DNA of 64,000 nt from contig NZ_LMHU01000001.1 in assembly GCF_001428505.1 (NCBI RefSeq), positions 1,257,813-1,321,812 on the forward strand, read 5' to 3'. The position numbers were made by a program, and so were the translations under genes. Source of the stretch: Terrabacter sp. Root181. Its GTDB lineage: Bacteria > Actinomycetota > Actinomycetes > Actinomycetales > Dermatophilaceae. This document shows, one piece after another, positions 1 through 64,000 of the stretch; position 1 is the stretch's first letter, and each line of letters begins with the position of its first letter. A model generated the notes under the pieces. That model was not told where the DNA came from. It did no database searches and worked only from the letters and a program-made list of their open reading frames with translations.

Positions 1-468
1 GTCGCCCAGGGCATCGCCGAGCAGCTCTCGGCCCGCGTGGCGTTCCGCCGCGCCATGCGCAAGGGCATGCAGTCCGCCCAGCGCGCCGGCGCCAAGGGCA
101 TCCGCGTGCAGGTCTCCGGCCGCCTCAACGGCGCCGAGATGAGCCGCACCGAGTTCTACCGCGAGGGTCGCGTCCCGCTGCACACGCTGCGTGCGCAGAT
201 CGACTACGGCTTCTACGAGGCCCGTACGACCTTCGGTCGCATCGGCGTCAAGGTGTGGATCTACAAGGGCGACATGACGGCGAAGGAGCTCGCGGCCCAG
301 CAGGCCGCCGCCCCGCGCCCGTCGCGTGGTCCGCGTCGTGACGGCGGTGACCGTCCGAACCGCGCCCGTCGTGGTGACCGCAACGAGACCGCCGCTGCTC
401 CGGCAGTGAACGAGACCGCTGCTGCCGAGGCCCCCGCCGCGGCCAGCACCGAGAATGAGCAGGCCTGA
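1..468 (+). CDS. rpsC: 30S ribosomal protein S3, C-terminal part
   Basis: The window opens inside this gene; frame 1 reads [19 protein letters not shown] from base 1 with no start. S3 lies at the mRNA entry side of the 30S subunit. The visible 155 residues cover the second KH-linked part and the conserved C-terminal domain, including the [10 protein letters not shown] and [12 protein letters not shown] segments. After KVWIYKGD the protein ends in a low-complexity tail rich in Arg, Ala, Pro and Glu, usual in actinobacterial S3. The stop is two bases before rplP, as in the S10 operon. The 5' part is outside the window. Confidence 0.97.
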
Positions 469-470
469 CC

Positions 471-890
471 ATGTTGATTCCCCGTCGAGTCAAGCACCGC
501 AAGCAGCACCACCCGAACCGTCACGGTGCGGCCAAGGGTGGCACGACGATCGCGTTCGGTGACTACGGCATCCAGGCTCTCGAGCCGGCCTACGTCACCA
601 ACCGTCAGATCGAGTCCGCTCGTATCGCGATGACCCGCTACATGAAGCGTGGCGGCAAGGTGTGGATCAACATCTACCCCGACCGTCCGCTCACCAAGAA
701 GCCCGCCGAGACCCGCATGGGTTCCGGTAAGGGCTCGCCGGAGTGGTGGATCGCCAACGTCAAGCCGGGTCGCGTCATGTTCGAGATCTCGGGCGTGGCC
801 GAGCCGGTGGCGCGTGAGGCCATGCGTCTCGCGATGCACAAGCTCCCCATGAAGTGCCGCTTCGTTCAGCGTGAGGGTGGTGACATCTGA
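471..890 (+). CDS. rplP: 50S ribosomal protein L16
   Basis: The product is 139 aa, the normal L16 length. It starts [19 protein letters not shown] and has the [17 protein letters not shown] segment. L16 organises the A-site region of the 50S peptidyl-transferase centre. The ATG follows the rpsC stop by two bases. The TGA stop shares one base with the ATG of rpmC, so S3, L16 and L29 are translationally coupled in the S10 operon. Confidence 0.98.
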
Positions 891-1276
891 TGGCAGTCGG
901 AACCAAGGACCTGGCTCCCGAGCAGCTGCGTGGTCTGGACGACACGAAGCTCGCGGACGAGCTGAAGAAGGCCAAGGAAGAACTGTTCAACCTGCGTTTC
1001 CAGTCGGCCACCGGCCAGCTGGACAACCACGGCCGTCTGCGCGCCGTCAAGAAGGACATCGCGCGCATCTACACCGAGATGCGTGAGCGCGAGCTCGGCA
1101 TCGGCTCGGCCCCCGCCGCCCCCAAGGCGCCGGAGAAGGCCGAGAAGGTCGAGAAGAAGGCTGCCAAGGCCGACAAGAAGGCCGACAAGGCCGAGAAGGC
1201 TGACAAGCCCGAGAAGGCTGACAAGGCCGAGAAGAAGGCCAAGAAGGCTGACAAGGCGCAGGAGGCTGACGCATGA
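890..1276 (+). CDS. rpmC: 50S ribosomal protein L29 with long charged tail
   Basis: Residues 1-72 are a normal L29 (helical hairpin near the peptide exit tunnel), containing [19 protein letters not shown]. Residues 73-128 form a repetitive Lys/Ala/Glu/Asp tail built of [16 protein letters not shown]-like units. Family members are usually about 65-80 aa, so the tail nearly doubles the protein. The ATG overlaps the rplP stop by one base and the stop overlaps the rpsQ ATG (ATGA). The tail is in frame and followed directly by a coupled gene, so it is unlikely to be a frameshift product. Confidence 0.95.
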
Positions 1277-1563
1277 GCGAGCAGGAGAAGGTCGTGAGCG
1301 ACCAGGCGAGTGAGCGCAACTACCGCAAGACCCGTCAGGGCTACGTGGTGAGCGACAAGATGGACAAGACCGTCGTCGTCGAGGTCGAGGACCGCGTCAA
1401 GCACGCGCTCTACAGCAAGGTCATCCGCCGCACCACCAAGGTCAAGGCGCACGACGAGCAGAACGAGGCCGGCGTGGGCGACCGCGTGCTCATCATGGAG
1501 ACGCGTCCGCTCTCCGCGACGAAGCACTGGCGCATTGTCGAGATCCTCGAGAAGGCCAAGTAA
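1273..1563 (+). CDS. rpsQ: 30S ribosomal protein S17
   Basis: The product is 96 aa with the S17 OB-fold core: [19 protein letters not shown], then the conserved KAHDE and [19 protein letters not shown] segments. S17 binds 16S rRNA early in 30S assembly. The start overlaps the rpmC stop by four bases. The first 17 residues are a variable N-terminal stretch. It closes the S10 cluster; a 75-base gap follows before rplN. Confidence 0.98.
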
Positions 1564-1638
1564 GCCACCCCCCATTTCCGTTCGGCAAGGCTCATCCGGG
1601 CAACCGGTGAGAACCAGCACGACGACAGGAGTTAGACA

Positions 1639-2007
1639 GTGATTCAGCAGGAGTCGCGGCTGCGCGTCGCCGACAACACCGGTGCCAAGGAAATCCTGTG
1701 CATCCGTGTTCTCGGCGGCTCGGGCCGTCGCTACGCCGGCATCGGCGACACCATCGTCGCCACCGTCAAGGACGCGATCCCTGGCGGCAACGTGAAGAAG
1801 GGTGACGTCGTCAAGGCCGTCATCGTCCGCACCGTCAAGGAGCGTCGCCGCGCCGACGGTTCCTACATCAAGTTCGACGAGAACGCTGCGGTGATCCTCA
1901 AGGCCGACGGTGACCCCCGTGGTACCCGCATCTTCGGCCCGGTGGGCCGCGAGCTGCGCGAGAAGAAGTTCATGAAGATCATCTCTCTCGCGCCGGAGGT
2001 GCTGTGA
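1639..2007 (+). CDS. rplN: 50S ribosomal protein L14
   Basis: The product is 122 aa, the exact family length, starting [18 protein letters not shown] and ending [10 protein letters not shown]14 sits at the 50S face contacting 16S rRNA. The start is GTG, preceded by ACAGGAG eight bases upstream. It is the first gene of the spc operon. The 75 bp before it hold no clear -35/-10 pair that I can defend. Confidence 0.98.
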
Positions 2008-2390
2008 ACATGGCGAAGACCACCATCACCAAGATGAAGATCAAGAAGGGTGACCTCGTCCAGGTCATCTCGGGCCGCAGCCAGAAGAACGGCGGCGACC
2101 GGGGCAAGCAGGGCAAGGTCATCGCGGTGTACCCCGAGACCCAGCGTGTGCTGGTCGAGGGCATCAACCGCGTCACCAAGCACGTCAAGGCCGGCGCGAC
2201 CGCCCGTGGCACGCGCACCGGTGGCCTGACGCACACCGAGGCCGCGATCCACGTGAGCAACGTCGCGATCGTCGACCCCGAGTCGAAGAAGCCGACCCGC
2301 ATCAAGACGCGTGTCGAGACCGTCGAGCGCAACGGCCGTCAGAAGGCTGCCCGCGTCCGTGTCGCGGTCAAGTCGGACAAGGACCTCTGA
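2004..2390 (+). CDS. rplX: 50S ribosomal protein L24
   Basis: L24 initiates 50S assembly; the KOW motif is visible as [17 protein letters not shown]. Two starts compete: GTG at 2004, overlapping the rplN stop as GTGA, and ATG at 2010, giving [15 protein letters not shown]. The overlap favours coupling at 2004; family similarity favours 2010. The difference is two residues (128 or 126 aa). The end is two bases before rplE. Confidence 0.97.
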
Positions 2391-2392
2391 GA

Positions 2393-2953
2393 ATGACTGA
2401 CACCAGCACCAAGCCGCGCCTTCAGCAGCGCTACCAGGACGAGATCAAGAGCTCGATGCTCGAGCAGTTCGGCTACGCCAACGTCATGCAGGTTCCCGGC
2501 GTCGTCAAGGTCGTCGTCAACATGGGTGTCGGCGACGCGGCCAAGGACAGCAAGCTCATCGAGGGTGCCGTCCGTGACCTCACCGCCATCACGGGCCAGA
2601 AGCCGGTCGTGACCAAGGCCCGCAAGTCGATCGCCCAGTTCAAGCTGCGTGAGGGCATGCCGATCGGCGCCCACACCACGCTTCGCGGCGACCGCATGTG
2701 GGAGTTCCTCGACCGTCTCGTCACGATCGCCCTCCCGCGCATCCGTGACTTCCGTGGCCTCTCGCCGAAGCAGTTCGACGGCAACGGCAACTACACGTTC
2801 GGCCTGACCGAGCAGTCGATGTTCCACGAGATCGACCAGGACCGGATCGACCGTGTGCGAGGCATGGACATCACCGTGGTCACCACGGCGACCAACGATG
2901 ACGAGGGTCGCGCGCTGCTCAAGCAGCTCGGCTTCCCCTTCAAGGAGAACTGA
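2393..2953 (+). CDS. rplE: 50S ribosomal protein L5
   Basis: The product is 186 aa and binds 5S rRNA in the central protuberance. Conserved segments seen are [33 protein letters not shown] and the Gly/Asp-rich [15 protein letters not shown]. The TGA is followed one base later by the rpsN ATG. Spacing to its neighbours is one to two bases on both sides, so expression is as one transcript. Confidence 0.98.
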
Positions 2954-2954
2954 C

Positions 2955-3140
2955 ATGGCCAAGACCGCGCTCGTTAACAAGGCGAACCGGAAGCCGAAGT
3001 TCAAGGTCCGCGCGTACACCCGCTGCCAGAAGTGCGGTCGCCCGCACTCGGTGTACCGCAAGTTCGGCCTCTGCCGCATCTGCCTTCGCGAGATGGCTCA
3101 CGCGGGCGAGCTGCCGGGCGTGACCAAGAGCTCCTGGTAA
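2955..3140 (+). CDS. rpsN: 30S ribosomal protein S14, zinc-binding (type Z)
   Basis: The product is 61 aa, the short S14 form. Two CxxC pairs (C24/C27 and C40/C43, in RCQKCGR and LCRICLR) form the zinc site, so this is the zinc-dependent type rather than the longer cysteine-free type found in some genomes under zinc shortage. It ends KSSW. It is the normal operon copy, between L5 and S8; a paralog for low zinc is not in the window. Confidence 0.97.
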
Positions 3141-3273
3141 TCGGCTCCCCGAGCCCAGAGCAACCCCAAGACCAACACACCTCTGACACCGTAGGTCGGC
3201 CACACGACGGCCCAGCCGTCGCCGGGCAGATAGCCCCGGTCGAAACCCCGGTGAGGAAGGGCGGAGAGCCCAC

Positions 3274-3672
3274 ATGACCATGACTGACCCGATTGCGGAC
3301 ATGCTGACCCGCGTCCGGAACGCCAACTCGGCGCACCACGACGTCGTCTCCATGCCGTACTCGAAGCTGAAGAAGAACATCGCCGAGATCCTCCAGAGCG
3401 AGGGTTACATCGCCTCGTGGAAGATCGAGGAGGCCGAGGTCGGCCAGACGCTGACCATCGACCTCAAGTACGGCCCGAACCGCGAGCGCTCCATCGCCGG
3501 CGTGCGTCGCGTGAGCAAGCCCGGTCTGCGCGTCTACGCCAAGTCGACGAACCTGCCCAAGGTTCTCGGTGGCCTCGGCGTCGCGATCCTGTCGACGTCG
3601 AACGGTCTGCTGACCGACCGCCAGGCACACGAGAAGGGCGTGGGTGGGGAAGTCCTCGCCTACGTCTGGTAA
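3274..3672 (+). CDS. rpsH: 30S ribosomal protein S8
   Basis: The product is 132 aa. It starts [19 protein letters not shown] and ends [20 protein letters not shown], the hallmark S8 C-terminus. S8 binds helix 21 of 16S rRNA and in E. coli represses the spc operon through an mRNA mimic. A GGAAGGGCGGAG ribosome-binding site precedes the ATG. The 133-bp gap before it is the longest inside the early spc operon and shows no ORF. Confidence 0.98.
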
Positions 3673-3684
3673 GGAGTCACTGAC

Positions 3685-4221
3685 ATGTCGCGAATCGGAC
3701 GACTTCCGGTCTCCATCCCCTCGGGTGTGGACGTCAAGGTCGAGGGCCAGGACGTCATCGTCAAGGGCCCCAAGGGTGAGCTCTCCCTGACTGTCGTCCA
3801 GCCGATCACGGTCGAGCTGGGCGAGGGCAACCTTGAGGTCAAGCGCCCCAACGACGAGCGCGACTCGCGCTCGCGCCACGGCCTGACCCGGTCGCTCATC
3901 AACAACATGGTCCTCGGTGTCACCGAGGGCTACGAGAAGAAGATGGAGATCCACGGCACGGGTTACCGTGTCGCCGCGAAGGGCTCGGACCTCGAGTTCT
4001 CGCTCGGATACTCGCACCCGATCCTCATCCAGGCTCCCGCCGGCATCAGCTTCGCCGTCGAGAACCCGACCCGCTTCTCGGTGCAGGGCATCGACAAGCA
4101 GCTCGTCGGTGAGGTTTCGGCGAACATCCGCAAGCTGCGCAAGCCCGACCCGTACAAGGGCAAGGGCGTTCGCTACGCGGGCGAGCAGATCCGTCGCAAG
4201 GTTGGAAAGGCCGGTAAGTAA
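3685..4221 (+). CDS. rplF: 50S ribosomal protein L6
   Basis: The product is 178 aa, a duplicated alpha/beta fold at the base of the L7/L12 stalk. It starts [17 protein letters not shown] and contains the C-terminal [20 protein letters not shown] signature. It follows rpsH by 12 bases with a GGAG site and is three bases before rplR. Confidence 0.98.
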
Positions 4222-4224
4222 GCC

Positions 4225-4599
4225 ATGGCAATGATCATCAAGCGCGGTAAGTCCAAGGCTGCCGCCCGCATCCGTCGCCAGGTGCGCGGTCGCAAGAAGA
4301 TCGCCGGCACCGCGGCCCGTCCCCGCCTCGTCGTGTCGCGCTCCAGCCGTCACCTCTTCGTCCAGGTCGTCGACGACACCGTCGGCAAGACCGTGGCGTC
4401 GGCCTCGACGATGGAGGCCGACCTGCGCTCCTTCGACGGTGACAAGACCGCCAAGGCCAAGAAGGTCGGCGAGCTCGTCGCCGCCCGTGCCAAGGACGCC
4501 GGTATCGAGGCCGTCGTGTTCGACCGTGGTGGCAACAAGTACCACGGCCGTGTCGCGGCGATCGCCGAGGGCGCCCGCGAAGGCGGTCTGTCCCTGTGA
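4225..4599 (+). CDS. rplR: 50S ribosomal protein L18
   Basis: The product is 124 aa, a 5S rRNA-binding protein. Visible signatures are [20 protein letters not shown] and [22 protein letters not shown]. There are two possible ATG codons (4225 and 4231); the first gives MAMIIKRG. It is followed by 40 bases and then rpsE. Confidence 0.97.
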
Positions 4600-4639
4600 G
4601 CAACTTCGTGAACGCAATTGTTGAGATGAGGAACATCTG

Positions 4640-5296
4640 ATGCCCGGACAGCAGCGTCGAGGCACCGGCCCCGCCGGTGGCGGCGAGCGCACCGAGCGCG
4701 GAGACCGCCGTGACAACCGCGGCGGCCGCGACAACCGCGACAGCCGTGACGACAAGAACCAGTACGTCGAGCGCGTCGTGACCATCAACCGTGTCGCCAA
4801 GGTCGTCAAGGGTGGTCGTCGCTTCAGCTTCACCGCCCTCGTCGTCGTCGGCGACGGTGACGGCACCGTGGGTGTCGGCTACGGCAAGGCCAAGGAAGTT
4901 CCTGCGGCCATCGCCAAGGGTGTCGAGGAGGCCAAGAAGAACTTCTTCAAGGTCCCGCGCATCCAGGGCACCATCCCGCACCCCGTCCAGGGTGAGGCGG
5001 CCGCTGGTGTCGTCATGCTCCGCCCCGCCGCCCCCGGTACCGGTGTCATCGCCGGTGGCCCGGTGCGTGCGGTGCTCGAGTGCGCCGGCATCCACGACGT
5101 CCTCAGCAAGTCGCTGGGTTCCGACAACGCCATCAACATCGTGCACGCCACGGCCCAGGCCCTGCGCGAGCTCGAGCGCCCCGAGTCGGTCGCTGCCCGT
5201 CGTGGCAAGACCCTCGAGGAGGTCGCCCCGGCGGCCATGCTCAAGGCCCGCGCCGCTGGTATGGCCGAGGCCCAGGCTGCGAAGGCTGGTGCATGA
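4640..5296 (+). CDS. rpsE: 30S ribosomal protein S5
   Basis: The product is 218 aa. Residues 1-41 are an Arg/Gly/Asp-rich low-complexity extension common in actinobacteria. The double-stranded-RNA-binding-like core begins at [18 protein letters not shown], and the C-terminal half has [20 protein letters not shown]5 acts in decoding fidelity and mRNA helicase activity. The stop overlaps the first rpmD ATG (ATGA). Confidence 0.97.
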
Positions 5297-5478
5297 TGGC
5301 TCGTCTCAAGGTGACCCAGACCCGTTCCGAGATCGGTGGCAAGCAGAACCAGCGTGACACGCTGCGCAGCCTCGGTCTGAAGCGCATTGGCGACGTCGTC
5401 GTCAAGGAGGACCGTCCCGAGATCCGCGGGATGGTCAAGACGGTCACGCACCTCGTGTCCGTCGAGGAGGTTGACTGA
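5293..5478 (+). CDS. rpmD: 50S ribosomal protein L30
   Basis: This is a small 61-aa protein: [15 protein letters not shown], then [17 protein letters not shown] and [11 protein letters not shown]. Two in-frame ATGs are adjacent (5293 and 5296). The first overlaps the rpsE stop as ATGA; the second gives the usual MARLK start. It ends two bases before rplO, the usual order rpsE-rpmD-rplO. Confidence 0.96.
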
Positions 5479-5480
5479 CC

Positions 5481-5957
5481 ATGGCCGACAACGCCAAGAA
5501 GTCGGGCGAGTCCGCCCTCAAGGTCCACCACCTGCGTCCGGCCCCCGGAGCCAAGACCGCCAAGACCCGCGTCGGTCGTGGTGAGGGCTCCAAGGGCAAG
5601 ACCGCCGGTCGTGGCACCAAGGGCACGAAGGCCCGTTACCAGGTCCCGGAGCGTTTCGAGGGCGGCTCGATGCCGATGCACATGCGCCTTCCCAAGCTCC
5701 GTGGCTTCAAGAACCCGTTCCGCACGGAGTACCAGGTCGTGAACCTGGACCGTCTGCAGCTGCTCTTCCCGGAGGGTGGTCAGGTGTCCGTCGCCGACCT
5801 CGTCGCCAAGGGTGCCGTCCGTGACGGCTTCCCGGTGAAGGTGCTCGGTACGGGCGAGATCTCCGTCAAGGTCGAGGTCGAGGCGCACAAGTTCTCGGCG
5901 TCCGCCAAGGAGAAGATCGAGGCCGCCGGCGGCACGGTCACGGCTCTCGCCGGCTGA
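5481..5957 (+). CDS. rplO: 50S ribosomal protein L15
   Basis: The product is 158 aa and late-assembling on the 50S. It has the Gly-rich N-terminal [19 protein letters not shown] region, [19 protein letters not shown], and the C-terminal globular domain ending [15 protein letters not shown]. It follows rpmD by two bases. It is the last ribosomal gene before a structured 180-bp gap and secY. Confidence 0.98.
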
Positions 5958-5999
5958 GTGATCAGGCGCGAGTGACCACCACACACCTCGTGTGAGCAG

Positions 6000-6063
6000 C
6001 GCCCCGGGCGCCCGACCCGCGAGCCGACGTGACGTCGGCCACCGCGGAGGGGAGCCCGGGGCG
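6000..6063 (+). promoter_or_regulatory. structured leader between rplO and secY
   Basis: Outer arms CGCCCCGGGC (6000-6009) and GCCCGGGGCG (6054-6063) pair perfectly over 10 bp. They enclose a second hairpin, GCCGACG (6023-6029) with CGTCGGC (6033-6039). No T-run follows, so this is either a weak terminator/attenuator or an RNA leader controlling secY-adk-map. The gap from rplO to the secY start is 181 bp, much larger than elsewhere in the operon. Confidence 0.5.
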
Positions 6064-6138
6064 TTGCGCCTTTGCGTTACCCTTCCACGGATTGCATGAC
6101 TTATGCCGCGCCACCGCGCGGCCCCCCAGGAGGACCCT

Positions 6139-7461
6139 GTGCTTGCCGCCTTCGCACGCGCGTTCCGTACCCCGGACCTGCGCAAGAAGCTGCTCTTCAC
6201 TCTCGGCATCATCGTGCTGTTCCGGCTCGGATCGCACGTCCCGACGCCGGGCATCAGCTACAGCTTGGTGCAGGACTGCCTGCAGGCCAGCAAGGGCCAG
6301 AGCGGCGACCAGAGCGGGTTCCTCAACCTGGCCAACCTCTTCAGCGGCGGCGCGCTGCTGCAGCTGTCGGTGTTCGCGCTCGGGATCATGCCCTACATCA
6401 CGGCGAGCATCATCATCCAGCTGCTCACGGTGGTCATCCCGCGCTTCGAGGCGCTCAAGGAGGAGGGCCAGTCGGGCCAGAGCAAGCTGACGCAGTACAC
6501 CCGCTACCTGACGATCGGTCTCGCGATCCTCCAGTCGGCGACGCTCGTCACCTTCGCGCGCAACCCCTCCAGCCTCTTCGGCGGCTCGTGCGACTCGATC
6601 ATGACCGACCAGTCGATGGTCACCATCCTCATCATGGTCCTGACCATGACGGCCGGCACCGGCCTGATCATGTGGTTCGGCGAGCTCATCACCGACAAGG
6701 GCGTCGGCAACGGCATGTCCCTCATGATCTTCACCTCGATCGCCGCCGGCTTCCCGGCCTCGCTCTGGGCCATCAAGGAGAACAAGGGCTGGGGCACCTT
6801 CCTCGGCATCCTGATCCTCGGTGTCTTCGTCATCGCCGCGGTCGTCTTCGTCGAGCAGTCCCAGCGACGTATCCCGGTGCAGTACGCCAAGCGCATGGTC
6901 GGCCGCCGCATGTACGGCGGCACGTCCACGTACATCCCGCTCAAGGTCAACATGGCCGGCGTCATCCCCGTCATCTTCGCCAGCTCCCTGCTCGCCCTGC
7001 CGGGCCTCGTCGCGCAGTTCAACACGCACGCCGACGGCAACAACCCGGCCTGGGTCTCGTGGGTCCAGGAGAACCTCGTCAAGGGCGACCACCCCTTCTA
7101 CATGGCGATCTACGTCGCCCTCATCCTCTTCTTCACGTTCTTCTACGTGTCCATCACGTTCAACCCGACCGAGGTCGCGGACAACATGAAGAAGTACGGC
7201 GGCTTCATCCCGGGTATCCGGGCCGGGCGACCCACGGCCGAGTACCTCAACTACGTCCTGACCCGAATCACCGTGCCGGGTGCCATCTACCTCGCCATCG
7301 TCTCGCTGATCCCGCTCGTGGCCCTCGTCCTCGTCGGCGCCAACCAGAACTTCCCGTTCGGTGGCACCTCGATCCTCATCGTCGTCGGTGTGGGCCTCGA
7401 GACGGTGAAGCAGATCGAGGCGCAGCTGCAGCAGCGTCACTACGAAGGGTTCCTCCGTTAA
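6139..7461 (+). CDS. secY: preprotein translocase subunit SecY
   Basis: SecY is the channel of the Sec translocon in the cytoplasmic membrane. I choose GTG at 6139 because AGGAGG (6128-6133) lies five bases upstream and the resulting start, (M)LAAFARAFRTPDLRKK, matches actinobacterial SecY. The upstream ATG at 6103 would add 12 unconserved residues and bury the ribosome-binding site. The product is 440 aa with about ten membrane segments, the plug-region GIMPYITASIIIQLL and cytosolic-loop FYVSITFNP sequences. The stop shares a base with the adk ATG. Confidence 0.96.
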   Translation: MLAAFARAFRTPDLRKKLLFTLGIIVLFRLGSHVPTPGISYSLVQDCLQASKGQSGDQSGFLNLANLFSGGALLQLSVFALGIMPYITASIIIQLLTVVIPRFEALKEEGQSGQSKLTQYTRYLTIGLAILQSATLVTFARNPSSLFGGSCDSIMTDQSMVTILIMVLTMTAGTGLIMWFGELITDKGVGNGMSLMIFTSIAAGFPASLWAIKENKGWGTFLGILILGVFVIAAVVFVEQSQRRIPVQYAKRMVGRRMYGGTSTYIPLKVNMAGVIPVIFASSLLALPGLVAQFNTHADGNNPAWVSWVQENLVKGDHPFYMAIYVALILFFTFFYVSITFNPTEVADNMKKYGGFIPGIRAGRPTAEYLNYVLTRITVPGAIYLAIVSLIPLVALVLVGANQNFPFGGTSILIVVGVGLETVKQIEAQLQQRHYEGFLR

Positions 7462-8030
7462 TGCGACTGATCATCCTCGGCCCGCCGGGCGCCGGTAAGG
7501 GCACGCAGGCCGCTCGGATCGCCGAGCGCCTCGGCATCCCGGCCATCTCGACCGGCGACATCTTCCGCGCCAACATCAAGGACCAGACCCCGCTCGGCGT
7601 CAAGGTCCACGAGATCATCACGTCCGGCGGCTACGTCTCCGACGACATCACCAACGAGATCGTCGAGGACCGGCTCGGCTGGGACGACGCCGCCCACGGC
7701 TTCCTCCTCGACGGCTACCCGCGCACCGCGGGCCAGGTCGACGCCCTCGACGCGATGCTGTCGCGTCACGGGCACGCACTCGACGCGGTCCTCGAGCTCG
7801 AGGTCGACGAGGACGCCATCGTCGAGCGGCTGCTCAACCGCGCCGAGACCGAGGGTCGTGCCGACGACACCGAGGACGTCATCCGCGAGCGCCAGGCGAT
7901 CTACCGCAAGGAGACCGCACCGCTCGCGCAGCACTACGAGCTCGTCGGCCTCCTCGTCAAGGTCGACGGCATGGGCGCCGTCGACGAGGTCACCGACCGT
8001 GTCATCGCGGCCCTGCCGCAGGACGCCTGA
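7461..8030 (+). CDS. adk: adenylate kinase
   Basis: The enzyme catalyses ATP + AMP to 2 ADP. It is 189 aa, the short form without the extended LID/zinc domain, usual in actinobacteria. The P-loop GPPGAGKGT is at residues 7-15. STGDIFRANI (AMP binding) and FLLDGYPRT are present. The ATG overlaps the secY TAA by one base, so it is translationally coupled. The order secY-adk-map is conserved. Confidence 0.97.
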   Translation: MRLIILGPPGAGKGTQAARIAERLGIPAISTGDIFRANIKDQTPLGVKVHEIITSGGYVSDDITNEIVEDRLGWDDAAHGFLLDGYPRTAGQVDALDAMLSRHGHALDAVLELEVDEDAIVERLLNRAETEGRADDTEDVIRERQAIYRKETAPLAQHYELVGLLVKVDGMGAVDEVTDRVIAALPQDA

Positions 8031-8093
8031 GCACGACGGCGCCACGGCACCGTCACGCCTCAGTCACGCCTCAGCCACCGAGAAGGACCACCG

Positions 8094-8948
8094 ATGTTCG
8101 GACGCCGGAACCGGCTCCAGGGCCGCACCGACGAGCAGCTCCTCCTCATGCGTGAGGCGGGGCTGCTCGTCGGGCGCACCCTCGAACTGCTCGCCGGCGA
8201 GCTGCGAGCCGGTCTGACGACGCTCGAGCTGGACCGCCTCGCGGAGGACTTCATCCGCAGCAACGGTGGCATCCCCAACTTCCAGCTCGTCCCGGGCTAC
8301 AGCCACACCCTGTGCACGAGCGTCAACGACGAGGTCGTCCACGGCATCCCGGGCCCGCGGGTCCTCGAGGCCGGCGACATCGTCTCGATCGACTGCGGCG
8401 CCGAGGTCAAGGGCTGGAACGGCGACGCGGCCTTCACCGCCGTCGTCGGCGGTCGCGAGGCGGGTCGCCCCGAGGACCTCGCCCTCATCGACGCCACCGA
8501 GGCCGGCCTCTACGCCGGCATCGCGGCCATGCAGGTCGGCGGTCGCCTCTACGCCGTCGGTGACGCGGTCGAGGCCAGCATCGAGGCCGCCGCCGAGCGC
8601 GACGGTCGGACCTACGGCGTCATCGACGAGTACGTGGGTCACGGCATCGGCACGCAGATGCACATGGACCCGCAGATCCCCAACTACGCGGTGCGCGAGA
8701 CGGGCCCCAAGCTCGTCGACGGGTTCACCGGCGCCATCGAGCCGATGATCACCCTCGGTGGCACCGACACCAAGGTGCTCGCCGACGACTGGACCGTGGT
8801 GACCCTCGACGGCACCCGAGCCGCTCACTGGGAGCACTCGGTCGCCGTCCGCGAGCACGGACTCTGGGTCCTCACGGCCGTCGACGGAGGCCGGGCTGCC
8901 CTCGAGGCTGCCGGGGCGGCATACGCCCCCCTCGACGCGACCGTCTGA
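8094..8948 (+). CDS. map: methionine aminopeptidase type I
   Basis: The enzyme removes the initiator Met co-translationally. At 284 aa, the metal ligands are recognisable: Asp in DIVSIDCGAE and the following NGDAAFT, His in GHGIGTQMH, Glu in GAIEPMI, and Glu in WEHSVAV. The substrate-pocket His is in NDEVVHGIPG. The ATG at 8094 follows AGAAGGACC. The upstream spacer contains a tandem GTCACGCCTCA duplication. It is the last gene of the spc operon here. Confidence 0.96.
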   Translation: MFGRRNRLQGRTDEQLLLMREAGLLVGRTLELLAGELRAGLTTLELDRLAEDFIRSNGGIPNFQLVPGYSHTLCTSVNDEVVHGIPGPRVLEAGDIVSIDCGAEVKGWNGDAAFTAVVGGREAGRPEDLALIDATEAGLYAGIAAMQVGGRLYAVGDAVEASIEAAAERDGRTYGVIDEYVGHGIGTQMHMDPQIPNYAVRETGPKLVDGFTGAIEPMITLGGTDTKVLADDWTVVTLDGTRAAHWEHSVAVREHGLWVLTAVDGGRAALEAAGAAYAPLDATV

Positions 8949-9012
8949 GCCCGCGCGACTCGGGCCCTCTCGCTGCCCCACGCGGGGCGCCCGGACGCGT
9001 AACCTCGCGCTC

Positions 9013-10446
9013 GTGAGCCTTCCCCGCAGCACCCCGTCGGCGCAGGGCGTCGACGCCGCCGGCATCCACGCGTTCGTCGACGCCGCCGAGCGCGACAACC
9101 TCGGCCTGCACAGCCTCATGGTCGTGCGTCACGGCCACGTCGTGGCGGAGGGCTGGTGGAGGCCGTATGCCGCGAGCCGGGTCCACCTCGCGTACTCCCT
9201 CTCCAAGACGCTGACCGCCACGGCCGTGGCGTTCCTCGCGCAGGAGGGGCGCCTCTCGCTCGACGACAGGGTGCTCGACCACTTCCCCGAGCTCGACCGC
9301 GCCGCCGTCGCGGAGGGCTGGGACGACGTGCGCATCGCCCACTGCCTCTCGATGACCGTCGGCCACGAGGAGGACGCGTGGGACCGGGTCTTCGACCGCG
9401 CGAGCGGTGACGGCGTCGGCGACGGGGCCGACTGGGTGCAGCGGGTCTTCGCGACGCAGCCGACGCGTGAGCCCGGCACGGTCTTCGCCTACAACCAGGT
9501 GGCCACCTACCTGCTCGCCGTCATCGTGCGTCAGCTCGCCGGCGTCGGCGTCGGCGAGGTGCTGCGCCCGCGGCTGCTCGCGCCCCTCGGGCTGCACGAC
9601 ATCCCATGGCACCGCGACCCGCTCGGGCGCGAGCTCGGGTTCACCGGCGCGCACCTGACGACCGAGGCCATCGCCTCCCTCGCCCAGCTCTACCTGGACC
9701 GTGGCCGGTGGGACGGGCGGCAGCTGCTCTCCGAGGCTTGGGTCGATGAGGCCACCCGCGGCTTCGGACCAGTGAGCGAGGACCCGGACGCCGACGAGGA
9801 CTGGCGTCGCGGCTACGGCTACTCGTTCTGGATGCAGCGCTTCGGCTACCGCGGCGACGGCGCCTACGGCCAGTTCCTCGTCGTGCTGCCCGAGCACGAC
9901 ACGGTCGTGGCGATCACGGCCGAGCAGTCGCGCATGCAGTCCACCCTCGACGGGCTGTGGGCCCACGTCGTGCCGGCCCTCGGCGGCAGCGGGTCCGGCG
10001 ACGCAGACCACGCGCTGGCCGAACGGCTCGGGGCCCTCGAGATCCCCGCCATGTCGGGTGACGCGCTCGGGCCGGAGTACGCCGAGTTCAACCGCTCCGA
10101 CGTCTCCGACCTGGCGGCCGACTACACGGCCGTCTCCGTGACGCGCGACGGGCCCGACCACGTGCTCGGGCTCAGCCGTCGTGGTGAGTGGCTGCGCCTG
10201 CCCGTCGGTCGGGGCCTGTGGCGCGAGGGGGAGCTGGTGGCCGGGGGAGCGACCCTGCCGGTCGTCTCGAGCGGGGGCTGGGTCGACGAGGACACCTTCC
10301 GCGCCGAGGTCGTCGCCATCGAGACGCCGCACCGCTTCCGCATCGAGGCGCGCCTGCGTGGCGCCGACGCCGACCTCACCTGGCGGATGGTGCCGCTCAC
10401 GGGCTACGACCCGCTGTGGCTCGCGACGCGCTGGTCGTACGCCTGA
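9013..10446 (+). CDS. serine hydrolase, beta-lactamase/class C family
   Basis: The product is 477 aa with no visible signal peptide, so probably cytosolic. The catalytic SxxK motif is S62-L-S-K65 (in LAYSLSKTL), and an AYNQ Tyr motif follows at about residue 162. Such proteins hydrolyse esters or D-amino-acid amides; the substrate cannot be read from sequence. After about residue 340 there is a C-terminal domain of unknown role. The GTG start has a TAACCT -10-like box (9000-9005) seven bases before it and no Shine-Dalgarno, suggesting a leaderless mRNA. It begins a five-gene insertion between map and infA. Confidence 0.85.
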   Translation: MSLPRSTPSAQGVDAAGIHAFVDAAERDNLGLHSLMVVRHGHVVAEGWWRPYAASRVHLAYSLSKTLTATAVAFLAQEGRLSLDDRVLDHFPELDRAAVAEGWDDVRIAHCLSMTVGHEEDAWDRVFDRASGDGVGDGADWVQRVFATQPTREPGTVFAYNQVATYLLAVIVRQLAGVGVGEVLRPRLLAPLGLHDIPWHRDPLGRELGFTGAHLTTEAIASLAQLYLDRGRWDGRQLLSEAWVDEATRGFGPVSEDPDADEDWRRGYGYSFWMQRFGYRGDGAYGQFLVVLPEHDTVVAITAEQSRMQSTLDGLWAHVVPALGGSGSGDADHALAERLGALEIPAMSGDALGPEYAEFNRSDVSDLAADYTAVSVTRDGPDHVLGLSRRGEWLRLPVGRGLWREGELVAGGATLPVVSSGGWVDEDTFRAEVVAIETPHRFRIEARLRGADADLTWRMVPLTGYDPLWLATRWSYA

Positions 10447-10586
10447 CGCCGGCTCCCGTGGCCCGCGGTCCGTCGGGGGGCCCGTCCGGTGGACCGGGTC
10501 GGGCGACCGGCGACGGGCACTGACGGCTGTCGGTGCCCGGGTGGAGAATCGGAGGTGCTGCGTCGGGCAGCAGAAGGGGGGCCACC

Positions 10587-12143
10587 GTGGCCGGCGAGGA
10601 GAGCACCACCGACGTGACCGGACGTGACGTGGCGGGAGACGCCCTGACGGGCCCGCGCCCTGCTGCCCCGGCGCGCCCACCGGGTGGGGTGCCGGACGGG
10701 CACAACCCGTGGCCAGCCTTGTGGGCCATGGTGATCGGCTTCTTCATGATCCTCGTCGACTCGACGATCGTGTCGGTGGCGACGCCTGCGATCCTGCGGG
10801 GTCTCGACACCGACGTCAACAGCGTCATCTGGGTGACGAGCGCCTACCTGCTGGCCTATGCCACACCGCTGCTCATCACCGGCCGGCTCGGTGACCGCTA
10901 CGGCCCGAAGAACCTCTACCTCGTGGGTCTGACGACCTTCACTCTCGCGTCGCTGTGGTGCGGGCTCACGGGCACCATCACGGGGCTCATCATCGCCCGC
11001 GTCGTGCAGGGCCTCGGCGCGTCGATGCTGACGCCGCAGACGATGGCGGTCATCACGCGCACCTTCCCGGCGGCCTCGCGCGGTCAGGCCATGGCGCTCT
11101 GGGGAGCGACCGCCGGCGTCGCGATCCTCGTCGGGCCGGTCGTCGGCGGCCTGCTCGTCGACGGTCCCGGCTGGGAGTGGATCTTCTTCATCAACGTGCC
11201 GATCGGCATCGTCGCGTTCGCCCTCGCCGCCCGTCTCGTGCCGCGGCTCGAGACGCACAACCACACCTTCGACTGGATCGGGGTAGTGCTCTCGGCGGTC
11301 GGCATGTTCCTCGTGGTGTTCGGCGTCCAGGAGGGCGAGACCTACGACTGGGGGACCATCACCGGGTTCATCTCCGTGCCCCTCCTCATCGGGGTCGGCC
11401 TGCTCGTGCTCGGCGTCTTCATCTGGTGGCAGGCGCACAACACCCGCGAGCCGCTGCTGCCCCTGCGCCTCTTCGACGACCGCAACTTCTCGCTGGCCAA
11501 CGTCGCGATCACGACGATCGGCTTCTCCATCACGGCGATGGCCTTCCCGTTCATGCTCTACGCCCAGGCCGTGCGCGGGATGTCGCCGACCTCCTCGGCC
11601 CTCCTGCTCGCGCCGATGGCCGTGATCTCCGGCGGCCTCGCCCCGATCTCGGGTCGGTTGGCGGACCGCGTCCACCCGCGCGGCATCACGGCGGCAGGCA
11701 TCAGTCTCACCGCACTGTCGCTGGTGTGGCTCGCGCTCGTCATGCACCCCGAGACCGAGACGTGGGTGCTGCTGCTGCCCATGGCGCTCATGGGTGTCGG
11801 CAACGCCTTCATGTGGGGACCGCTCGGCGCGACGGCCACCCGCAACCTGCCGTTGTCGTCGGCGGGCGCCGGTTCGGGCGTCTACAACACCACCCGCCAG
11901 GTCGGTGCCGTCCTCGGCAGCGCCGCCATCGCGGCCCTCATCGAGGCCCGGCTCGCCGCCGACCTGCCCGGCATCTCGGGCCAGCTCGGCGGCCTGCAGG
12001 GCTCGGGGGCGACCATGCCGGCGCCGATCGCGAGCGGCTTCGCCGACGCGATGTCGGAGTCGATGATGCTGCCGGCGGCGGTGCTGCTCATCGGCGTCGT
12101 GGCCGTGCTCTTCTTCGAGCGGCCTGCGAGCCAGCGGGCCTGA
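10587..12143 (+). CDS. MFS drug-efflux transporter, DHA2 (EmrB/QacA) type
   Basis: The product is 518 aa with about 14 hydrophobic segments, the DHA2 arrangement. Motif A appears as GRLGDRYGPKN and motif C-like residues in GATAGVAILVGPVVGGLL. It likely exports drugs or toxic metabolites by proton antiport; the substrate is unknown. I place the start at GTG 10587, with AGAAGGGGGG seven bases upstream. An upstream in-frame GTG at 10533 lacks such a site. It ends in a hairpin and converges on the HIT-like gene. Confidence 0.85.
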   Translation: MAGEESTTDVTGRDVAGDALTGPRPAAPARPPGGVPDGHNPWPALWAMVIGFFMILVDSTIVSVATPAILRGLDTDVNSVIWVTSAYLLAYATPLLITGRLGDRYGPKNLYLVGLTTFTLASLWCGLTGTITGLIIARVVQGLGASMLTPQTMAVITRTFPAASRGQAMALWGATAGVAILVGPVVGGLLVDGPGWEWIFFINVPIGIVAFALAARLVPRLETHNHTFDWIGVVLSAVGMFLVVFGVQEGETYDWGTITGFISVPLLIGVGLLVLGVFIWWQAHNTREPLLPLRLFDDRNFSLANVAITTIGFSITAMAFPFMLYAQAVRGMSPTSSALLLAPMAVISGGLAPISGRLADRVHPRGITAAGISLTALSLVWLALVMHPETETWVLLLPMALMGVGNAFMWGPLGATATRNLPLSSAGAGSGVYNTTRQVGAVLGSAAIAALIEARLAADLPGISGQLGGLQGSGATMPAPIASGFADAMSESMMLPAAVLLIGVVAVLFFERPASQRA

Positions 12144-12163
12144 CGGCTGGACCGGCAGCCGTC
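12142..12163. terminator. hairpin between convergent genes
   Basis: GACGGCTG (12142-12149) pairs with CAGCCGTC (12156-12163), an 8-bp GC-rich stem overlapping the MFS stop codon. There is no T-run. Convergent genes on both sides support a bidirectional termination role. Confidence 0.5.
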
Positions 12164-12228
12164 GACTGGGTGGAGCCGACCCGGTGCTCGCGGGCGCCCC
12201 GGTGTCCGCCGGACTCCCACCGGGCGCT

Positions 12229-12969
12229 CTAGCGGCCGAGTCCTCCGGGCGTGCCACCGACGTGGACGACCATCCGCTCGGCGACCACGCGGGCGTTGGC
12301 CCGGAGGACGTCCAGCGGCACCCGCGGCAGGTTCTCCTCCCAGTCGATGAGCGGTGACCCGCGGAACTGCAGCATGCGCGCGGGGCGGCCGAGGAAGAAG
12401 AGGTGCAGGTGGGCTCCGCCGTCGCCGTACTTCGCGAGCTGGACCCGGCCGACGCTCGGCACGTGCTCGACGGCGTCCGAGACCGCGACGACGAGCTGGC
12501 CCATCTCGGCCGCGAGGTCGCCCGGCAGGGAGGGCAGGTCGTGGTGCGCGAGGGGCATGAGCATGAGCATGACGGGCAGGCCCGTGTCGACGGCGAGCGT
12601 GAGGCGCCACCGGGCGTTCGACCAGACGAGCCGGTCGTCGGCCTGCGGGACGCCGGTGGTGCACCAGCAGTCGGCTGCCTGCTCGCCGCGACGTGCCGGC
12701 TCCTCGTCGGCCGGAGGCTGCACCGGCTTGAGCCGCAGGCCCTCGATCTCGTAGGGGTAGATGTCCCAGCCGGGCATCTCCTCGACGGCGACGGGCAGAC
12801 GGCCGTCCTGGCCGGCCGCGGCCGCGATGCGGGCGTAGTAGTCCTCGACCGTCTCCGCGTCCGAGGGGGGCGCCGTCACCGTGTCGGTGCGGTCGGGCGG
12901 TGTCGCCCGGGCCTCCGACGGCGTGGAGGTGGCGGGTGGGACGGTGGCGTCAGCGCCGGGCTCGGTCAC
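12229..12969 (-). CDS. HIT-like nucleotide-binding protein, variant triad
   Basis: The product is 246 aa. Near the C-terminus, GGAHLHLFFLGRP resembles the histidine triad HxHxHxx but the third His is Phe. WSNARWRLTL and LAHHDLPSL resemble the strands before the triad in HIT/GalT-like folds. The first 60 residues are a Pro/Thr/Ala-rich low-complexity region. A CWCTTG motif of unknown meaning is at about residue 126. The GTG start follows CATACT by six bases, a leaderless pattern. Function is unknown; a nucleotidyl transferase or hydrolase role is inference. Confidence 0.6.
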   Translation of the reverse strand: MTEPGADATVPPATSTPSEARATPPDRTDTVTAPPSDAETVEDYYARIAAAAGQDGRLPVAVEEMPGWDIYPYEIEGLRLKPVQPPADEEPARRGEQAADCWCTTGVPQADDRLVWSNARWRLTLAVDTGLPVMLMLMPLAHHDLPSLPGDLAAEMGQLVVAVSDAVEHVPSVGRVQLAKYGDGGAHLHLFFLGRPARMLQFRGSPLIDWEENLPRVPLDVLRANARVVAERMVVHVGGTPGGLGR

Positions 12970-13007
12970 CCGGCCAGTATGCCGTTCCCACCCGCCTGCC
13001 TCACGGC

Positions 13008-13229
13008 CTAGTTCGAGGGCTGGGGCGTCGAGCAGCCGATGCGCGGGTCGAGGCCGACGTAGTTGAGCGGGCCGGCGACGATCGTCACAGCGGTCGTGGC
13101 CAGTCGGCTGCAGCTCGGGTCGGACGAGCCGAAGTAGCCGCGCTGGAAGGCGGCGAAGACGCCGATGAGGAGCCAGAGGATCACGACGATGGTGGAGGTA
13201 CGCGTACGCGTGCGGGTGCGAGCGCTCAT
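13008..13229 (-). CDS. small single-pass membrane protein
   Basis: The product is 73 aa: a basic Arg/Thr N-terminus (MSARTRTRTRTST), one hydrophobic helix at about 14-28 (IVVILWLLIGVFAAF), then an outer domain with two cysteines (C40 and C66) that could form a disulphide. A GAAAGG site precedes the ATG. The protein's reading frame continues upstream without stops, but only this part looks protein-like. I do not recognise the family. Confidence 0.65.
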   Translation of the reverse strand: MSARTRTRTRTSTIVVILWLLIGVFAAFQRGYFGSSDPSCSRLATTAVTIVAGPLNYVGLDPRIGCSTPQPSN

Positions 13230-13349
13230 GATGGCCTTTCGTGGGAGGTCGTCGTGACGGCGACCGGTGGAGGGGTCGACCACCCATACCCGGGGGACGG
13301 GGTGCGGCGAACGCGCCCACGACGGCCGCGGGGATGCCACCATGACCGG

Positions 13350-13694
13350 GTGGGAACCATCGGTGACTACCTCGCCGGACTCGAGCCGGACCAGCGCGCG
13401 GCCCTGCAGCACGTCGTCGACGTGGCGCGCCGCGTGGCCCCCGACGCCGAGGAGGGCACGAGCTACGGCATGCCGGCCCTGCGCCTCGACGGGCGTCCGC
13501 TGCTCGGCATCACGGCGGCGGCCCGGCACCTGTCCCTCTTTCCCTTCAGCCCTGCCGTCGTCGAGGCCGTCGCGCCGGACCTGGCCGGGCACTCCCTGAG
13601 CAAGGGCACGATCCGTTTCTCCGCCGACCAGCAGCTGCCCGACGACGTCATCGAGCGCATCGTCGTCCTGCGTCGGGCCGAGCTCGACCGCTGA
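13350..13694 (+). CDS. DUF1801 (YdhG-like) family protein
   Basis: The product is 114 aa. Diagnostic features are YLAGLEPDQRAALQHVVDVAR, GTSYGMPALRLDGRPL, HLSLFPFSP and GTIRFSADQQLPDDVIERIV. This resembles the small DUF1801 proteins related to frataxin-like folds; the biochemical role is not established. The GTG start at 13350 is chosen by family alignment. It is the last inserted gene before infA. Confidence 0.75.
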   Translation: MGTIGDYLAGLEPDQRAALQHVVDVARRVAPDAEEGTSYGMPALRLDGRPLLGITAAARHLSLFPFSPAVVEAVAPDLAGHSLSKGTIRFSADQQLPDDVIERIVVLRRAELDR

Positions 13695-13762
13695 GCCAGA
13701 ACACCGCACGTCGCCGGGCCGCGGACGCCGCCGGCGCCGAGGCAGACGGTCCGTCGCCGATT

Positions 13763-13791
13763 TCAGGAACTCCGCCTTCTGGCGTAGTCTT
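13763..13791 (+). promoter_or_regulatory. putative infA/alpha-operon promoter
   Basis: TTCAGG (13763-13768), a 17-bp spacer and TAGTCT (13786-13791) resemble a housekeeping sigma promoter. Transcription would start near 13798 and give a 110-base leader before infA. The -35 is weak. Confidence 0.45.
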
Positions 13792-13909
13792 GTGCGTTGG
13801 GTGTCGTGTGTCTCGACGCCTGAGTCACGCCTGTGCGACGAGCACGGCACCTAGGCACGCCCCAAGGCCGGCTCAGTCCGGGTCGGCCACCAACAGATAG
13901 ACGGAGGAT

Positions 13910-14131
13910 ATGGCCAAGAAGGACGGTGTCATCGAGATCGAGGGCACGATCGTCGAGGCTCTCCCGAACGCGATGTTCCGGGTGGAGCTCTCCAACGGTC
14001 ACAAGGTGCTCGCACACATCTCGGGCAAGATGCGACAGCACTACATCAGGATCCTCCCGGAGGACCGTGTGGTGGTCGAGCTCTCGCCCTATGACCTGAC
14101 CCGCGGTCGGATCGTCTTCCGCTACCGCTGA
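13910..14131 (+). CDS. infA: translation initiation factor IF-1
   Basis: The product is 73 aa, a single S1/OB domain that binds the 30S A site. It begins [20 protein letters not shown] and contains [18 protein letters not shown] and [20 protein letters not shown] site lies four bases before the ATG. It starts the second ribosomal cluster. Confidence 0.98.
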
Positions 14132-14286
14132 GCACCAGGGTCGGCCGCGACCGGTCCGCGAGAGCGGGCATGTCAGGCCGGGACGAGTGCGAGGCACCAA
14201 CTCCCGATTACACAACCAAGCGCCTGATCGTCACGTGCCCTCCGGGGCCCGCGGTGGCAGGCGCGCGATCTGAAGACAGCAGGCAG

Positions 14287-14400
14287 ATGAAGGTTCAGCC
14301 GAGCGTCAAGAAGATCTGCGACAAGTGCAAGGTGATCCGCCGCAACGGTCGGGTCATGGTGATCTGCGAGAACCTGCGCCACAAGCAGCGCCAGGGCTGA
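14287..14400 (+). CDS. rpmJ: 50S ribosomal protein L36, zinc-binding
   Basis: The product is 37 aa: [17 protein letters not shown] then [11 protein letters not shown]11, C14, C27 and H32 are the zinc ligands. It is the smallest ribosomal protein and sits, as usual, between infA and rpsM. Confidence 0.97.
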
Positions 14401-14623
14401 GCAGAAGCACCACCCTCGCCGTCGACAGAACTTCGACAGCACGCAACAAGTGAATGAAAGCAGCACCCGGCCCCTGATGACCGACCGTCGTGTCGGCGCA
14501 GGACGTCACCCCCGGCACGGAGGCCGGGGACCGGTGGCCCGTCCTTCTGAGTGGCGGACCGTGACCCCGGATCGGTGCCTTGCTCCAGACCTCCGCGTAA
14601 CAGAAATCAGGAGACAACCCAAC
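14401..14623 (+). promoter_or_regulatory. untranslated leader before rpsM
   Basis: These 223 bp have no convincing ORF. A hairpin CCCCGGC...GCCGGGG lies near 14510-14529. In E. coli the rpsM-rpsK-rpsD leader is bound by S4 for feedback control; whether this leader does the same cannot be told from sequence. AGGAGACAACCCAAC provides the rpsM ribosome-binding site. Confidence 0.35.
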
Positions 14624-14998
14624 ATGGCTCGTCTTGTTGGAGTCGACCTTCCGCGCGAGAAGCGCGTCGAGGTCGCACTGACCTACATCTTCGGTGTCGG
14701 TCGCACCCGTTCCAAGGAGGCGCTGGTTGCCACCGGCGTCGACCCCAACACCCGCGTCAAGGACCTCGGTGAGACCGAGCTCGTTGCGCTTCGTGACTTC
14801 CTCGAGGGCAACTACCGCCTCGAGGGTGACCTTCGCCGTGAGGTGCAGGCCGACATCCGCCGCAAGGTCGAGATCGGCTCCTACGAAGGTCTCCGTCACC
14901 GTCGTGGTCTGCCCGTGCGCGGTCAGCGCACCAAGACCAACGCGCGCACCCGCAAGGGCCCGAAGCGCACCGTGGCCGGCAAGAAGAAGGCCAAGTGA
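14624..14998 (+). CDS. rpsM: 30S ribosomal protein S13
   Basis: The product is 124 aa, located in the 30S head and contacting the P-site tRNA. It starts [19 protein letters not shown] and carries [32 protein letters not shown] and the basic tail [16 protein letters not shown] lies 10 bases before the ATG. First gene of the alpha-operon block proper. Confidence 0.98.
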
Positions 14999-15054
14999 CG
15001 CTGATCGCCCCGCGATCACGTCTCACCGACATTCAGTTCTGACGTAGGAGAAAA

Positions 15055-15450
15055 ATGCCTCCCAAGGCTCGTGTGACGAAGGTTCGTCGCAAGGAGAAGA
15101 AGAACGTCGCCCACGGGCACGCTCACATCAAGAGCACGTTCAACAACACGATCATCTCGATCACGGACCCCACGGGTGCTGTGATCGCGTGGGCCTCTGC
15201 CGGCCAGGTCGGCTTCAAGGGCTCGCGCAAGTCCACCCCGTTCGCCGCCCAGATGGCCGCCGAGGCCGCTGCCCGCCGCGCCATGGAGCACGGCATGCGC
15301 AAGGTCGACGTCTTCGTCAAGGGCCCGGGCTCGGGCCGCGAGACGGCGATCCGCTCGCTCACCGCCACCGGCCTGGAGGTCGGCGCGATCAGCGACGTCA
15401 CGCCCACGCCGCACAACGGTGTCCGCCCGCCCAAGCGCCGTCGCGTCTGA
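15055..15450 (+). CDS. rpsK: 30S ribosomal protein S11
   Basis: The product is 131 aa, on the 30S platform. It contains [38 protein letters not shown] and [15 protein letters not shown], and ends RPPKRRRV. The ribosome-binding site is GTAGGAG. Followed 32 bases later by rpsD. Confidence 0.98.
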
Positions 15451-15482
15451 TCCCGGCCTGAGCGAGAGAGAGAACTAGAAAC

Positions 15483-16091
15483 ATGGCTCGTTACACCGGC
15501 CCGATCACCAAGAAGTCCCGCCGCCTCAAGATGGACCTCGTCGGCGGCGACAAGAACTTCGAGCTCCGTCCCTTCCCGCCCGGCCAGCACGGCCGTCGCC
15601 GGATCCAGGAGAAGGAGTACCTCACCCAGCTCCAGGAGAAGCAGCGCGCCCGCTTCCAGTACGGCGTCATGGAGAAGCAGTTCGTCCGCTACTACAAGGA
15701 AGCGGCGAAGCGCCCCGGCAAGACCGGTGAGAACCTTCTCCAGATCCTCGAGTCGCGCCTGGACAACGTGGTCTACCGCGCGGGCCTGGCCCGCACGCGT
15801 CGCCACGCCCGCCAGCTCGTGACGCACGGTCACTTCGAGGTCAACGGCGTGCGCGTCGACGTCCCGAGCTACCGCGTGGAGCAGTACGACATCATCACGG
15901 TCCGCAAGCAGTCCGTCGAGAGCTTCCCGTTCGAGCTGGCTCGCCAGACGTTCGGCGAGCGTCCCGTCCCGGCCTGGATGCAGGTCGTCGACGGCTCGCT
16001 GCAGATCCTCATCCACCAGCTCCCGGTGCGCGCGCAGATCGACTCGCAGCTCACCGAGCAGCTGATCGTCGAGCTCTACTCGAAGAACTGA
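15483..16091 (+). CDS. rpsD: 30S ribosomal protein S4, zinc-free form
   Basis: The product is 202 aa. The N-terminal domain lacks the cysteine ligands found in zinc-containing S4. The S4 RNA-binding domain is clear: LESRLDNVVYRAGLARTRR, HARQLVTHGHFEVNGVRV. S4 nucleates 30S assembly and is the classical alpha-operon repressor. It is followed by a strong hairpin, so rpoA is probably transcribed partly independently. Confidence 0.98.
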   Translation: MARYTGPITKKSRRLKMDLVGGDKNFELRPFPPGQHGRRRIQEKEYLTQLQEKQRARFQYGVMEKQFVRYYKEAAKRPGKTGENLLQILESRLDNVVYRAGLARTRRHARQLVTHGHFEVNGVRVDVPSYRVEQYDIITVRKQSVESFPFELARQTFGERPVPAWMQVVDGSLQILIHQLPVRAQIDSQLTEQLIVELYSKN

Positions 16092-16106
16092 CACCCGCCC
16101 CACGTC

Positions 16107-16140
16107 CGTATGCCGCTGGGCCCGCCCAGCGGCATACGGC
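16107..16140 (+). terminator. 16-bp perfect hairpin after rpsD
   Basis: The arms 16107-16122 and 16125-16140 are perfectly complementary (CGTATGCCGCTGGGC with GCCCAGCGGCATACG plus one outer C-G pair) around a 2-base centre. A GGGGGTCTTG stretch follows, with few Ts. It sits 15 bases after the rpsD stop. It can end or attenuate transcription before rpoA. Both arms contain the recurrent CGTATGCCG 9-mer. Confidence 0.7.
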
Positions 16141-16255
16141 GGGGGTCTTGCCTGGGGCCGCGCTCGCAGACAGAGCCGAGCCGGCCCGCCCGGATCACGA
16201 CCGGGCAGTTTCACGAGGCGTCATATGGCGGTCGCCCGTGGGAAGGAAATGAACA

Positions 16256-17287
16256 GTGCTCATCGCACAGCGTCCCGTGCTCTCCGAAGAGGTCGTGGTC
16301 GACAACCGCAGCCGCTTCACCATCGAGCCGCTCGAGCCCGGCTTCGGCTACACGCTCGGCAACTCCCTCCGTCGCACCCTGCTCTCGAGCATCCCGGGCG
16401 CGGCGGTCACCTCCATCCGCATCGACGGCGTGCTCCACGAGTTCACGACCGTTCCGGGCGTGAAGGAGGACGTCACCGAGATGATCCTCAACATCAAGGG
16501 CCTCGTCGTCTCCTCGGAGCACGACGAGCCGGTCGTCATGTACCTGCGCAAGCAGGGCCCGGGCGCGGTCACCGCCGCCGACATCACGCCTCCGGCTGGT
16601 GTCGAGGTGCACAACCCCGACCTGCACATCGCGACGCTGAACGACAAGGGCAAGCTCGAGATGGAGCTGACCGTGGAGCGTGGCCGTGGCTACGTCTCGG
16701 CGCAGCAGAACAAGTCCGGTGACCAGGAGATCGGCCGTATCCCGGTCGACTCGATCTACAGCCCGGTGCTCACCGTGACCTACAAGGTCGAGGCGACCCG
16801 TGTCGAGCAGCGCACCGACTTCGACAAGCTCATCGTCGACGTCGAGACGAAGAACTCGATGACGCCGCGTGACGCCATGGCCTCGGCCGGCAAGACGCTG
16901 GTCGAGCTCTTCGGCCTGGCTCGCGAGCTCAACGTCGAGGCCGAGGGCATCGACATGGGCCCGTCGCCGACGGACGCCGCGCTCGCCGCGGACCTCGCGC
17001 TGCCCATCGAGGACCTGGACCTCACCGTTCGTTCCTACAACTGCCTCAAGCGCGAGGGCATCCACACCGTGGGTGAGCTCGTGGGCCGCAGCGAGGCCGA
17101 CCTGCTCGACATCCGCAACTTCGGTGCGAAGTCGATCGACGAGGTCAAGGCCAAGCTCGTCGGCATGGGTCTGGCCCTCAAGGACAGCCCGCCCGGGTTC
17201 GACCCGTCTGCCCTCGTCGACGGCTACGGCGAGGACGACTACAGCGACGACGACGACCAGTCGTTCGTCGAGGACGAGCGTCTCTGA
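16256..17287 (+). CDS. rpoA: RNA polymerase alpha subunit
   Basis: The product is 343 aa. The N-terminal domain (assembly) includes [29 protein letters not shown] in two conserved stretches. The C-terminal domain (DNA UP-element and activator contact) includes [15 protein letters not shown] and [15 protein letters not shown]. The C-terminus is an acidic tail. The start is GTG with GGAAGG upstream. It lies between rpsD and rplQ, as in other bacteria. Confidence 0.98.
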
Positions 17288-17359
17288 CCAACCGCTTCTT
17301 GACCGAGCCCTCGGCGCCCTGCTCGAGAACGGCCTGGTCGGACTTCTAGGAGAAACGAA

Positions 17360-18064
17360 ATGCCCACCCCCACCAAGGGTCCCCGCGTCGGTGGCGGCCC
17401 CGCCCACGAGCGGCTGATCCTGGCCAACCTCGCGACGTCGCTCTTCGAGCACGACAAGATCACGACGACCGAGGCCAAGGCCAAGCGTCTGCGCCCGCTC
17501 GCCGAGCGTCTCATCACGTTCGCCAAGCGTGGCGACCTGCACGCCCGTCGCCGCGTCCTCACGGTCGTGCGCGACAAGGGTGTCGTCCACCGCCTCTTCG
17601 CCGAGATCGCCCCCGACATGGCGGCTCGCGAGGGCGGCTACACCCGCATCACGAAGATCGGCGCCCGCAAGGGTGACAACGCCCCCATGGTGGTCATCGA
17701 GCTCGTCCGCGAGCCGCTGTCGGCCAAGAAGGCGACGGTCAAGGAGGCCGAGGCCGCCACGAAGCGCGCTGCGAAGCAGAGCGAGTCGAAGCAGGCCGCT
17801 GCCGAGACCAAGGCCGCCGAGGACGCCGAGAAGGCGGAGGCCACCGAGGCCGCCGCTGCCGTCGACGTGCCCGAGGGCGCCGTCGCCGCGAACGAGGACG
17901 GCTCGTCGCCCGAGGACGGCTACACCGTCAAGGGCAACGCCGACTCCGGCAAGTACCACGAGCCCGACGGCCAGTGGTACGACCAGACGATCGCCGAGTT
18001 CTGGTTCAAGTCGGCCGAGGACGCCGAGAAGGCCGGCTTCACGAAGGCTGGTTCCGGCTCCTGA
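17360..18064 (+). CDS. rplQ: 50S ribosomal protein L17 with C-terminal module
   Basis: Residues 1-118 are standard L17 ([56 protein letters not shown]). Residues 119-168 are a Lys/Ala/Glu linker. Residues 188-228 form a compact module with [20 protein letters not shown] followed by AEFWF...AEKAGF. The same short pattern is known at the C-termini of various actinobacterial proteins (called a sunset domain in some annotation); its function is not established to my knowledge. L17 is normally about 120 aa, so half of this protein is extra. It is followed by a strong terminator. Confidence 0.95.
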
Positions 18065-18096
18065 GCCAGGATCGACTCCCGCGCTCCGGCGCACCC

Positions 18097-18133
18097 GAGA
18101 AGGGCCCCGCACCATGGGTGCGGGGCCCTTCTC
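18097..18133. terminator. 17-bp perfect terminator hairpin after rplQ
   Basis: Arm 18097-18113 (GAGAAGGGCCCCGCACC) pairs fully with 18117-18133 around a 3-base loop. It lies between rplQ and a gene converging on the other strand, so it probably ends both transcripts. It marks the end of the alpha operon. Confidence 0.85.
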
Positions 18134-18137
18134 GCGC

Positions 18138-18677
18138 TCACCACCGGTGGGCGACGTCGACGACGAGACGGCGGCCGCCGTCGGCGTCGGTCAGGACGAA
18201 GGCCCGCATCGGCAGCCGCGCCCGGACGCCGAGCCCGAAGTCGGTGTAGCCCTCGAAGCTGCCGACGTTCCTCAGCTGGCGGAAGGTGCGCCACCCGGTC
18301 AGGGTCGTGGTGCTTGTGGCGAGGGTCGACGGGGCGTCGACGGTGACCTGGATCCTCGCGCCCCCGCTGACGGGCACGGGCAGCCCGCTGCCAGGCGCGG
18401 TGACGGCGGAGACGTAGCGGACGTCGTAGCCGAGCGCGCCGCGCCCCGGTGCGAGGTCCAGGACGAGGCGGTCGTAGCAGGGGTGCTGACCGGCACGGGT
18501 CCCCGTGACCGAGCCGGTCCACAACCGGGCGGGGCTCGTGGCCTTGGCCAGGGATCCCCAGGTGATGCCGCAGAACGGTGCGGCGGAGGCAGTCGTGCTC
18601 GTGGCGGCGACGGCTACGGGCGCGGCGAGGGCGGCGGCGCACGCGGCGACCGCGAGCCGGCGGGTGATGGCGTACAT
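18138..18677 (-). CDS. secreted AMIN-like domain protein
   Basis: The product is 179 aa. It has a signal peptide: a short basic start (MYAITRRL), a hydrophobic Ala/Val core and an ASA-like cleavage region near residue 33. The mature part contains FCGITWG, then DRLVLDLAPGRGALGYDVRYV, a pattern of AMIN-like domains in exported actinobacterial proteins, which may bind cell-wall polymers. C37 and C67 may pair. An AAGGGGGA site precedes the ATG; the upstream extension of the frame is not part of the gene. Exact role unknown. Confidence 0.7.
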   Translation of the reverse strand: MYAITRRLAVAACAAALAAPVAVAATSTTASAAPFCGITWGSLAKATSPARLWTGSVTGTRAGQHPCYDRLVLDLAPGRGALGYDVRYVSAVTAPGSGLPVPVSGGARIQVTVDAPSTLATSTTTLTGWRTFRQLRNVGSFEGYTDFGLGVRARLPMRAFVLTDADGGRRLVVDVAHRW

Positions 18678-18805
18678 GGAGGTTCCCCCTTCGGACGGGA
18701 CCGGGCCGGGTCGTCCGGTGCCCCACACGTAAGACGTGCAGGGCCCCGGGAGGGTTGACGGGGGGCCGCCTGGCCGACGTCGACCTGCCGTTAGGCTCGG
18801 GCGCC

Positions 18806-19663
18806 ATGAGCGAGTCGAGCGGGCCCACGCTGCGCGTGCGGCTCGACCTGGCCTACGACGGGACCGCCTTCTCGGGGTGGGCGGCCCAGCCCTCGCTGCG
18901 CACCGTCCAGGGAGAGCTGGCGGCCGCCCTGACCACGGTGCTGCGCAGTCCCGAGCCCGTCCGCGTCACGGTGGCCGGTCGCACCGATGCCGGCGTCCAC
19001 GCGCGCGGCCAGGTCGCCCACGTCGACCTCGACCCGCAGGCGTGGGCCGCCCTGCCGGGCCGGTCGGACCGGGAGCCGGGAGCCGCCCTCGTCCGTCGCC
19101 TCGGCGGCATCCTCGCCCACGACGTCGTCGTGCGCGGCGCGGTCGTGGCCCCGGACGGCTTCGACGCACGCTTCTCGGCCGTGGAGCGGCGCTACCTCTA
19201 CCGCCTGGCCGACCCGGACGCCGACCGCGACCCCCTGCGTCGTCACGACACCGTCTGGTGGCGGCGCCCCCTCGACGTCGCAGCCATGGACGATGCGGCG
19301 CGCTCGCTCGTCGGTCTGCGGGACTTCGCGGCGTTCTGCAAGCAGCGCGAGGGCGCGACGACCGTGCGCACCCTGCTCGACTTCTCGTGGACCCGGCTGC
19401 CCGACGGGGTGCTCGCCGCCACGGTGCGCGCCGACGCTTTCTGCCACTCGATGGTGCGCTCGCTCGTCGGCGCGGTGGTCCCCGTCGGGGAGGGGCGCCG
19501 CACCGTGGACTGGCCGCTGTCGCTGCAGGACCGCGCCGAGCGCACGGCCGGGATCCACGTCATGCCCCCGCACGGTCTCAGTCTCGAGGAGGTCGTCTAC
19601 CCCGCGGAGGCCGACCTCGCCGCGCGGGCCGTCGTCACGCGAGCCCGTCGAGAGCCCGGGTGA
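18806..19663 (+). CDS. truA: tRNA pseudouridine(38-40) synthase TruA
   Basis: The product is 285 aa. It converts U38-U40 of the tRNA anticodon arm to pseudouridine. The catalytic Asp is in AGRTDAGVHARGQVAH, and YDGTAFSGWAAQ and FCHSMVRSLVGA are conserved. I start at ATG 18806, eight bases after TAGGCT (18792-18797); an in-frame ATG at 18755 adds 17 unconserved residues. truA classically follows rplQ; here only the AMIN-like gene intervenes. Confidence 0.93.
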   Translation: MSESSGPTLRVRLDLAYDGTAFSGWAAQPSLRTVQGELAAALTTVLRSPEPVRVTVAGRTDAGVHARGQVAHVDLDPQAWAALPGRSDREPGAALVRRLGGILAHDVVVRGAVVAPDGFDARFSAVERRYLYRLADPDADRDPLRRHDTVWWRRPLDVAAMDDAARSLVGLRDFAAFCKQREGATTVRTLLDFSWTRLPDGVLAATVRADAFCHSMVRSLVGAVVPVGEGRRTVDWPLSLQDRAERTAGIHVMPPHGLSLEEVVYPAEADLAARAVVTRARREPG

Positions 19664-19725
19664 GCGGTGTCTCAGGCCCGAGACCGGACCGGCGCCCGTC
19701 CGGTCCGTGTGGTTGGATCGTCCGC

Positions 19726-20343
19726 ATGAAGGCCCGCCCCACCCGCGTCGTCTCGGTGGGCGTCCTCACGTTCACGCTGGCGCTGACGGGCTGCTCCAAG
19801 GACACGACCGCCTCGCCGCCGTCGGTGTCGAGCACCTCGGCCACCCCCTCGGCTGGCAGCACGTCGGGTGCCACCGGTTCCACCGCGACCGCGGAGGGCG
19901 ACGAGGTCAGGGGTCGCTCGGGCGGGTTCACCGTCGTGCCCCCCGAGGGCTGGACCGAGGCGACCGACCAGGCCAGCGGCGTCGCCGACATCGACCTCGT
20001 GCTGCTCTCGTCGAAGAAGGTCGGCGCCTTCGCCAACAACCTCGTGGTCACCGCGGCCGACGGCGACCAGTCGGTCCTCGACGACGAGCTGGCCAAGGGC
20101 CGCCAGCAGCTGGGCGCCGCCGGACGCACCGTCTCCTCGGCGCCCGACAAGACCGTGTCGGGCTCGACGGCCGTCGGCTTCACGACGACGTTCGAGCAGC
20201 AGGGCATCAAGGTGCTCGCCCGCTCCTACGGCGTCGCCCGCGGCGGCCGGATCTACCTGCTCACCCTCAGCTCGTCCCAGGCCGACGCGGCCCACGCGAT
20301 GGCCGAGTTCGACGAGCTGCTCTCGACCTGGGCGTGGACGTAG
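19726..20343 (+). CDS. lipoprotein of unknown function (first of pair)
   Basis: The product is 205 aa with a lipoprotein signal: FTLALTGC, cleaved before C24. A Ser/Thr/Ala/Gly linker (residues 28-60) follows, then a globular domain from GGFTVVPPEGWTEAT to LLSTWAWT. The ending resembles that of the next gene (VLDSWSWG), and both have a WT or WS-type domain with similar layout, suggesting tandem duplication with strong divergence. Probably anchored outside the membrane. The ATG has TTGGAT seven bases before it. Confidence 0.75.
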   Translation: MKARPTRVVSVGVLTFTLALTGCSKDTTASPPSVSSTSATPSAGSTSGATGSTATAEGDEVRGRSGGFTVVPPEGWTEATDQASGVADIDLVLLSSKKVGAFANNLVVTAADGDQSVLDDELAKGRQQLGAAGRTVSSAPDKTVSGSTAVGFTTTFEQQGIKVLARSYGVARGGRIYLLTLSSSQADAAHAMAEFDELLSTWAWT

Positions 20344-20346
20344 CCG

Positions 20347-20985
20347 ATGTCGGCGCGCATGAGGACGTCGGTGGCCCTGCTCCCGGCGATCGCCCTGTTC
20401 ATCGCCCCCGGCCTCGCCGGGTGCTCCGGTGACGCCGCCCCCGCGGCGCCCACCCGGACCGACGTCGGCGTCGTGCACGTGCCGACGTCCGCCGCCCCGA
20501 CCACCGACAGCGCCGGTCACCGCATCCAGCCGCTGCCGGCCGCAGTGAGTCACGTCGCGATGAGCGATGATCGCGTCCGCGGCATCGACTACAGCTACCT
20601 GCAGCCGGTCGGGTGGAGCCGGGCCGACCGCCGCCTCGACCCGCCGCCCGACACCCTCCTGCAGCCCGACGACGACAGCGTGCCGGCCTTCATCGCGGTC
20701 GAGCGGCCGATCAAGGTCGGGTCCCACTCCTTGTCGGAGGTGGTCGACGGGCTCCGTGAGGGCTTCGAGGCCAAGGGCCTCGCGCCGATGGCCGCCCCCG
20801 AGCGGGAGATCGCCGGCTACCGGGCGATGGGCATCGTCGTCGACCAGTCGGAGCAGGTGCGCCACGTCTACTACGTCGTCCCCTACACCGAGCAGGCCTT
20901 CGCGATCCGCCTGACCTACGACCCCGCACACCCGGAGGCCCTCGACGTCTACCGCGCCGTGCTCGACTCCTGGTCGTGGGGGTGA
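20347..20985 (+). CDS. lipoprotein of unknown function (second of pair)
   Basis: The product is 212 aa with lipobox LAGC (Cys at residue 26). After a low-complexity Ala/Pro/Thr linker, the domain begins YSYLQPVGWSRADRRLDPPPD and ends AVLDSWSWG. The ATG follows the previous stop by three bases, so the two are co-transcribed. Similar length and domain order to its upstream neighbour. No enzymatic motif seen. Confidence 0.75.
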   Translation: MSARMRTSVALLPAIALFIAPGLAGCSGDAAPAAPTRTDVGVVHVPTSAAPTTDSAGHRIQPLPAAVSHVAMSDDRVRGIDYSYLQPVGWSRADRRLDPPPDTLLQPDDDSVPAFIAVERPIKVGSHSLSEVVDGLREGFEAKGLAPMAAPEREIAGYRAMGIVVDQSEQVRHVYYVVPYTEQAFAIRLTYDPAHPEALDVYRAVLDSWSWG

Positions 20986-21050
20986 CGCGTGCGCGACCTG
21001 ATGCTTAACCGGGTGACGCGGCCACACGGCATACGTCAGGCTTGACCCTC

Positions 21051-22733
21051 GTGGGCCACGTCGACGTCAACTCCGTCTCCTTCAGCCTGCCGGACGGCAG
21101 GCCGCTCCTCAACGACGTCTCGGTGCGGGTGGGGGAGGGCGCCAAGGTCGCCCTCATCGGCCCCAACGGGACCGGCAAGACGACGCTGACGCGGATCATC
21201 GCCGGCGACGTCGCCGCCCACGAGGGCGCCGTGACCCGATCGGGCGGGCTCGGCGTGATGCGCCAGTTCATCGGCAAAGTGCGCGACGACACGACGGTGC
21301 GCGACCTGCTCGTGTCGGTGGCGCCCGAGCGCATCCGCGCCGCCGCCGAGGAGGTCGACCGCAGCGAGCTGCTCATGATGGAGCGCGACTCCGAGGACGA
21401 CCAGATGGCCTACGCCCACGCGCTCGTCGAGTGGGGCGAGGCCGGCGGCTACGAGCAGGAGACCCTCTGGGACCAGTGCACCGTCGCAGCCCTCGGCATC
21501 CCGTACGAGCAGGCGCAGTGGCGCAAGGTCACGACCCTCTCCGGCGGCGAGCAGAAGCGGCTCGTGCTCGAGGCGCTGCTGCGTGGCCCGGAGGAGGTGC
21601 TGCTCCTCGACGAGCCGGACAACTACCTCGACGTGCCGACGAAGCGCTGGCTCGAGGAGGCGCTCGTCGCCTCGCCCAAGACCGTGCTGTTCATCAGCCA
21701 CGACCGCGAGCTGCTCGACCGGGTGGCCACCCGGGTCGCGACGCTCGAGCCCGGCGGCGCCGGGGCGACCCTCTGGGTGCACCCCGGCCGGTTCGCGACC
21801 TACGCCCAGGCCCGCACCGACCGCAACGACCGTCTCGAGGAGCTGCGCCGTCGCTGGGACGAGGAGCACGTCAAGCTCAAGACCCTCGTGCAGACGCTCA
21901 AGGTCAAGGCCAAGTTCAACGACGGCATGGCCTCGCGCTACCAGGCCGCGCAGACCCGGCTGGCGAAGTTCGAGCAGGCGGGACCGCCGGAGGAGACGCC
22001 GATGACGCAGTCGGTCACGATGCGCCTCACCGGTGGCCGCACGGCCAAGCGCGCCATCGTCGCGACGGGACTCGAGCTGACCGGGCTGATGAAGCCCTTC
22101 GACCTGGAGGTCTGGTACGGCGAGCGGGTCGCGATCCTCGGCAGCAACGGCTCGGGCAAGTCGCACTTCCTGCGGCTGCTCGCGTGCGGTGGCACCGACC
22201 CCGAGCGCGAGCACCAGCCCGTCGGTGACGTGCGGCCGGTCCCGGTCGAGCACGCAGGTGTCGTGCGTCTCGGGTCGCGGGTGCGGCCGGGCTGGTTCGC
22301 GCAGACGCACGAGCACCCGTCGCTCATGGGGCGCACGCTGCTCGAGATCCTGCACCGCGGCGACGAGCACCGCGAGGGCCGCCCGCGCGAGCAGGCCGCG
22401 CGGGCGCTCGACCGCTACGAGCTGGCCCGGTCGGGCGAGCAGCGCTTCGAGTCGCTGTCGGGCGGGCAGCAGGCCCGGTTCCAGATCCTGCTGCTCGAGC
22501 TGTCGGGCGCCACGATGCTCCTGCTCGACGAGCCCACCGACAACCTCGACCTCCAGTCGGCCGAGGCGCTCGAGGAGGGTCTCGACCGGTTCGAGGGCAC
22601 CGTCGTGGCCGTCACGCACGACCGGTGGTTCGCCCGTGGCTTCGACCGCTTCCTCGTCTTCGGCGCCGACGGTCGCGTCTACGAGTCCACCGAGCCGGTG
22701 TGGGACGAGGGACGGGTCGTCCGGCCGCGGTGA
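21051..22733 (+). CDS. ABC-F family ATPase
   Basis: The product is 560 aa with two ABC domains and no membrane segment, the ABC-F layout (ribosome-associated translation factors, some giving antibiotic resistance). Domain 1 has Walker A GPNGTGKTT, signature LSGGEQKRL and Walker B LLLDEPDNYLD. The last differs from the usual DEPTNHLD. A charged linker at about residues 255-310 fits the P-site tRNA interaction motif. Domain 2 has GSNGSGKSH, LSGGQQAR and DEPTDNLD. I start at GTG 21051; TTG 21042 would add three residues. Which ABC-F subfamily is unclear. Confidence 0.85.
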   Translation: MGHVDVNSVSFSLPDGRPLLNDVSVRVGEGAKVALIGPNGTGKTTLTRIIAGDVAAHEGAVTRSGGLGVMRQFIGKVRDDTTVRDLLVSVAPERIRAAAEEVDRSELLMMERDSEDDQMAYAHALVEWGEAGGYEQETLWDQCTVAALGIPYEQAQWRKVTTLSGGEQKRLVLEALLRGPEEVLLLDEPDNYLDVPTKRWLEEALVASPKTVLFISHDRELLDRVATRVATLEPGGAGATLWVHPGRFATYAQARTDRNDRLEELRRRWDEEHVKLKTLVQTLKVKAKFNDGMASRYQAAQTRLAKFEQAGPPEETPMTQSVTMRLTGGRTAKRAIVATGLELTGLMKPFDLEVWYGERVAILGSNGSGKSHFLRLLACGGTDPEREHQPVGDVRPVPVEHAGVVRLGSRVRPGWFAQTHEHPSLMGRTLLEILHRGDEHREGRPREQAARALDRYELARSGEQRFESLSGGQQARFQILLLELSGATMLLLDEPTDNLDLQSAEALEEGLDRFEGTVVAVTHDRWFARGFDRFLVFGADGRVYESTEPVWDEGRVVRPR

Positions 22734-22795
22734 CCCCACCCACGCCCCACGCACGCGCCCGTGCCGCGGGCGGGGGAGCGGAGTAGCGTCGGGGC

Positions 22796-23845
22796 ATGCT
22801 GCTGCGAACGCTCGACACCGGAGTCGTCGGCGCCCCGATGGCCGGGGGCCCGTCGACGCCCGAGCTCGTGGCGGCCGTCGGCGAGGCGGGCGGTCTGGGC
22901 TTCCTGGCGGCCGGCTACCTCACGGCTCCGCAGCTCGCGGCGGCCATCGCCGAGGTGTGGGACGCGAGCTCGCGACCCTTCGGCGTCAACCTCTTCGTGC
23001 CCGCCCAGGCCAACGCGTACGCCGTGGGGCCGGGCGAGCTCACGGGTGCCGAGCGCGCAGAGGCCGTGGCCGCCTACCGCGAGGCCCTCGCGGACGACGC
23101 GCGGTCGGTGGACGTCGAGCCCGGGGAGCCGAGACCCGGTGACGACGACGACTGGGAGCGCAAGCTCGACCTCGTCGTGCGCGAGCGAGTTCCGTTGGTG
23201 TCGTTCACGTTCGGGCTGCCGAGCACGGCGGTGCTCGGCGAGCTCCGGCGTGCCGGGATCGAGACCGTCGCCACGGTCACCGACGTCGAGGAGGCGGCCG
23301 CCGCCCTCGCTGCGGGCGTCGACGGGCTCTGCCTGCAGGGTCCCGACGGAGGGGGACACCGTGGCACCCTCGATCCGGCCAAGGAGCCCTCGGGCACCGA
23401 CCTCGTCCACCTCGTCGCCGCCGTGCGGTCGCAGACGGACGTCCCCGTCGTCGCCGCGGGCGGCATCTCGACGCCCGAGCGGGCTGCGCAGGTGCGGGCC
23501 GCCGGGGCCGACGCCGTGCAGATCGGCACGGCGCTGCTGCTGACACCCGAGGCGGGGACCGGCCTGGCCTACCGGCGTGCGCTCGCCGACCCCGCCCACG
23601 AGCGCACCGCGGTGACCCGCGCCTACTCGGGGCGCCTCGCGCGCGGCCTCGAGACCGACTTCCTGCGCCGGCACGACGACCAGGCCCCAGCGGCCTACCC
23701 GGAGGTCCACCACCTCACGGTGCCGCTGCGACGGGCGTCGGCGCGGGCCGAGCGGCCCGACCTCCTCGCCCTGTGGGCGGGCACGGGCTGGCGGTCGGCG
23801 CGAGCCGTGCCCGCCGCCACGGTCGTCGCCGAGCTCGCCCACTGA
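22796..23845 (+). CDS. nitronate monooxygenase-like FMN protein
   Basis: The product is 349 aa, a TIM barrel like 2-nitropropane dioxygenases, which oxidise toxic nitronates with FMN. Visible: GAPMAGGPSTPELVAAVG, the catalytic-His region GPDGGGHRGT, and the phosphate-binding VVAAGGIST and AVQIGTALLLT. The residue run 100-125 is an acidic insertion. The ATG lies six bases after TAGCGT (22784-22789), with no Shine-Dalgarno, implying a leaderless mRNA. The in vivo substrate is unknown. Confidence 0.82.
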   Translation: MLLRTLDTGVVGAPMAGGPSTPELVAAVGEAGGLGFLAAGYLTAPQLAAAIAEVWDASSRPFGVNLFVPAQANAYAVGPGELTGAERAEAVAAYREALADDARSVDVEPGEPRPGDDDDWERKLDLVVRERVPLVSFTFGLPSTAVLGELRRAGIETVATVTDVEEAAAALAAGVDGLCLQGPDGGGHRGTLDPAKEPSGTDLVHLVAAVRSQTDVPVVAAGGISTPERAAQVRAAGADAVQIGTALLLTPEAGTGLAYRRALADPAHERTAVTRAYSGRLARGLETDFLRRHDDQAPAAYPEVHHLTVPLRRASARAERPDLLALWAGTGWRSARAVPAATVVAELAH

Positions 23846-23916
23846 CAGGTCCACACCGCTCGTCACCGCAGCGGGGCCCTGGGCGCGGTGGGGAGGGTGC
23901 GGCATACGCTCGGGGC

Positions 23917-24447
23917 ATGCCCAGTGCCGAAGGAAACCTGACGTGGGTGGCCGCCTCCGAGCGCCCCGACCTGCTCGCGCCGGCGGTCGTGGCGGCGCTC
24001 GAGCACGTGCCGGGGGTGCGTGTGGCCCCCATCGACGCGACGCTCGCGGACACGGCGGCCTTCTGTGAGGCCTACGACGTCGCGCCAGAGGCGTCGGCCA
24101 ACTGCGTCGTCGTCGAGGCACGCCGCGGCGAGGAGACGACGCTGGCCGCCGTCATGGTGCTCGCGACCGACCGGGCCGACATCAACCGCGTCGTGCGCAA
24201 GCACCTCGGCGCTCGCAAGATCTCGTTCGCCGACCAGTCGAAGGCGCAGGAGCTGACCGGGATGCAGCAGGGCGGGATCACGCCCGTCGGCCTTCCGGCG
24301 GACTGGCCCGTGCTCGTCGACGAGGCGGTCGTCGCGGCAGGTCCGGTCGTCGTGGGTGCCGGGGTGCGCGGCGCCAAGCTGCTGCTCGACGGGTCGGCGC
24401 TCGCCGGCCTGCCGACGGCGCAGGTCATCGCCCTCGCCGTGCGCTGA
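23917..24447 (+). CDS. YbaK/EbsC-type aminoacyl-tRNA deacylase
   Basis: The product is 176 aa. The fold signature is EASANCVVVEARRGEE, VRKHLGARKISFAD (with the conserved Lys), the LTGMQQGGITPVGLP loop and VGAGVRGAKLLLDGS. These proteins hydrolyse mischarged tRNA in trans (Cys-tRNA(Pro) for YbaK). The start at ATG 23917 lies six bases after TACGCT (23905-23910); the frame is open further upstream but without similarity. Confidence 0.85.
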   Translation: MPSAEGNLTWVAASERPDLLAPAVVAALEHVPGVRVAPIDATLADTAAFCEAYDVAPEASANCVVVEARRGEETTLAAVMVLATDRADINRVVRKHLGARKISFADQSKAQELTGMQQGGITPVGLPADWPVLVDEAVVAAGPVVVGAGVRGAKLLLDGSALAGLPTAQVIALAVR

Positions 24448-24455
24448 CGGCTCGG

Positions 24456-24737
24456 TCAGCCGGCAACGTCCCAGAGCATCTGGGCGCGCTCGGTCGGCGT
24501 CGTGCCGCCCCAGATGCCGAAGGTCTCGGGCACGCGGAGCGCGTGGTCGAGGCACCGCTCGCGCACGGGGCAGCCGGCACACACCATGCGGGCGGCCTCG
24601 GTCTGCTCGCGGCGCTCGCGCTGGTCGAGCTCATGGTCGTCGGCGAAGAACTGCTCGACGGCCTTGGTGCGGCACCGACCCTGCTCCTGCCACTCGTACG
24701 AGGAGTAGGTGGGGCGCGGAAGGCGAGTGATCGTCAT
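24456..24737 (-). CDS. WhiB-family iron-sulfur transcriptional regulator
   Basis: The product is 93 aa. Four cysteines (C22, C53, C56 and C62) bind the [4Fe-4S] cluster. The GIWGG turn (74-78) and basic C-terminus contact sigma factor and DNA in the family. WhiB-like proteins are found only in actinobacteria and their phages and sense redox or NO. GGAGGA precedes the ATG. Transcribed divergently from a CarH-like gene; its -35 overlaps that of the neighbour (24798-24805), so both likely share regulation. The subclass (WhiB1 to WhiB7) cannot be assigned by eye. Confidence 0.92.
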   Translation of the reverse strand: MTITRLPRPTYSSYEWQEQGRCRTKAVEQFFADDHELDQRERREQTEAARMVCAGCPVRERCLDHALRVPETFGIWGGTTPTERAQMLWDVAG

Positions 24738-24775
24738 GGCTTCCTCCGTCGGGTCCGGTCGAGCGATCTGATGCC

Positions 24776-24797
24776 GAACCTACGCAGAACCTACGCA
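24776..24797 (+). repeat. two perfect tandem 11-bp repeats, candidate operator
   Basis: GAACCTACGCA occurs at 24776-24786 and again at 24787-24797 with no gap, one helical turn apart. The second copy abuts TTGCAC, the -35 of the downstream regulator gene. Each copy read on the minus strand contains TAGGTT, a -10 box for whiB. The position suits binding of the CarH-like protein, because Thermus CarH is known to contact head-to-tail repeats of about 11 bp around a -35 element. Confidence 0.65.
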
Positions 24798-24805
24798 TTG
24801 CACAA
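24777..24805 (-). promoter_or_regulatory. putative whiB promoter
   Basis: On the minus strand TTGTGC (24805-24800), a 17-bp spacer and TAGGTT (24782-24777) form a good promoter, starting RNA near 24770 and leaving a short leader with GGAGGA. The -10 lies in the first tandem repeat, the -35 inside the rightward promoter's -35. Confidence 0.55.
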
Positions 24806-24827
24806 GAGGTCTGCATAAGTTTAGGAT
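24798..24827 (+). promoter_or_regulatory. putative promoter of the CarH-like gene
   Basis: TTGCAC (24798-24803), an 18-bp spacer and TAGGAT (24822-24827) direct transcription to the gene at 24910. The -35 shares four bases with the -35 of the divergent whiB promoter, so one bound protein could block both. Confidence 0.55.
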
Positions 24828-24909
24828 CGGGGTGCCCGATCGGCGCCGGAGCGGCCCATGACGGGAATCACCGGCCGCTCCGCCCGATGCGGGCGACCAA
24901 CGTGAAACG

Positions 24910-26013
24910 GTGATGATCGACATGAACCCGCAGCCGGCAGTCTCGAGGGAGCCTGGCCAGACGGACCCCGCCGACCCCGAGCCGGGAGAGCGGCAGCCCG
25001 AGCTGGGCTGGCCCGTCGGCGCCGTCTCCGAACGACTCGCGATCGCCGCGCCGACGCTCCGCTCCTGGGACCGCAGGCACGGCGTCGGCCCGAGCCTGAG
25101 GACGCGCGGCAACCACCGTCGCTACACCGAGCTCGACATCCGTCGCGTGCTGCTCATGTCCCGCCTCACCGCCCAGGGAGTGCCCGCGCAGAGCGCCGCC
25201 GACTCCGTGCTCGCGATGGATGCGGCGTCCATCGCCGAGCGGCTCGACGGCGACCGAGGGCTGACCGCCCTCCGGGCCGCTGCCTCCGCCGGCGGTGACG
25301 CTGCCGGTGGCGTCGAGAGCGCTGGCGTCGCGGGCCGGGGCGGCGCTCCCGTCGGTGCGCGAGAAGGCCCCGAGCAGGAGGCCATCGACCTCGTCGAGGC
25401 CATCGTCGCCGCGGCCCGGACCCTCGACGCGCGCACGATGTCGCTGCTCTACCGCCAGGTGATGCGCCGCCGCGAGGTCGGTCGGGCCTGGGTCGAGGTC
25501 TTCGCGCCGGCGCTGCGCCGGGTCGGCGACCTCTGGCAGGAGGGCCGCCTCGGTGTGCAGTCCGAGCACCTGACCAGCGAGCTGCTGCAGTCCGAGCTGC
25601 GTGCCGTCGTGCGGGCCAACCGGCTCCGCGTGGCGGGTCTGCCCGTCGTGCTGGCGAGCGCCGACGACGAGCAGCACCACCTCCCCCTGCTCGCGCTGGA
25701 GGCCGAGCTCGCCCGTCACGGTGTCGCGAGCCTCTTCCTCGGCCCTCGAGTCCCGTCCGACGCCCTCGTGTCGGCGCTGCGTGAGTCGCAGCCGAGGGCC
25801 GTCTTCCTCTGGGCCTCGCTCGCCCGCCCGCAGGACGAGCCGTTCTGGCGGGATCTCGAGGTCATCGACTGGCCCCTCGAGGTCGTCATCGGTGGGCCCG
25901 GCTGGCCAGACGGTGTCGCCGGTCCGGGGGGACCCGCGTCGGTGACGCGGGTCGTCGACTTCGACGCGGCCGTGACTGCGCTCGTCCCGAAATCTGCTGG
26001 TTCCTTGCGCTGA
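24910..26013 (+). CDS. CarH/LitR-like MerR regulator with B12-binding domain
   Basis: The product is 367 aa. Residues 33-105 are a MerR-type winged helix (GWPVGAVSERLAIAAPTLRSW, then GNHRRYTELDIRRVLL). Residues 155-235 are a helical bundle carrying W209 and E219-H220, the Wx9EH signature of CarH-type photoreceptors that clasp adenosylcobalamin. Residues 240-360 are a Rossmann-like B12 domain; EQH (254-256) aligns with the ExH that supplies the axial histidine, although the following Gly of the family is Pro here. CarH proteins repress DNA in the dark and fall apart in light. Starts GTG 24910, ATG 24913 or ATG 24922 are all possible. No carotenoid genes are nearby. Confidence 0.8.
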   Translation: MMIDMNPQPAVSREPGQTDPADPEPGERQPELGWPVGAVSERLAIAAPTLRSWDRRHGVGPSLRTRGNHRRYTELDIRRVLLMSRLTAQGVPAQSAADSVLAMDAASIAERLDGDRGLTALRAAASAGGDAAGGVESAGVAGRGGAPVGAREGPEQEAIDLVEAIVAAARTLDARTMSLLYRQVMRRREVGRAWVEVFAPALRRVGDLWQEGRLGVQSEHLTSELLQSELRAVVRANRLRVAGLPVVLASADDEQHHLPLLALEAELARHGVASLFLGPRVPSDALVSALRESQPRAVFLWASLARPQDEPFWRDLEVIDWPLEVVIGGPGWPDGVAGPGGPASVTRVVDFDAAVTALVPKSAGSLR

Positions 26014-26058
26014 GACGCGTCCGATCGGCGCAAGATTCCGCAACATCCTGAGCACGAG

Positions 26059-26072
26059 TGCAAAAAGTTGCA
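26059..26072 (+). promoter_or_regulatory. inverted repeat upstream of amylase-pullulanase
   Basis: TGCAA (26059-26063) and TTGCA (26068-26072) are mirror halves around AAAG. Short inverted TGCAA-type sites are typical for LacI-family sugar regulators such as actinobacterial MalR. A TAGGTT -10-like box follows at 26106-26111. The site lies about 100 bp before the gene, so repression or activation are both possible. Confidence 0.4.
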
Positions 26073-26172
26073 GTTCAGGTCTGGCGTGGTGTCCGACCCG
26101 GGCGCTAGGTTCTCCCCGGTGGTCGAGCGTCCAGACGCGGGCGTGAGCGACCCAGCCCACAAAGGAGTGCGC

Positions 26173-31944
<5,772 letters not shown>

Positions 31945-32046
31945 GCGCACCACCGGTCGGAGGCCGCTCCCCGCGACGCGGGGGCCGGCCTCCGGCGTGC
32001 GGTGCGTGCCCTGCCCGCAGCGTCGGCACGGGCATAGGTTGGACCG

Positions 32047-33006
32047 GTGACTGCGACTCCTGACATGACCTACCGGCAGCTCGGCGACAGCGGGCTCACC
32101 GTCTCCACCGTCGGCATCGGCTGCAACAACTTCGGACGACGCGTCGACCAGGACGGCACGAACGCCGTCGTGCGCCAGGCCCTCGACAGCGGCATCACCC
32201 TCTTCGACACCGCGGACATCTACGGCCTGGGCTCGAGCGAGGAGATGCTCGGTCTCGCGCTGGGTTCAGAACGCGAGAACGTCGTGGTGGCAACGAAGTT
32301 CGGCATGGACATGCAGGGGGCCAACGGGCCCGACTGGGGCGTGCGCGGGTCGCGTCGCTACGTCCGCAAGGCGGTCGAGGCGAGCCTGCGCCGCCTCGGC
32401 ACGGACTGGATCGACCTCTACCAGCTGCACCGGCCCGACCCGCAGACCCCGATCGACGAGACGCTCGCGGCGCTCGACGAGCTGGTCCGCGAGGGCAAGG
32501 TGCGCTACCTGGGCAGCAGCAACTTCACGGGCTGGCAGGTCGTCGACGCCGACTGGACCGCGCGCGCCGCCGGGACGCCGCGATTCGTCTCGGCGCAGAA
32601 CGAGTACTCCCTCCTGGAGCGCGACGTCGAGGACGAGCTCGTGCCCGCGTGCGAGCACGTCGGCGTCGGGCTGCTCCCGTTCTTCCCGCTCGCCTCGGGC
32701 CTGCTCACCGGGAAGTACCGCCGCGGCGAGCCGGCGCCCGAGGGCACGCGCCTCGCCGGCATGGCCGACCGGCTGGACGGTGCCGACTGGGACACGATCG
32801 AGGCGATCGAGGCGTATGCCGCCCAGCGCGGTCTGCGCCCCATCGACGTCGCCATCGGCGGGCTCGCGGCCCAGCCGGCCGTGGCCTCGGTGATCGCGGG
32901 CGCCACCCGCCCCGAGCAGGTCGTCGACAACGTCCGGGCGGGGCTCTGGGAGCCCACCGCCGAGGACCTCGCCGAGCTCGACTGGATCACCACCCCCGCC
33001 GTCTGA
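32047..33006 (+). CDS. aldo/keto reductase
   Basis: The product is 319 aa, a TIM-barrel NADPH-dependent oxidoreductase. The catalytic tetrad is recognisable: D in FDTADIYG and Y of the same motif, K in VATKFG, H in YQLHRPD. The NADP-binding SVIAGATRPEQVVDN segment is near the C-terminus. The GTG start lies six bases after TAGGTT (32035-32040), a leaderless arrangement. Substrate unknown. Convergent with an MFS gene across an inverted-repeat cluster. Confidence 0.9.
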   Translation: MTATPDMTYRQLGDSGLTVSTVGIGCNNFGRRVDQDGTNAVVRQALDSGITLFDTADIYGLGSSEEMLGLALGSERENVVVATKFGMDMQGANGPDWGVRGSRRYVRKAVEASLRRLGTDWIDLYQLHRPDPQTPIDETLAALDELVREGKVRYLGSSNFTGWQVVDADWTARAAGTPRFVSAQNEYSLLERDVEDELVPACEHVGVGLLPFFPLASGLLTGKYRRGEPAPEGTRLAGMADRLDGADWDTIEAIEAYAAQRGLRPIDVAIGGLAAQPAVASVIAGATRPEQVVDNVRAGLWEPTAEDLAELDWITTPAV

Positions 33007-33015
33007 CCCTCCGGC

Positions 33016-33133
33016 GAGTGAGCGCCCGGCCCCACTCGAGGAGCGCCCGTCCCACGATCGTGGGACTGGTGTGACCGCCTAGTCAGTCGACTGTGGTTGG
33101 GCGCTCACTCGACTGGTGCGGGGGCGCTCACTC
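33016..33133. repeat. nested inverted repeats between convergent genes
   Basis: GAGTGAGCGCCC (33016-33027) is the exact reverse complement of GGGCGCTCACTC at 33099-33110 and again at 33122-33133. Between them lies an 18-bp perfect palindrome, GTCCCACGATCGTGGGAC (33049-33066), and a 10-bp palindrome CAGTCGACTG near 33075. The last copy covers the stop codon of the MFS gene. It may act as a two-way terminator or be a REP-like element. Confidence 0.6.
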
Positions 33134-34447
33134 GACGGTGGCGGGGTGGTGACCGGCGGGTGCCGCAGAGGAGGCGGCACGGGCCTTCTCGGCGCGGAGG
33201 GCGTGCCGGTAGAACCAGGCGCCGAGGATGCTGAACGCGCCCGCCGAGACCATGGCGACCTGGGTCGACGTGCGCTCGGCGAGCAGGCCGAGCAGTGGCG
33301 CAGCGATGCCGAACGCGACCGAGGCGACCATGGAGTTCATCGACAGCACCGTGGCGCGGTTGCGCGCCTTGGCCTCACGGTGGAGCAGGGCCGAGTGCAT
33401 CGGGCCGGCCGAGCCGTGCAGCAGGTAGGTCACGCCGTAGGCCGCGATGAGTGCGGCGGGGCCGGCCACGAGTCCCATGACGACGGCACCGAGGCCGTTG
33501 AGGATGCGGGCGAGGATGGCGGTGCGGGCCACGCCGATGCGCCGGCTCGTCCACCCGCCGAGGGCTGCGCCGACGGCGAAGACGGCCCAGCCCGCTGCCG
33601 CGACGGGACCCATGATGGCGCCGGCGCGCTCCTCGCCGCCGACGAGCTCGGCGAGGCGGATCGGCTGGAAGGTCTCGAAGACGATCATCGCGACCGACCA
33701 GAAGAGCTCGACGGTGACGATGCCACGGAGCACCGCGTTGTGGCGCAGCATGCCCAGTCCCTCACGGACGACGGCGGGCGACTCCTTGGCGGACGCCAGG
33801 GCGCGACGGGCACCGGAGGTGTCGAGGTGCTCGGCGGAGCGGGGCTCGCGCAGCAGGACGAGGACGGCGACGAGGTGCACGACGTTGAGCGTCACGAAGA
33901 CGGCGACGGGGAGCATCAGCGCAGAGGCTCCGCTGATCGGGTGCCACCAGACGAGGCCGCCCGAGATCAGGGCCCCGGCCGCGATGCCGACGCCCAGCAC
34001 CGTGCCCTGCGCCGCAAGGGCGCCGTCGACGTCGGCGCCCGGCGTCGTCGCGTGGACCGTGTCGACGAACCACGCCTCGAGCGGACCGGAGTCGAGCGCT
34101 CGGAAGATGCCCGTCAGCACGGCGGCGACGAAGAAGGCCCAGAACGAGTGCGCGACGAGCAGGATGCCGCTCGCGAGGACGTTGACGGCGGCGGAGACGA
34201 CGAAGACGGGCCGCCGTCCGAAGGCGTCGGCGAACCCGCTCGTCGGCAGCTCCAGGGCGAAGATCGTCAGCCCGGCTGCGGACGAGATCGTCATCGCCTG
34301 GGCGACGGTGAGCCCGCGCTCGAGCTGCCACAGCGTGAGCAGGCCGACCACGAGGCCGACCGGGAACCAGCGGGTGAAGGTCAGCGTGAGGAAGACCCGG
34401 CGTGCGGCGGTGGGGGAGAGGACGGCATACGCGCGTGGGGTGCTCAT
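33128..34447 (-). CDS. MFS transporter in operon with ArsR-type regulator
   Basis: The product is 439 aa with about 12 membrane helices. Motif A-like FADAFGRRPVF lies after helix 2. It resembles major-facilitator drug or metabolite exporters; substrate unknown. The ATG overlaps the regulator's stop (ATGA), so the two are translationally coupled. This arrangement usually means a ligand-responsive repressor controlling its own exporter. Confidence 0.85.
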   Translation of the reverse strand: MSTPRAYAVLSPTAARRVFLTLTFTRWFPVGLVVGLLTLWQLERGLTVAQAMTISSAAGLTIFALELPTSGFADAFGRRPVFVVSAAVNVLASGILLVAHSFWAFFVAAVLTGIFRALDSGPLEAWFVDTVHATTPGADVDGALAAQGTVLGVGIAAGALISGGLVWWHPISGASALMLPVAVFVTLNVVHLVAVLVLLREPRSAEHLDTSGARRALASAKESPAVVREGLGMLRHNAVLRGIVTVELFWSVAMIVFETFQPIRLAELVGGEERAGAIMGPVAAAGWAVFAVGAALGGWTSRRIGVARTAILARILNGLGAVVMGLVAGPAALIAAYGVTYLLHGSAGPMHSALLHREAKARNRATVLSMNSMVASVAFGIAAPLLGLLAERTSTQVAMVSAGAFSILGAWFYRHALRAEKARAASSAAPAGHHPATVE

Positions 34448-35085
34448 CGTGACGACTCCGGGGTGGTGGGCGGACGGTCGAGGTCGAGGGGGTAGGCGAA
34501 GGCGTAGACCGCGATGCGTCGGGCCTGCGGGTTGCCCTGCCCGACGCGGCGGTAGCGCTCGATGAGGTCCCACATCTCCTCGCGCATCGCCTCGAGCGAC
34601 TCGGCGGTGACGAGGACCGCGGCGTCGCTCGACCCGCACGCGTCCTGCCAGGCGCTGGGCCACGTCGTCGAGACGTCGAGCCACTTGTCGTACTGCTCGC
34701 TGAAGTGGCGCGCGTAGTCGCGGGTCAGCCAGTTGAGGGCGGTCTCGGAGTCCTCGTCGCCCTCGAAGTCGCTCGGGTGCCACGAGTGGTACTCCGAGCT
34801 CGCGCGCCAGAGGCGACGCTTGCCCTCGCCCTCCTCGGTGTCGTGGACGAGGCCGACCGACTCGAGCTTGCGCAGGTGGTAGCTCGTGGCGCCGGAGTTG
34901 GTGCCGAGGAGGGTGGCGAGGTCGGTCGCGGTGGACGGGCCGTGCCGGCGCAGGGCGCCGAGCAGGCGCGAGCGCAGCGGGTGGGCGAGCACGCGCACGC
35001 TCTCTGGGGTGAGCCAGACGTTCTCGTCGTCGGAGGGCCCGGTCGTTGCCGGAGTGGGGGGCGTCGCGCGGTCCTGTGCAGCCAT
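34444..35085 (-). CDS. ArsR-type winged-helix transcriptional regulator
   Basis: The product is 213 aa. The N-terminal wHTH is clear: [21 protein letters not shown] then [20 protein letters not shown] and a wing ending KRRLWRAS. Residues 100-213 are a helical effector region with two Trp-rich stretches and no arsenic-type cysteine pair, so the inducer is probably organic. I choose ATG 35085, seven bases after a TATTAT -10 box, so the mRNA would be leaderless; ATG 35094 would place the start inside that box. Confidence 0.85.
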
Positions 35086-35087
35086 AG

Positions 35088-35122
35088 TGTGCATAATACC
35101 TGTGCACACTTCATGTGCACAA
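35088..35122 (-). promoter_or_regulatory. promoter with three phased TGTGCA repeats
   Basis: On the plus strand TGTGCATA (35088-35095), TGTGCACA (35101-35108) and TGTGCACA (35114-35121) are spaced exactly 13 bp. On the minus strand TTGTGC (35122-35117), an 18-bp spacer and TATTAT (35098-35093) form the promoter of the regulator/MFS operon. The repeats cover -35, spacer, -10 and start, so a bound regulator would shut the operon. Confidence 0.65.
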
Positions 35123-35194
35123 GATCTCTGCACGATGGGTTCTGAACGGCATCGGTGCAGGTCAGGCCTTGTTTTCGGCCGCGATGCACCTGAT

Positions 35195-35223
35195 TTGGGC
35201 ACGAGGACCCGACCCCGTAACAT
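35195..35223 (+). promoter_or_regulatory. putative rplM-rpsI promoter
   Basis: TTGGGC (35195-35200), 17 bp and TAACAT (35218-35223). RNA would begin near 35230 and have a 120-base leader. That leader contains CCCCACC...GGGGTGGG, which can fold imperfectly. This accounts for the 256-bp gap between the divergent ArsR-type gene and rplM. Confidence 0.45.
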
Positions 35224-35350
35224 GGATCAAGTTGTGCACCGGGCCGTCAGGCGAACCCACCATCCCCACCACGTGGACGGGGTGGGCGACGCGGACCGAG
35301 CCCAGCGGCATTCACTGCTCCACCATTTTCAGAAGCGAAGGCAGACTCCA

Positions 35351-35794
35351 TTGCGCACGTACACCCCGAAGCCCGGCGAGGTCACTCGCACGTGGCACGT
35401 CATCGACGCGACCGACGTCGTGCTCGGCCGTCTCGCGAGCCAGGCCGCTGTCCTGCTGCGGGGCAAGCACAAGCCGCAGTTCGCGCCGCACGTCGACACC
35501 GGTGACTTCGTCATCATCATCAACGCCGACAAGGTCGCCCTCACCGGTGCCAAGCTCGAGCAGAAGAAGGCCTACCGCCACTCGGGCTTCCCGGGCGGTC
35601 TGCGGTCGACCTCCTACACCGAGCTGCTCGCCAAGAGCCCCGAGAAGGCCGTCGAGAAGGCCATCCGCGGCATGCTCCCGAAGAACTCGCTGGCCCGCCA
35701 GCAGCTCTCCAAGCTCAAGGTCTACCGCGGTGCCGAGCACCCGCACGCGGCCCAGCAGCCCGTCCCCTTCGAGATCACCCAGGTTGCGCAGTAA
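35351..35794 (+). CDS. rplM: 50S ribosomal protein L13
   Basis: The product is 147 aa, the exact family length, with TTG as start: (M)[18 protein letters not shown], then [18 protein letters not shown] and [10 protein letters not shown]. No ATG or GTG in frame gives a sensible N-terminus, and CGAAGG lies nine bases before the TTG. L13 is an early 50S assembly protein. It is followed by rpsI, the universal pair. Confidence 0.96.
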
Positions 35795-35829
35795 GCCCTC
35801 CGGCTGCTGCGTAGAAAGCGACAAGACAC

Positions 35830-36333
35830 GTGACTGACATCGTGAACGAGGAAGTCCTCGACACCGACGAGCCCGAGCTGACCGAGTACACCTCGGAGTC
35901 CGACGGCACCGTTGCCGGCGAGCCGAAGCGCGCCCGCCAGGTCTCGACCCCCGGCGCTGCGACCGGCCGTCGCAAGCAGGCCATCGCCCGCGTCCGGATC
36001 GTCCCGGGCACCGGCGAGTGGAAGATCAACGGCCGCACGCTCGACGCGTACTTCCCCAACAAGGTGCACCAGCAGATCGTCAAGGAGCCCCTGACGCTGC
36101 TCGAGCTCGACGGCTCCTACGACGTGCTCGTCCGCGTGCACGGCGGTGGCCCCTCCGGCCAGGCCGGCGCGGTGCGCCTCGGCGTCGCCCGCTCGCTCAA
36201 CGGCGTCGACGAGGAGCTGAACCGTCCCGCTCTCAAGAAGGCCGGCTTCCTCACCCGTGACCCCCGCGTCCCGGAGCGCAAGAAGGCCGGTCTCAAGAAG
36301 GCCCGCAAGGCGCCCCAGTACTCCAAGCGCTGA
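35830..36333 (+). CDS. rpsI: 30S ribosomal protein S9
   Basis: The product is 167 aa. The first 40 residues are an acidic extension found in actinobacteria. The core has [18 protein letters not shown] and [19 protein letters not shown], and the tail KAPQYSKR reaches the P-site tRNA. The start is GTG at 35830. It is followed by a strong terminator hairpin. Confidence 0.97.
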
Positions 36334-36403
36334 TGCTTCGGCTGGCGCCGAGCATCACCGCTTGGCTCCAGTCGCGCCGAGTCTGCTGACCCAGCCGGGC
36401 ACA

Positions 36404-36436
36404 CGAAGGCCCCCGAGCACTGCTCGGGGGCCTTCG
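36404..36436. terminator. 16-bp terminator hairpin after rpsI
   Basis: CGAAGGCCCCCGAGCA (36404-36419) pairs with 36421-36436. It lies 70 bases after rpsI and before a gene converging from the other strand. A second, weaker stem-loop at 36443-36464 contains the CGTATGCCG 9-mer and could serve the opposite strand. Confidence 0.8.
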
Positions 36437-36479
36437 TCGTCCCCGATGGCGTATGCCGTCGGGCCGGGTCGGTGACGCG

Positions 36480-37652
36480 TCAGCCCACCGTCACGTGGCT
36501 GAGGTCGCACCGGTTGGTGTCGTTGGACCACGTCGCCTGCATCGCGAAGCTGCCGGAGGTCGTCGAGACGTTGCCGGCGCCGCCCGCGCTGCCGGGCGAG
36601 ATCCACGCGCACTCGTCGGCGTTCTCCTGGCCGGAGTAGGTGCGCGACGTCGTGTTGGTCCAGCCGCCGGCCGGGTTCTGGTCGGTGATGGTCTCGGCGT
36701 ACTCGTGGCCCTCGACCATCGAGTAGCCGTCGTCGGTGCCGGCCGCGCCGGCGTTGACGAAGTTCTGGCCGCAGCTCGTGCCCATGTCCATGACGTAGGG
36801 CATGTTGGTGAAGGCGATGTCACCGTAGGGGCTGGCGGACCCGACGTAGGGATCGCCGTTGTAGTCGTGCCAGGCGCAGAACTGGCCGGACGAGGTGTTG
36901 AAGCCGTCCGGGTGCGTGCCGGTGGGGGACAGGACGACGTACTGCGCGTCGCGGTTGCTCGCCGCGGTCGTGTTGCCGAAGTGCGCTGCCGCGCGGACGG
37001 CTTCGTCGCCGAGCTGCTTGGCCGTGGCGTTCGCCGGCGCGGCGACCGACGGGTCGTACCAGACTCCTGCGAGCGCTCCACCGGTCGGGTACAGCACGTG
37101 GGCCGCGCCCGCGGGACAGGACGTCGCGCCCTTGGCCACGAGCGGTCCGTCGCAGTACTGCGTCATGACACCTGACCAGGCCTCGCCCCCCGTGCCCAGG
37201 CCCTTGAAGAGCTTCTGGACCACGGGAGCGCCCGCCTTGGGATCTCCGGTGAAGGTGAGGTTGCCACCGGCGTCGGTCCCCTGGGTGCCCCACTGGCTGC
37301 CGTAGAAGACGAGGTAGACCTTCTCGGCGCCGCCGCTCGTGACGCCGATCCCGTCGACGCCGCCGCCGTAGGAGAGGGTCTTCGACTGGGTCGGCCTGGC
37401 GCCCTTGGTCTGGGCCTCCCAGCGGTGCATCTGGGTGTTGAGCTCGCGGGTCGGCACCGCGCCGTGACGGTAGGGGTGGCCGTAGGCCGGTGAGTACGGG
37501 TTGGTCACCCCACCCGCCGACGCTGCAGGTGCGGGCGCGGACGGCGCCGCGTCGGGGGTGGCGGCGGACGCGCCGAGCGCGGTCGCCAGGCTCAGGACCG
37601 TGGCGGCCGTGGCGGTGGCTGCAGCCACGCGCCGTGAACGTCGAGTGCTCAT
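36480..37652 (-). CDS. secreted protein with HEYAE metallopeptidase-like motif
   Basis: The product is 390 aa; AGAGAGGAA precedes the ATG. A signal peptide (residues 1-32) ends GASA. The mature chain has [14 protein letters not shown], several paired cysteines, and near residue 320 [19 protein letters not shown]. HExxE with a downstream TD resembles zinc sites of some secreted proteins and motifs in the PHI-1/EXORDIUM-like group, but I cannot assign a peptidase family. It probably acts outside the cell. The reading frame stays open far upstream without protein-like sequence. Confidence 0.65.
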
Positions 37653-37909
37653 CGAGTTCCTCTCTGGGACGGATCCGGAAGGCCGGTCGGTGGCGGCTCC
37701 CGGGGGTGGGCACATCGTCGCGGCGCGCGTCTGGGAAGTGGATGGGTGCGACCTGCCAGTTCCCTGCCACTTTCGCGGCATCGTCTGGCGGGAGTGTCCC
37801 GGTTCACCCCATTTCGGTCCGGCCGGATGGCCGTTCGGCGCCGGGGCGGTATCGTCGTGCGAGCACATCACCCGGCCCAGGGCCGGACCCACCCGGAAGG
37901 CACACAAGC

Positions 37910-39256
37910 GTGGCTCGACTCTTCGGCACGGACGGCGTCCGTGGTGTGGCGAACAAGGACATCACCGCCGAGCTCGCGCTCGACCTCTCCGTCGCCGCGG
38001 CGCACGTCCTCGGTGAGGTGGGCGCCTTCAACGGGCACCGCCCCGTCGCGGTCGTCGGGCGCGACCCGCGCGCCTCGGGCGAGTTCCTCGCCGCCGCCAC
38101 GGTGGCCGGCCTCGCCTCGGCCGGCATCGACGTGCGGGACGCAGGCGTGCTGCCGACCCCGGCGATCGCCTACCTCGTGGCCGAGCAGGACGCCGACCTC
38201 GGTGCCATGCTCTCGGCGTCGCACAACCCCATGCCCGACAACGGCATCAAGTTCTTCGCCCGGGGCGGGCACAAGCTCGCCGACGACCTCGAGGACCGCA
38301 TCGAGGCTCGCCTGCGGGACGAGTGGCAGCGCCCCACCGGCGGCGACGTCGGCCGCATCATGCCTCTCGTCGACGGCGCCGACCGCTATGTCGCCCACCT
38401 GCTCTCCGTGCTGCCGCACCGCCTCGAGGGCCTGCACGTCGTCATCGACACCGCGCACGGCGCCGCGTCGGAGGTGGCTCCCCGGGCGTTCCGCGAGGCG
38501 GGGGCCACGGTCACCGTCATCGGTGGGGAGCCTGACGGGCTCAACATCAACGACGGCTACGGCTCGACGCACCTCGAGCACCTCAAGGAGACCGTCGTCG
38601 CGTCCGGTGCCGACTTCGGGATCGCGCTCGACGGTGACGCCGACCGCTGTCTCGCTGTCGACGCGGCCGGGCACGAGGTCGACGGCGACCAGATCATGGC
38701 GATCCTCGCGCTCGCGATGAAGGAGCAGGGTGTGCTGCGCGGCGACACGCTCGTCGCGACGGTCATGTCCAACCTCGGCATGATCCAGGCCCTCGGCGGC
38801 GCCGGCATCAAGGTCCTGCAGACCGCGGTCGGTGACCGCTACGTCCTCGAGGGCATGAAGTCCGGCGGCTACGCCCTCGGCGGCGAGCAGTCCGGCCACG
38901 TCGTCATGCTCGACCACGGCACGACGGGCGACGGCACCCTCACCGGGCTGATGCTCGCCTCCCGGGTCGCCGCCACGGGCCGCACCCTCGCCGACCTCGC
39001 CGGCATCATGACCCACTTCCCGCAGGTGCTCGTCAACGTCAAGGACGTCGACAAGTCCGCTCTCGAGGCCAACGCCGCCGTCGCCGACGCCGTGCGCGCC
39101 GCCGAGGGGGAGCTCGGCGAGAGCGGGCGGGTCCTGCTGCGCAAGTCCGGCACCGAGCCGGTCGTGCGCGTCATGGTCGAGGCCGCCGACGGCGACCAGG
39201 CCCGCACCCTCGCCGACCGGCTCGTCGGGGTCGTCCGGGCCGAGCTGGCGCTCTGA
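37910..39256 (+). CDS. glmM: phosphoglucosamine mutase
   Basis: The product is 448 aa; it converts glucosamine-6-P to glucosamine-1-P for peptidoglycan precursors. It starts [15 protein letters not shown] from a GTG with GGAAGG upstream. The phosphoserine is S104 in [13 protein letters not shown]. The metal loop is LDGDADR, and the C-terminal phosphate loop [14 protein letters not shown]. The order rplM-rpsI-glmM is common in actinobacteria; here one gene on the other strand is inserted. Confidence 0.97.
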
Positions 39257-39354
39257 GCCGGCCGGACGGCATACGCCCGTCCGTCGGGCTCCACCGCAAC
39301 CGCGCCGTGCCGCCCTGTCGGCGTGTTCGGTGGTTCGCTGCGTAGGGTGCGTGC

Positions 39355-41403
39355 ATGCCCGCTGACGCACCCGCCAACCCCCTCCTCGAGCCGAGCCCGC
39401 TGCCCCACGCGCTGCCGCCCTTCGCGCTGATCCGCGACGAGCACTACCGGGAGGCGTTCGACCTCGGGATGGCCGCGCACCTCGCCGAGGTCGAGGCGAT
39501 CGCCACCGACCCCGAGCCGCCGACGTTCGAGAACACCCTCGTGGCGCTCGAGCGCTCGGGGCAGCTGCTCTCGCGTGCGCGCCTCGCCTTCTTCGGCACG
39601 TCGAGCGCGCTCGCCACCGACGCGATGCAGGCGATCGAGGAGGACTACGCACCCCGGCTCACGGCGCACAGCGACGCGGTGCGGCTCGACCCGCGCCTCT
39701 ACGCGAGGATCCGGGCCGTCCACGACGACGACGTGGCGATGGCCGCCCTCGACCCGGAGTCGCGACGTCTCGTCGAGCGACACCTCACCGAGATGACCGT
39801 CGCCGGAGCCGGGCTCGACGAGAGCGCGAAGGAGCGCCTGCGTGAGCTCAACGGCCGGCTCGCCGGCCTCGGGACGCAGTTCGAGAAGCGTCTCCTCGCC
39901 GACACCAACGACCTCGCCGTCCTCGTCGACGACGTGGCGCAGCTCGACGGCCTGACCGCCGGAGAGATCTCGGCGGCCGCCGCTGCGGCGGCCGAGCACG
40001 GCCACGAGGGCGCGTGGCTCGTCACGCTCGTCCTGCCGACGGGACACCCCCACCTGGCCTCCCTGACCGACCGGGACCTGCGCAGGCGCCTGCACGAGGC
40101 GCAGGGCGCCCGGGGCAACCGCGACAACGACCACGACACCAAGGACCTCGTGCTCCAGACCGTGCGGCTCCGGGCCGAGCGGGCCCGGCTGCTCGGCTAC
40201 GACACGCATGCCGCCGCGGCGCTCGCCGACTCCACGGCGCGCACCCCCGAACGCGTCATGGACCTCCTCGGACGCCTCGCCCCGGCCGCAGCGCGCAACA
40301 TCGAGGCCGAGCGGGCGCTCCTCGAGGAGGAGGCCGGCCACCCCGTCGAGGCACACGACTGGGCCTTCTGGGCCGGGCGGGTGCGTGCGTCGAGGTATGC
40401 CGTGGACCTCGCGGCGATGCGACCCTACTTCGAGGCGGAGCGGGTGCTCCGGGACGGCATCTTCCACGCGGCCGAGCTGCTCTACGGCCTGACCTTCCAC
40501 GAGCGCGGCGACCTCGAGGGCTACCACCCCGACGTCCGCGTCTTCGAGGTGCACGACGCCGACGGGACGCCCTTCGGGCTCTACCTGCTCGACCTCCACA
40601 CCCGCGACACGAAGAAGGGCGGGGCGTGGATGAACAGCCTCGTCCACCAGAGCACCCTGCTCGGCCAGACGAGCGCCGTCGTGTGCAACAACCTCAACGT
40701 GCCCAAGCCCGGCCCGGGCGAGCCGACGCTGCTGACCTACGACGAGACGCGCACCTTCTTCCACGAGTTCGGGCACGCGATCCACGGCCTGCTGGCCCGG
40801 GTCACCTACCCGCACTTCGCCGGGACGCGCGTCTTCCGGGACTTCGTCGAGTACCCGAGCCAGGTGAACGAGATGTGGATGCTCTGGCCGGAGGTCCTCG
40901 CGAACTACGCGGTGCACCACGAGACGGGCGAGCCCCTGCCCCCGGAGCTCGTCGACCGGCTCGTCGCCGCGCAGTCGTTCGGAGAGGGGTTCGGCACGGG
41001 TGAGTACCTCGCGGCGGCACTGCTCGACCAGGCCTGGCACGCGCTGGGTGTCGAGGAGGCCGAGGCGGTCACGGACGTCCAGACGTTCGAGGCGGACGCC
41101 CTGACGGCCGTCGGACTCGCGAATCCCCTTGTCCCGCCACGCTATCGGTCGACCTACTTCGCGCACACCTTCTCGTACGCCTACGACGCGCAGTACTACG
41201 CATACATCTGGAGCGAGGTCCTCGACGCCGACACGGTGGCGTGGTTCCGCGACAACGGCGGCCTGACCCGCGCCAACGGCGACCGCTACCGACGCCACGT
41301 CGTGGGGATCGGCGGGGCGGCCGACCCGCTCGAGTCCTACCGCGAGTTCCGGGGCGCCGAGGCCGACATCCGTCACCTGCTCGAGCGGCGCGGCCTCGGC
41401 TGA
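39355..41403 (+). CDS. M3-family zinc metallopeptidase (oligopeptidase A/Dcp type)
   Basis: The product is 682 aa. The zinc motif HEFGH is at 470-474, with the third ligand Glu in FVEYPSQVNE about 28 residues later. LLTYDETRTFF precedes the motif as in the family. Such enzymes degrade cytosolic oligopeptides or act as dipeptidyl carboxypeptidases; no signal peptide is visible. The ATG is six bases after TAGGGT (39343-39348). Confidence 0.93.
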   Translation: MPADAPANPLLEPSPLPHALPPFALIRDEHYREAFDLGMAAHLAEVEAIATDPEPPTFENTLVALERSGQLLSRARLAFFGTSSALATDAMQAIEEDYAPRLTAHSDAVRLDPRLYARIRAVHDDDVAMAALDPESRRLVERHLTEMTVAGAGLDESAKERLRELNGRLAGLGTQFEKRLLADTNDLAVLVDDVAQLDGLTAGEISAAAAAAAEHGHEGAWLVTLVLPTGHPHLASLTDRDLRRRLHEAQGARGNRDNDHDTKDLVLQTVRLRAERARLLGYDTHAAAALADSTARTPERVMDLLGRLAPAAARNIEAERALLEEEAGHPVEAHDWAFWAGRVRASRYAVDLAAMRPYFEAERVLRDGIFHAAELLYGLTFHERGDLEGYHPDVRVFEVHDADGTPFGLYLLDLHTRDTKKGGAWMNSLVHQSTLLGQTSAVVCNNLNVPKPGPGEPTLLTYDETRTFFHEFGHAIHGLLARVTYPHFAGTRVFRDFVEYPSQVNEMWMLWPEVLANYAVHHETGEPLPPELVDRLVAAQSFGEGFGTGEYLAAALLDQAWHALGVEEAEAVTDVQTFEADALTAVGLANPLVPPRYRSTYFAHTFSYAYDAQYYAYIWSEVLDADTVAWFRDNGGLTRANGDRYRRHVVGIGGAADPLESYREFRGAEADIRHLLERRGLG

Positions 41404-41441
41404 GGGGCGACCCGCTGACCGGCTGCTGGCAGACTCGGCTC

Positions 41442-42611
41442 GTGAGCCACGTCAACGTCGTGCCCCTGTCACGGCGCATGCAGCCCCGTGACCCCCACGA
41501 GGCGCACCGCGTCGCGACCCCGCTCGAGCTCTTCTTCGACCTCGTCTTCGTCGTGGCCATCGCGAGCGCCGCCGCGCAGTGGCACCACGGCCTGGCCGAG
41601 GGCCACCTGGGCGCCCTCGTCAACTTCGTCATGGTCTTCTTCGCCATCTGGTGGGCGTGGATGAACTACACGTGGTTCGCGTCGTCCTACGACTGCGACG
41701 ACGTGGCCTACCGACTGCTGACCTTCACGATCATGGCCGGCTCCCTGATGCTCGCCGCGGGGATCCCCGACCTCTTCGCCACCGGCCAGTCAGGCCTCGT
41801 CGTCGGCGGTTACGCGATGATGCGCTTCGCGATGGTGGCCATGTGGCTGCGGGCGGCGGGCGGCCATCCGGAGGGCCGGCGCACCGCGCTGACGTATGCC
41901 GCGGGCATCTCGATCGTGCAGGTGCTGTGGATCGCCCGGCTCCTGCTCGAGGGCCACACGGCACTCCTCGTGTCGTTCTTCGCCCTCGTCGTCCTGGAGC
42001 TGCTCGTGCCCATCGTGGCCGAGCGGAACGGCATCACCCCGTTCCACCCCCACCACATCGCCGAGCGCTACGCGCTGCTGACCATCATCGTGCTGGGCGA
42101 GGTCATCCTCGCTTCGGTGCAGGCGGTCCAGGGGGCCCTGCAGCAGGGCGCCGAGGCCGGCCTGCTCGCCATCGTCGTCGGCGGGCTGCTCATGGTCTTC
42201 TCCATGTGGTGGCTCTACTTCAAGCGCGAGCACGCGACCCTGTTCGAGGGCAGCATCCGGAGCACGTTCGTCACCGGCTACGGGCACTACCTCGTCTTCG
42301 CCTCGGTGGCCGCCACGGGCGCCGCCCTCGCGGCCGCCGTCGACCTCGTGCAGAGCGAGGCGCACACGACGGCGCGCATCATCGGGCTCGCGCTCACCGG
42401 CGCCGTGGCGGTCTACGTGTGGTGCCTGACCGCCATGCACGCCATGGCGGGTGCGCCGGTCGCCGAGACCCGCGTCGGTGTGGCCGTCGGGCTGGTCGTC
42501 CTGGCCGTCGCCGCAGTGGCCCCGCCCATCGGCGTCACGGTGCTGGTCACCGGTTGTGTGCTCGCCGTCGCGGTCGCGCACCATGTCTGGGCCACCCGCC
42601 CACCCGACTGA
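41442..42611 (+). CDS. LtrA-family membrane protein
   Basis: The product is 389 aa with about ten hydrophobic helices. The family signature is RVATPLELFFDLVFVVAIA near the N-terminus, followed by WWAWMNYTWFASSYD and a later HIAERYALLTIIVLGEVI. LtrA was named for low-temperature growth in Listeria; the biochemical role is unknown. The GTG start has CAGACT six bases upstream. It is the last typical high-GC gene before the island. Confidence 0.85.
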   Translation: MSHVNVVPLSRRMQPRDPHEAHRVATPLELFFDLVFVVAIASAAAQWHHGLAEGHLGALVNFVMVFFAIWWAWMNYTWFASSYDCDDVAYRLLTFTIMAGSLMLAAGIPDLFATGQSGLVVGGYAMMRFAMVAMWLRAAGGHPEGRRTALTYAAGISIVQVLWIARLLLEGHTALLVSFFALVVLELLVPIVAERNGITPFHPHHIAERYALLTIIVLGEVILASVQAVQGALQQGAEAGLLAIVVGGLLMVFSMWWLYFKREHATLFEGSIRSTFVTGYGHYLVFASVAATGAALAAAVDLVQSEAHTTARIIGLALTGAVAVYVWCLTAMHAMAGAPVAETRVGVAVGLVVLAVAAVAPPIGVTVLVTGCVLAVAVAHHVWATRPPD

Positions 42612-43063
42612 GCGTGGACTGCTCGCTGTCCATCCAGCCAACGTAACGAAAGACTTCGGGGCCGCGTTGCTGAGCGAGATGACCGGGTGATCTTAAGTTG
42701 TGCTTGGGTACATGCGAGCTGCAGCGCCAATGGGTGAGTAGCGAGGGTCGTCAATCGCCTTACCACAACGCCGCACAGCGTCCGGGGCATGGAAGGCACC
42801 ACCCATGGCATTTCATCTTGGGCGATCCTGCAAGAGAAGGACCGTGGTTCAGGGCCACGGGAGGGGCGGGAAGCCTGATCACTCGGCTTGCACTCGATCA
42901 GGATGGCTGATCCGCCGTAACAGTCCTCACCCATTGTTGATCCCAGACTCACAAAGGCACCTCGATCTCTCCCAAATCGAATCGGCCAACAAATGAGCCT
43001 CGGAGTTTCCCAGAAGCCGTGCAAGCACCTCCCAGTCAAGACTGATGCATAGCAGCCATCTCC
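42612..43063. other. non-coding left edge of the low-GC island
   Basis: These 452 bp carry no ORF with protein-like sequence. Base composition falls compared with the upstream gene. Short dyads such as CTGATC...GATCAG (about 42877-42905) occur. No tRNA, integrase or transposase is visible. The two membrane genes that follow run towards this region, so it also holds their 3' end. Confidence 0.5.
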
Positions 43064-43756
43064 CTATTCAGCCGGTGGACCAACGGTCGAAGCTGTCGAA
43101 CCTGGTGATTGTCTGTCGCGTCGAACTATGCTAACGAGGCTGAACTTTGGGCCTGGGCCGAGGTATGATATTTCATTAGGGTCGAGTTCAGGCTTGATAA
43201 AGTGTTGACGAATGAATTCATCCATAAGGCTCATGGCTTGGGCGCGAGTGGATGGGTCGCCGAGCCGTTGCTCCATGTACGCCTCTACAGCAGCCATTCG
43301 CAGGGCGATCCGACGCCGGTCCGCCTCTCTTCGCCGATGGTTGAAGGATTCCAAGGAGAAGTAGAAGAATAGCGCGAGAGCCGGAATGGATGCGGCCATG
43401 AGGCTGCCGCTTGGCAAATCCGCCACCCGATTTACCGCAATTAAGTATATGTAAGTGATCCCAAGGATGCCGATGACCGCCGTGGCAAACGCCCGCCACC
43501 TGTTAGCCATCCGCCTTTGTTCGTCTGCATCCGCGCTATACCTTCCAAAGAGTGACGTACCCCGGATGACCGACAGGAGTCGCTCTGCCTCGACCCGCGC
43601 CGAGGCAATGATCGCGACGTCGTTCTGCGCAAGAGAGCCGACTTCTGCTCCCGCGCTCTCGTACCTGGCTTGCAGACGATCCAACTGGCGGTCCAGGTCC
43701 GCGATCCTTGCGTCAAACTCCTCCAGTTCCCGCGCTATTCCATCGTGTTCGGTCAT
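43064..43756 (-). CDS. coiled-coil protein with two membrane helices, unknown
   Basis: The product is 230 aa. Residues 6-36 form a heptad-like coiled coil (LEEFDARIADLDRQLDRLQ). Membrane helices are at about 88-107 and 116-135 with a very short loop, leaving both ends in the cytosol. The tail 140-200 is helical and charged. This layout (coiled coil, hairpin of two helices, cytosolic tail) is like small 2TM effector proteins of the SLATT type, but I see no diagnostic motif. ATGA overlap with the upstream gene. Low-GC codon use. Confidence 0.7.
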   Translation of the reverse strand: MTEHDGIARELEEFDARIADLDRQLDRLQARYESAGAEVGSLAQNDVAIIASARVEAERLLSVIRGTSLFGRYSADADEQRRMANRWRAFATAVIGILGITYIYLIAVNRVADLPSGSLMAASIPALALFFYFSLESFNHRRREADRRRIALRMAAVEAYMEQRLGDPSTRAQAMSLMDEFIRQHFIKPELDPNEISYLGPGPKFSLVSIVRRDRQSPGSTASTVGPPAE

Positions 43757-44940
43757 CCCGAGCGCTCCTTGGACTCGATGAGAAGAATGCGCACTGCAGA
43801 CAGGAGCACGAGGCCAGTGGATATGATGCAAGCGCAGATGGCCCAGACGCGGTTGGTAACTGACGACGTCTCGGCGGCAAAGGCTAGCAATGACCACGCC
43901 ACGGCAATCGACGATATGACGGTAGTGACAAGAGTGGCTCGCTCGAAAGACTTGAGCGATGGGGGCGTCTCTCTCTTTTTCGAGTTTTCTACTTCTGCGA
44001 ATACCCAGTCCACGGGTCGTCGTACAATGACGATTGCTACGCAACACCATAAGGCATATGCTGTTAGCATCGTTAGCCATACATAGTCTGGCCTAACGCC
44101 AGAAATGGGTGCCGAAGCTGTAGGGGAGTCGTTAAGCAGGGACAGGACGCCTGCAGAGACAATAGTCACTACAGTTGTGGCGATCGTGAGAAGAAAGGCC
44201 TTGGAGTATCGGAGGACCAAGGTAAGCATCTTGCGCTGGTGACGCACGATCGACGCCTCCATCTTGGCGGACTCTTGCTCAAGCGATTTGAAATCACCAC
44301 TCGTTGCCTTGAATAGATAATCTCGTAGTTCCCTAACTAACTGTCCCTGATTCCCGCGAATATCTACGTGAGTCAATGCCCCAACGGTCTTTGCCTCGCG
44401 CAACAGACGCTCTCTCATGAACGCGGTCCCTGGAACGATGAGGTTGCTGACGTATGATTCACCCCGTGCATCCTTCATGGGCTGGCTCTGTCTCGGGCCG
44501 GATCCTGGAACTCGAAGGGCTGACAAGATGAATCTGGGGTATGCGGCATTGCTCGAGTTCGTTTCAAATGATCTGGGCGTGTAGTAGAATTGCGTCAAGT
44601 CCCTGATGAGTAGGTACAGGGCCACTAGGGGAAGGCCCATGGATGCCAGAACAGGCACTAGCGTGAGCCATCGCTCCAAGCTTGCTGGTGGCGGCAAATC
44701 GGTCGCCTTGCGAAATAGGAGCGCAGCGATCATGCCACTAAAGACATTGTTGATGAGAACCGGAAGCAGGGTGAGGAGGCCTGCGCCACTGATGAAGCTC
44801 CCCGCAACGCGGTGAAGAGTCGAAAGTCGCGTCTCTCCTCGCTGCAGAAAGGCCCTATGTTCCTCCGGGCTGGGTCCCGTGATGTCAGATGACGCTGGCG
44901 TCGGAGTAGGTTCCGTTAGAGGCTGCGTTTCCGTGCTCAT
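43753..44940 (-). CDS. six-helix membrane protein, unknown
   Basis: The product is 395 aa. The N-terminal 45 residues are Pro/Thr-rich. Predicted membrane helices are near 48-76, 91-112, 248-269, 287-306, 336-357 and 365-387. A soluble segment (113-247) lies between helices 2 and 3 and ends in a charged amphipathic stretch (RELRDYLFKATSGDF). No known motif found. The stop overlaps the next ATG, so both genes form an operon. GC is about 48-55 percent in the lines I counted, and TTG, CTA and ATA-type codons occur, unlike the neighbours. Confidence 0.7.
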   Translation of the reverse strand: MSTETQPLTEPTPTPASSDITGPSPEEHRAFLQRGETRLSTLHRVAGSFISGAGLLTLLPVLINNVFSGMIAALLFRKATDLPPPASLERWLTLVPVLASMGLPLVALYLLIRDLTQFYYTPRSFETNSSNAAYPRFILSALRVPGSGPRQSQPMKDARGESYVSNLIVPGTAFMRERLLREAKTVGALTHVDIRGNQGQLVRELRDYLFKATSGDFKSLEQESAKMEASIVRHQRKMLTLVLRYSKAFLLTIATTVVTIVSAGVLSLLNDSPTASAPISGVRPDYVWLTMLTAYALWCCVAIVIVRRPVDWVFAEVENSKKRETPPSLKSFERATLVTTVISSIAVAWSLLAFAAETSSVTNRVWAICACIISTGLVLLSAVRILLIESKERSG

Positions 44941-45296
44941 GGAGATGCTATTGGTTTGGGCGAAATGTCAGCATTGTTCGGGCGATCGAAAGTATGTTCC
45001 ATGGACGCCTGCCTGTGGGGTTGCCTGATGTGTGAATCCCACTGTATTGGGTCGATCCGCCTAGTTGGACGATGAGCGGGAAATGATGCGTCGTGCCCTA
45101 GTGCGGAGGGAATCGGCGTGAAAGGGGCGTCGCATGTGAGGGTGGACTTCGCATGTGAAGTGCCACGATGGTCGGGGGAAGGCGACCCGCCTCCGCACGG
45201 GGCCAGGGCTTGGTTTCGGTCTCGCCGCCGGTCGCACAGCGCTCGATTGTCCTACTCGGGGCGCCGCGTTGACGGAAGCAAATGGTGTTCACGACA
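44941..45296. other. non-coding gap with short direct repeats
   Basis: This holds the promoter side of the membrane operon and the 3' end of the carbonic anhydrase gene. TCGCATGTGA occurs at 45130-45139 and 45149-45158, spaced 19 bp, and the second copy lies in the dyad CTTCGCATGTGAAG. No credible ORF; short frames on both strands lack protein-like composition. Confidence 0.45.
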
Positions 45297-45815
45297 TTAT
45301 TGGCTGGCTGGGTGTAGAAGTCCCGTGTCGACGTCATACATGAAGCCGCCCACGCGCGTACCGGATGCGATGAGGGGATGAGTTCGGACCTTCTCGACAT
45401 CCTCGCGAAGCGCCGCTTGCTGGTCGTCGATAGTGTGAAATTCTTGCCAAGCGGCGTTATGTCCAGACTTGCTGGCGACCAGCTCTTGAAGTTCAGGCTC
45501 CGTGTTCAGTGCCATCGCACAACGCGTGTGCGGGATAATCACGACACGATCTACTCCCAAGAGGTGCGTGGCCAGAATGAGCGCCTCGAGTGCGTCCGTC
45601 CCAATCCTTCCTCCGGGGTTACGAAAGATTTTGGCATCCCCCGGCTTGAGCCCGACCATCTGGAGTGGAGCGATACGCGAATCCATACATGTGACGATCG
45701 CGACGCCCGCGCGCGCGATGCCATCGAAGCCGGCCATATCGAAATGCTCAGCGTACTCGCGGTTGGCGGCGAGCAGGTCATCGAATCCCTTGTCAGCAGA
45801 AGCGGTCTCGCTCAT
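45297..45815 (-). CDS. beta-carbonic anhydrase
   Basis: The product is 172 aa; it hydrates CO2 to bicarbonate. Zinc ligands C43 (in TCMDSRI), H96 and C99 (in HTRC), with D45-R47 as the catalytic dyad. KIFRNPGGRIGTDAL is conserved. A GAAGGGA site is upstream of the ATG, 14 bases after the fumarase stop, so it may be co-transcribed. GC is about 58 percent in a counted line, lower than fumarase, so the gene may belong to the island. Confidence 0.92.
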   Translation of the reverse strand: MSETASADKGFDDLLAANREYAEHFDMAGFDGIARAGVAIVTCMDSRIAPLQMVGLKPGDAKIFRNPGGRIGTDALEALILATHLLGVDRVVIIPHTRCAMALNTEPELQELVASKSGHNAAWQEFHTIDDQQAALREDVEKVRTHPLIASGTRVGGFMYDVDTGLLHPASQ

Positions 45816-45829
45816 CGCATTCCCTTCGG

Positions 45830-47542
<1,713 letters not shown>

Positions 47543-47584
47543 GAAACGCTCCTTGCGATCACAGGTGGGCTCGAGCTGTTCGGG

Positions 47585-47612
47585 CGTATGCCGCCGAGCC
47601 CCACGGCATACG
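47585..47612. repeat. hairpin built from two CGTATGCCG copies
   Basis: CGTATGCCG (47585-47593) and its reverse complement (47604-47612) flank a 10-base loop. It lies in the leader of fumarase and beyond the end of the sugar-importer operon. It is the second place where this 9-mer forms a stem. Confidence 0.6.
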
Positions 47613-47614
47613 AC

Positions 47615-47651
47615 AGTCCCCTCCCAGCCTAGTGACGGCCGGGAGGGGACT
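47615..47651. terminator. terminator of the sugar-importer operon
   Basis: AGTCCCCTCCC (47615-47625) plus GCC pairs with GGC plus GGGAGGGGACT (47641-47651); one A-C mismatch and a 7-base loop. It is 38 bases downstream of the permease stop. No long T-run. Confidence 0.7.
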
Positions 47652-47688
47652 GGCGAGCAGGTCGGTGCGGGGCGCCGAGGCGGGTGCC

Positions 47689-48552
47689 TCAGCCCTTGAC
47701 CGCGCCGGAGGTCATGCCGCGGATCATGAACCGCTGGAGCGTGATGAAGACGATCATCGGGACGATGATCGAGATGAACGCGCCGGCCGTCAGCAGCTCC
47801 GCGCCCTGACCCTGCGTGCCGAGCAGCTGCTGCAGCTTGACGATGACGGTGGTGTTCTCGCTCTTGAGGAAGAGCTTGGCGATGAGCAGGTCGTTCCAGA
47901 CCCAGAGGAACTGGAGCGTGGCGAACGCCGCGATGGCCGGGATGGACATCGGCGCGACGAGCCTCCAGAAGGTCTGGAAGTGGCTGCACCCGTCGATCTT
48001 GGCCGACTCGACCACACTGCGCGGCAGCGTGCTCATGTAGTTGCGCAGGGTGTAGATGCACAAGGGCATGCCGAAACCCGTGTGCAGCAGCCACACCGAG
48101 ATGTACTCGCCGCTGATGCCGAGGCCGCGCGGGCCCAGGATGTTGAGCATCGGCTGGAACGCCACCTGGATGGGGACGACCATGACGGCGATGATGAGCA
48201 GGAAGATGAGCTCCTTGAACCGGAAGTCCATGAAGGTGAAGGCGTAGGCGGCGAAGGCCGCGAACATGATCGGGATGACCGTGGCCGGGATCGCCACGAC
48301 GATGCTGTTGATGAAGCCCGAGCTGAGGTCGGCCCCGGTCCATGCGCCCGCGTAGTTGCTCGTCGTCCAGTCGGAGCCGAACGGGTTGAGCAGGGCCGTC
48401 CACCAGCCGGAGGTCGCGGCGTCGTCGCGCGAGCGGAACGAGGTGACGAGCAGACCCAGCGTCGGGATCGTCCACAGCAGCGCCAGGATCGCCATGGTGA
48501 CCATCGAGAACGGGCTGCGGGGCCGCCCGTCCTTCATGAGTGAGCGGCTCAT
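47689..48552 (-). CDS. sugar ABC transporter permease, MalG type
   Basis: The product is 287 aa with six membrane helices. The EAA loop that docks the ATPase is [20 protein letters not shown]. It forms the inner-membrane channel with the gene upstream. The ATG overlaps that gene's stop (ATGA). No ATP-binding subunit is encoded nearby; in actinobacteria a shared MsiK/MalK ATPase often serves such importers. Confidence 0.93.
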
Positions 48553-49709
48553 CGGTTTGCCTCCTCGTCGCGGAAGTGCTTGATCTGGTACCAGATGAGC
48601 GGTGTCACCGCGAGGAGCAGGACGACGACGATGGCAGTAGCCTGCCCCGCTTCGCTCTGCGCGAACAGCTTGTTGAAGAAGAGGTTGGCGATGACATTGG
48701 TGTCGTAGGCGCCGTTGGTCGTGACGTAGACGATGTCGAAGATCTTGAGCACCATGATGAAGACCGTCACGAAGACCGTGATGATCGTGCCCTTGATCTG
48801 CGGGATGATGACGCGCCAGAAGATCTGCAGCTCGCTCGCACCGTCGATGCGGGCGGCCTCGATGGTGTCCTCGGGCACGCCCTTGATGGCGGAGCTGAGC
48901 AGCACCATGGCGAAACCGACCTGCAGCCAGATGAGGATCACCATGAGCAGGATCGAGTTGAGCTTCGCCGTGGAGATCGCGAGCCAGGTCTGCGGCTGAC
49001 CGCCGAGTCCCACCCAGATGGCGTTGAGCAGACCCGTCTGGGCCTGGCCCGGGTTGTTGTAGGCGTAGATGAGCAGCCATATGGCTGACGCACCGACGGC
49101 CGAGATGGCCATCGGCAGGAAGATCATGCTCTTGGCGACCTTCTCGCCCGAGGCGGACAACTTGTCGGCGAGGACGGCGACGATGACGCCGAACCCGACG
49201 ACGACCGCCGGTACGACGAGCAGCCACAGGACGTTGTTGACGACGGACTGCCAGAACTCGCTGCTGCCGAAGATCGTCTTGTAGTTCTGCAGCCCGACGT
49301 ACGCCGTGCTGTCGGCGTTCGCGAAGGAGTAGTTGATCGTCTGGAACGTCGGGTAGATGAGCATCAGTGCGACGAAGAACAGACCCGGCAGGACGAAGGC
49401 GTAGGGGATCGCGCCCTCGGACAGCCGCCGCGGCAGCCCCTCGACGAACATGTTGAGGAAGTAGAAGAGCAGCGCTGCACCACCGACACCGCCGATGATG
49501 GCGAGGACGCCGATGATGAACTTGTTGCTCCCGAACCACTGCGGGTAGTAGGCGAAGGCGAGGAAGAGGTTTGCCAGGCCCCAGACGATCGCGAGCATCC
49601 CCACGAGGCCGATCACGAGCTTCAGCGGGTTGGTCCGCAGGTGTGCGTCAGGGTCGTCCCCGGTGCGCATTCGCTGTCGCGGCGCTGCCGCGCTGGTGTC
49701 GGCGGTCAT
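48549..49709 (-). CDS. sugar ABC transporter permease, MalF type
   Basis: The product is 386 aa from ATG 49709, which overlaps the binding protein's TGA; a TTG at 49721 would add four residues. It has about eight membrane helices, with two extra N-terminal helices and a periplasmic-type loop like MalF. The EAA loop is [20 protein letters not shown]. It pairs with the MalG-type protein. Confidence 0.93.
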
Positions 49710-51067
49710 GACTTCGGCCAAGCCGCTTCGATGTTGTCAGCCGTCTGCTGCGAGGACTGACCGTTCTCCCACTTGACCATTTCCTTCCAGAAGACGTCCG
49801 AGCCGATGGACTTGGGCATCAGGTCCGAGCCGTCGAAGCGCAGCACGCTCGCCTTGTTGGCGATGAGAGCGATCTTCTTCGTCGTCTCGTTGGGGTAGTT
49901 GCTGAGGTCGAAGGTCTTGTGCGGCGAGAGCCAGCCGCCGGCCTTGGCCCACGGGCCGCCGAACTTGTCGGAGGTGAGGAACGCCATGACCTTCTGGGCG
50001 TCCGGGTCGTTGCCGTTGAACAGCGATGCGAGGTCACCGCCGCCCAGAATCGCCGCACCGTCGTAGCCGCCCGAGAACTTCGGGAAGACGTAGATGCCCA
50101 CCTGGTTGTCGAGGTCGGCCTGGACGTTCTTGGGGTAGAACGTCGTGGCGAAGTTCCCCTGGCGGTGCAGCATGCACTTCGGCGGGTTGGCGAACGCCGG
50201 GGTCATGGCGTCGCCGAAGGCGGTGTTGAGCACGCCCTTGGTGCCACCGAGGACCATCTGCGGGTCCTTGTTGAACTTGGCCGCCTCGTCGAGGGCCTTG
50301 ACGACCCTCGGGTCGTTGAACGGCATGCGGTGCGAGGTCCAGTCGTCGTAGACATCCGGACCCCACATCCGCAACATGAGCTCCTCCACCCAGTCGGTGC
50401 CGACCCAGCCGGTGGCCTGGTCGGACTCCCAGCCGATGCACCAGGGGGTGATGCCGGTGGCGGCGATCTTGTCGGCGACGTCGGCGCGCAGCTGCTGGAT
50501 CGTGTCTGGCGACTGGTTGTAGCCGCCCTTTTCATAGGCGGCCTTGGGGTACCACACGATGCTCTTCACCGCGTTGCGCATCGGGGCGCCGTAGACACGG
50601 CCCTTGTAGCGGCCCGCGTCGAGGAAGCCGGGGAGCAGGGTGCCCTGCAGCTTGTCGTAGTCGAGGTAGGTGTCGATCGGCTGCACCTTGCCCTGGGCTG
50701 CGAACTCGAGCATGCCGCCGGGCTGCGGGAAGAGACCGATGTCGGGTGAGTCGCCGGAGCTGACCTTCTGCTTGATCGTCGTCGTGAAGTCCTGGTCGGA
50801 GGTGTACTTGATGTCGATGCCGCTGGCCTTCTCGAACTCGGCGAGCGAGGCGTTGAAGTTCTTCTCCTCGTCGCCGCCGAACGCGCCCAGGATCGTCACG
50901 ACCTTGTCGCCGTCGGCCGATCCGCCGTCGGCGAACCCGCCACCGGTACCTCCGGCGCCGCCGGAACCACCGGTGGCGTTGGGGTTCTGCAGGCAGCCGG
51001 TCAGCACGAGTGCAGCGGCTGCGACCACCCCGCCAGCCCTCAGTGCACGTCTTGGGATACCGCTCAT
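49706..51067 (-). CDS. sugar-binding lipoprotein of ABC importer
   Basis: The product is 453 aa; GAGGAGCG precedes the ATG. Lipobox ALVLTGC (Cys at 25) anchors it outside. A Gly-rich linker is followed by an extracellular solute-binding family 1 fold: VVTILGAFGGDEEKNF, SPDIGLFPQPGGM, and GRVYGAPMRNAVKSIVWYP. The overall pattern resembles alpha-glucoside binding proteins, but the ligand cannot be proved by eye. First gene of the operon, preceded by a palindrome. Confidence 0.9.
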   Translation of the reverse strand: MSGIPRRALRAGGVVAAAALVLTGCLQNPNATGGSGGAGGTGGGFADGGSADGDKVVTILGAFGGDEEKNFNASLAEFEKASGIDIKYTSDQDFTTTIKQKVSSGDSPDIGLFPQPGGMLEFAAQGKVQPIDTYLDYDKLQGTLLPGFLDAGRYKGRVYGAPMRNAVKSIVWYPKAAYEKGGYNQSPDTIQQLRADVADKIAATGITPWCIGWESDQATGWVGTDWVEELMLRMWGPDVYDDWTSHRMPFNDPRVVKALDEAAKFNKDPQMVLGGTKGVLNTAFGDAMTPAFANPPKCMLHRQGNFATTFYPKNVQADLDNQVGIYVFPKFSGGYDGAAILGGGDLASLFNGNDPDAQKVMAFLTSDKFGGPWAKAGGWLSPHKTFDLSNYPNETTKKIALIANKASVLRFDGSDLMPKSIGSDVFWKEMVKWENGQSSQQTADNIEAAWPKS

Positions 51068-51111
51068 GGTCGCTCCTCGTCGTTGAGTTGTGCGTCGATC
51101 CCCACCGATCA

Positions 51112-51129
51112 ACGTGACCATGGTCACGT
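51112..51129. promoter_or_regulatory. 18-bp perfect palindrome, candidate operator
   Basis: ACGTGACCATGGTCACGT lies 45 bp upstream of the binding-protein start. Perfect palindromes of this length before sugar importers are typical LacI- or ROK-family sites. No regulator gene is adjacent. It is different from the TGCAA site before the amylase. Confidence 0.55.
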
Positions 51130-51233
51130 GGAACACCTCATTCCTACCGCGTCGCCGCAGGCGGGGTCTAGTGGGGGTGACCTGCCCGTGACCTACCCGC
51201 GAAACGCCGTCTTGGGACGGCCCCGAAACAACG

Positions 51234-51259
51234 ACGACCCCCGGCGGACCGGGGGTCGT
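51234..51259. terminator. terminator after the first VWA gene
   Basis: ACGACCCCCGG (51234-51244) pairs with CCGGGGGTCGT (51249-51259) around a CGGA tetraloop: an 11-bp perfect stem. It lies 52 bases beyond the VWA stop on the minus strand, followed on that strand by CGTTGTTTCGG. Confidence 0.75.
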
Positions 51260-51310
51260 GCGTGTTTCTGCTGTGAAAGGTGTGGCGACGACGCCGTCTG
51301 GACCGTACGG

Positions 51311-53038
51311 TCAGACGCAGCGACCGTTCTTGCACTCGTGGTCGAAGAGGGCCCGCGCGAGCACCGTCGTCATGTCGGCCGGGGAGGGCGCGGCGTAGAA
51401 GTCGGAGTAGGTCATCCTCGAGATCTGCGACAGGGCCTTCGGGTCGACGTCGGGCCCGATGCCGATGGTCGTGATCGCGATCGGCTTGGACGGGTCGCTC
51501 GCCGCCGTGAGGTTGGCCTTGAGCTGCTCGAGCGAGATGCCCTTCGGGTCCTCGTTGCGGCCGTCGGTGAGGATGACGACGGCGTTGACCCGGTTCGGGT
51601 CGTACTGCGACTTCACCTTCTGGTAGGCCGCCCAGATGGTGTCGTAGAGGCCGGTGCCGCCGCCGACGTTCTTGGCGAGGGTGCTCGCGGCCGTCGCGAC
51701 GACGGCCCGGTGGGAGTCGTCGTCGAGCCGTCCGATGGGGGCGAGCTCGCGCCAGTCCTGGCCAGGGCCGCCCTTGTCGATGGAGAAGACCCACAGCCCG
51801 AGCTTCGTCGTCTTCGGCAGGGCCGCCAGGGCGATGCCGGCCGCCTCCTGCGTGATGGCGACGCGGGTCGTGTCGCCGACCTTCTCCTTCATCGATCCGG
51901 AGACGTCGAAGACGGACAGGATCGAGAAGTCGGTGGTGGCCGACTGCCACACGTTGGTGGCCGCGGTCACGGTCTCGGCGTCGGGGCCCGGACCGATCTT
52001 GACCTCGCCGACGCTGCCCTGCGGGGTCGGCATGGTGACAGGGACGGCGGTCGAGCGGATGCCGTACTGCGCGAAGATCTTGGCCGCTGTCGGCGTCATG
52101 AGGTAGGCGCGGAGCAGCTCGACGGCCTGGTCACGGACCGGGTCCGTCGCGACGTTGACGAGGGAGAACTCGAACGCCGGCGTGCCCTCGCTCGGCGTCA
52201 CCGACACCATCTTGTGGTCGGGGTAGAGGCGGTTGTGGTCGATGAGGTCCGCCTCGGACACGGGGAACGCCGCTGCGGTCGTCGGGTCGGCGTTGTAGTC
52301 GCCGAAGAGGTCGTCGATCGATGGTGCCGCGACCTTGGCGAGCTTGGGGATGACGACGCGTCCCTGCTCCTTGGACAGCTCGGGCAGGGCCGACGCCAGC
52401 GTCAGCATGCCGGCGGTCGTCGATCGGGGGTCGCTCATCCGGATCGGGCTGTCGGACGCGACGAGCTCGAGCCACTTCGGCTGGCCGTCGAGCTTGGCGG
52501 CCTGGGCGGGGTCCATGGCGATGACGAGCGGGCTCTTCGCGAAGGCGCCGGCCGGCTTGGCGTTGAGCTTGGCGGTCTCGTTGACGCGCTCGACCCAGCG
52601 CGGCGAGTCGGGGATCCAGGCGTCGGGCCGGTCCGGCTGCCCCTGCCCCAGACCGATCATCGCCTCGATGGGCGCCTTGCCCTTGACGACGTAGTCGACG
52701 CACGGGGACGCCGGGTCGGCCTGGTACTCCTTGGCGAGCGCGAGCACCGCGGGCTGGGCCGCCTCGGACGCCCAGACCGAGACGGGCGTGCGGTCGGGGC
52801 AGGACTTGCCCGGGGCCACCGTGAGGGCGGCTACGGGCGCCGCCTCCCGACCCTTCCACCAGACGAAGCCGCCGGCACCGGCACCGGCGATCAGCACGAC
52901 GCCCAGCACGGCCGCAATGACTCGGTTGCGCCGAGCCGCGGCGATCCGGGCCTCGAGGGCCTTACGGTTGGCGCGGCTCTCGATGAGACTCTGCTCGTAC
53001 GGGCCGACAGGGCGTTGTGGAGGGGTGGGGTTGGACAC
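51311..53038 (-). CDS. membrane-anchored solute-binding/VWA protein (paralog 1)
   Basis: The product is 575 aa from a GTG start with GAGGAAAC upstream. The cytosolic N-terminus contains VGPYEQSLIESR, then basic residues and one membrane helix (about 41-61). Residues 80-330 resemble a periplasmic-binding fold (DAWIPDSPRWVERV). Residues 365-570 are a von Willebrand A domain with MIDAS D378-x-S380-x-S382 (DVSGSM) and GGGTGLYDT. It ends with two cysteines in DHECKNGRCV. Probably a cell-surface metal-dependent adhesion or scaffold; function unknown. A close paralog is at 59,786-61,492. Confidence 0.85.
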   Translation of the reverse strand: MSNPTPPQRPVGPYEQSLIESRANRKALEARIAAARRNRVIAAVLGVVLIAGAGAGGFVWWKGREAAPVAALTVAPGKSCPDRTPVSVWASEAAQPAVLALAKEYQADPASPCVDYVVKGKAPIEAMIGLGQGQPDRPDAWIPDSPRWVERVNETAKLNAKPAGAFAKSPLVIAMDPAQAAKLDGQPKWLELVASDSPIRMSDPRSTTAGMLTLASALPELSKEQGRVVIPKLAKVAAPSIDDLFGDYNADPTTAAAFPVSEADLIDHNRLYPDHKMVSVTPSEGTPAFEFSLVNVATDPVRDQAVELLRAYLMTPTAAKIFAQYGIRSTAVPVTMPTPQGSVGEVKIGPGPDAETVTAATNVWQSATTDFSILSVFDVSGSMKEKVGDTTRVAITQEAAGIALAALPKTTKLGLWVFSIDKGGPGQDWRELAPIGRLDDDSHRAVVATAASTLAKNVGGGTGLYDTIWAAYQKVKSQYDPNRVNAVVILTDGRNEDPKGISLEQLKANLTAASDPSKPIAITTIGIGPDVDPKALSQISRMTYSDFYAAPSPADMTTVLARALFDHECKNGRCV

Positions 53039-53056
53039 GAGGTTTCCTCACATGAG

Positions 53057-53078
53057 GACGCCCCGGCACCGGGGCGTC
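53057..53078 (-). promoter_or_regulatory. leader hairpin before VWA paralog 1
   Basis: GACGCCCCGG (53057-53066) and CCGGGGCGTC (53069-53078) form a 10-bp stem around two bases. It lies 19 bp upstream of the start codon, between the kinase gene and VWA gene on the same strand. It could terminate the kinase operon or shape the VWA leader; a TAGTTT box lies just upstream. Confidence 0.5.
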
Positions 53079-53165
53079 AGGGTGAAACACCGGCCAAAAC
53101 TATCCGGCGAGTCGCGCAGAATGGTGCCCGACTCCTTGGGCTCTTGTCGAATGCCCGATTTGTTC

Positions 53166-54101
53166 TCAGGCCAGGTCGTTTCGCGCCGGAGCATGGGCTC
53201 CGGCGCGCTCGACCGTGAGCGCCCCGGTGCGCAGCGCGCGTTCCACGGCGGGCACGACCTCGGCGAGGGAGGCCGAGTGGAGGCGGGTCCGCGCCGACGG
53301 ACCGCCGAGCAGCCCGGCGTCCAACAGCCCGGACACGAGCCCGGCCATGAAGGAGTCCCCGGCACCGACCGTGTCGACGACCGTGACGGAGGGCGCCGGG
53401 AGTGACTGCTGCTCCCCGGTGCGCGTGACGCGAACGACCGCACCCTGGTCCCCATGGGTGACGACGACGAGCGCGGCGCCCAGCTCGCCCCACGCGCGGA
53501 TGACGTCGTCGACCGACTCGCCGGGGCAGAGCCACTCGATGTCCTCGTCGCTGACCTTGACGACGTCGGACAGCGCGATGGAGCTCTCGATCGTGCGCCG
53601 GGCCTGCTCGGGTCGACCCATGAGCGACGGTCGCGCGTTCGGGTCGTAGGACACGGTGGCACCCAGCTCGCGGGCGGCGGCGAGGATCTCGCGCACCTGG
53701 CCGCTGCCGGGCTCGAGCACGGCGGCGATGCTGCCGGTGTGGACGTGGCCGTATGCCGTGAGGCCGGGGACCGAGGCCACCTGCCACTCGAGGTCGAAGA
53801 CGTAGCTCGCGGCACCGGTGGCGTCGAGCGTGGCATGCGCGACGGAGGTGAAGGGTGCGCCCTGCGAGCCCGCCGTCAGGGCGACCCCGCGCCCACGGCA
53901 CACCTCCTCGATGCGGCGGCCGCGCTCGTCGGTCGCGATCCACGTCGCGAGGTCGACGGGGTGCTCGAGCGCGGCGAGGCCGAAGGCGACGTTGGCGGGG
54001 CTGCCACCCACGTGCTCGTCGGTGTCACCGCCTGGGGTCGTGACCGCGTCGACGAGGGCCTCGCCGACGACGAGGGTGCGGACGGGCGTGGTGTCGGACA
54101 T
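53166..54101 (-). CDS. PfkB-family carbohydrate kinase (fructokinase-like)
   Basis: The product is 311 aa. N-terminal GEALVDAVTTPGG and HVGGSPANVAFGLA, and the C-terminal anion-hole motif DTVGAGDSFMAG with catalytic Asp, define the ribokinase/PfkB family. It likely phosphorylates fructose or a related sugar. Start ATG 54101 has GGGGC upstream; GTG 54116 overlapping the glpX stop is an alternative. It is downstream of glpX, suggesting a link to sugar-phosphate metabolism. Confidence 0.88.
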   Translation of the reverse strand: MSDTTPVRTLVVGEALVDAVTTPGGDTDEHVGGSPANVAFGLAALEHPVDLATWIATDERGRRIEEVCRGRGVALTAGSQGAPFTSVAHATLDATGAASYVFDLEWQVASVPGLTAYGHVHTGSIAAVLEPGSGQVREILAAARELGATVSYDPNARPSLMGRPEQARRTIESSIALSDVVKVSDEDIEWLCPGESVDDVIRAWGELGAALVVVTHGDQGAVVRVTRTGEQQSLPAPSVTVVDTVGAGDSFMAGLVSGLLDAGLLGGPSARTRLHSASLAEVVPAVERALRTGALTVERAGAHAPARNDLA

Positions 54102-54112
54102 CGTGGCGCCCC

Positions 54113-55105
54113 TCACTCGTCGATCATGTCGGTGCTGCCGAACCAGCCCGGACGGTCGAAGCGGTGCTCGCTGTCGATCGTGCGGATGGTGCCGCTGCGC
54201 GAGCGCATGACGAGGGAGTTGGTGCGGGCCGACTTCGCGCCGTAGCGCACGCCGCGGAGCAGCTCACCGTCGGTGATGCCCGTCGCGACGAAGAAGCACT
54301 CGCCGACGACGAGGTCGTCGGTGGACAGGACGCGGTCGAGGTCGTGGCCCGCGTCGAGGGCCTTCTGGCGCTCGTCGTCGTCCTTGGGCCAGAGCTTGCC
54401 CTGGATGACGCCGCCGGTGCACTTGATGGCGCACGCGGCGATGATGCCCTCGGGCGTGCCGCCGATGCCGAGAAGCAGGTCGACACCGGTGCCCGGGCGG
54501 GCGGCCATGACCGCTCCGGCGACGTCGCCGTCGACGATGTAGCGGATACGGGCGCCGGTGTCGCGGATCTGCTCGGCGAGGTGCTCGTGCCGCGGCCGGT
54601 CGAGCATGACCACCGTGACGTCGGCCGGCGTCTCCCTCTTGGCCTTGGCGATGCGCCGGATGTTCTCGGCGACGGGGAGGCGGATGTCGACGACGTCGGC
54701 CGCGTCGGGGCCGGTCGCGAGCTTGTCCATGTAGAACACCGCGGAGGGGTCGTACATCGCCCCCCGGTTGGCGACGGCCATGACGGCGACGGCGTTGTTC
54801 ATACCCTTGGCCGTCAGCGTCGTGCCGTCGATCGGGTCGACGGCGACGTCGACCTCGGGACCGGTGCCGTCACCGACCTGCTCGCCGTTGAAGAGCATCG
54901 GGGCGTTGTCCTTCTCGCCCTCGCCGATGACGACGACGCCGCGCATGCTGACCGTCGAGATCATGGCCCGCATCGCCTCGACCGCGGCACCGTCGGCCTT
55001 GTTCTTCTCGCCGCGACCGACCCACCGGCCTCCGGCCATGGCCGCTGCCTCGGTCACCCGGACCAGCTCGAGAGCGAGGTTGCGATCCGGCTGGCTGTGC
55101 TTCAT
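54113..55105 (-). CDS. glpX: fructose-1,6-bisphosphatase class II
   Basis: The product is 330 aa; it catalyses the last regulated step of gluconeogenesis before glucose-6-P. Conserved: [50 protein letters not shown] and [15 protein letters not shown] 55105 is chosen over an adjacent TTG; GGAGGACC is upstream, with a TAGGCT box near 55146 on the minus strand. Divergent from the DUF4245 gene, a common actinobacterial neighbour. Confidence 0.96.
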
Positions 55106-55201
55106 CAAAGGTCCTCCGTCGGCGCAGAACGAGTCGGCGCCAGCCTATCGGTGGCCGTACCCGGGTTTGGACCGCGTCCGGGAGTCGGGGAGCATGGGGT
55201 C

Positions 55202-55924
55202 ATGAGCACCCCGTCGACGCCGTCGACACCCTCGGCAGAGAGCACCCCTGCGCCGGCCACCGAGCAGCCCGAGGCGACCGAGCAGCCCGAGACGACGGAG
55301 GCGACCGAGCAGCCCGAGGCGACCGAGTCCCCCGTGCAGGCGGCCCCACCGAGCCGCTACTCGCTGGGCACCTTTCCCAACATGTTCCGCTCGATGTTCG
55401 TCATCGGCCTGTTCGTGCTCGCGCTCGTCGCCGTCGTCCCGCGCATCACCCAGGTGCAGCGGCCGGCCGTCGACGCGGCGGGCAAGGCGAGCCAGGTCGC
55501 GGCGCAGACGGCCTGGCCGGTCCAGCTGCCCCAGGGCCTCGGCGAGGGCTGGGTGCCGACCGTGGCGACGTACGCGCCCGGGACGGAGAAGGTGCCCACC
55601 TTCACGACGGTGTGGACGACCCCGAGCGGGGCCGACATCGCCCTCAAGCAGGCCGTGGGTGCGACGCAGGGCTGGGTCGCCCGCTCGGTGGACGACGGGG
55701 AGGCAGCCGGGACCGTGACGGTGTCGGGCCGTGCCTTCGAGAGGTTCGTCGCGAGCGATGCGGGCCAGGTCGCCTACGTCGTCCGGGGTGAGGGCGCGCG
55801 GGGGCTGACCCTCGTGGCGAGCGGCACGGCACCGGAGGACGAGCTCAAGGCGTTCGTCGCGGCCCTGGCGCGCGTGACCCCGGCCGCGGGCGTCACGCCG
55901 ACTCCCTCGACCACGACCGGCTGA
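55202..55924 (+). CDS. DUF4245 membrane-anchored protein
   Basis: The product is 240 aa. Residues 1-50 are a repetitive Thr/Glu/Pro/Ala stretch (TEQPEATEQPETTEATEQPE). One membrane helix at about 62-80 (MFVIGLFVLALVAVVP). The outer domain has WPVQLPQGLGEGWVPT and VWTTPSGADIALKQAVG, matching DUF4245. The role is unknown. The ATG has GAGCAT six bases upstream. Confidence 0.85.
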   Translation: MSTPSTPSTPSAESTPAPATEQPEATEQPETTEATEQPEATESPVQAAPPSRYSLGTFPNMFRSMFVIGLFVLALVAVVPRITQVQRPAVDAAGKASQVAAQTAWPVQLPQGLGEGWVPTVATYAPGTEKVPTFTTVWTTPSGADIALKQAVGATQGWVARSVDDGEAAGTVTVSGRAFERFVASDAGQVAYVVRGEGARGLTLVASGTAPEDELKAFVAALARVTPAAGVTPTPSTTTG

Positions 55925-55963
55925 CGACCGTCTCACCGGCTGCGGCGCGAGGACCCGCCGGGC

Positions 55964-56245
55964 TCAGGACTCGTCGTCCTCGTCGAAGATCTCGTCGTCG
56001 GCGTGGAGCTCCCCGGCCGGAGCCGGGGGACGGGTCGCCCGCTCGATCTCGGCCTGCGCGCCGTCGAGCCAGGTCGCGCAGTGCGCCGCGAGGGCCTCGC
56101 CCCGACGCCAGAGCTGCATCGAGTCCTCGAGCGGGGCCTGCCCGGCCTCGAGCTTGGCGACGATCGCGATGAGCTCCTCGCGGGCGTCCTCGTAGCGCAT
56201 CCCGGCGATGTCGGGGAAGCCGTCGGTGGTCGTCGCGTCAGCCAT
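55964..56245 (-). CDS. xseB: exodeoxyribonuclease VII small subunit
   Basis: The product is 93 aa: MRYEDAREELIAIVAKLEAGQAPLEDS and LWRRGEALAAHCATWLDGAQAEI are the XseB helices. It pairs with XseA to degrade single-stranded DNA. The ATG lies seven bases after TAGGGT, whose TAG is also the stop codon of xseA, so both coupling and an internal leaderless start are possible. Acidic C-terminal tail. Confidence 0.94.
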   Translation of the reverse strand: MADATTTDGFPDIAGMRYEDAREELIAIVAKLEAGQAPLEDSMQLWRRGEALAAHCATWLDGAQAEIERATRPPAPAGELHADDEIFDEDDES

Positions 56246-56255
56246 GGGCGCCACC

Positions 56256-57647
56256 CTACGACGCCGCGCCGTCGTCGCCGCTCGCCGGCTTCGGGGTGGC
56301 GGCTCGACGGGTGGCTCGGGGCTTGCGCGGCGAGGCCGCCTTCGTGGCAGGGCTGCTCGTCGCCTTCCGGGCCGCGGTCCCGCGCGTCGCGGCCTTCGGC
56401 GGTGCATCCTCGGCGCCGGCCGTGACGGGCCGCACGCCGAAGTCGCCACGCGCGACACGCACCCGCAGCAGCTCGCCGACGCCGACGTCGTCCTGGTCCA
56501 TGACGATCCGGCCGTCCCGGTGCTGCACGACGGCATAGCCGCGCTCGAGGGTCGACTGGGGCGAGAGCGCGACGACCTGGCGGCGCAGGTGCTCGGCCTG
56601 GTCGGCGGCCCGGTGCAGCCGGGCCTCGATGCGGGCGGTGGCCCGCGCCCGGAGGGCCGCGACCTCCTGGCGGCGCACGCGGACCAGGGCGACCGGGTCG
56701 GCCATCACCGGACGTGAGACGAGGGACCGCAGGCCCGACCGCTCCGCCTCGACCCGTCGCACGAGGGCCCGGCGCACCCGGTCGCGCGCGGCGTCGACGA
56801 GGGCGCGCTCGTGGGCGGCGTCGGGGACGACCTTCTTGCCGGCGTCGGTCGGCGTGGATGCCCGCCAGTCGGCGACGAGGTCGAGCAGCGGCGTGTCGAC
56901 GTCGTGCCCGATGGCGCTGATGACGGGAGTGCGCGCCTGGGCGACGGCACGGACCATCGCCTCGTTGGAGAAGGGGAGCAGCTCCTCGAGCGCCCCACCG
57001 CCGCGGGCGATGACGATGACGTCGACGGACGGCATCGCGTCGAGCTCGCGCAGGGCATCGACGACCTCGGTGACGGCCGACGCACCCTGCACGGCGACCT
57101 CACGGATCTCGAAAACGACTGCGGGCCAACGGCGCCGGGCGTTCTCGACGACGTCCTTCTCGGCCGCGGAGTTGCGGCCCGTGATGAGTCCGACGCGGTG
57201 GGGCAGGAACGGGATCGGTCGCTTGCGGCCCGCGTCGAAGACGCCCTCGGCAGCGAGCGTGCGCTTGAGGATCTCGACGCGCGCGAGGAGGTCGCCGATG
57301 CCGACGGGACGGATCTGCCGCGCCTCGAGCTGGAGGGTGCCGCGCTTGGTCCAGAAGGTCGGTTTGGCCTGCAGCACCACCCGGGCGCCCTGGGCGAGGG
57401 GGATCGGCATGGCGTTGACGGCGTTCATCGGCACGGAGACCGACAGGGACATGTCGACGTCGGGGTCACGCAGCGTGAGGAACGCGGTGCCGCCGCGAGG
57501 GTTGAACTGCACGACCTGACCCTCGACCCACAGCTGGCTCATCCGGTCGACGTAGTCGGAGATCTTGAGGCTGAGGACCCGCACCGGCCACGGCTGCTCG
57601 GCCGTCGTGTCGGCGGCCTTGTCGGGCAGCGGGCTCGTCATGCTCAC
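56256..57647 (-). CDS. xseA: exodeoxyribonuclease VII large subunit
   Basis: The product is 463 aa. OB domain first (ISDYVDRMSQLWVEGQVVQF), then the catalytic core with GLITGRNSAAEKDVVENARRR and VIVIARGGGALEELLPFSNE, then a coiled-coil and a basic Ala/Lys-rich tail of about 60 residues. GTG 57647 lies seven bases after TAGGGT (57660-57655); ATG 57641 is two codons further in. Operon with xseB. Confidence 0.94.
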   Translation of the reverse strand: MSMTSPLPDKAADTTAEQPWPVRVLSLKISDYVDRMSQLWVEGQVVQFNPRGGTAFLTLRDPDVDMSLSVSVPMNAVNAMPIPLAQGARVVLQAKPTFWTKRGTLQLEARQIRPVGIGDLLARVEILKRTLAAEGVFDAGRKRPIPFLPHRVGLITGRNSAAEKDVVENARRRWPAVVFEIREVAVQGASAVTEVVDALRELDAMPSVDVIVIARGGGALEELLPFSNEAMVRAVAQARTPVISAIGHDVDTPLLDLVADWRASTPTDAGKKVVPDAAHERALVDAARDRVRRALVRRVEAERSGLRSLVSRPVMADPVALVRVRRQEVAALRARATARIEARLHRAADQAEHLRRQVVALSPQSTLERGYAVVQHRDGRIVMDQDDVGVGELLRVRVARGDFGVRPVTAGAEDAPPKAATRGTAARKATSSPATKAASPRKPRATRRAATPKPASGDDGAAS

Positions 57648-57702
57648 CCGCGTCACCCTAAAGGTGTTGCGGGTTCCGTGCCGCACACCTGGCGTCGGCG
57701 CG

Positions 57703-58725
57703 GTGACTGCCGGGTCCGCCGAGACCGCACGCTGGGTGGCCGACAACTTCGGGCTCGTTCGGGTCCGGTCGATGGAGTGGGTGGCGCGAGGCGCCGTGGG
57801 CGAGGTCCACCGCCTCGTCACCGACACGGGCGCGTATGCCGTCAAGCGGGCCTTCTGGCGAGAGGACCCTGACGGGGTGGTCGAGTCCAGAGCGCGTCAC
57901 GAGGTCGCCTTCGTCGAGAGGTGCCTGGGTGCCGGGCTGCTCGCGCCGAGGCCCGTCCTCGCTCGCGACGGCTCGGTCCTCGTGCGCGACGCGTCCGGGA
58001 CGGGGTGGCGCGTCCACGTCTTCGCCCCGGGTGTCGTACCGGACCGCTCCGACCTCGCCGCGCAGCGCTGGGTGCTGGGGCAGGGCGCCCTCATCCACGG
58101 GCTCGCGCTCGACCCGGCCCCGGGTGACACGGTCCACGCGCCCTACACCGCGTCGACGGTCGACTGGGCCGAGCTCGCCGCTCGGGCCGTGGCCGTCGGC
58201 ACGGAGTGGGCGCCACGAATGAGGGCCCGGGCAGCGGAGTTCGGCGAGCTCGGCGCCCGGGCGACCTCGGTACCGCTCCGGAGCCCGGTGCTCTGTCACC
58301 GCGACCTCAAGGCGAACAACACCCTCGTCGAGCGGGACGGCACGCGGTGGCTGCTCGACTGGGACGACGTCGGCGCGCACGACCCGGCCCGGGAGGTGGG
58401 CACCGTGCTGCTCCACCACGTGCCCGACGAGGCGGCGCTGGGGCTGCTGGCGGCGGCATACGGCGCCGCGGGAGGGGCCCCGCTGCCCGAGGGGCCCGAG
58501 CTCTTCGCGAGCGGGGTGGCGGTGTGGCTCAACGTCCTCGCCGGTCAGGTCGGGGTGCTGCTCGACGCGGAGGCAGAGCCCGAGCACCGCGCGTTCGCCC
58601 TGCCCAAGGTACGCGGCCTGCTCGAGGACGTTCCGGCACACGACGTCCTCGTTCGCTGCGGGGTGGTCGCGGCCCGGACGGCGAATCGGGAACGGCGGGT
58701 GCGCCCCCCTACGATGGGGCCATGA
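57703..58725 (+). CDS. aminoglycoside phosphotransferase-family protein
   Basis: The product is 340 aa, a protein-kinase-like fold. The nucleotide-binding lobe includes [10 protein letters not shown]; the catalytic loop is [11 protein letters not shown] and the metal site LDWDDVG. The family phosphorylates antibiotics, choline, homoserine or sugars; no resistance claim can be made. The start is uncertain: GTG 57703 gives [11 protein letters not shown], and GTG 57664 is also in frame. The stop overlaps the ispH ATG. Confidence 0.8.
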
Positions 58726-59756
58726 GCGAGCCAGCCGACCAGATGTCCGCCAAGAAGGTCCTCCTCGCGGCGCCACGTGGCTACTGCGCCGGCGTCGACC
58801 GGGCGGTCGTGACGGTCGAGAAGGCCCTCGAGCTCTACGGTCCGCCGGTCTACGTCCGCAAGCAGATCGTGCACAACAGGCACGTCGTCACGACGCTCGA
58901 GAAGCGCGGCGCGATCTTCGTCGACGAGACCGACGAGGTGCCCGAGGGCGCCACGGTCATCTTCTCCGCGCACGGCGTGGCCCCCGTCGTCCACGAGGAG
59001 GCCAGGGCCCGCAGCCTCAAGACCATCGACGCGACGTGCCCCCTCGTGACGAAAGTGCACCGCGAGGCCGTGCGGTTCGCCGACGACGACTTCGACATCC
59101 TGCTCATCGGGCACGAGGGCCACGAGGAGGTCGTGGGCACGGCGGGCGAGGCGCCGGAGCACATCACGCTCGTCGACGGGCCCGACGACGTCGACAACGT
59201 CAGCGTGCGCGACCCCGAGAAGGTCGTCTGGCTGTCCCAGACCACGCTGTCGGTCGACGAGACGATGGAGACGGTCGCCCGCCTCAAGGAGAAGTTCCCG
59301 GCGCTGCAGAGCCCGCCCTCCGACGACATCTGCTACGCCACCCAGAACCGCCAGCTCGCCGTCAAGCAGATGGCCAAGGACACCGACCTCATGATCGTCG
59401 TCGGGTCGCGCAACTCGTCCAACTCGGTGCGTCTCGTCGAGGTCGCGATCGAGCACGGTGCCCGCGACGGCCACCTCGTCGACTTCGCCGACGAGATCGA
59501 GGAGGCCTGGCTCGACGGCGTCTCGACGGTCGGCGTCACCTCGGGCGCCAGCGTGCCGGAGGTACTCGTGCGCGACGTGCTGACCTGGCTGGCCGAGCGG
59601 GGCTACGGCGAGGTCGAGGCGGTCATCGCCGCGGAGGAGTCGCTGCTCTTCTCGCTGCCCAACGAGCTGCGTCGTGACCTCAAGGCCCGCAAGGGTGAGG
59701 ACGCCGGCACGCTCCGGCACGACGCCGCCTTTGAGGACTCCGGCTCGCTCCACTGA
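58722..59756 (+). CDS. ispH: 4-hydroxy-3-methylbut-2-enyl diphosphate reductase
   Basis: The product is 344 aa; it is the last enzyme of the MEP isoprenoid pathway and carries a [4Fe-4S] cluster. The three cluster cysteines are in [23 protein letters not shown] and [21 protein letters not shown] is conserved near the C-terminus. The ATG lies six bases after TACGAT (58710-58715) and overlaps the upstream stop, so it can be read from its own leaderless RNA or by coupling. Confidence 0.96.
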
Positions 59757-59759
59757 CAC

Positions 59760-59779
59760 CGGCGGCGGTCACGCCGCCG
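59760..59779. terminator. hairpin between ispH and VWA paralog 2
   Basis: CGGCGGCG (59760-59767) pairs with CGCCGCCG (59772-59779) around GTCA. The genes converge with only 29 bases between them, so the stem probably serves both strands. Confidence 0.6.
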
Positions 59780-59785
59780 CGAGGG

Positions 59786-61492
59786 TCAGCCCCCGAGCGC
59801 CTTCGCCAGCACCGGCTGGAGCTCCTCGACGGTCTCGGTCGAGACGTACTGCCCGCCGGTGATGCTGACGACCTGACGCATCGCGGCGTCGTCGGCACGG
59901 CCTCCGATGCCCAGGATGACGACCCGCACCGGCCGCTTGGGGTCCTTGGCCGACGCGAGGCGCTTCTTCAGCAGCTCGAGGGTCAGGCCGTAGTCGTCCT
60001 CGTTCGGGCCGTCGGCGACGACGATGAGGGTGTTGGCGTAGCCGGGCCGCCACGCCGACCGGGCCCGGTCGTAGGCGGCGGCGATCGTGTCGTAGAGGCC
60101 GCTGCCGCCGCCGACATACGTGTCGAGTCCGGAGACGGCGTCGTCGAGGGCGCCGAGGCTCTTGCTCACGCCGAGTCCGGCGTAGCCGGTGAGCTGCCGG
60201 TAGTCGTCGGCGCGGCTGCCGACGTGGAGCGAGTAGATCCACAGCGACGCGACGGTCGTCGGCGAGACCGCGGCCACGGCCCGAGCCGTCGACTTCTGGA
60301 CGATCGCGAGACGAGTGCCGTTGTCGGTGCGCTCGAGCATCGAGCCCGACACGTCGACGGCGAGCAGGGCCTGGGTCTTCCGCGCCGCGGCGTTCCAGAG
60401 GCCGGCCGCCTTCGTCAGGGACGCCCCCTCGGCATCGCCTGCGACACGGATCTCCCCGTACAGCGGTGAGAGATCCGTCGGGTTGCCGTCGGGCGTTCGG
60501 AAACCGCTGTCCTGCAGCACCTTTCGCGTATCGGCGGAGGTGAGGTGGTGCTCGAGCGCGGTGACGAGGCCGGCCTTGGCCGTGTCGGTGGTGAGCGAGA
60601 CGAGGGAGTACTCCAGGGCCGGCGCTCCCTCGGCCGGGGCGACGGCGGCGAGCGACTCCTCAGGCTGCGCCGCGTTCCATGCCACGAGCTGTGCCTGCGA
60701 GACGACGGCCCCGAGGCCCTGGTCGGCCTTCGCGATGCCGTCGAGGCTCACTCCGCCGCTGGCGGTCGGGGCGGAGGCCACCGCCAGGGCCCGGAGCCTG
60801 GCGTCGGTCAGCGACGACGCCGCGACACCGAGCGCGATGCGGGCGATGGCCGACCGGTTCGGGTCGGGGATGCGCAGGGGGACGGCGCCGCCGAGCAGGT
60901 CGGCCCAGCGCAGGCGGCTGCCGAGCCTCGACGCGTTCTCGTCCGTCATCGCGACGAGCACCGCGCTCGTCGCGAACGGCTCGCCGGGCGTGACCCTGGC
61001 ACGTGACACGGCGTTGGCGCGGCCGATCCAGACGGACGAGTCGGTGATCCACGCGTCCGGGCGCCCGGCGCCGCCCAGTGAACCCGCGACCGAGAAGGGT
61101 TCCTCGGCGTCGATGGTGTAGGCGGCGCAGGGCGCGTCGGAGCGCGAGGCGAGCGACTCGGCCGCGGCGGCGACGGCAGGGGCGATGGCCGGGGCCACGG
61201 ACACCCGGACCTTGACCGGGTCGGCGCACGACGTCGGCTGTGCAGCGGTGGTGGGCAGGGCGGTCGGGACCTCACGCAGTCCGAGGTAGCGGAAGGCGCC
61301 GTAGCCGACTCCCGCCACGACGGCGAGGGTCGCGACGGCGGCAACGACACGGGTGCGCCGGCGCCGGCGGGCATGCTCGCGCGCGGCCGCCTCGACACGC
61401 TCGCGCGACTCGCGCAGGCTCTGCTCGTACGGACCGATGCGCCGTCCCGGCGCTCTGGAGTCCTCGGGACCCGGGCCCCCCGCCCCGGTCAC
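59786..61492 (-). CDS. membrane-anchored solute-binding/VWA protein (paralog 2)
   Basis: The product is 568 aa from a GTG start. The N-terminus has IGPYEQSLRESRERVE, an Arg-rich stretch and one membrane helix (about 47-66). Binding-like domain with DAWITDSSVWIGRAN at about residues 138-152. VWA domain with MIDAS D380-x-S382-x-S384 (DVSGSM), GGGSGLYDT and a Glu/Asp-rich ADGPNEDD. It matches paralog 1 domain for domain but lacks the CxxxxC ending. Function unknown. Confidence 0.85.
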   Translation of the reverse strand: MTGAGGPGPEDSRAPGRRIGPYEQSLRESRERVEAAAREHARRRRRTRVVAAVATLAVVAGVGYGAFRYLGLREVPTALPTTAAQPTSCADPVKVRVSVAPAIAPAVAAAAESLASRSDAPCAAYTIDAEEPFSVAGSLGGAGRPDAWITDSSVWIGRANAVSRARVTPGEPFATSAVLVAMTDENASRLGSRLRWADLLGGAVPLRIPDPNRSAIARIALGVAASSLTDARLRALAVASAPTASGGVSLDGIAKADQGLGAVVSQAQLVAWNAAQPEESLAAVAPAEGAPALEYSLVSLTTDTAKAGLVTALEHHLTSADTRKVLQDSGFRTPDGNPTDLSPLYGEIRVAGDAEGASLTKAAGLWNAAARKTQALLAVDVSGSMLERTDNGTRLAIVQKSTARAVAAVSPTTVASLWIYSLHVGSRADDYRQLTGYAGLGVSKSLGALDDAVSGLDTYVGGGSGLYDTIAAAYDRARSAWRPGYANTLIVVADGPNEDDYGLTLELLKKRLASAKDPKRPVRVVILGIGGRADDAAMRQVVSITGGQYVSTETVEELQPVLAKALGG

Positions 61493-61618
61493 GATCTACC
61501 CAATCCCACGCGCGTATTGTCCGTGGCGCCATAGCAGGTGTCCACTTCCCGGATGAATCGGACATCCTGAAGATGGCGCCCCGAGAAACCGGTCACGCCG
61601 GCACGCTCGAAGGACCGC

Positions 61619-62863
61619 TCAGGCGGACTGCTCGCGCGGGTCCGCGTCGGCGCCGCGAACTGGGTCGTCGCTCCCGACGGAGCCCTGGCTGCCACGTCCG
61701 ACGGTCCGTCCGAGGAACGCCTCGTCCCGGGCCGTGCGCCCGAGGTCGTCGGTCAGCTCGGCCGCGCTGAGCGAGCGCGGGGCCACCTCGAGCGGCTCGA
61801 GCGTGGGCGGCGCCTCGGTGGTCAGGTGCAGCTCGTGCATCCGTCGGGCCGTGACGAGGACTCGGGACTCGAGGGTGCCGACGAACTTGTTGTACTGCTC
61901 GACGGAGCGCGACAGGGACTGGCCCATGGTGGTCACGTGCCCGCCGAGGGTCGCGAGTCGCGCGTAGAGGTCCTGCCCGATGACGAGCAGCTCGCGGGCG
62001 TTCTGCTCGAGGGCGTCCTGCTGCCAGATGGCCCCGATGGTGCGCAGCACGGCGAACAGCGTGCCGGGGGAGGCGAGCACGACCTTGCGTGACAGGGCGT
62101 GCTCGTAGAGCCCGGGGTCGTCGGAGAGCGCGGTCGCGAGGATCGCCTCGCCGGGGACGAAGCAGATGACGACCTCGGGGGAGCGCGTGAAGGCCGTCCA
62201 GTACGCCTTGGCGGCCAGGCCCTCGACGTGGCGACGGAGCGAGGTCGCGTGGGCGGCCAGCAGCTCAGCGCGCTCGACCTCGGACACCGTGTCGCCGTGC
62301 GCCTGGAGGAAGTGGGCCATCGGCGCCTTCGAGTCGACGACGACGTGGCGCGCGCCGGGGAGGTTGATGACCGCGTCGGGACGCACCGTCGCGCCGTGGC
62401 GGCTGACGCGCGTCACCTGCTCGTCGAAGTCGCAGCGGGCAATGAGGCCCGCGAGCTCGAGCACGCGCCGCAGCTGCACCTCGCCCCAGGCGCCGCGGAC
62501 CGTGGAGGCGTTGAGGGCACTCGCGAGGGTCGCCGTCTCGGAGCGGAGCGACTCGGTGGAGCGGCTCACCTCGGTCAGGCGCTCACCGAGCTGGCCGAAC
62601 TGGAGCGACCGGTCGCGCTCGAGCGCCCCGACCTGTCGCTCGACCCGGCCGATCGTGTCGCGCAGCGGGGCGAGCAGGGTGGCCGTCGTGTCGTCGAGGT
62701 CGCGCGCGGCCTCGAGGTCCGAGACCCGCTCGCGGAGCACGTCGCGCTCGGCCTCGGCGCCGGCCGACCGTGCGAGGAGGGCGGAGCGGGCTGAGAGCCA
62801 GGCGAGCAGCCCGCCGACGAGTGCCCCGATGACGAGCCCGACGAGCAGAGCGGTGAGGTCCAT
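61619..62863 (-). CDS. rmuC: RmuC-family DNA recombination protein
   Basis: The product is 414 aa. N-terminal membrane helix (about 4-22, LTALLVGLVIGALVGGLLA), a long coiled coil (45-120), then the nuclease-like RmuC domain: STVRGAWGEVQLRRVLELAGL, VINLPGARHVVVDSKAP and FVPGEAILATAL. RmuC limits inversion recombination at short repeats in E. coli. The ATG at 62863 has GACGGT six bases upstream; an upstream in-frame extension is not conserved. Confidence 0.9.
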   Translation of the reverse strand: MDLTALLVGLVIGALVGGLLAWLSARSALLARSAGAEAERDVLRERVSDLEAARDLDDTTATLLAPLRDTIGRVERQVGALERDRSLQFGQLGERLTEVSRSTESLRSETATLASALNASTVRGAWGEVQLRRVLELAGLIARCDFDEQVTRVSRHGATVRPDAVINLPGARHVVVDSKAPMAHFLQAHGDTVSEVERAELLAAHATSLRRHVEGLAAKAYWTAFTRSPEVVICFVPGEAILATALSDDPGLYEHALSRKVVLASPGTLFAVLRTIGAIWQQDALEQNARELLVIGQDLYARLATLGGHVTTMGQSLSRSVEQYNKFVGTLESRVLVTARRMHELHLTTEAPPTLEPLEVAPRSLSAAELTDDLGRTARDEAFLGRTVGRGSQGSVGSDDPVRGADADPREQSA

Positions 62864-63006
62864 GCCAGCACCGTCCCAGATGCCGCCGACACCGTGGGGA
62901 CGCCACACCCGACCCGACGGCACGCGCCACCCGACCCGTGGGACGTGGCGGACGGCATACGCCCCGGGGTGGGCGGCGCGTCCGGGAGGTCTGTTACACC
63001 TAGTCC

Positions 63007-63855
63007 GTGAGCGAGTACGACGACGCGACCCGGCTCGAGACCGGCCAGGACCCCAGCCAGCGGCACGGCACCTTCCACGAGGAGTGGATGATCGGCAACG
63101 CCGTCAACGGCGGGCTCGTCATGACGACGGCGTTGCGCGCCCTCGGCGAGCACCTCGCCGCCGACCCGACCGAGACGACCGAGCACGTCGACCCCGTCGT
63201 GCTGTCGGCCTACTTCATGACCGCCTCGCAGCCGGGGCCGTTCACCGTGACGACCGAGGTGATGCGCTGCGGCCGCAAGCTCTCCACCGGGCAGATGACG
63301 ATCCACCAGACCGACGACGACGGCCGGCCGGTCGAGCGGATGCGGGCCATCGGCTCGTTCGGCAACCTCACCGACCTCGACGTCCAGCGCCAGGCCAGCC
63401 CGCCCGACATGCCCCCACCCGAGCAGTGCGTCTCGGCGGAGCAGGCACCGCCCGACTTCCTCGCGAACGCCAAGTTCCTCGAGCGCCTCGACCTGCGCCT
63501 CGACCCGAGCACCGCCGGGTGGGCGCTCGGCAAGCCCTCGATGCGTGGCGTCATGCGCGGCTGGCTGCGGCTGCGTGACGGGCGCGACCCCGACACGACC
63601 ATGCTCATGATGGCGCTCGACGCGCTCCCGCCTGTCGCCTTCGACCTCGGGCTCTTCGGCTGGACGCCCACGCTCGAGTTCACCGGCCACGTGCGCCGCC
63701 GGCCCGAGCCGGGCTGGCTGCAGGTCACGCTCGGCAGCGACACCCTCGGCGGCGGGATGATGGAGGAGGACGCCATGATCTGGGACTCCGCCGGCAACCT
63801 CGTGGCCCAGTCGCGCCAGCTCTGTGGCGTCCGGCTGCCCAGGGCGGGCGCATGA
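63007..63855 (+). CDS. thioesterase-family protein (double hotdog)
   Basis: The product is 282 aa. The pattern is that of TesB-like acyl-CoA thioesterases: GNAVNGGLVMTTALRAL, PVVLSAYFMTASQPGPF, and a second half with PTLEFTGHVRRRPEPGWLQV and GGGMMEEDAMIWDSAGNLVAQSRQ segments. The substrate is unknown. The GTG lies six bases after TACACC. The stop overlaps the next ATG (ATGA). Confidence 0.85.
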   Translation: MSEYDDATRLETGQDPSQRHGTFHEEWMIGNAVNGGLVMTTALRALGEHLAADPTETTEHVDPVVLSAYFMTASQPGPFTVTTEVMRCGRKLSTGQMTIHQTDDDGRPVERMRAIGSFGNLTDLDVQRQASPPDMPPPEQCVSAEQAPPDFLANAKFLERLDLRLDPSTAGWALGKPSMRGVMRGWLRLRDGRDPDTTMLMMALDALPPVAFDLGLFGWTPTLEFTGHVRRRPEPGWLQVTLGSDTLGGGMMEEDAMIWDSAGNLVAQSRQLCGVRLPRAGA

Positions 63856-64000
63856 GCGTCGAGCTCGTCTACGAGACGCACTCGATCACCGAGGACAACG
63901 AGGCCGGCATCGCGACAGGCTGGCTCCCCGGTCGGCTGTCGGAGGAGGGCTGTCGCCTCGCCACCGAGCTCGGTGAGCGCCGCCCCGCCAGCGGCTTCGC
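63852..64000 (+). CDS. histidine phosphatase-family protein, N-terminal part
   Basis: Only about 49 residues lie in the window. MSVELVYETHSITEDNEAG then ATGWLPGRLSEEGCRLA resembles the phosphoglycerate-mutase-like family. The canonical RHG triplet is THS here, keeping the catalytic His but not the Arg; I recall similar variants in actinobacteria. The gene is coupled to the thioesterase gene by an ATGA overlap. The rest is outside the window. Confidence 0.65.
   Translation, partial: MSVELVYETHSITEDNEAGIATGWLPGRLSEEGCRLATELGERRPASGF

Follow-up and report, generated by a model that had tools for sequence, protein, structure and literature searches.

A CarH/LitR-type MerR regulator divergent from a whiB gene, with tandem 11-bp repeats at their overlapping predicted promoters, in Terrabacter sp. 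Root181

The window is a stretch of 64,000 nucleotides from the 4.94 Mb genome of Terrabacter sp. Root181, and in a protein search its closest named relatives are Terrabacter and Terracoccus strains. It contains a gene for a MerR-type regulator with a B12-binding domain, which is divergent from a small whiB-family gene. Repeated units lie between the two genes and overlap the predicted promoters of both. The features are listed below; both promoters were predicted by eye.

24459-24737, minus strand: whiB-family gene, WhiB3/WhiD-like paralogue with four Cys and GIWGG (93 aa; stop codon to 24456)
24765-24775, plus strand: degenerate upstream unit, GATCTGATGCC
24776-24786, plus strand: putative operator unit A, GAACCTACGCA, containing the predicted whiB -10
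24777-24805, minus strand: predicted whiB promoter (-35 TTGTGC at 24805-24800, spacer of 17, -10 TAGGTT at 24782-24777)
24787-24797, plus strand: putative operator unit B, GAACCTACGCA, head-to-tail with A at an 11-bp pitch, in the whiB spacer
24798-24827, plus strand: predicted promoter of the MerR gene (-35 TTGCAC at 24798-24803, spacer of 18, -10 TAGGAT at 24822-24827)
24812-24821, minus strand: putative operator unit C, inverted, reading TGCATAAGTT on the plus strand, in the spacer of the regulator's own predicted promoter
24910-26013, plus strand: MerR and B12-binding regulator of the CarH/LitR type (367 aa; Pfam, PDB and Foldseek)

The regulator matches Pfam models for an N-terminal MerR helix-turn-helix (MerR_1, PF13411; 39.7 bits, cut-off 21.6) and for the four-helix B12 domain (B12-binding_2, PF02607; 34.8 bits, cut-off 23). 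The Rossmann B12-binding model (PF02310) scores 17.4 bits, below its cut-off of 32.1, as it likewise does in the LitR-like protein L142 (26.5 bits); this part of the regulator nevertheless aligns to CarH in sequence and fold. In the PDB, CarH sequences match best (5c8d, E 8.1e-17; 3whp, named a probable regulator, E 6e-17). The initial annotation had singled out W209-x9-E219-H220 and E254-x-H256 as the residues expected of a cobalamin photoreceptor. These align with the W-x9-EH and E-R-H of Thermus thermophilus CarH, and the assignment to the CarH/LitR type holds, the protein being closest to CarH in sequence and fold. It falls short of the NCBIfam CarH equivalog NF052513 (82.6 bits against a cut-off of 400), and it does not belong with the class V LitRs, which lack a B12-binding domain, since its B12-binding_2 domain is above the cut-off. 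An AlphaFold model built from 8 sequences reached a mean pLDDT of 64.5. Foldseek ranked full-length CarH entries at positions 1 to 12 with TM-scores by query length of 0.37-0.40 and large rmsd; because of these low scores and large deviations, the model does not match the domain arrangement of CarH.

The product of the divergent gene scores 78.1 bits with PF02467. C22, C53, C56 and C62 as well as G74-x-W76-G77-G78 are invariant in 22 WhiB rows, which places it in the WhiB family; at residue 75 the displayed rows have I or V, with the exception of L027. The WhiB alignment (A3) omitted the window itself (L012), L027, where homology is lost after about residue 57, and L034, which has no whiB. The genome with the broken L027 gene (G144, contig C1) has a second copy of the MerR gene on C12. 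Among solved WhiBs the best match of the window WhiB is WhiB3 (62 bits); it is not the closest WhiB3 copy in its own genome, as the C10 copy reaches 101 bits (of the six other WhiBs in the genome, L049 and L051 were also compared with the solved structures). In a WhiB tree of 93 columns with many unresolved forks, which included 6 of the 7 other own-genome WhiBs (all except L055), all 36 order partners and 22 of the 28 class partners fall in one set with the C10 WhiB. The window WhiB lies outside this WhiB3-like set, together with family paralogues and 6 class rows. From this placement, most class-wide partners of the regulator look to be WhiB3/WhiD-like, and the pair in the window resembles a second copy that has diverged.

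Inspection of the intergenic letters bears out the two exact copies of GAACCTACGCA that had been reported, which occupy 24776-24797 without a gap and abut the TTGCAC at 24798. The described promoter geometry is also found in the letters: the predicted divergent -35 boxes have 4 bp in common, and the predicted whiB -10 falls within the first repeat. The inverted unit C at 24812-24821 is an addition, as it had been overlooked before. Of 5000 dinucleotide shuffles of the sequence between the genes, 0 contained an exact tandem 11-mer; when the window as a whole was shuffled, 4 of 60 did. Two or more matches to the repeat with one mismatch were seen in 9 of 100 window shuffles, so single copies are not rare. 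A general repeat search (seed 6, minimum 8) listed no direct-repeat family at the operator. The one other exact tandem 11-mer of the window, GTCACGCCTCA at 8052-8074, lies shortly upstream of a possible gene start and might be a direct-repeat site of another regulator. In the leader of the MerR gene there is a 15-bp inverted repeat (24847-24882). Among the genus relatives its two arms carry matching changes, pointing to a conserved hairpin.

The initial annotation had proposed looking for the repeats in related genomes as a check, and their conservation there was confirmed. With a 21-base pattern and up to 3 mismatches, applied to the own genome and the genus, the array turned up at the regulator/whiB locus and nowhere else; this holds for the own genome and for 7 of the 9 genus genomes. 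In G175 the match consists of the degenerate upstream unit and unit A; that upstream unit reads ATCTGATGCA in G170, G171, G173, G175 and G176. In the two remaining genomes, G174 (74% complete) and G177, neither the array nor a MerR orthologue nor a close WhiB is present: their best WhiB E-values are 7.1e-20 and 1.6e-19, compared with 3.2e-51 or better in the other seven.

In a search of 186 family genomes, 24 had a clear orthologue at E <=1e-48 (L012-L035, among them the own genome), spanning 44-86% identity. One locus was counted per genome, leaving out second copies in G144 and G149, and loci L058-L066, being repeats of family members, were not recounted. A divergent whiB is present at 23 of the 24 loci, the broken L027 among them, and missing from L034. 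Within 22 family loci, a motif search found the strongest self-similarity at an offset of 11 (0.107, the next being 0.050). Units were then paired in 21 family loci, with L025 of the family and L094 and L095 of the order/class set left out of this scoring. The best head-to-tail pair is AACTTACGCA / AACTTATGCA at 11 bp with a score of 2.94, and each of these against the inverted TGCATAAGTT (pairs A/C and B/C) scores 2.98. None of 300 column permutations reached 2.98, the largest value being 2.64. Some variation occurs: L028, L029 and others have a second unit ending in TTCA, and L020 and L021 have no clear inverted unit C.

The pairing is not peculiar to the source genome and recurs in many families of the class. 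A divergent whiB was found at 36 of 39 loci from an order search of 396 genomes and at 28 of 47 loci from a class search of 394 genomes; these loci were top-scoring or hand-picked rather than random, so the counts are not prevalences. At loci from other classes (phylum search, 198 genomes) the count was 0 of 19. Most loci came with 1.5 kb of flank, so pairs further apart than this would be missed. On a 116-row tree made with a quick method, the paired label changes 7 times and the E/H/H state 4 times. The pair is also carried by small genomes of f44, where the core is present at the module in 8 of 8 genomes, two of them with a second copy there; elsewhere in these eight genomes, there are 3 other matches at 3 mismatches versus 7 for the reversed pattern. 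Two small f44 genomes (L136 and L154) have a second intergenic repeat pair 26 bp after the first. We are highly confident that the regulator and whiB form a conserved functional module.

Outside the family the intergenic block takes a different form. In 62 order/class loci the conserved block TACAACCGCTTCAGAGGTTGTTCAAG matches itself most strongly as a dyad, ACAACC-N8-GGTTGT, in the spacer between the whiB -35 and -10; 4 of 300 permutations reached the score of this dyad. For comparison we used promoters of WhiB3-like genes of the family that have no MerR partner. These loci were chosen by E-value and not by tree; 36 of 40 lack the partner and 4 have it, and together with L050 they give 37 partnerless promoters. 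Partner and kinship are confounded in the comparison between paired and partnerless promoters. The dyad or its core is exact enough for a pattern to catch it in 18 of the 36 paired order promoters and 6 of the 28 paired class promoters (24/64), and in 0 of 37 partnerless promoters; among the 22 family module loci the dyad was caught in 0. An 11-bp-spaced BCA-n8-TCAA is found in 32 of 36 order and 24 of 28 class paired promoters (56/64), in 8 of 37 partnerless promoters, and in 0 of 22 family module loci, whose units have GCA rather than TCAA at their end. With the looser BCA-n8-KCA, 19 of 22 family module loci are recovered, but 19 of 37 partnerless promoters too. The wider group thus shows both the dyad and the 11-bp spacing, and the family array is, judged by these patterns, a variant of its own.

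The partnerless promoters also bear on whether the repeats are operator sites at all. They could be mere overlapping promoter elements or the sites of another factor, next to a conserved MerR gene that acts elsewhere. The whiB -10 and both -35 boxes do lie inside the conserved block, and in the partnerless promoters offset 11 is again the strongest self-match (0.112). An 11-bp TCAAG repeat is present in 8 of these 37, in 6 of them as TTCAAG-n5-TTCAAG, and TTGTTCAA is kept in 13 of 37, which makes part of the conserved block ordinary promoter sequence. A strict link between operator and partner was rejected on these counts. Moreover, four loci of one genus of the family (L203, L212, L217 and L225) keep the WhiB3-like/MerR pair, and the class-wide core was not seen there. 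Units B and C, on the other hand, occupy promoter spacers and are similar both to one another and to unit A, the array is unique to its locus in the genome at 3 mismatches, and the dyad or core sets paired promoters of the order and class apart from the partnerless ones. We consider it very improbable that the repeats are unrelated to the regulator, and highly likely that the regulator binds the A-C array.

Whether the regulator senses cobalamin can be judged from its residues and those of its relatives. W209, E219, H220 and H256 are present in 24 of 24 family rows and E254 in 23 of 24. All four B12 residues are found in 25 of 28 paired class rows and in 9 of 36 paired order rows; in the other 27 order rows the full set is absent and whiB is still divergent. 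Since these order relatives keep the pairing, it does not need B12 everywhere, and light acting through B12 cannot be the signal everywhere. The module might thus be real and sense neither light nor B12, with the regulator answering redox, a partner protein or oligomerisation alone, in the manner of CarA or the class V LitRs. CarA is described as repressing without need of B12 in the part of the source available to us (PMC8156234), and in the window regulator the GxxH element, the motif Gly and the Ser position are altered. The full conservation of the B12 residues in a family of such divergent orthologues, and their near-complete retention in the class, would however be hard to explain without a ligand, which disfavours this reading; we regard it as rather unlikely. 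The regulator probably binds AdoCbl.

A light signature of GxxW, EH, GxxH and GxxxP has been proposed, as far as the excerpt of the paper shows (PMC11796333). The regulator has GxxW, EH and GxxxP. In place of GxxH it reads D253-E-Q-H256, with Gly in 0 of 24 family rows, and by this signature we would not place it among the class I photoreceptors. Three residues past the ligand His, CarH has Gly and the regulator has Pro; a Ser position is also changed. Pro259 and Trp301 were considered as marks of lost B12 binding and rejected, because both occur in L143, which keeps the four B12 residues and lies between a photolyase gene and an ECF-size sigma factor gene. Both occur also in L145, which adjoins a photolyase gene and has Gln at the key Trp position. 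These two residues alone are therefore no argument against photoreception.

The signal could also be the availability of AdoCbl alone, without light, which we hold to be improbable. A cobalamin adenosyltransferase is encoded in the same genome, and, in line with the earlier statement that no carotenoid gene is near, a Pfam scan of 20 window ORFs found no carotenoid-synthesis family. Against this, AdoCbl-dependent CarH proteins are also inactivated by light according to the portions seen of two reports (PMC8156234, PMC9304148), and the relative L143 adjoins a photolyase gene. That light is a physiological signal of the regulator seems to us an even chance. It is not the sole candidate light sensor, as the genome has two other LitR-like genes. 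One LitR-like gene of this genome (L107, 8175-9110, plus strand) lies beside amine oxidase, DUF1365 and cyclopropane-synthase-like genes; this set is similar to the furan fatty acid genes that are light-induced in the Pseudomonas LitR system.

In the mechanism we propose, the regulator would repress whiB through units A and B, which cover the whiB -10 and spacer, and its own gene through unit C, which lies in the spacer of that gene's predicted promoter; the predicted -35 boxes of the two promoters overlap. The repressing form would most likely be the AdoCbl-bound oligomer in the dark, as in CarH. Light, or a lack of AdoCbl, would release the regulator, so that WhiB would be made under illumination or B12 shortage. 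We infer DNA binding, the sign of regulation, the AdoCbl ligand and light by analogy with CarH. Taken whole, as a MerR/B12 repressor of whiB and of itself that is released by light or lack of AdoCbl, this is an explanation towards which we lean slightly.

CarH of Thermus thermophilus and Bacillus megaterium (class I LitR) is the closest known system. It shares with the window regulator the MerR domain, the four-helix B12 domain, Wx9EH and the lower-ligand His. In looser agreement are the Rossmann part, below its Pfam cut-off here, and the tandem 11-bp repeats overlapping a promoter, which here have a deviating core and lie over predicted promoters. CarH targets carotenoid genes, whereas the expected targets here are whiB and the regulator itself. 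The CarH repeat is given as nAnnTnnACAn or nnnnTnnACAn in the available text of two papers, which count three repeats in Thermus and four in Bacillus megaterium (PMC8156234, PMC9304148). The window has two strong repeats and an inverted third, with TnnGCA rather than TnnACA: read as AACCTACGCAG, its units match 4 of the 5 fixed CarH positions, the exception being a G in place of the first A of ACA, and they fit the looser search rule N4-T-N2-RCR quoted from the same sources. The proteins differ by DxxH instead of GxxH and by the Pro and Trp at the two Rossmann motif positions.

The Streptomyces LitR gene sits between photolyase and sigma factor genes. The L143-type loci have such neighbours, from which we take L143 to be LitR, and share the E-x-H-x-L-P and LW motifs with the window regulator. 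Streptomyces LitR acts on the sigma factor gene litS, in the section of the paper at hand (PMC12705666); its output is thus a sigma factor, whereas that of the window regulator would be WhiB. Class V LitRs are characterised, in the available part of one study, as mainly from Micrococcales, without a B12 domain and with no known function (PMC9758184). The order-level relatives without B12 residues are likewise divergent from whiB, whereas the window regulator keeps its B12 domain. L088-type loci are presumably class V LitRs, and the order examined presumably Micrococcales.

WhiBs of the WhiB3/WhiD kind act through sigma-A. The window WhiB is closest to WhiB3 among the solved WhiBs, yet it is a diverged paralogue. 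According to the text available of PMC4255298, the iron-sulfur cluster of WhiB-type proteins is sensitive to oxygen, and most actinomycetes have a WhiD orthologue. A whiB near a crt cluster in aquatic actinobacteria is mentioned in the excerpt of PMC12422013. Light-induced pigment in Micrococcales, as well as a MarR-type regulator behind light-induced pigment in Corynebacterium, is reported in that of PMC6739363. The latter illustrates that light control can run without LitR; the available text of PMC6739363 contains no occurrence of WhiB. Among the matches listed from the open-licence literature, we found no description of a CarH/LitR-whiB pairing, which is not proof of novelty.

A real and conserved regulator-to-whiB module, a CarH/LitR circuit with an unusual target, is well supported. 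More tentatively, with the balance somewhat against it, this may be an ancient actinobacterial circuit in which a LitR-type AdoCbl photoreceptor directly gates a WhiB3/WhiD-type regulator, even in very small genomes, many of them of about 1.3-1.5 Mb, and whose B12 sensor decayed in much of the order into the class V LitRs. If so, the function of class V LitRs would be the control of WhiB3/WhiD. The pairing itself would offer these proteins a role, and the recurrent partner switch would give the WhiB3/WhiD group a direct upstream regulator. The comparison of these loci suggests that light or B12 controls the redox regulator WhiB, and the pairing would tie iron-sulfur control to light or B12 in a setting other than carotenoid genes.
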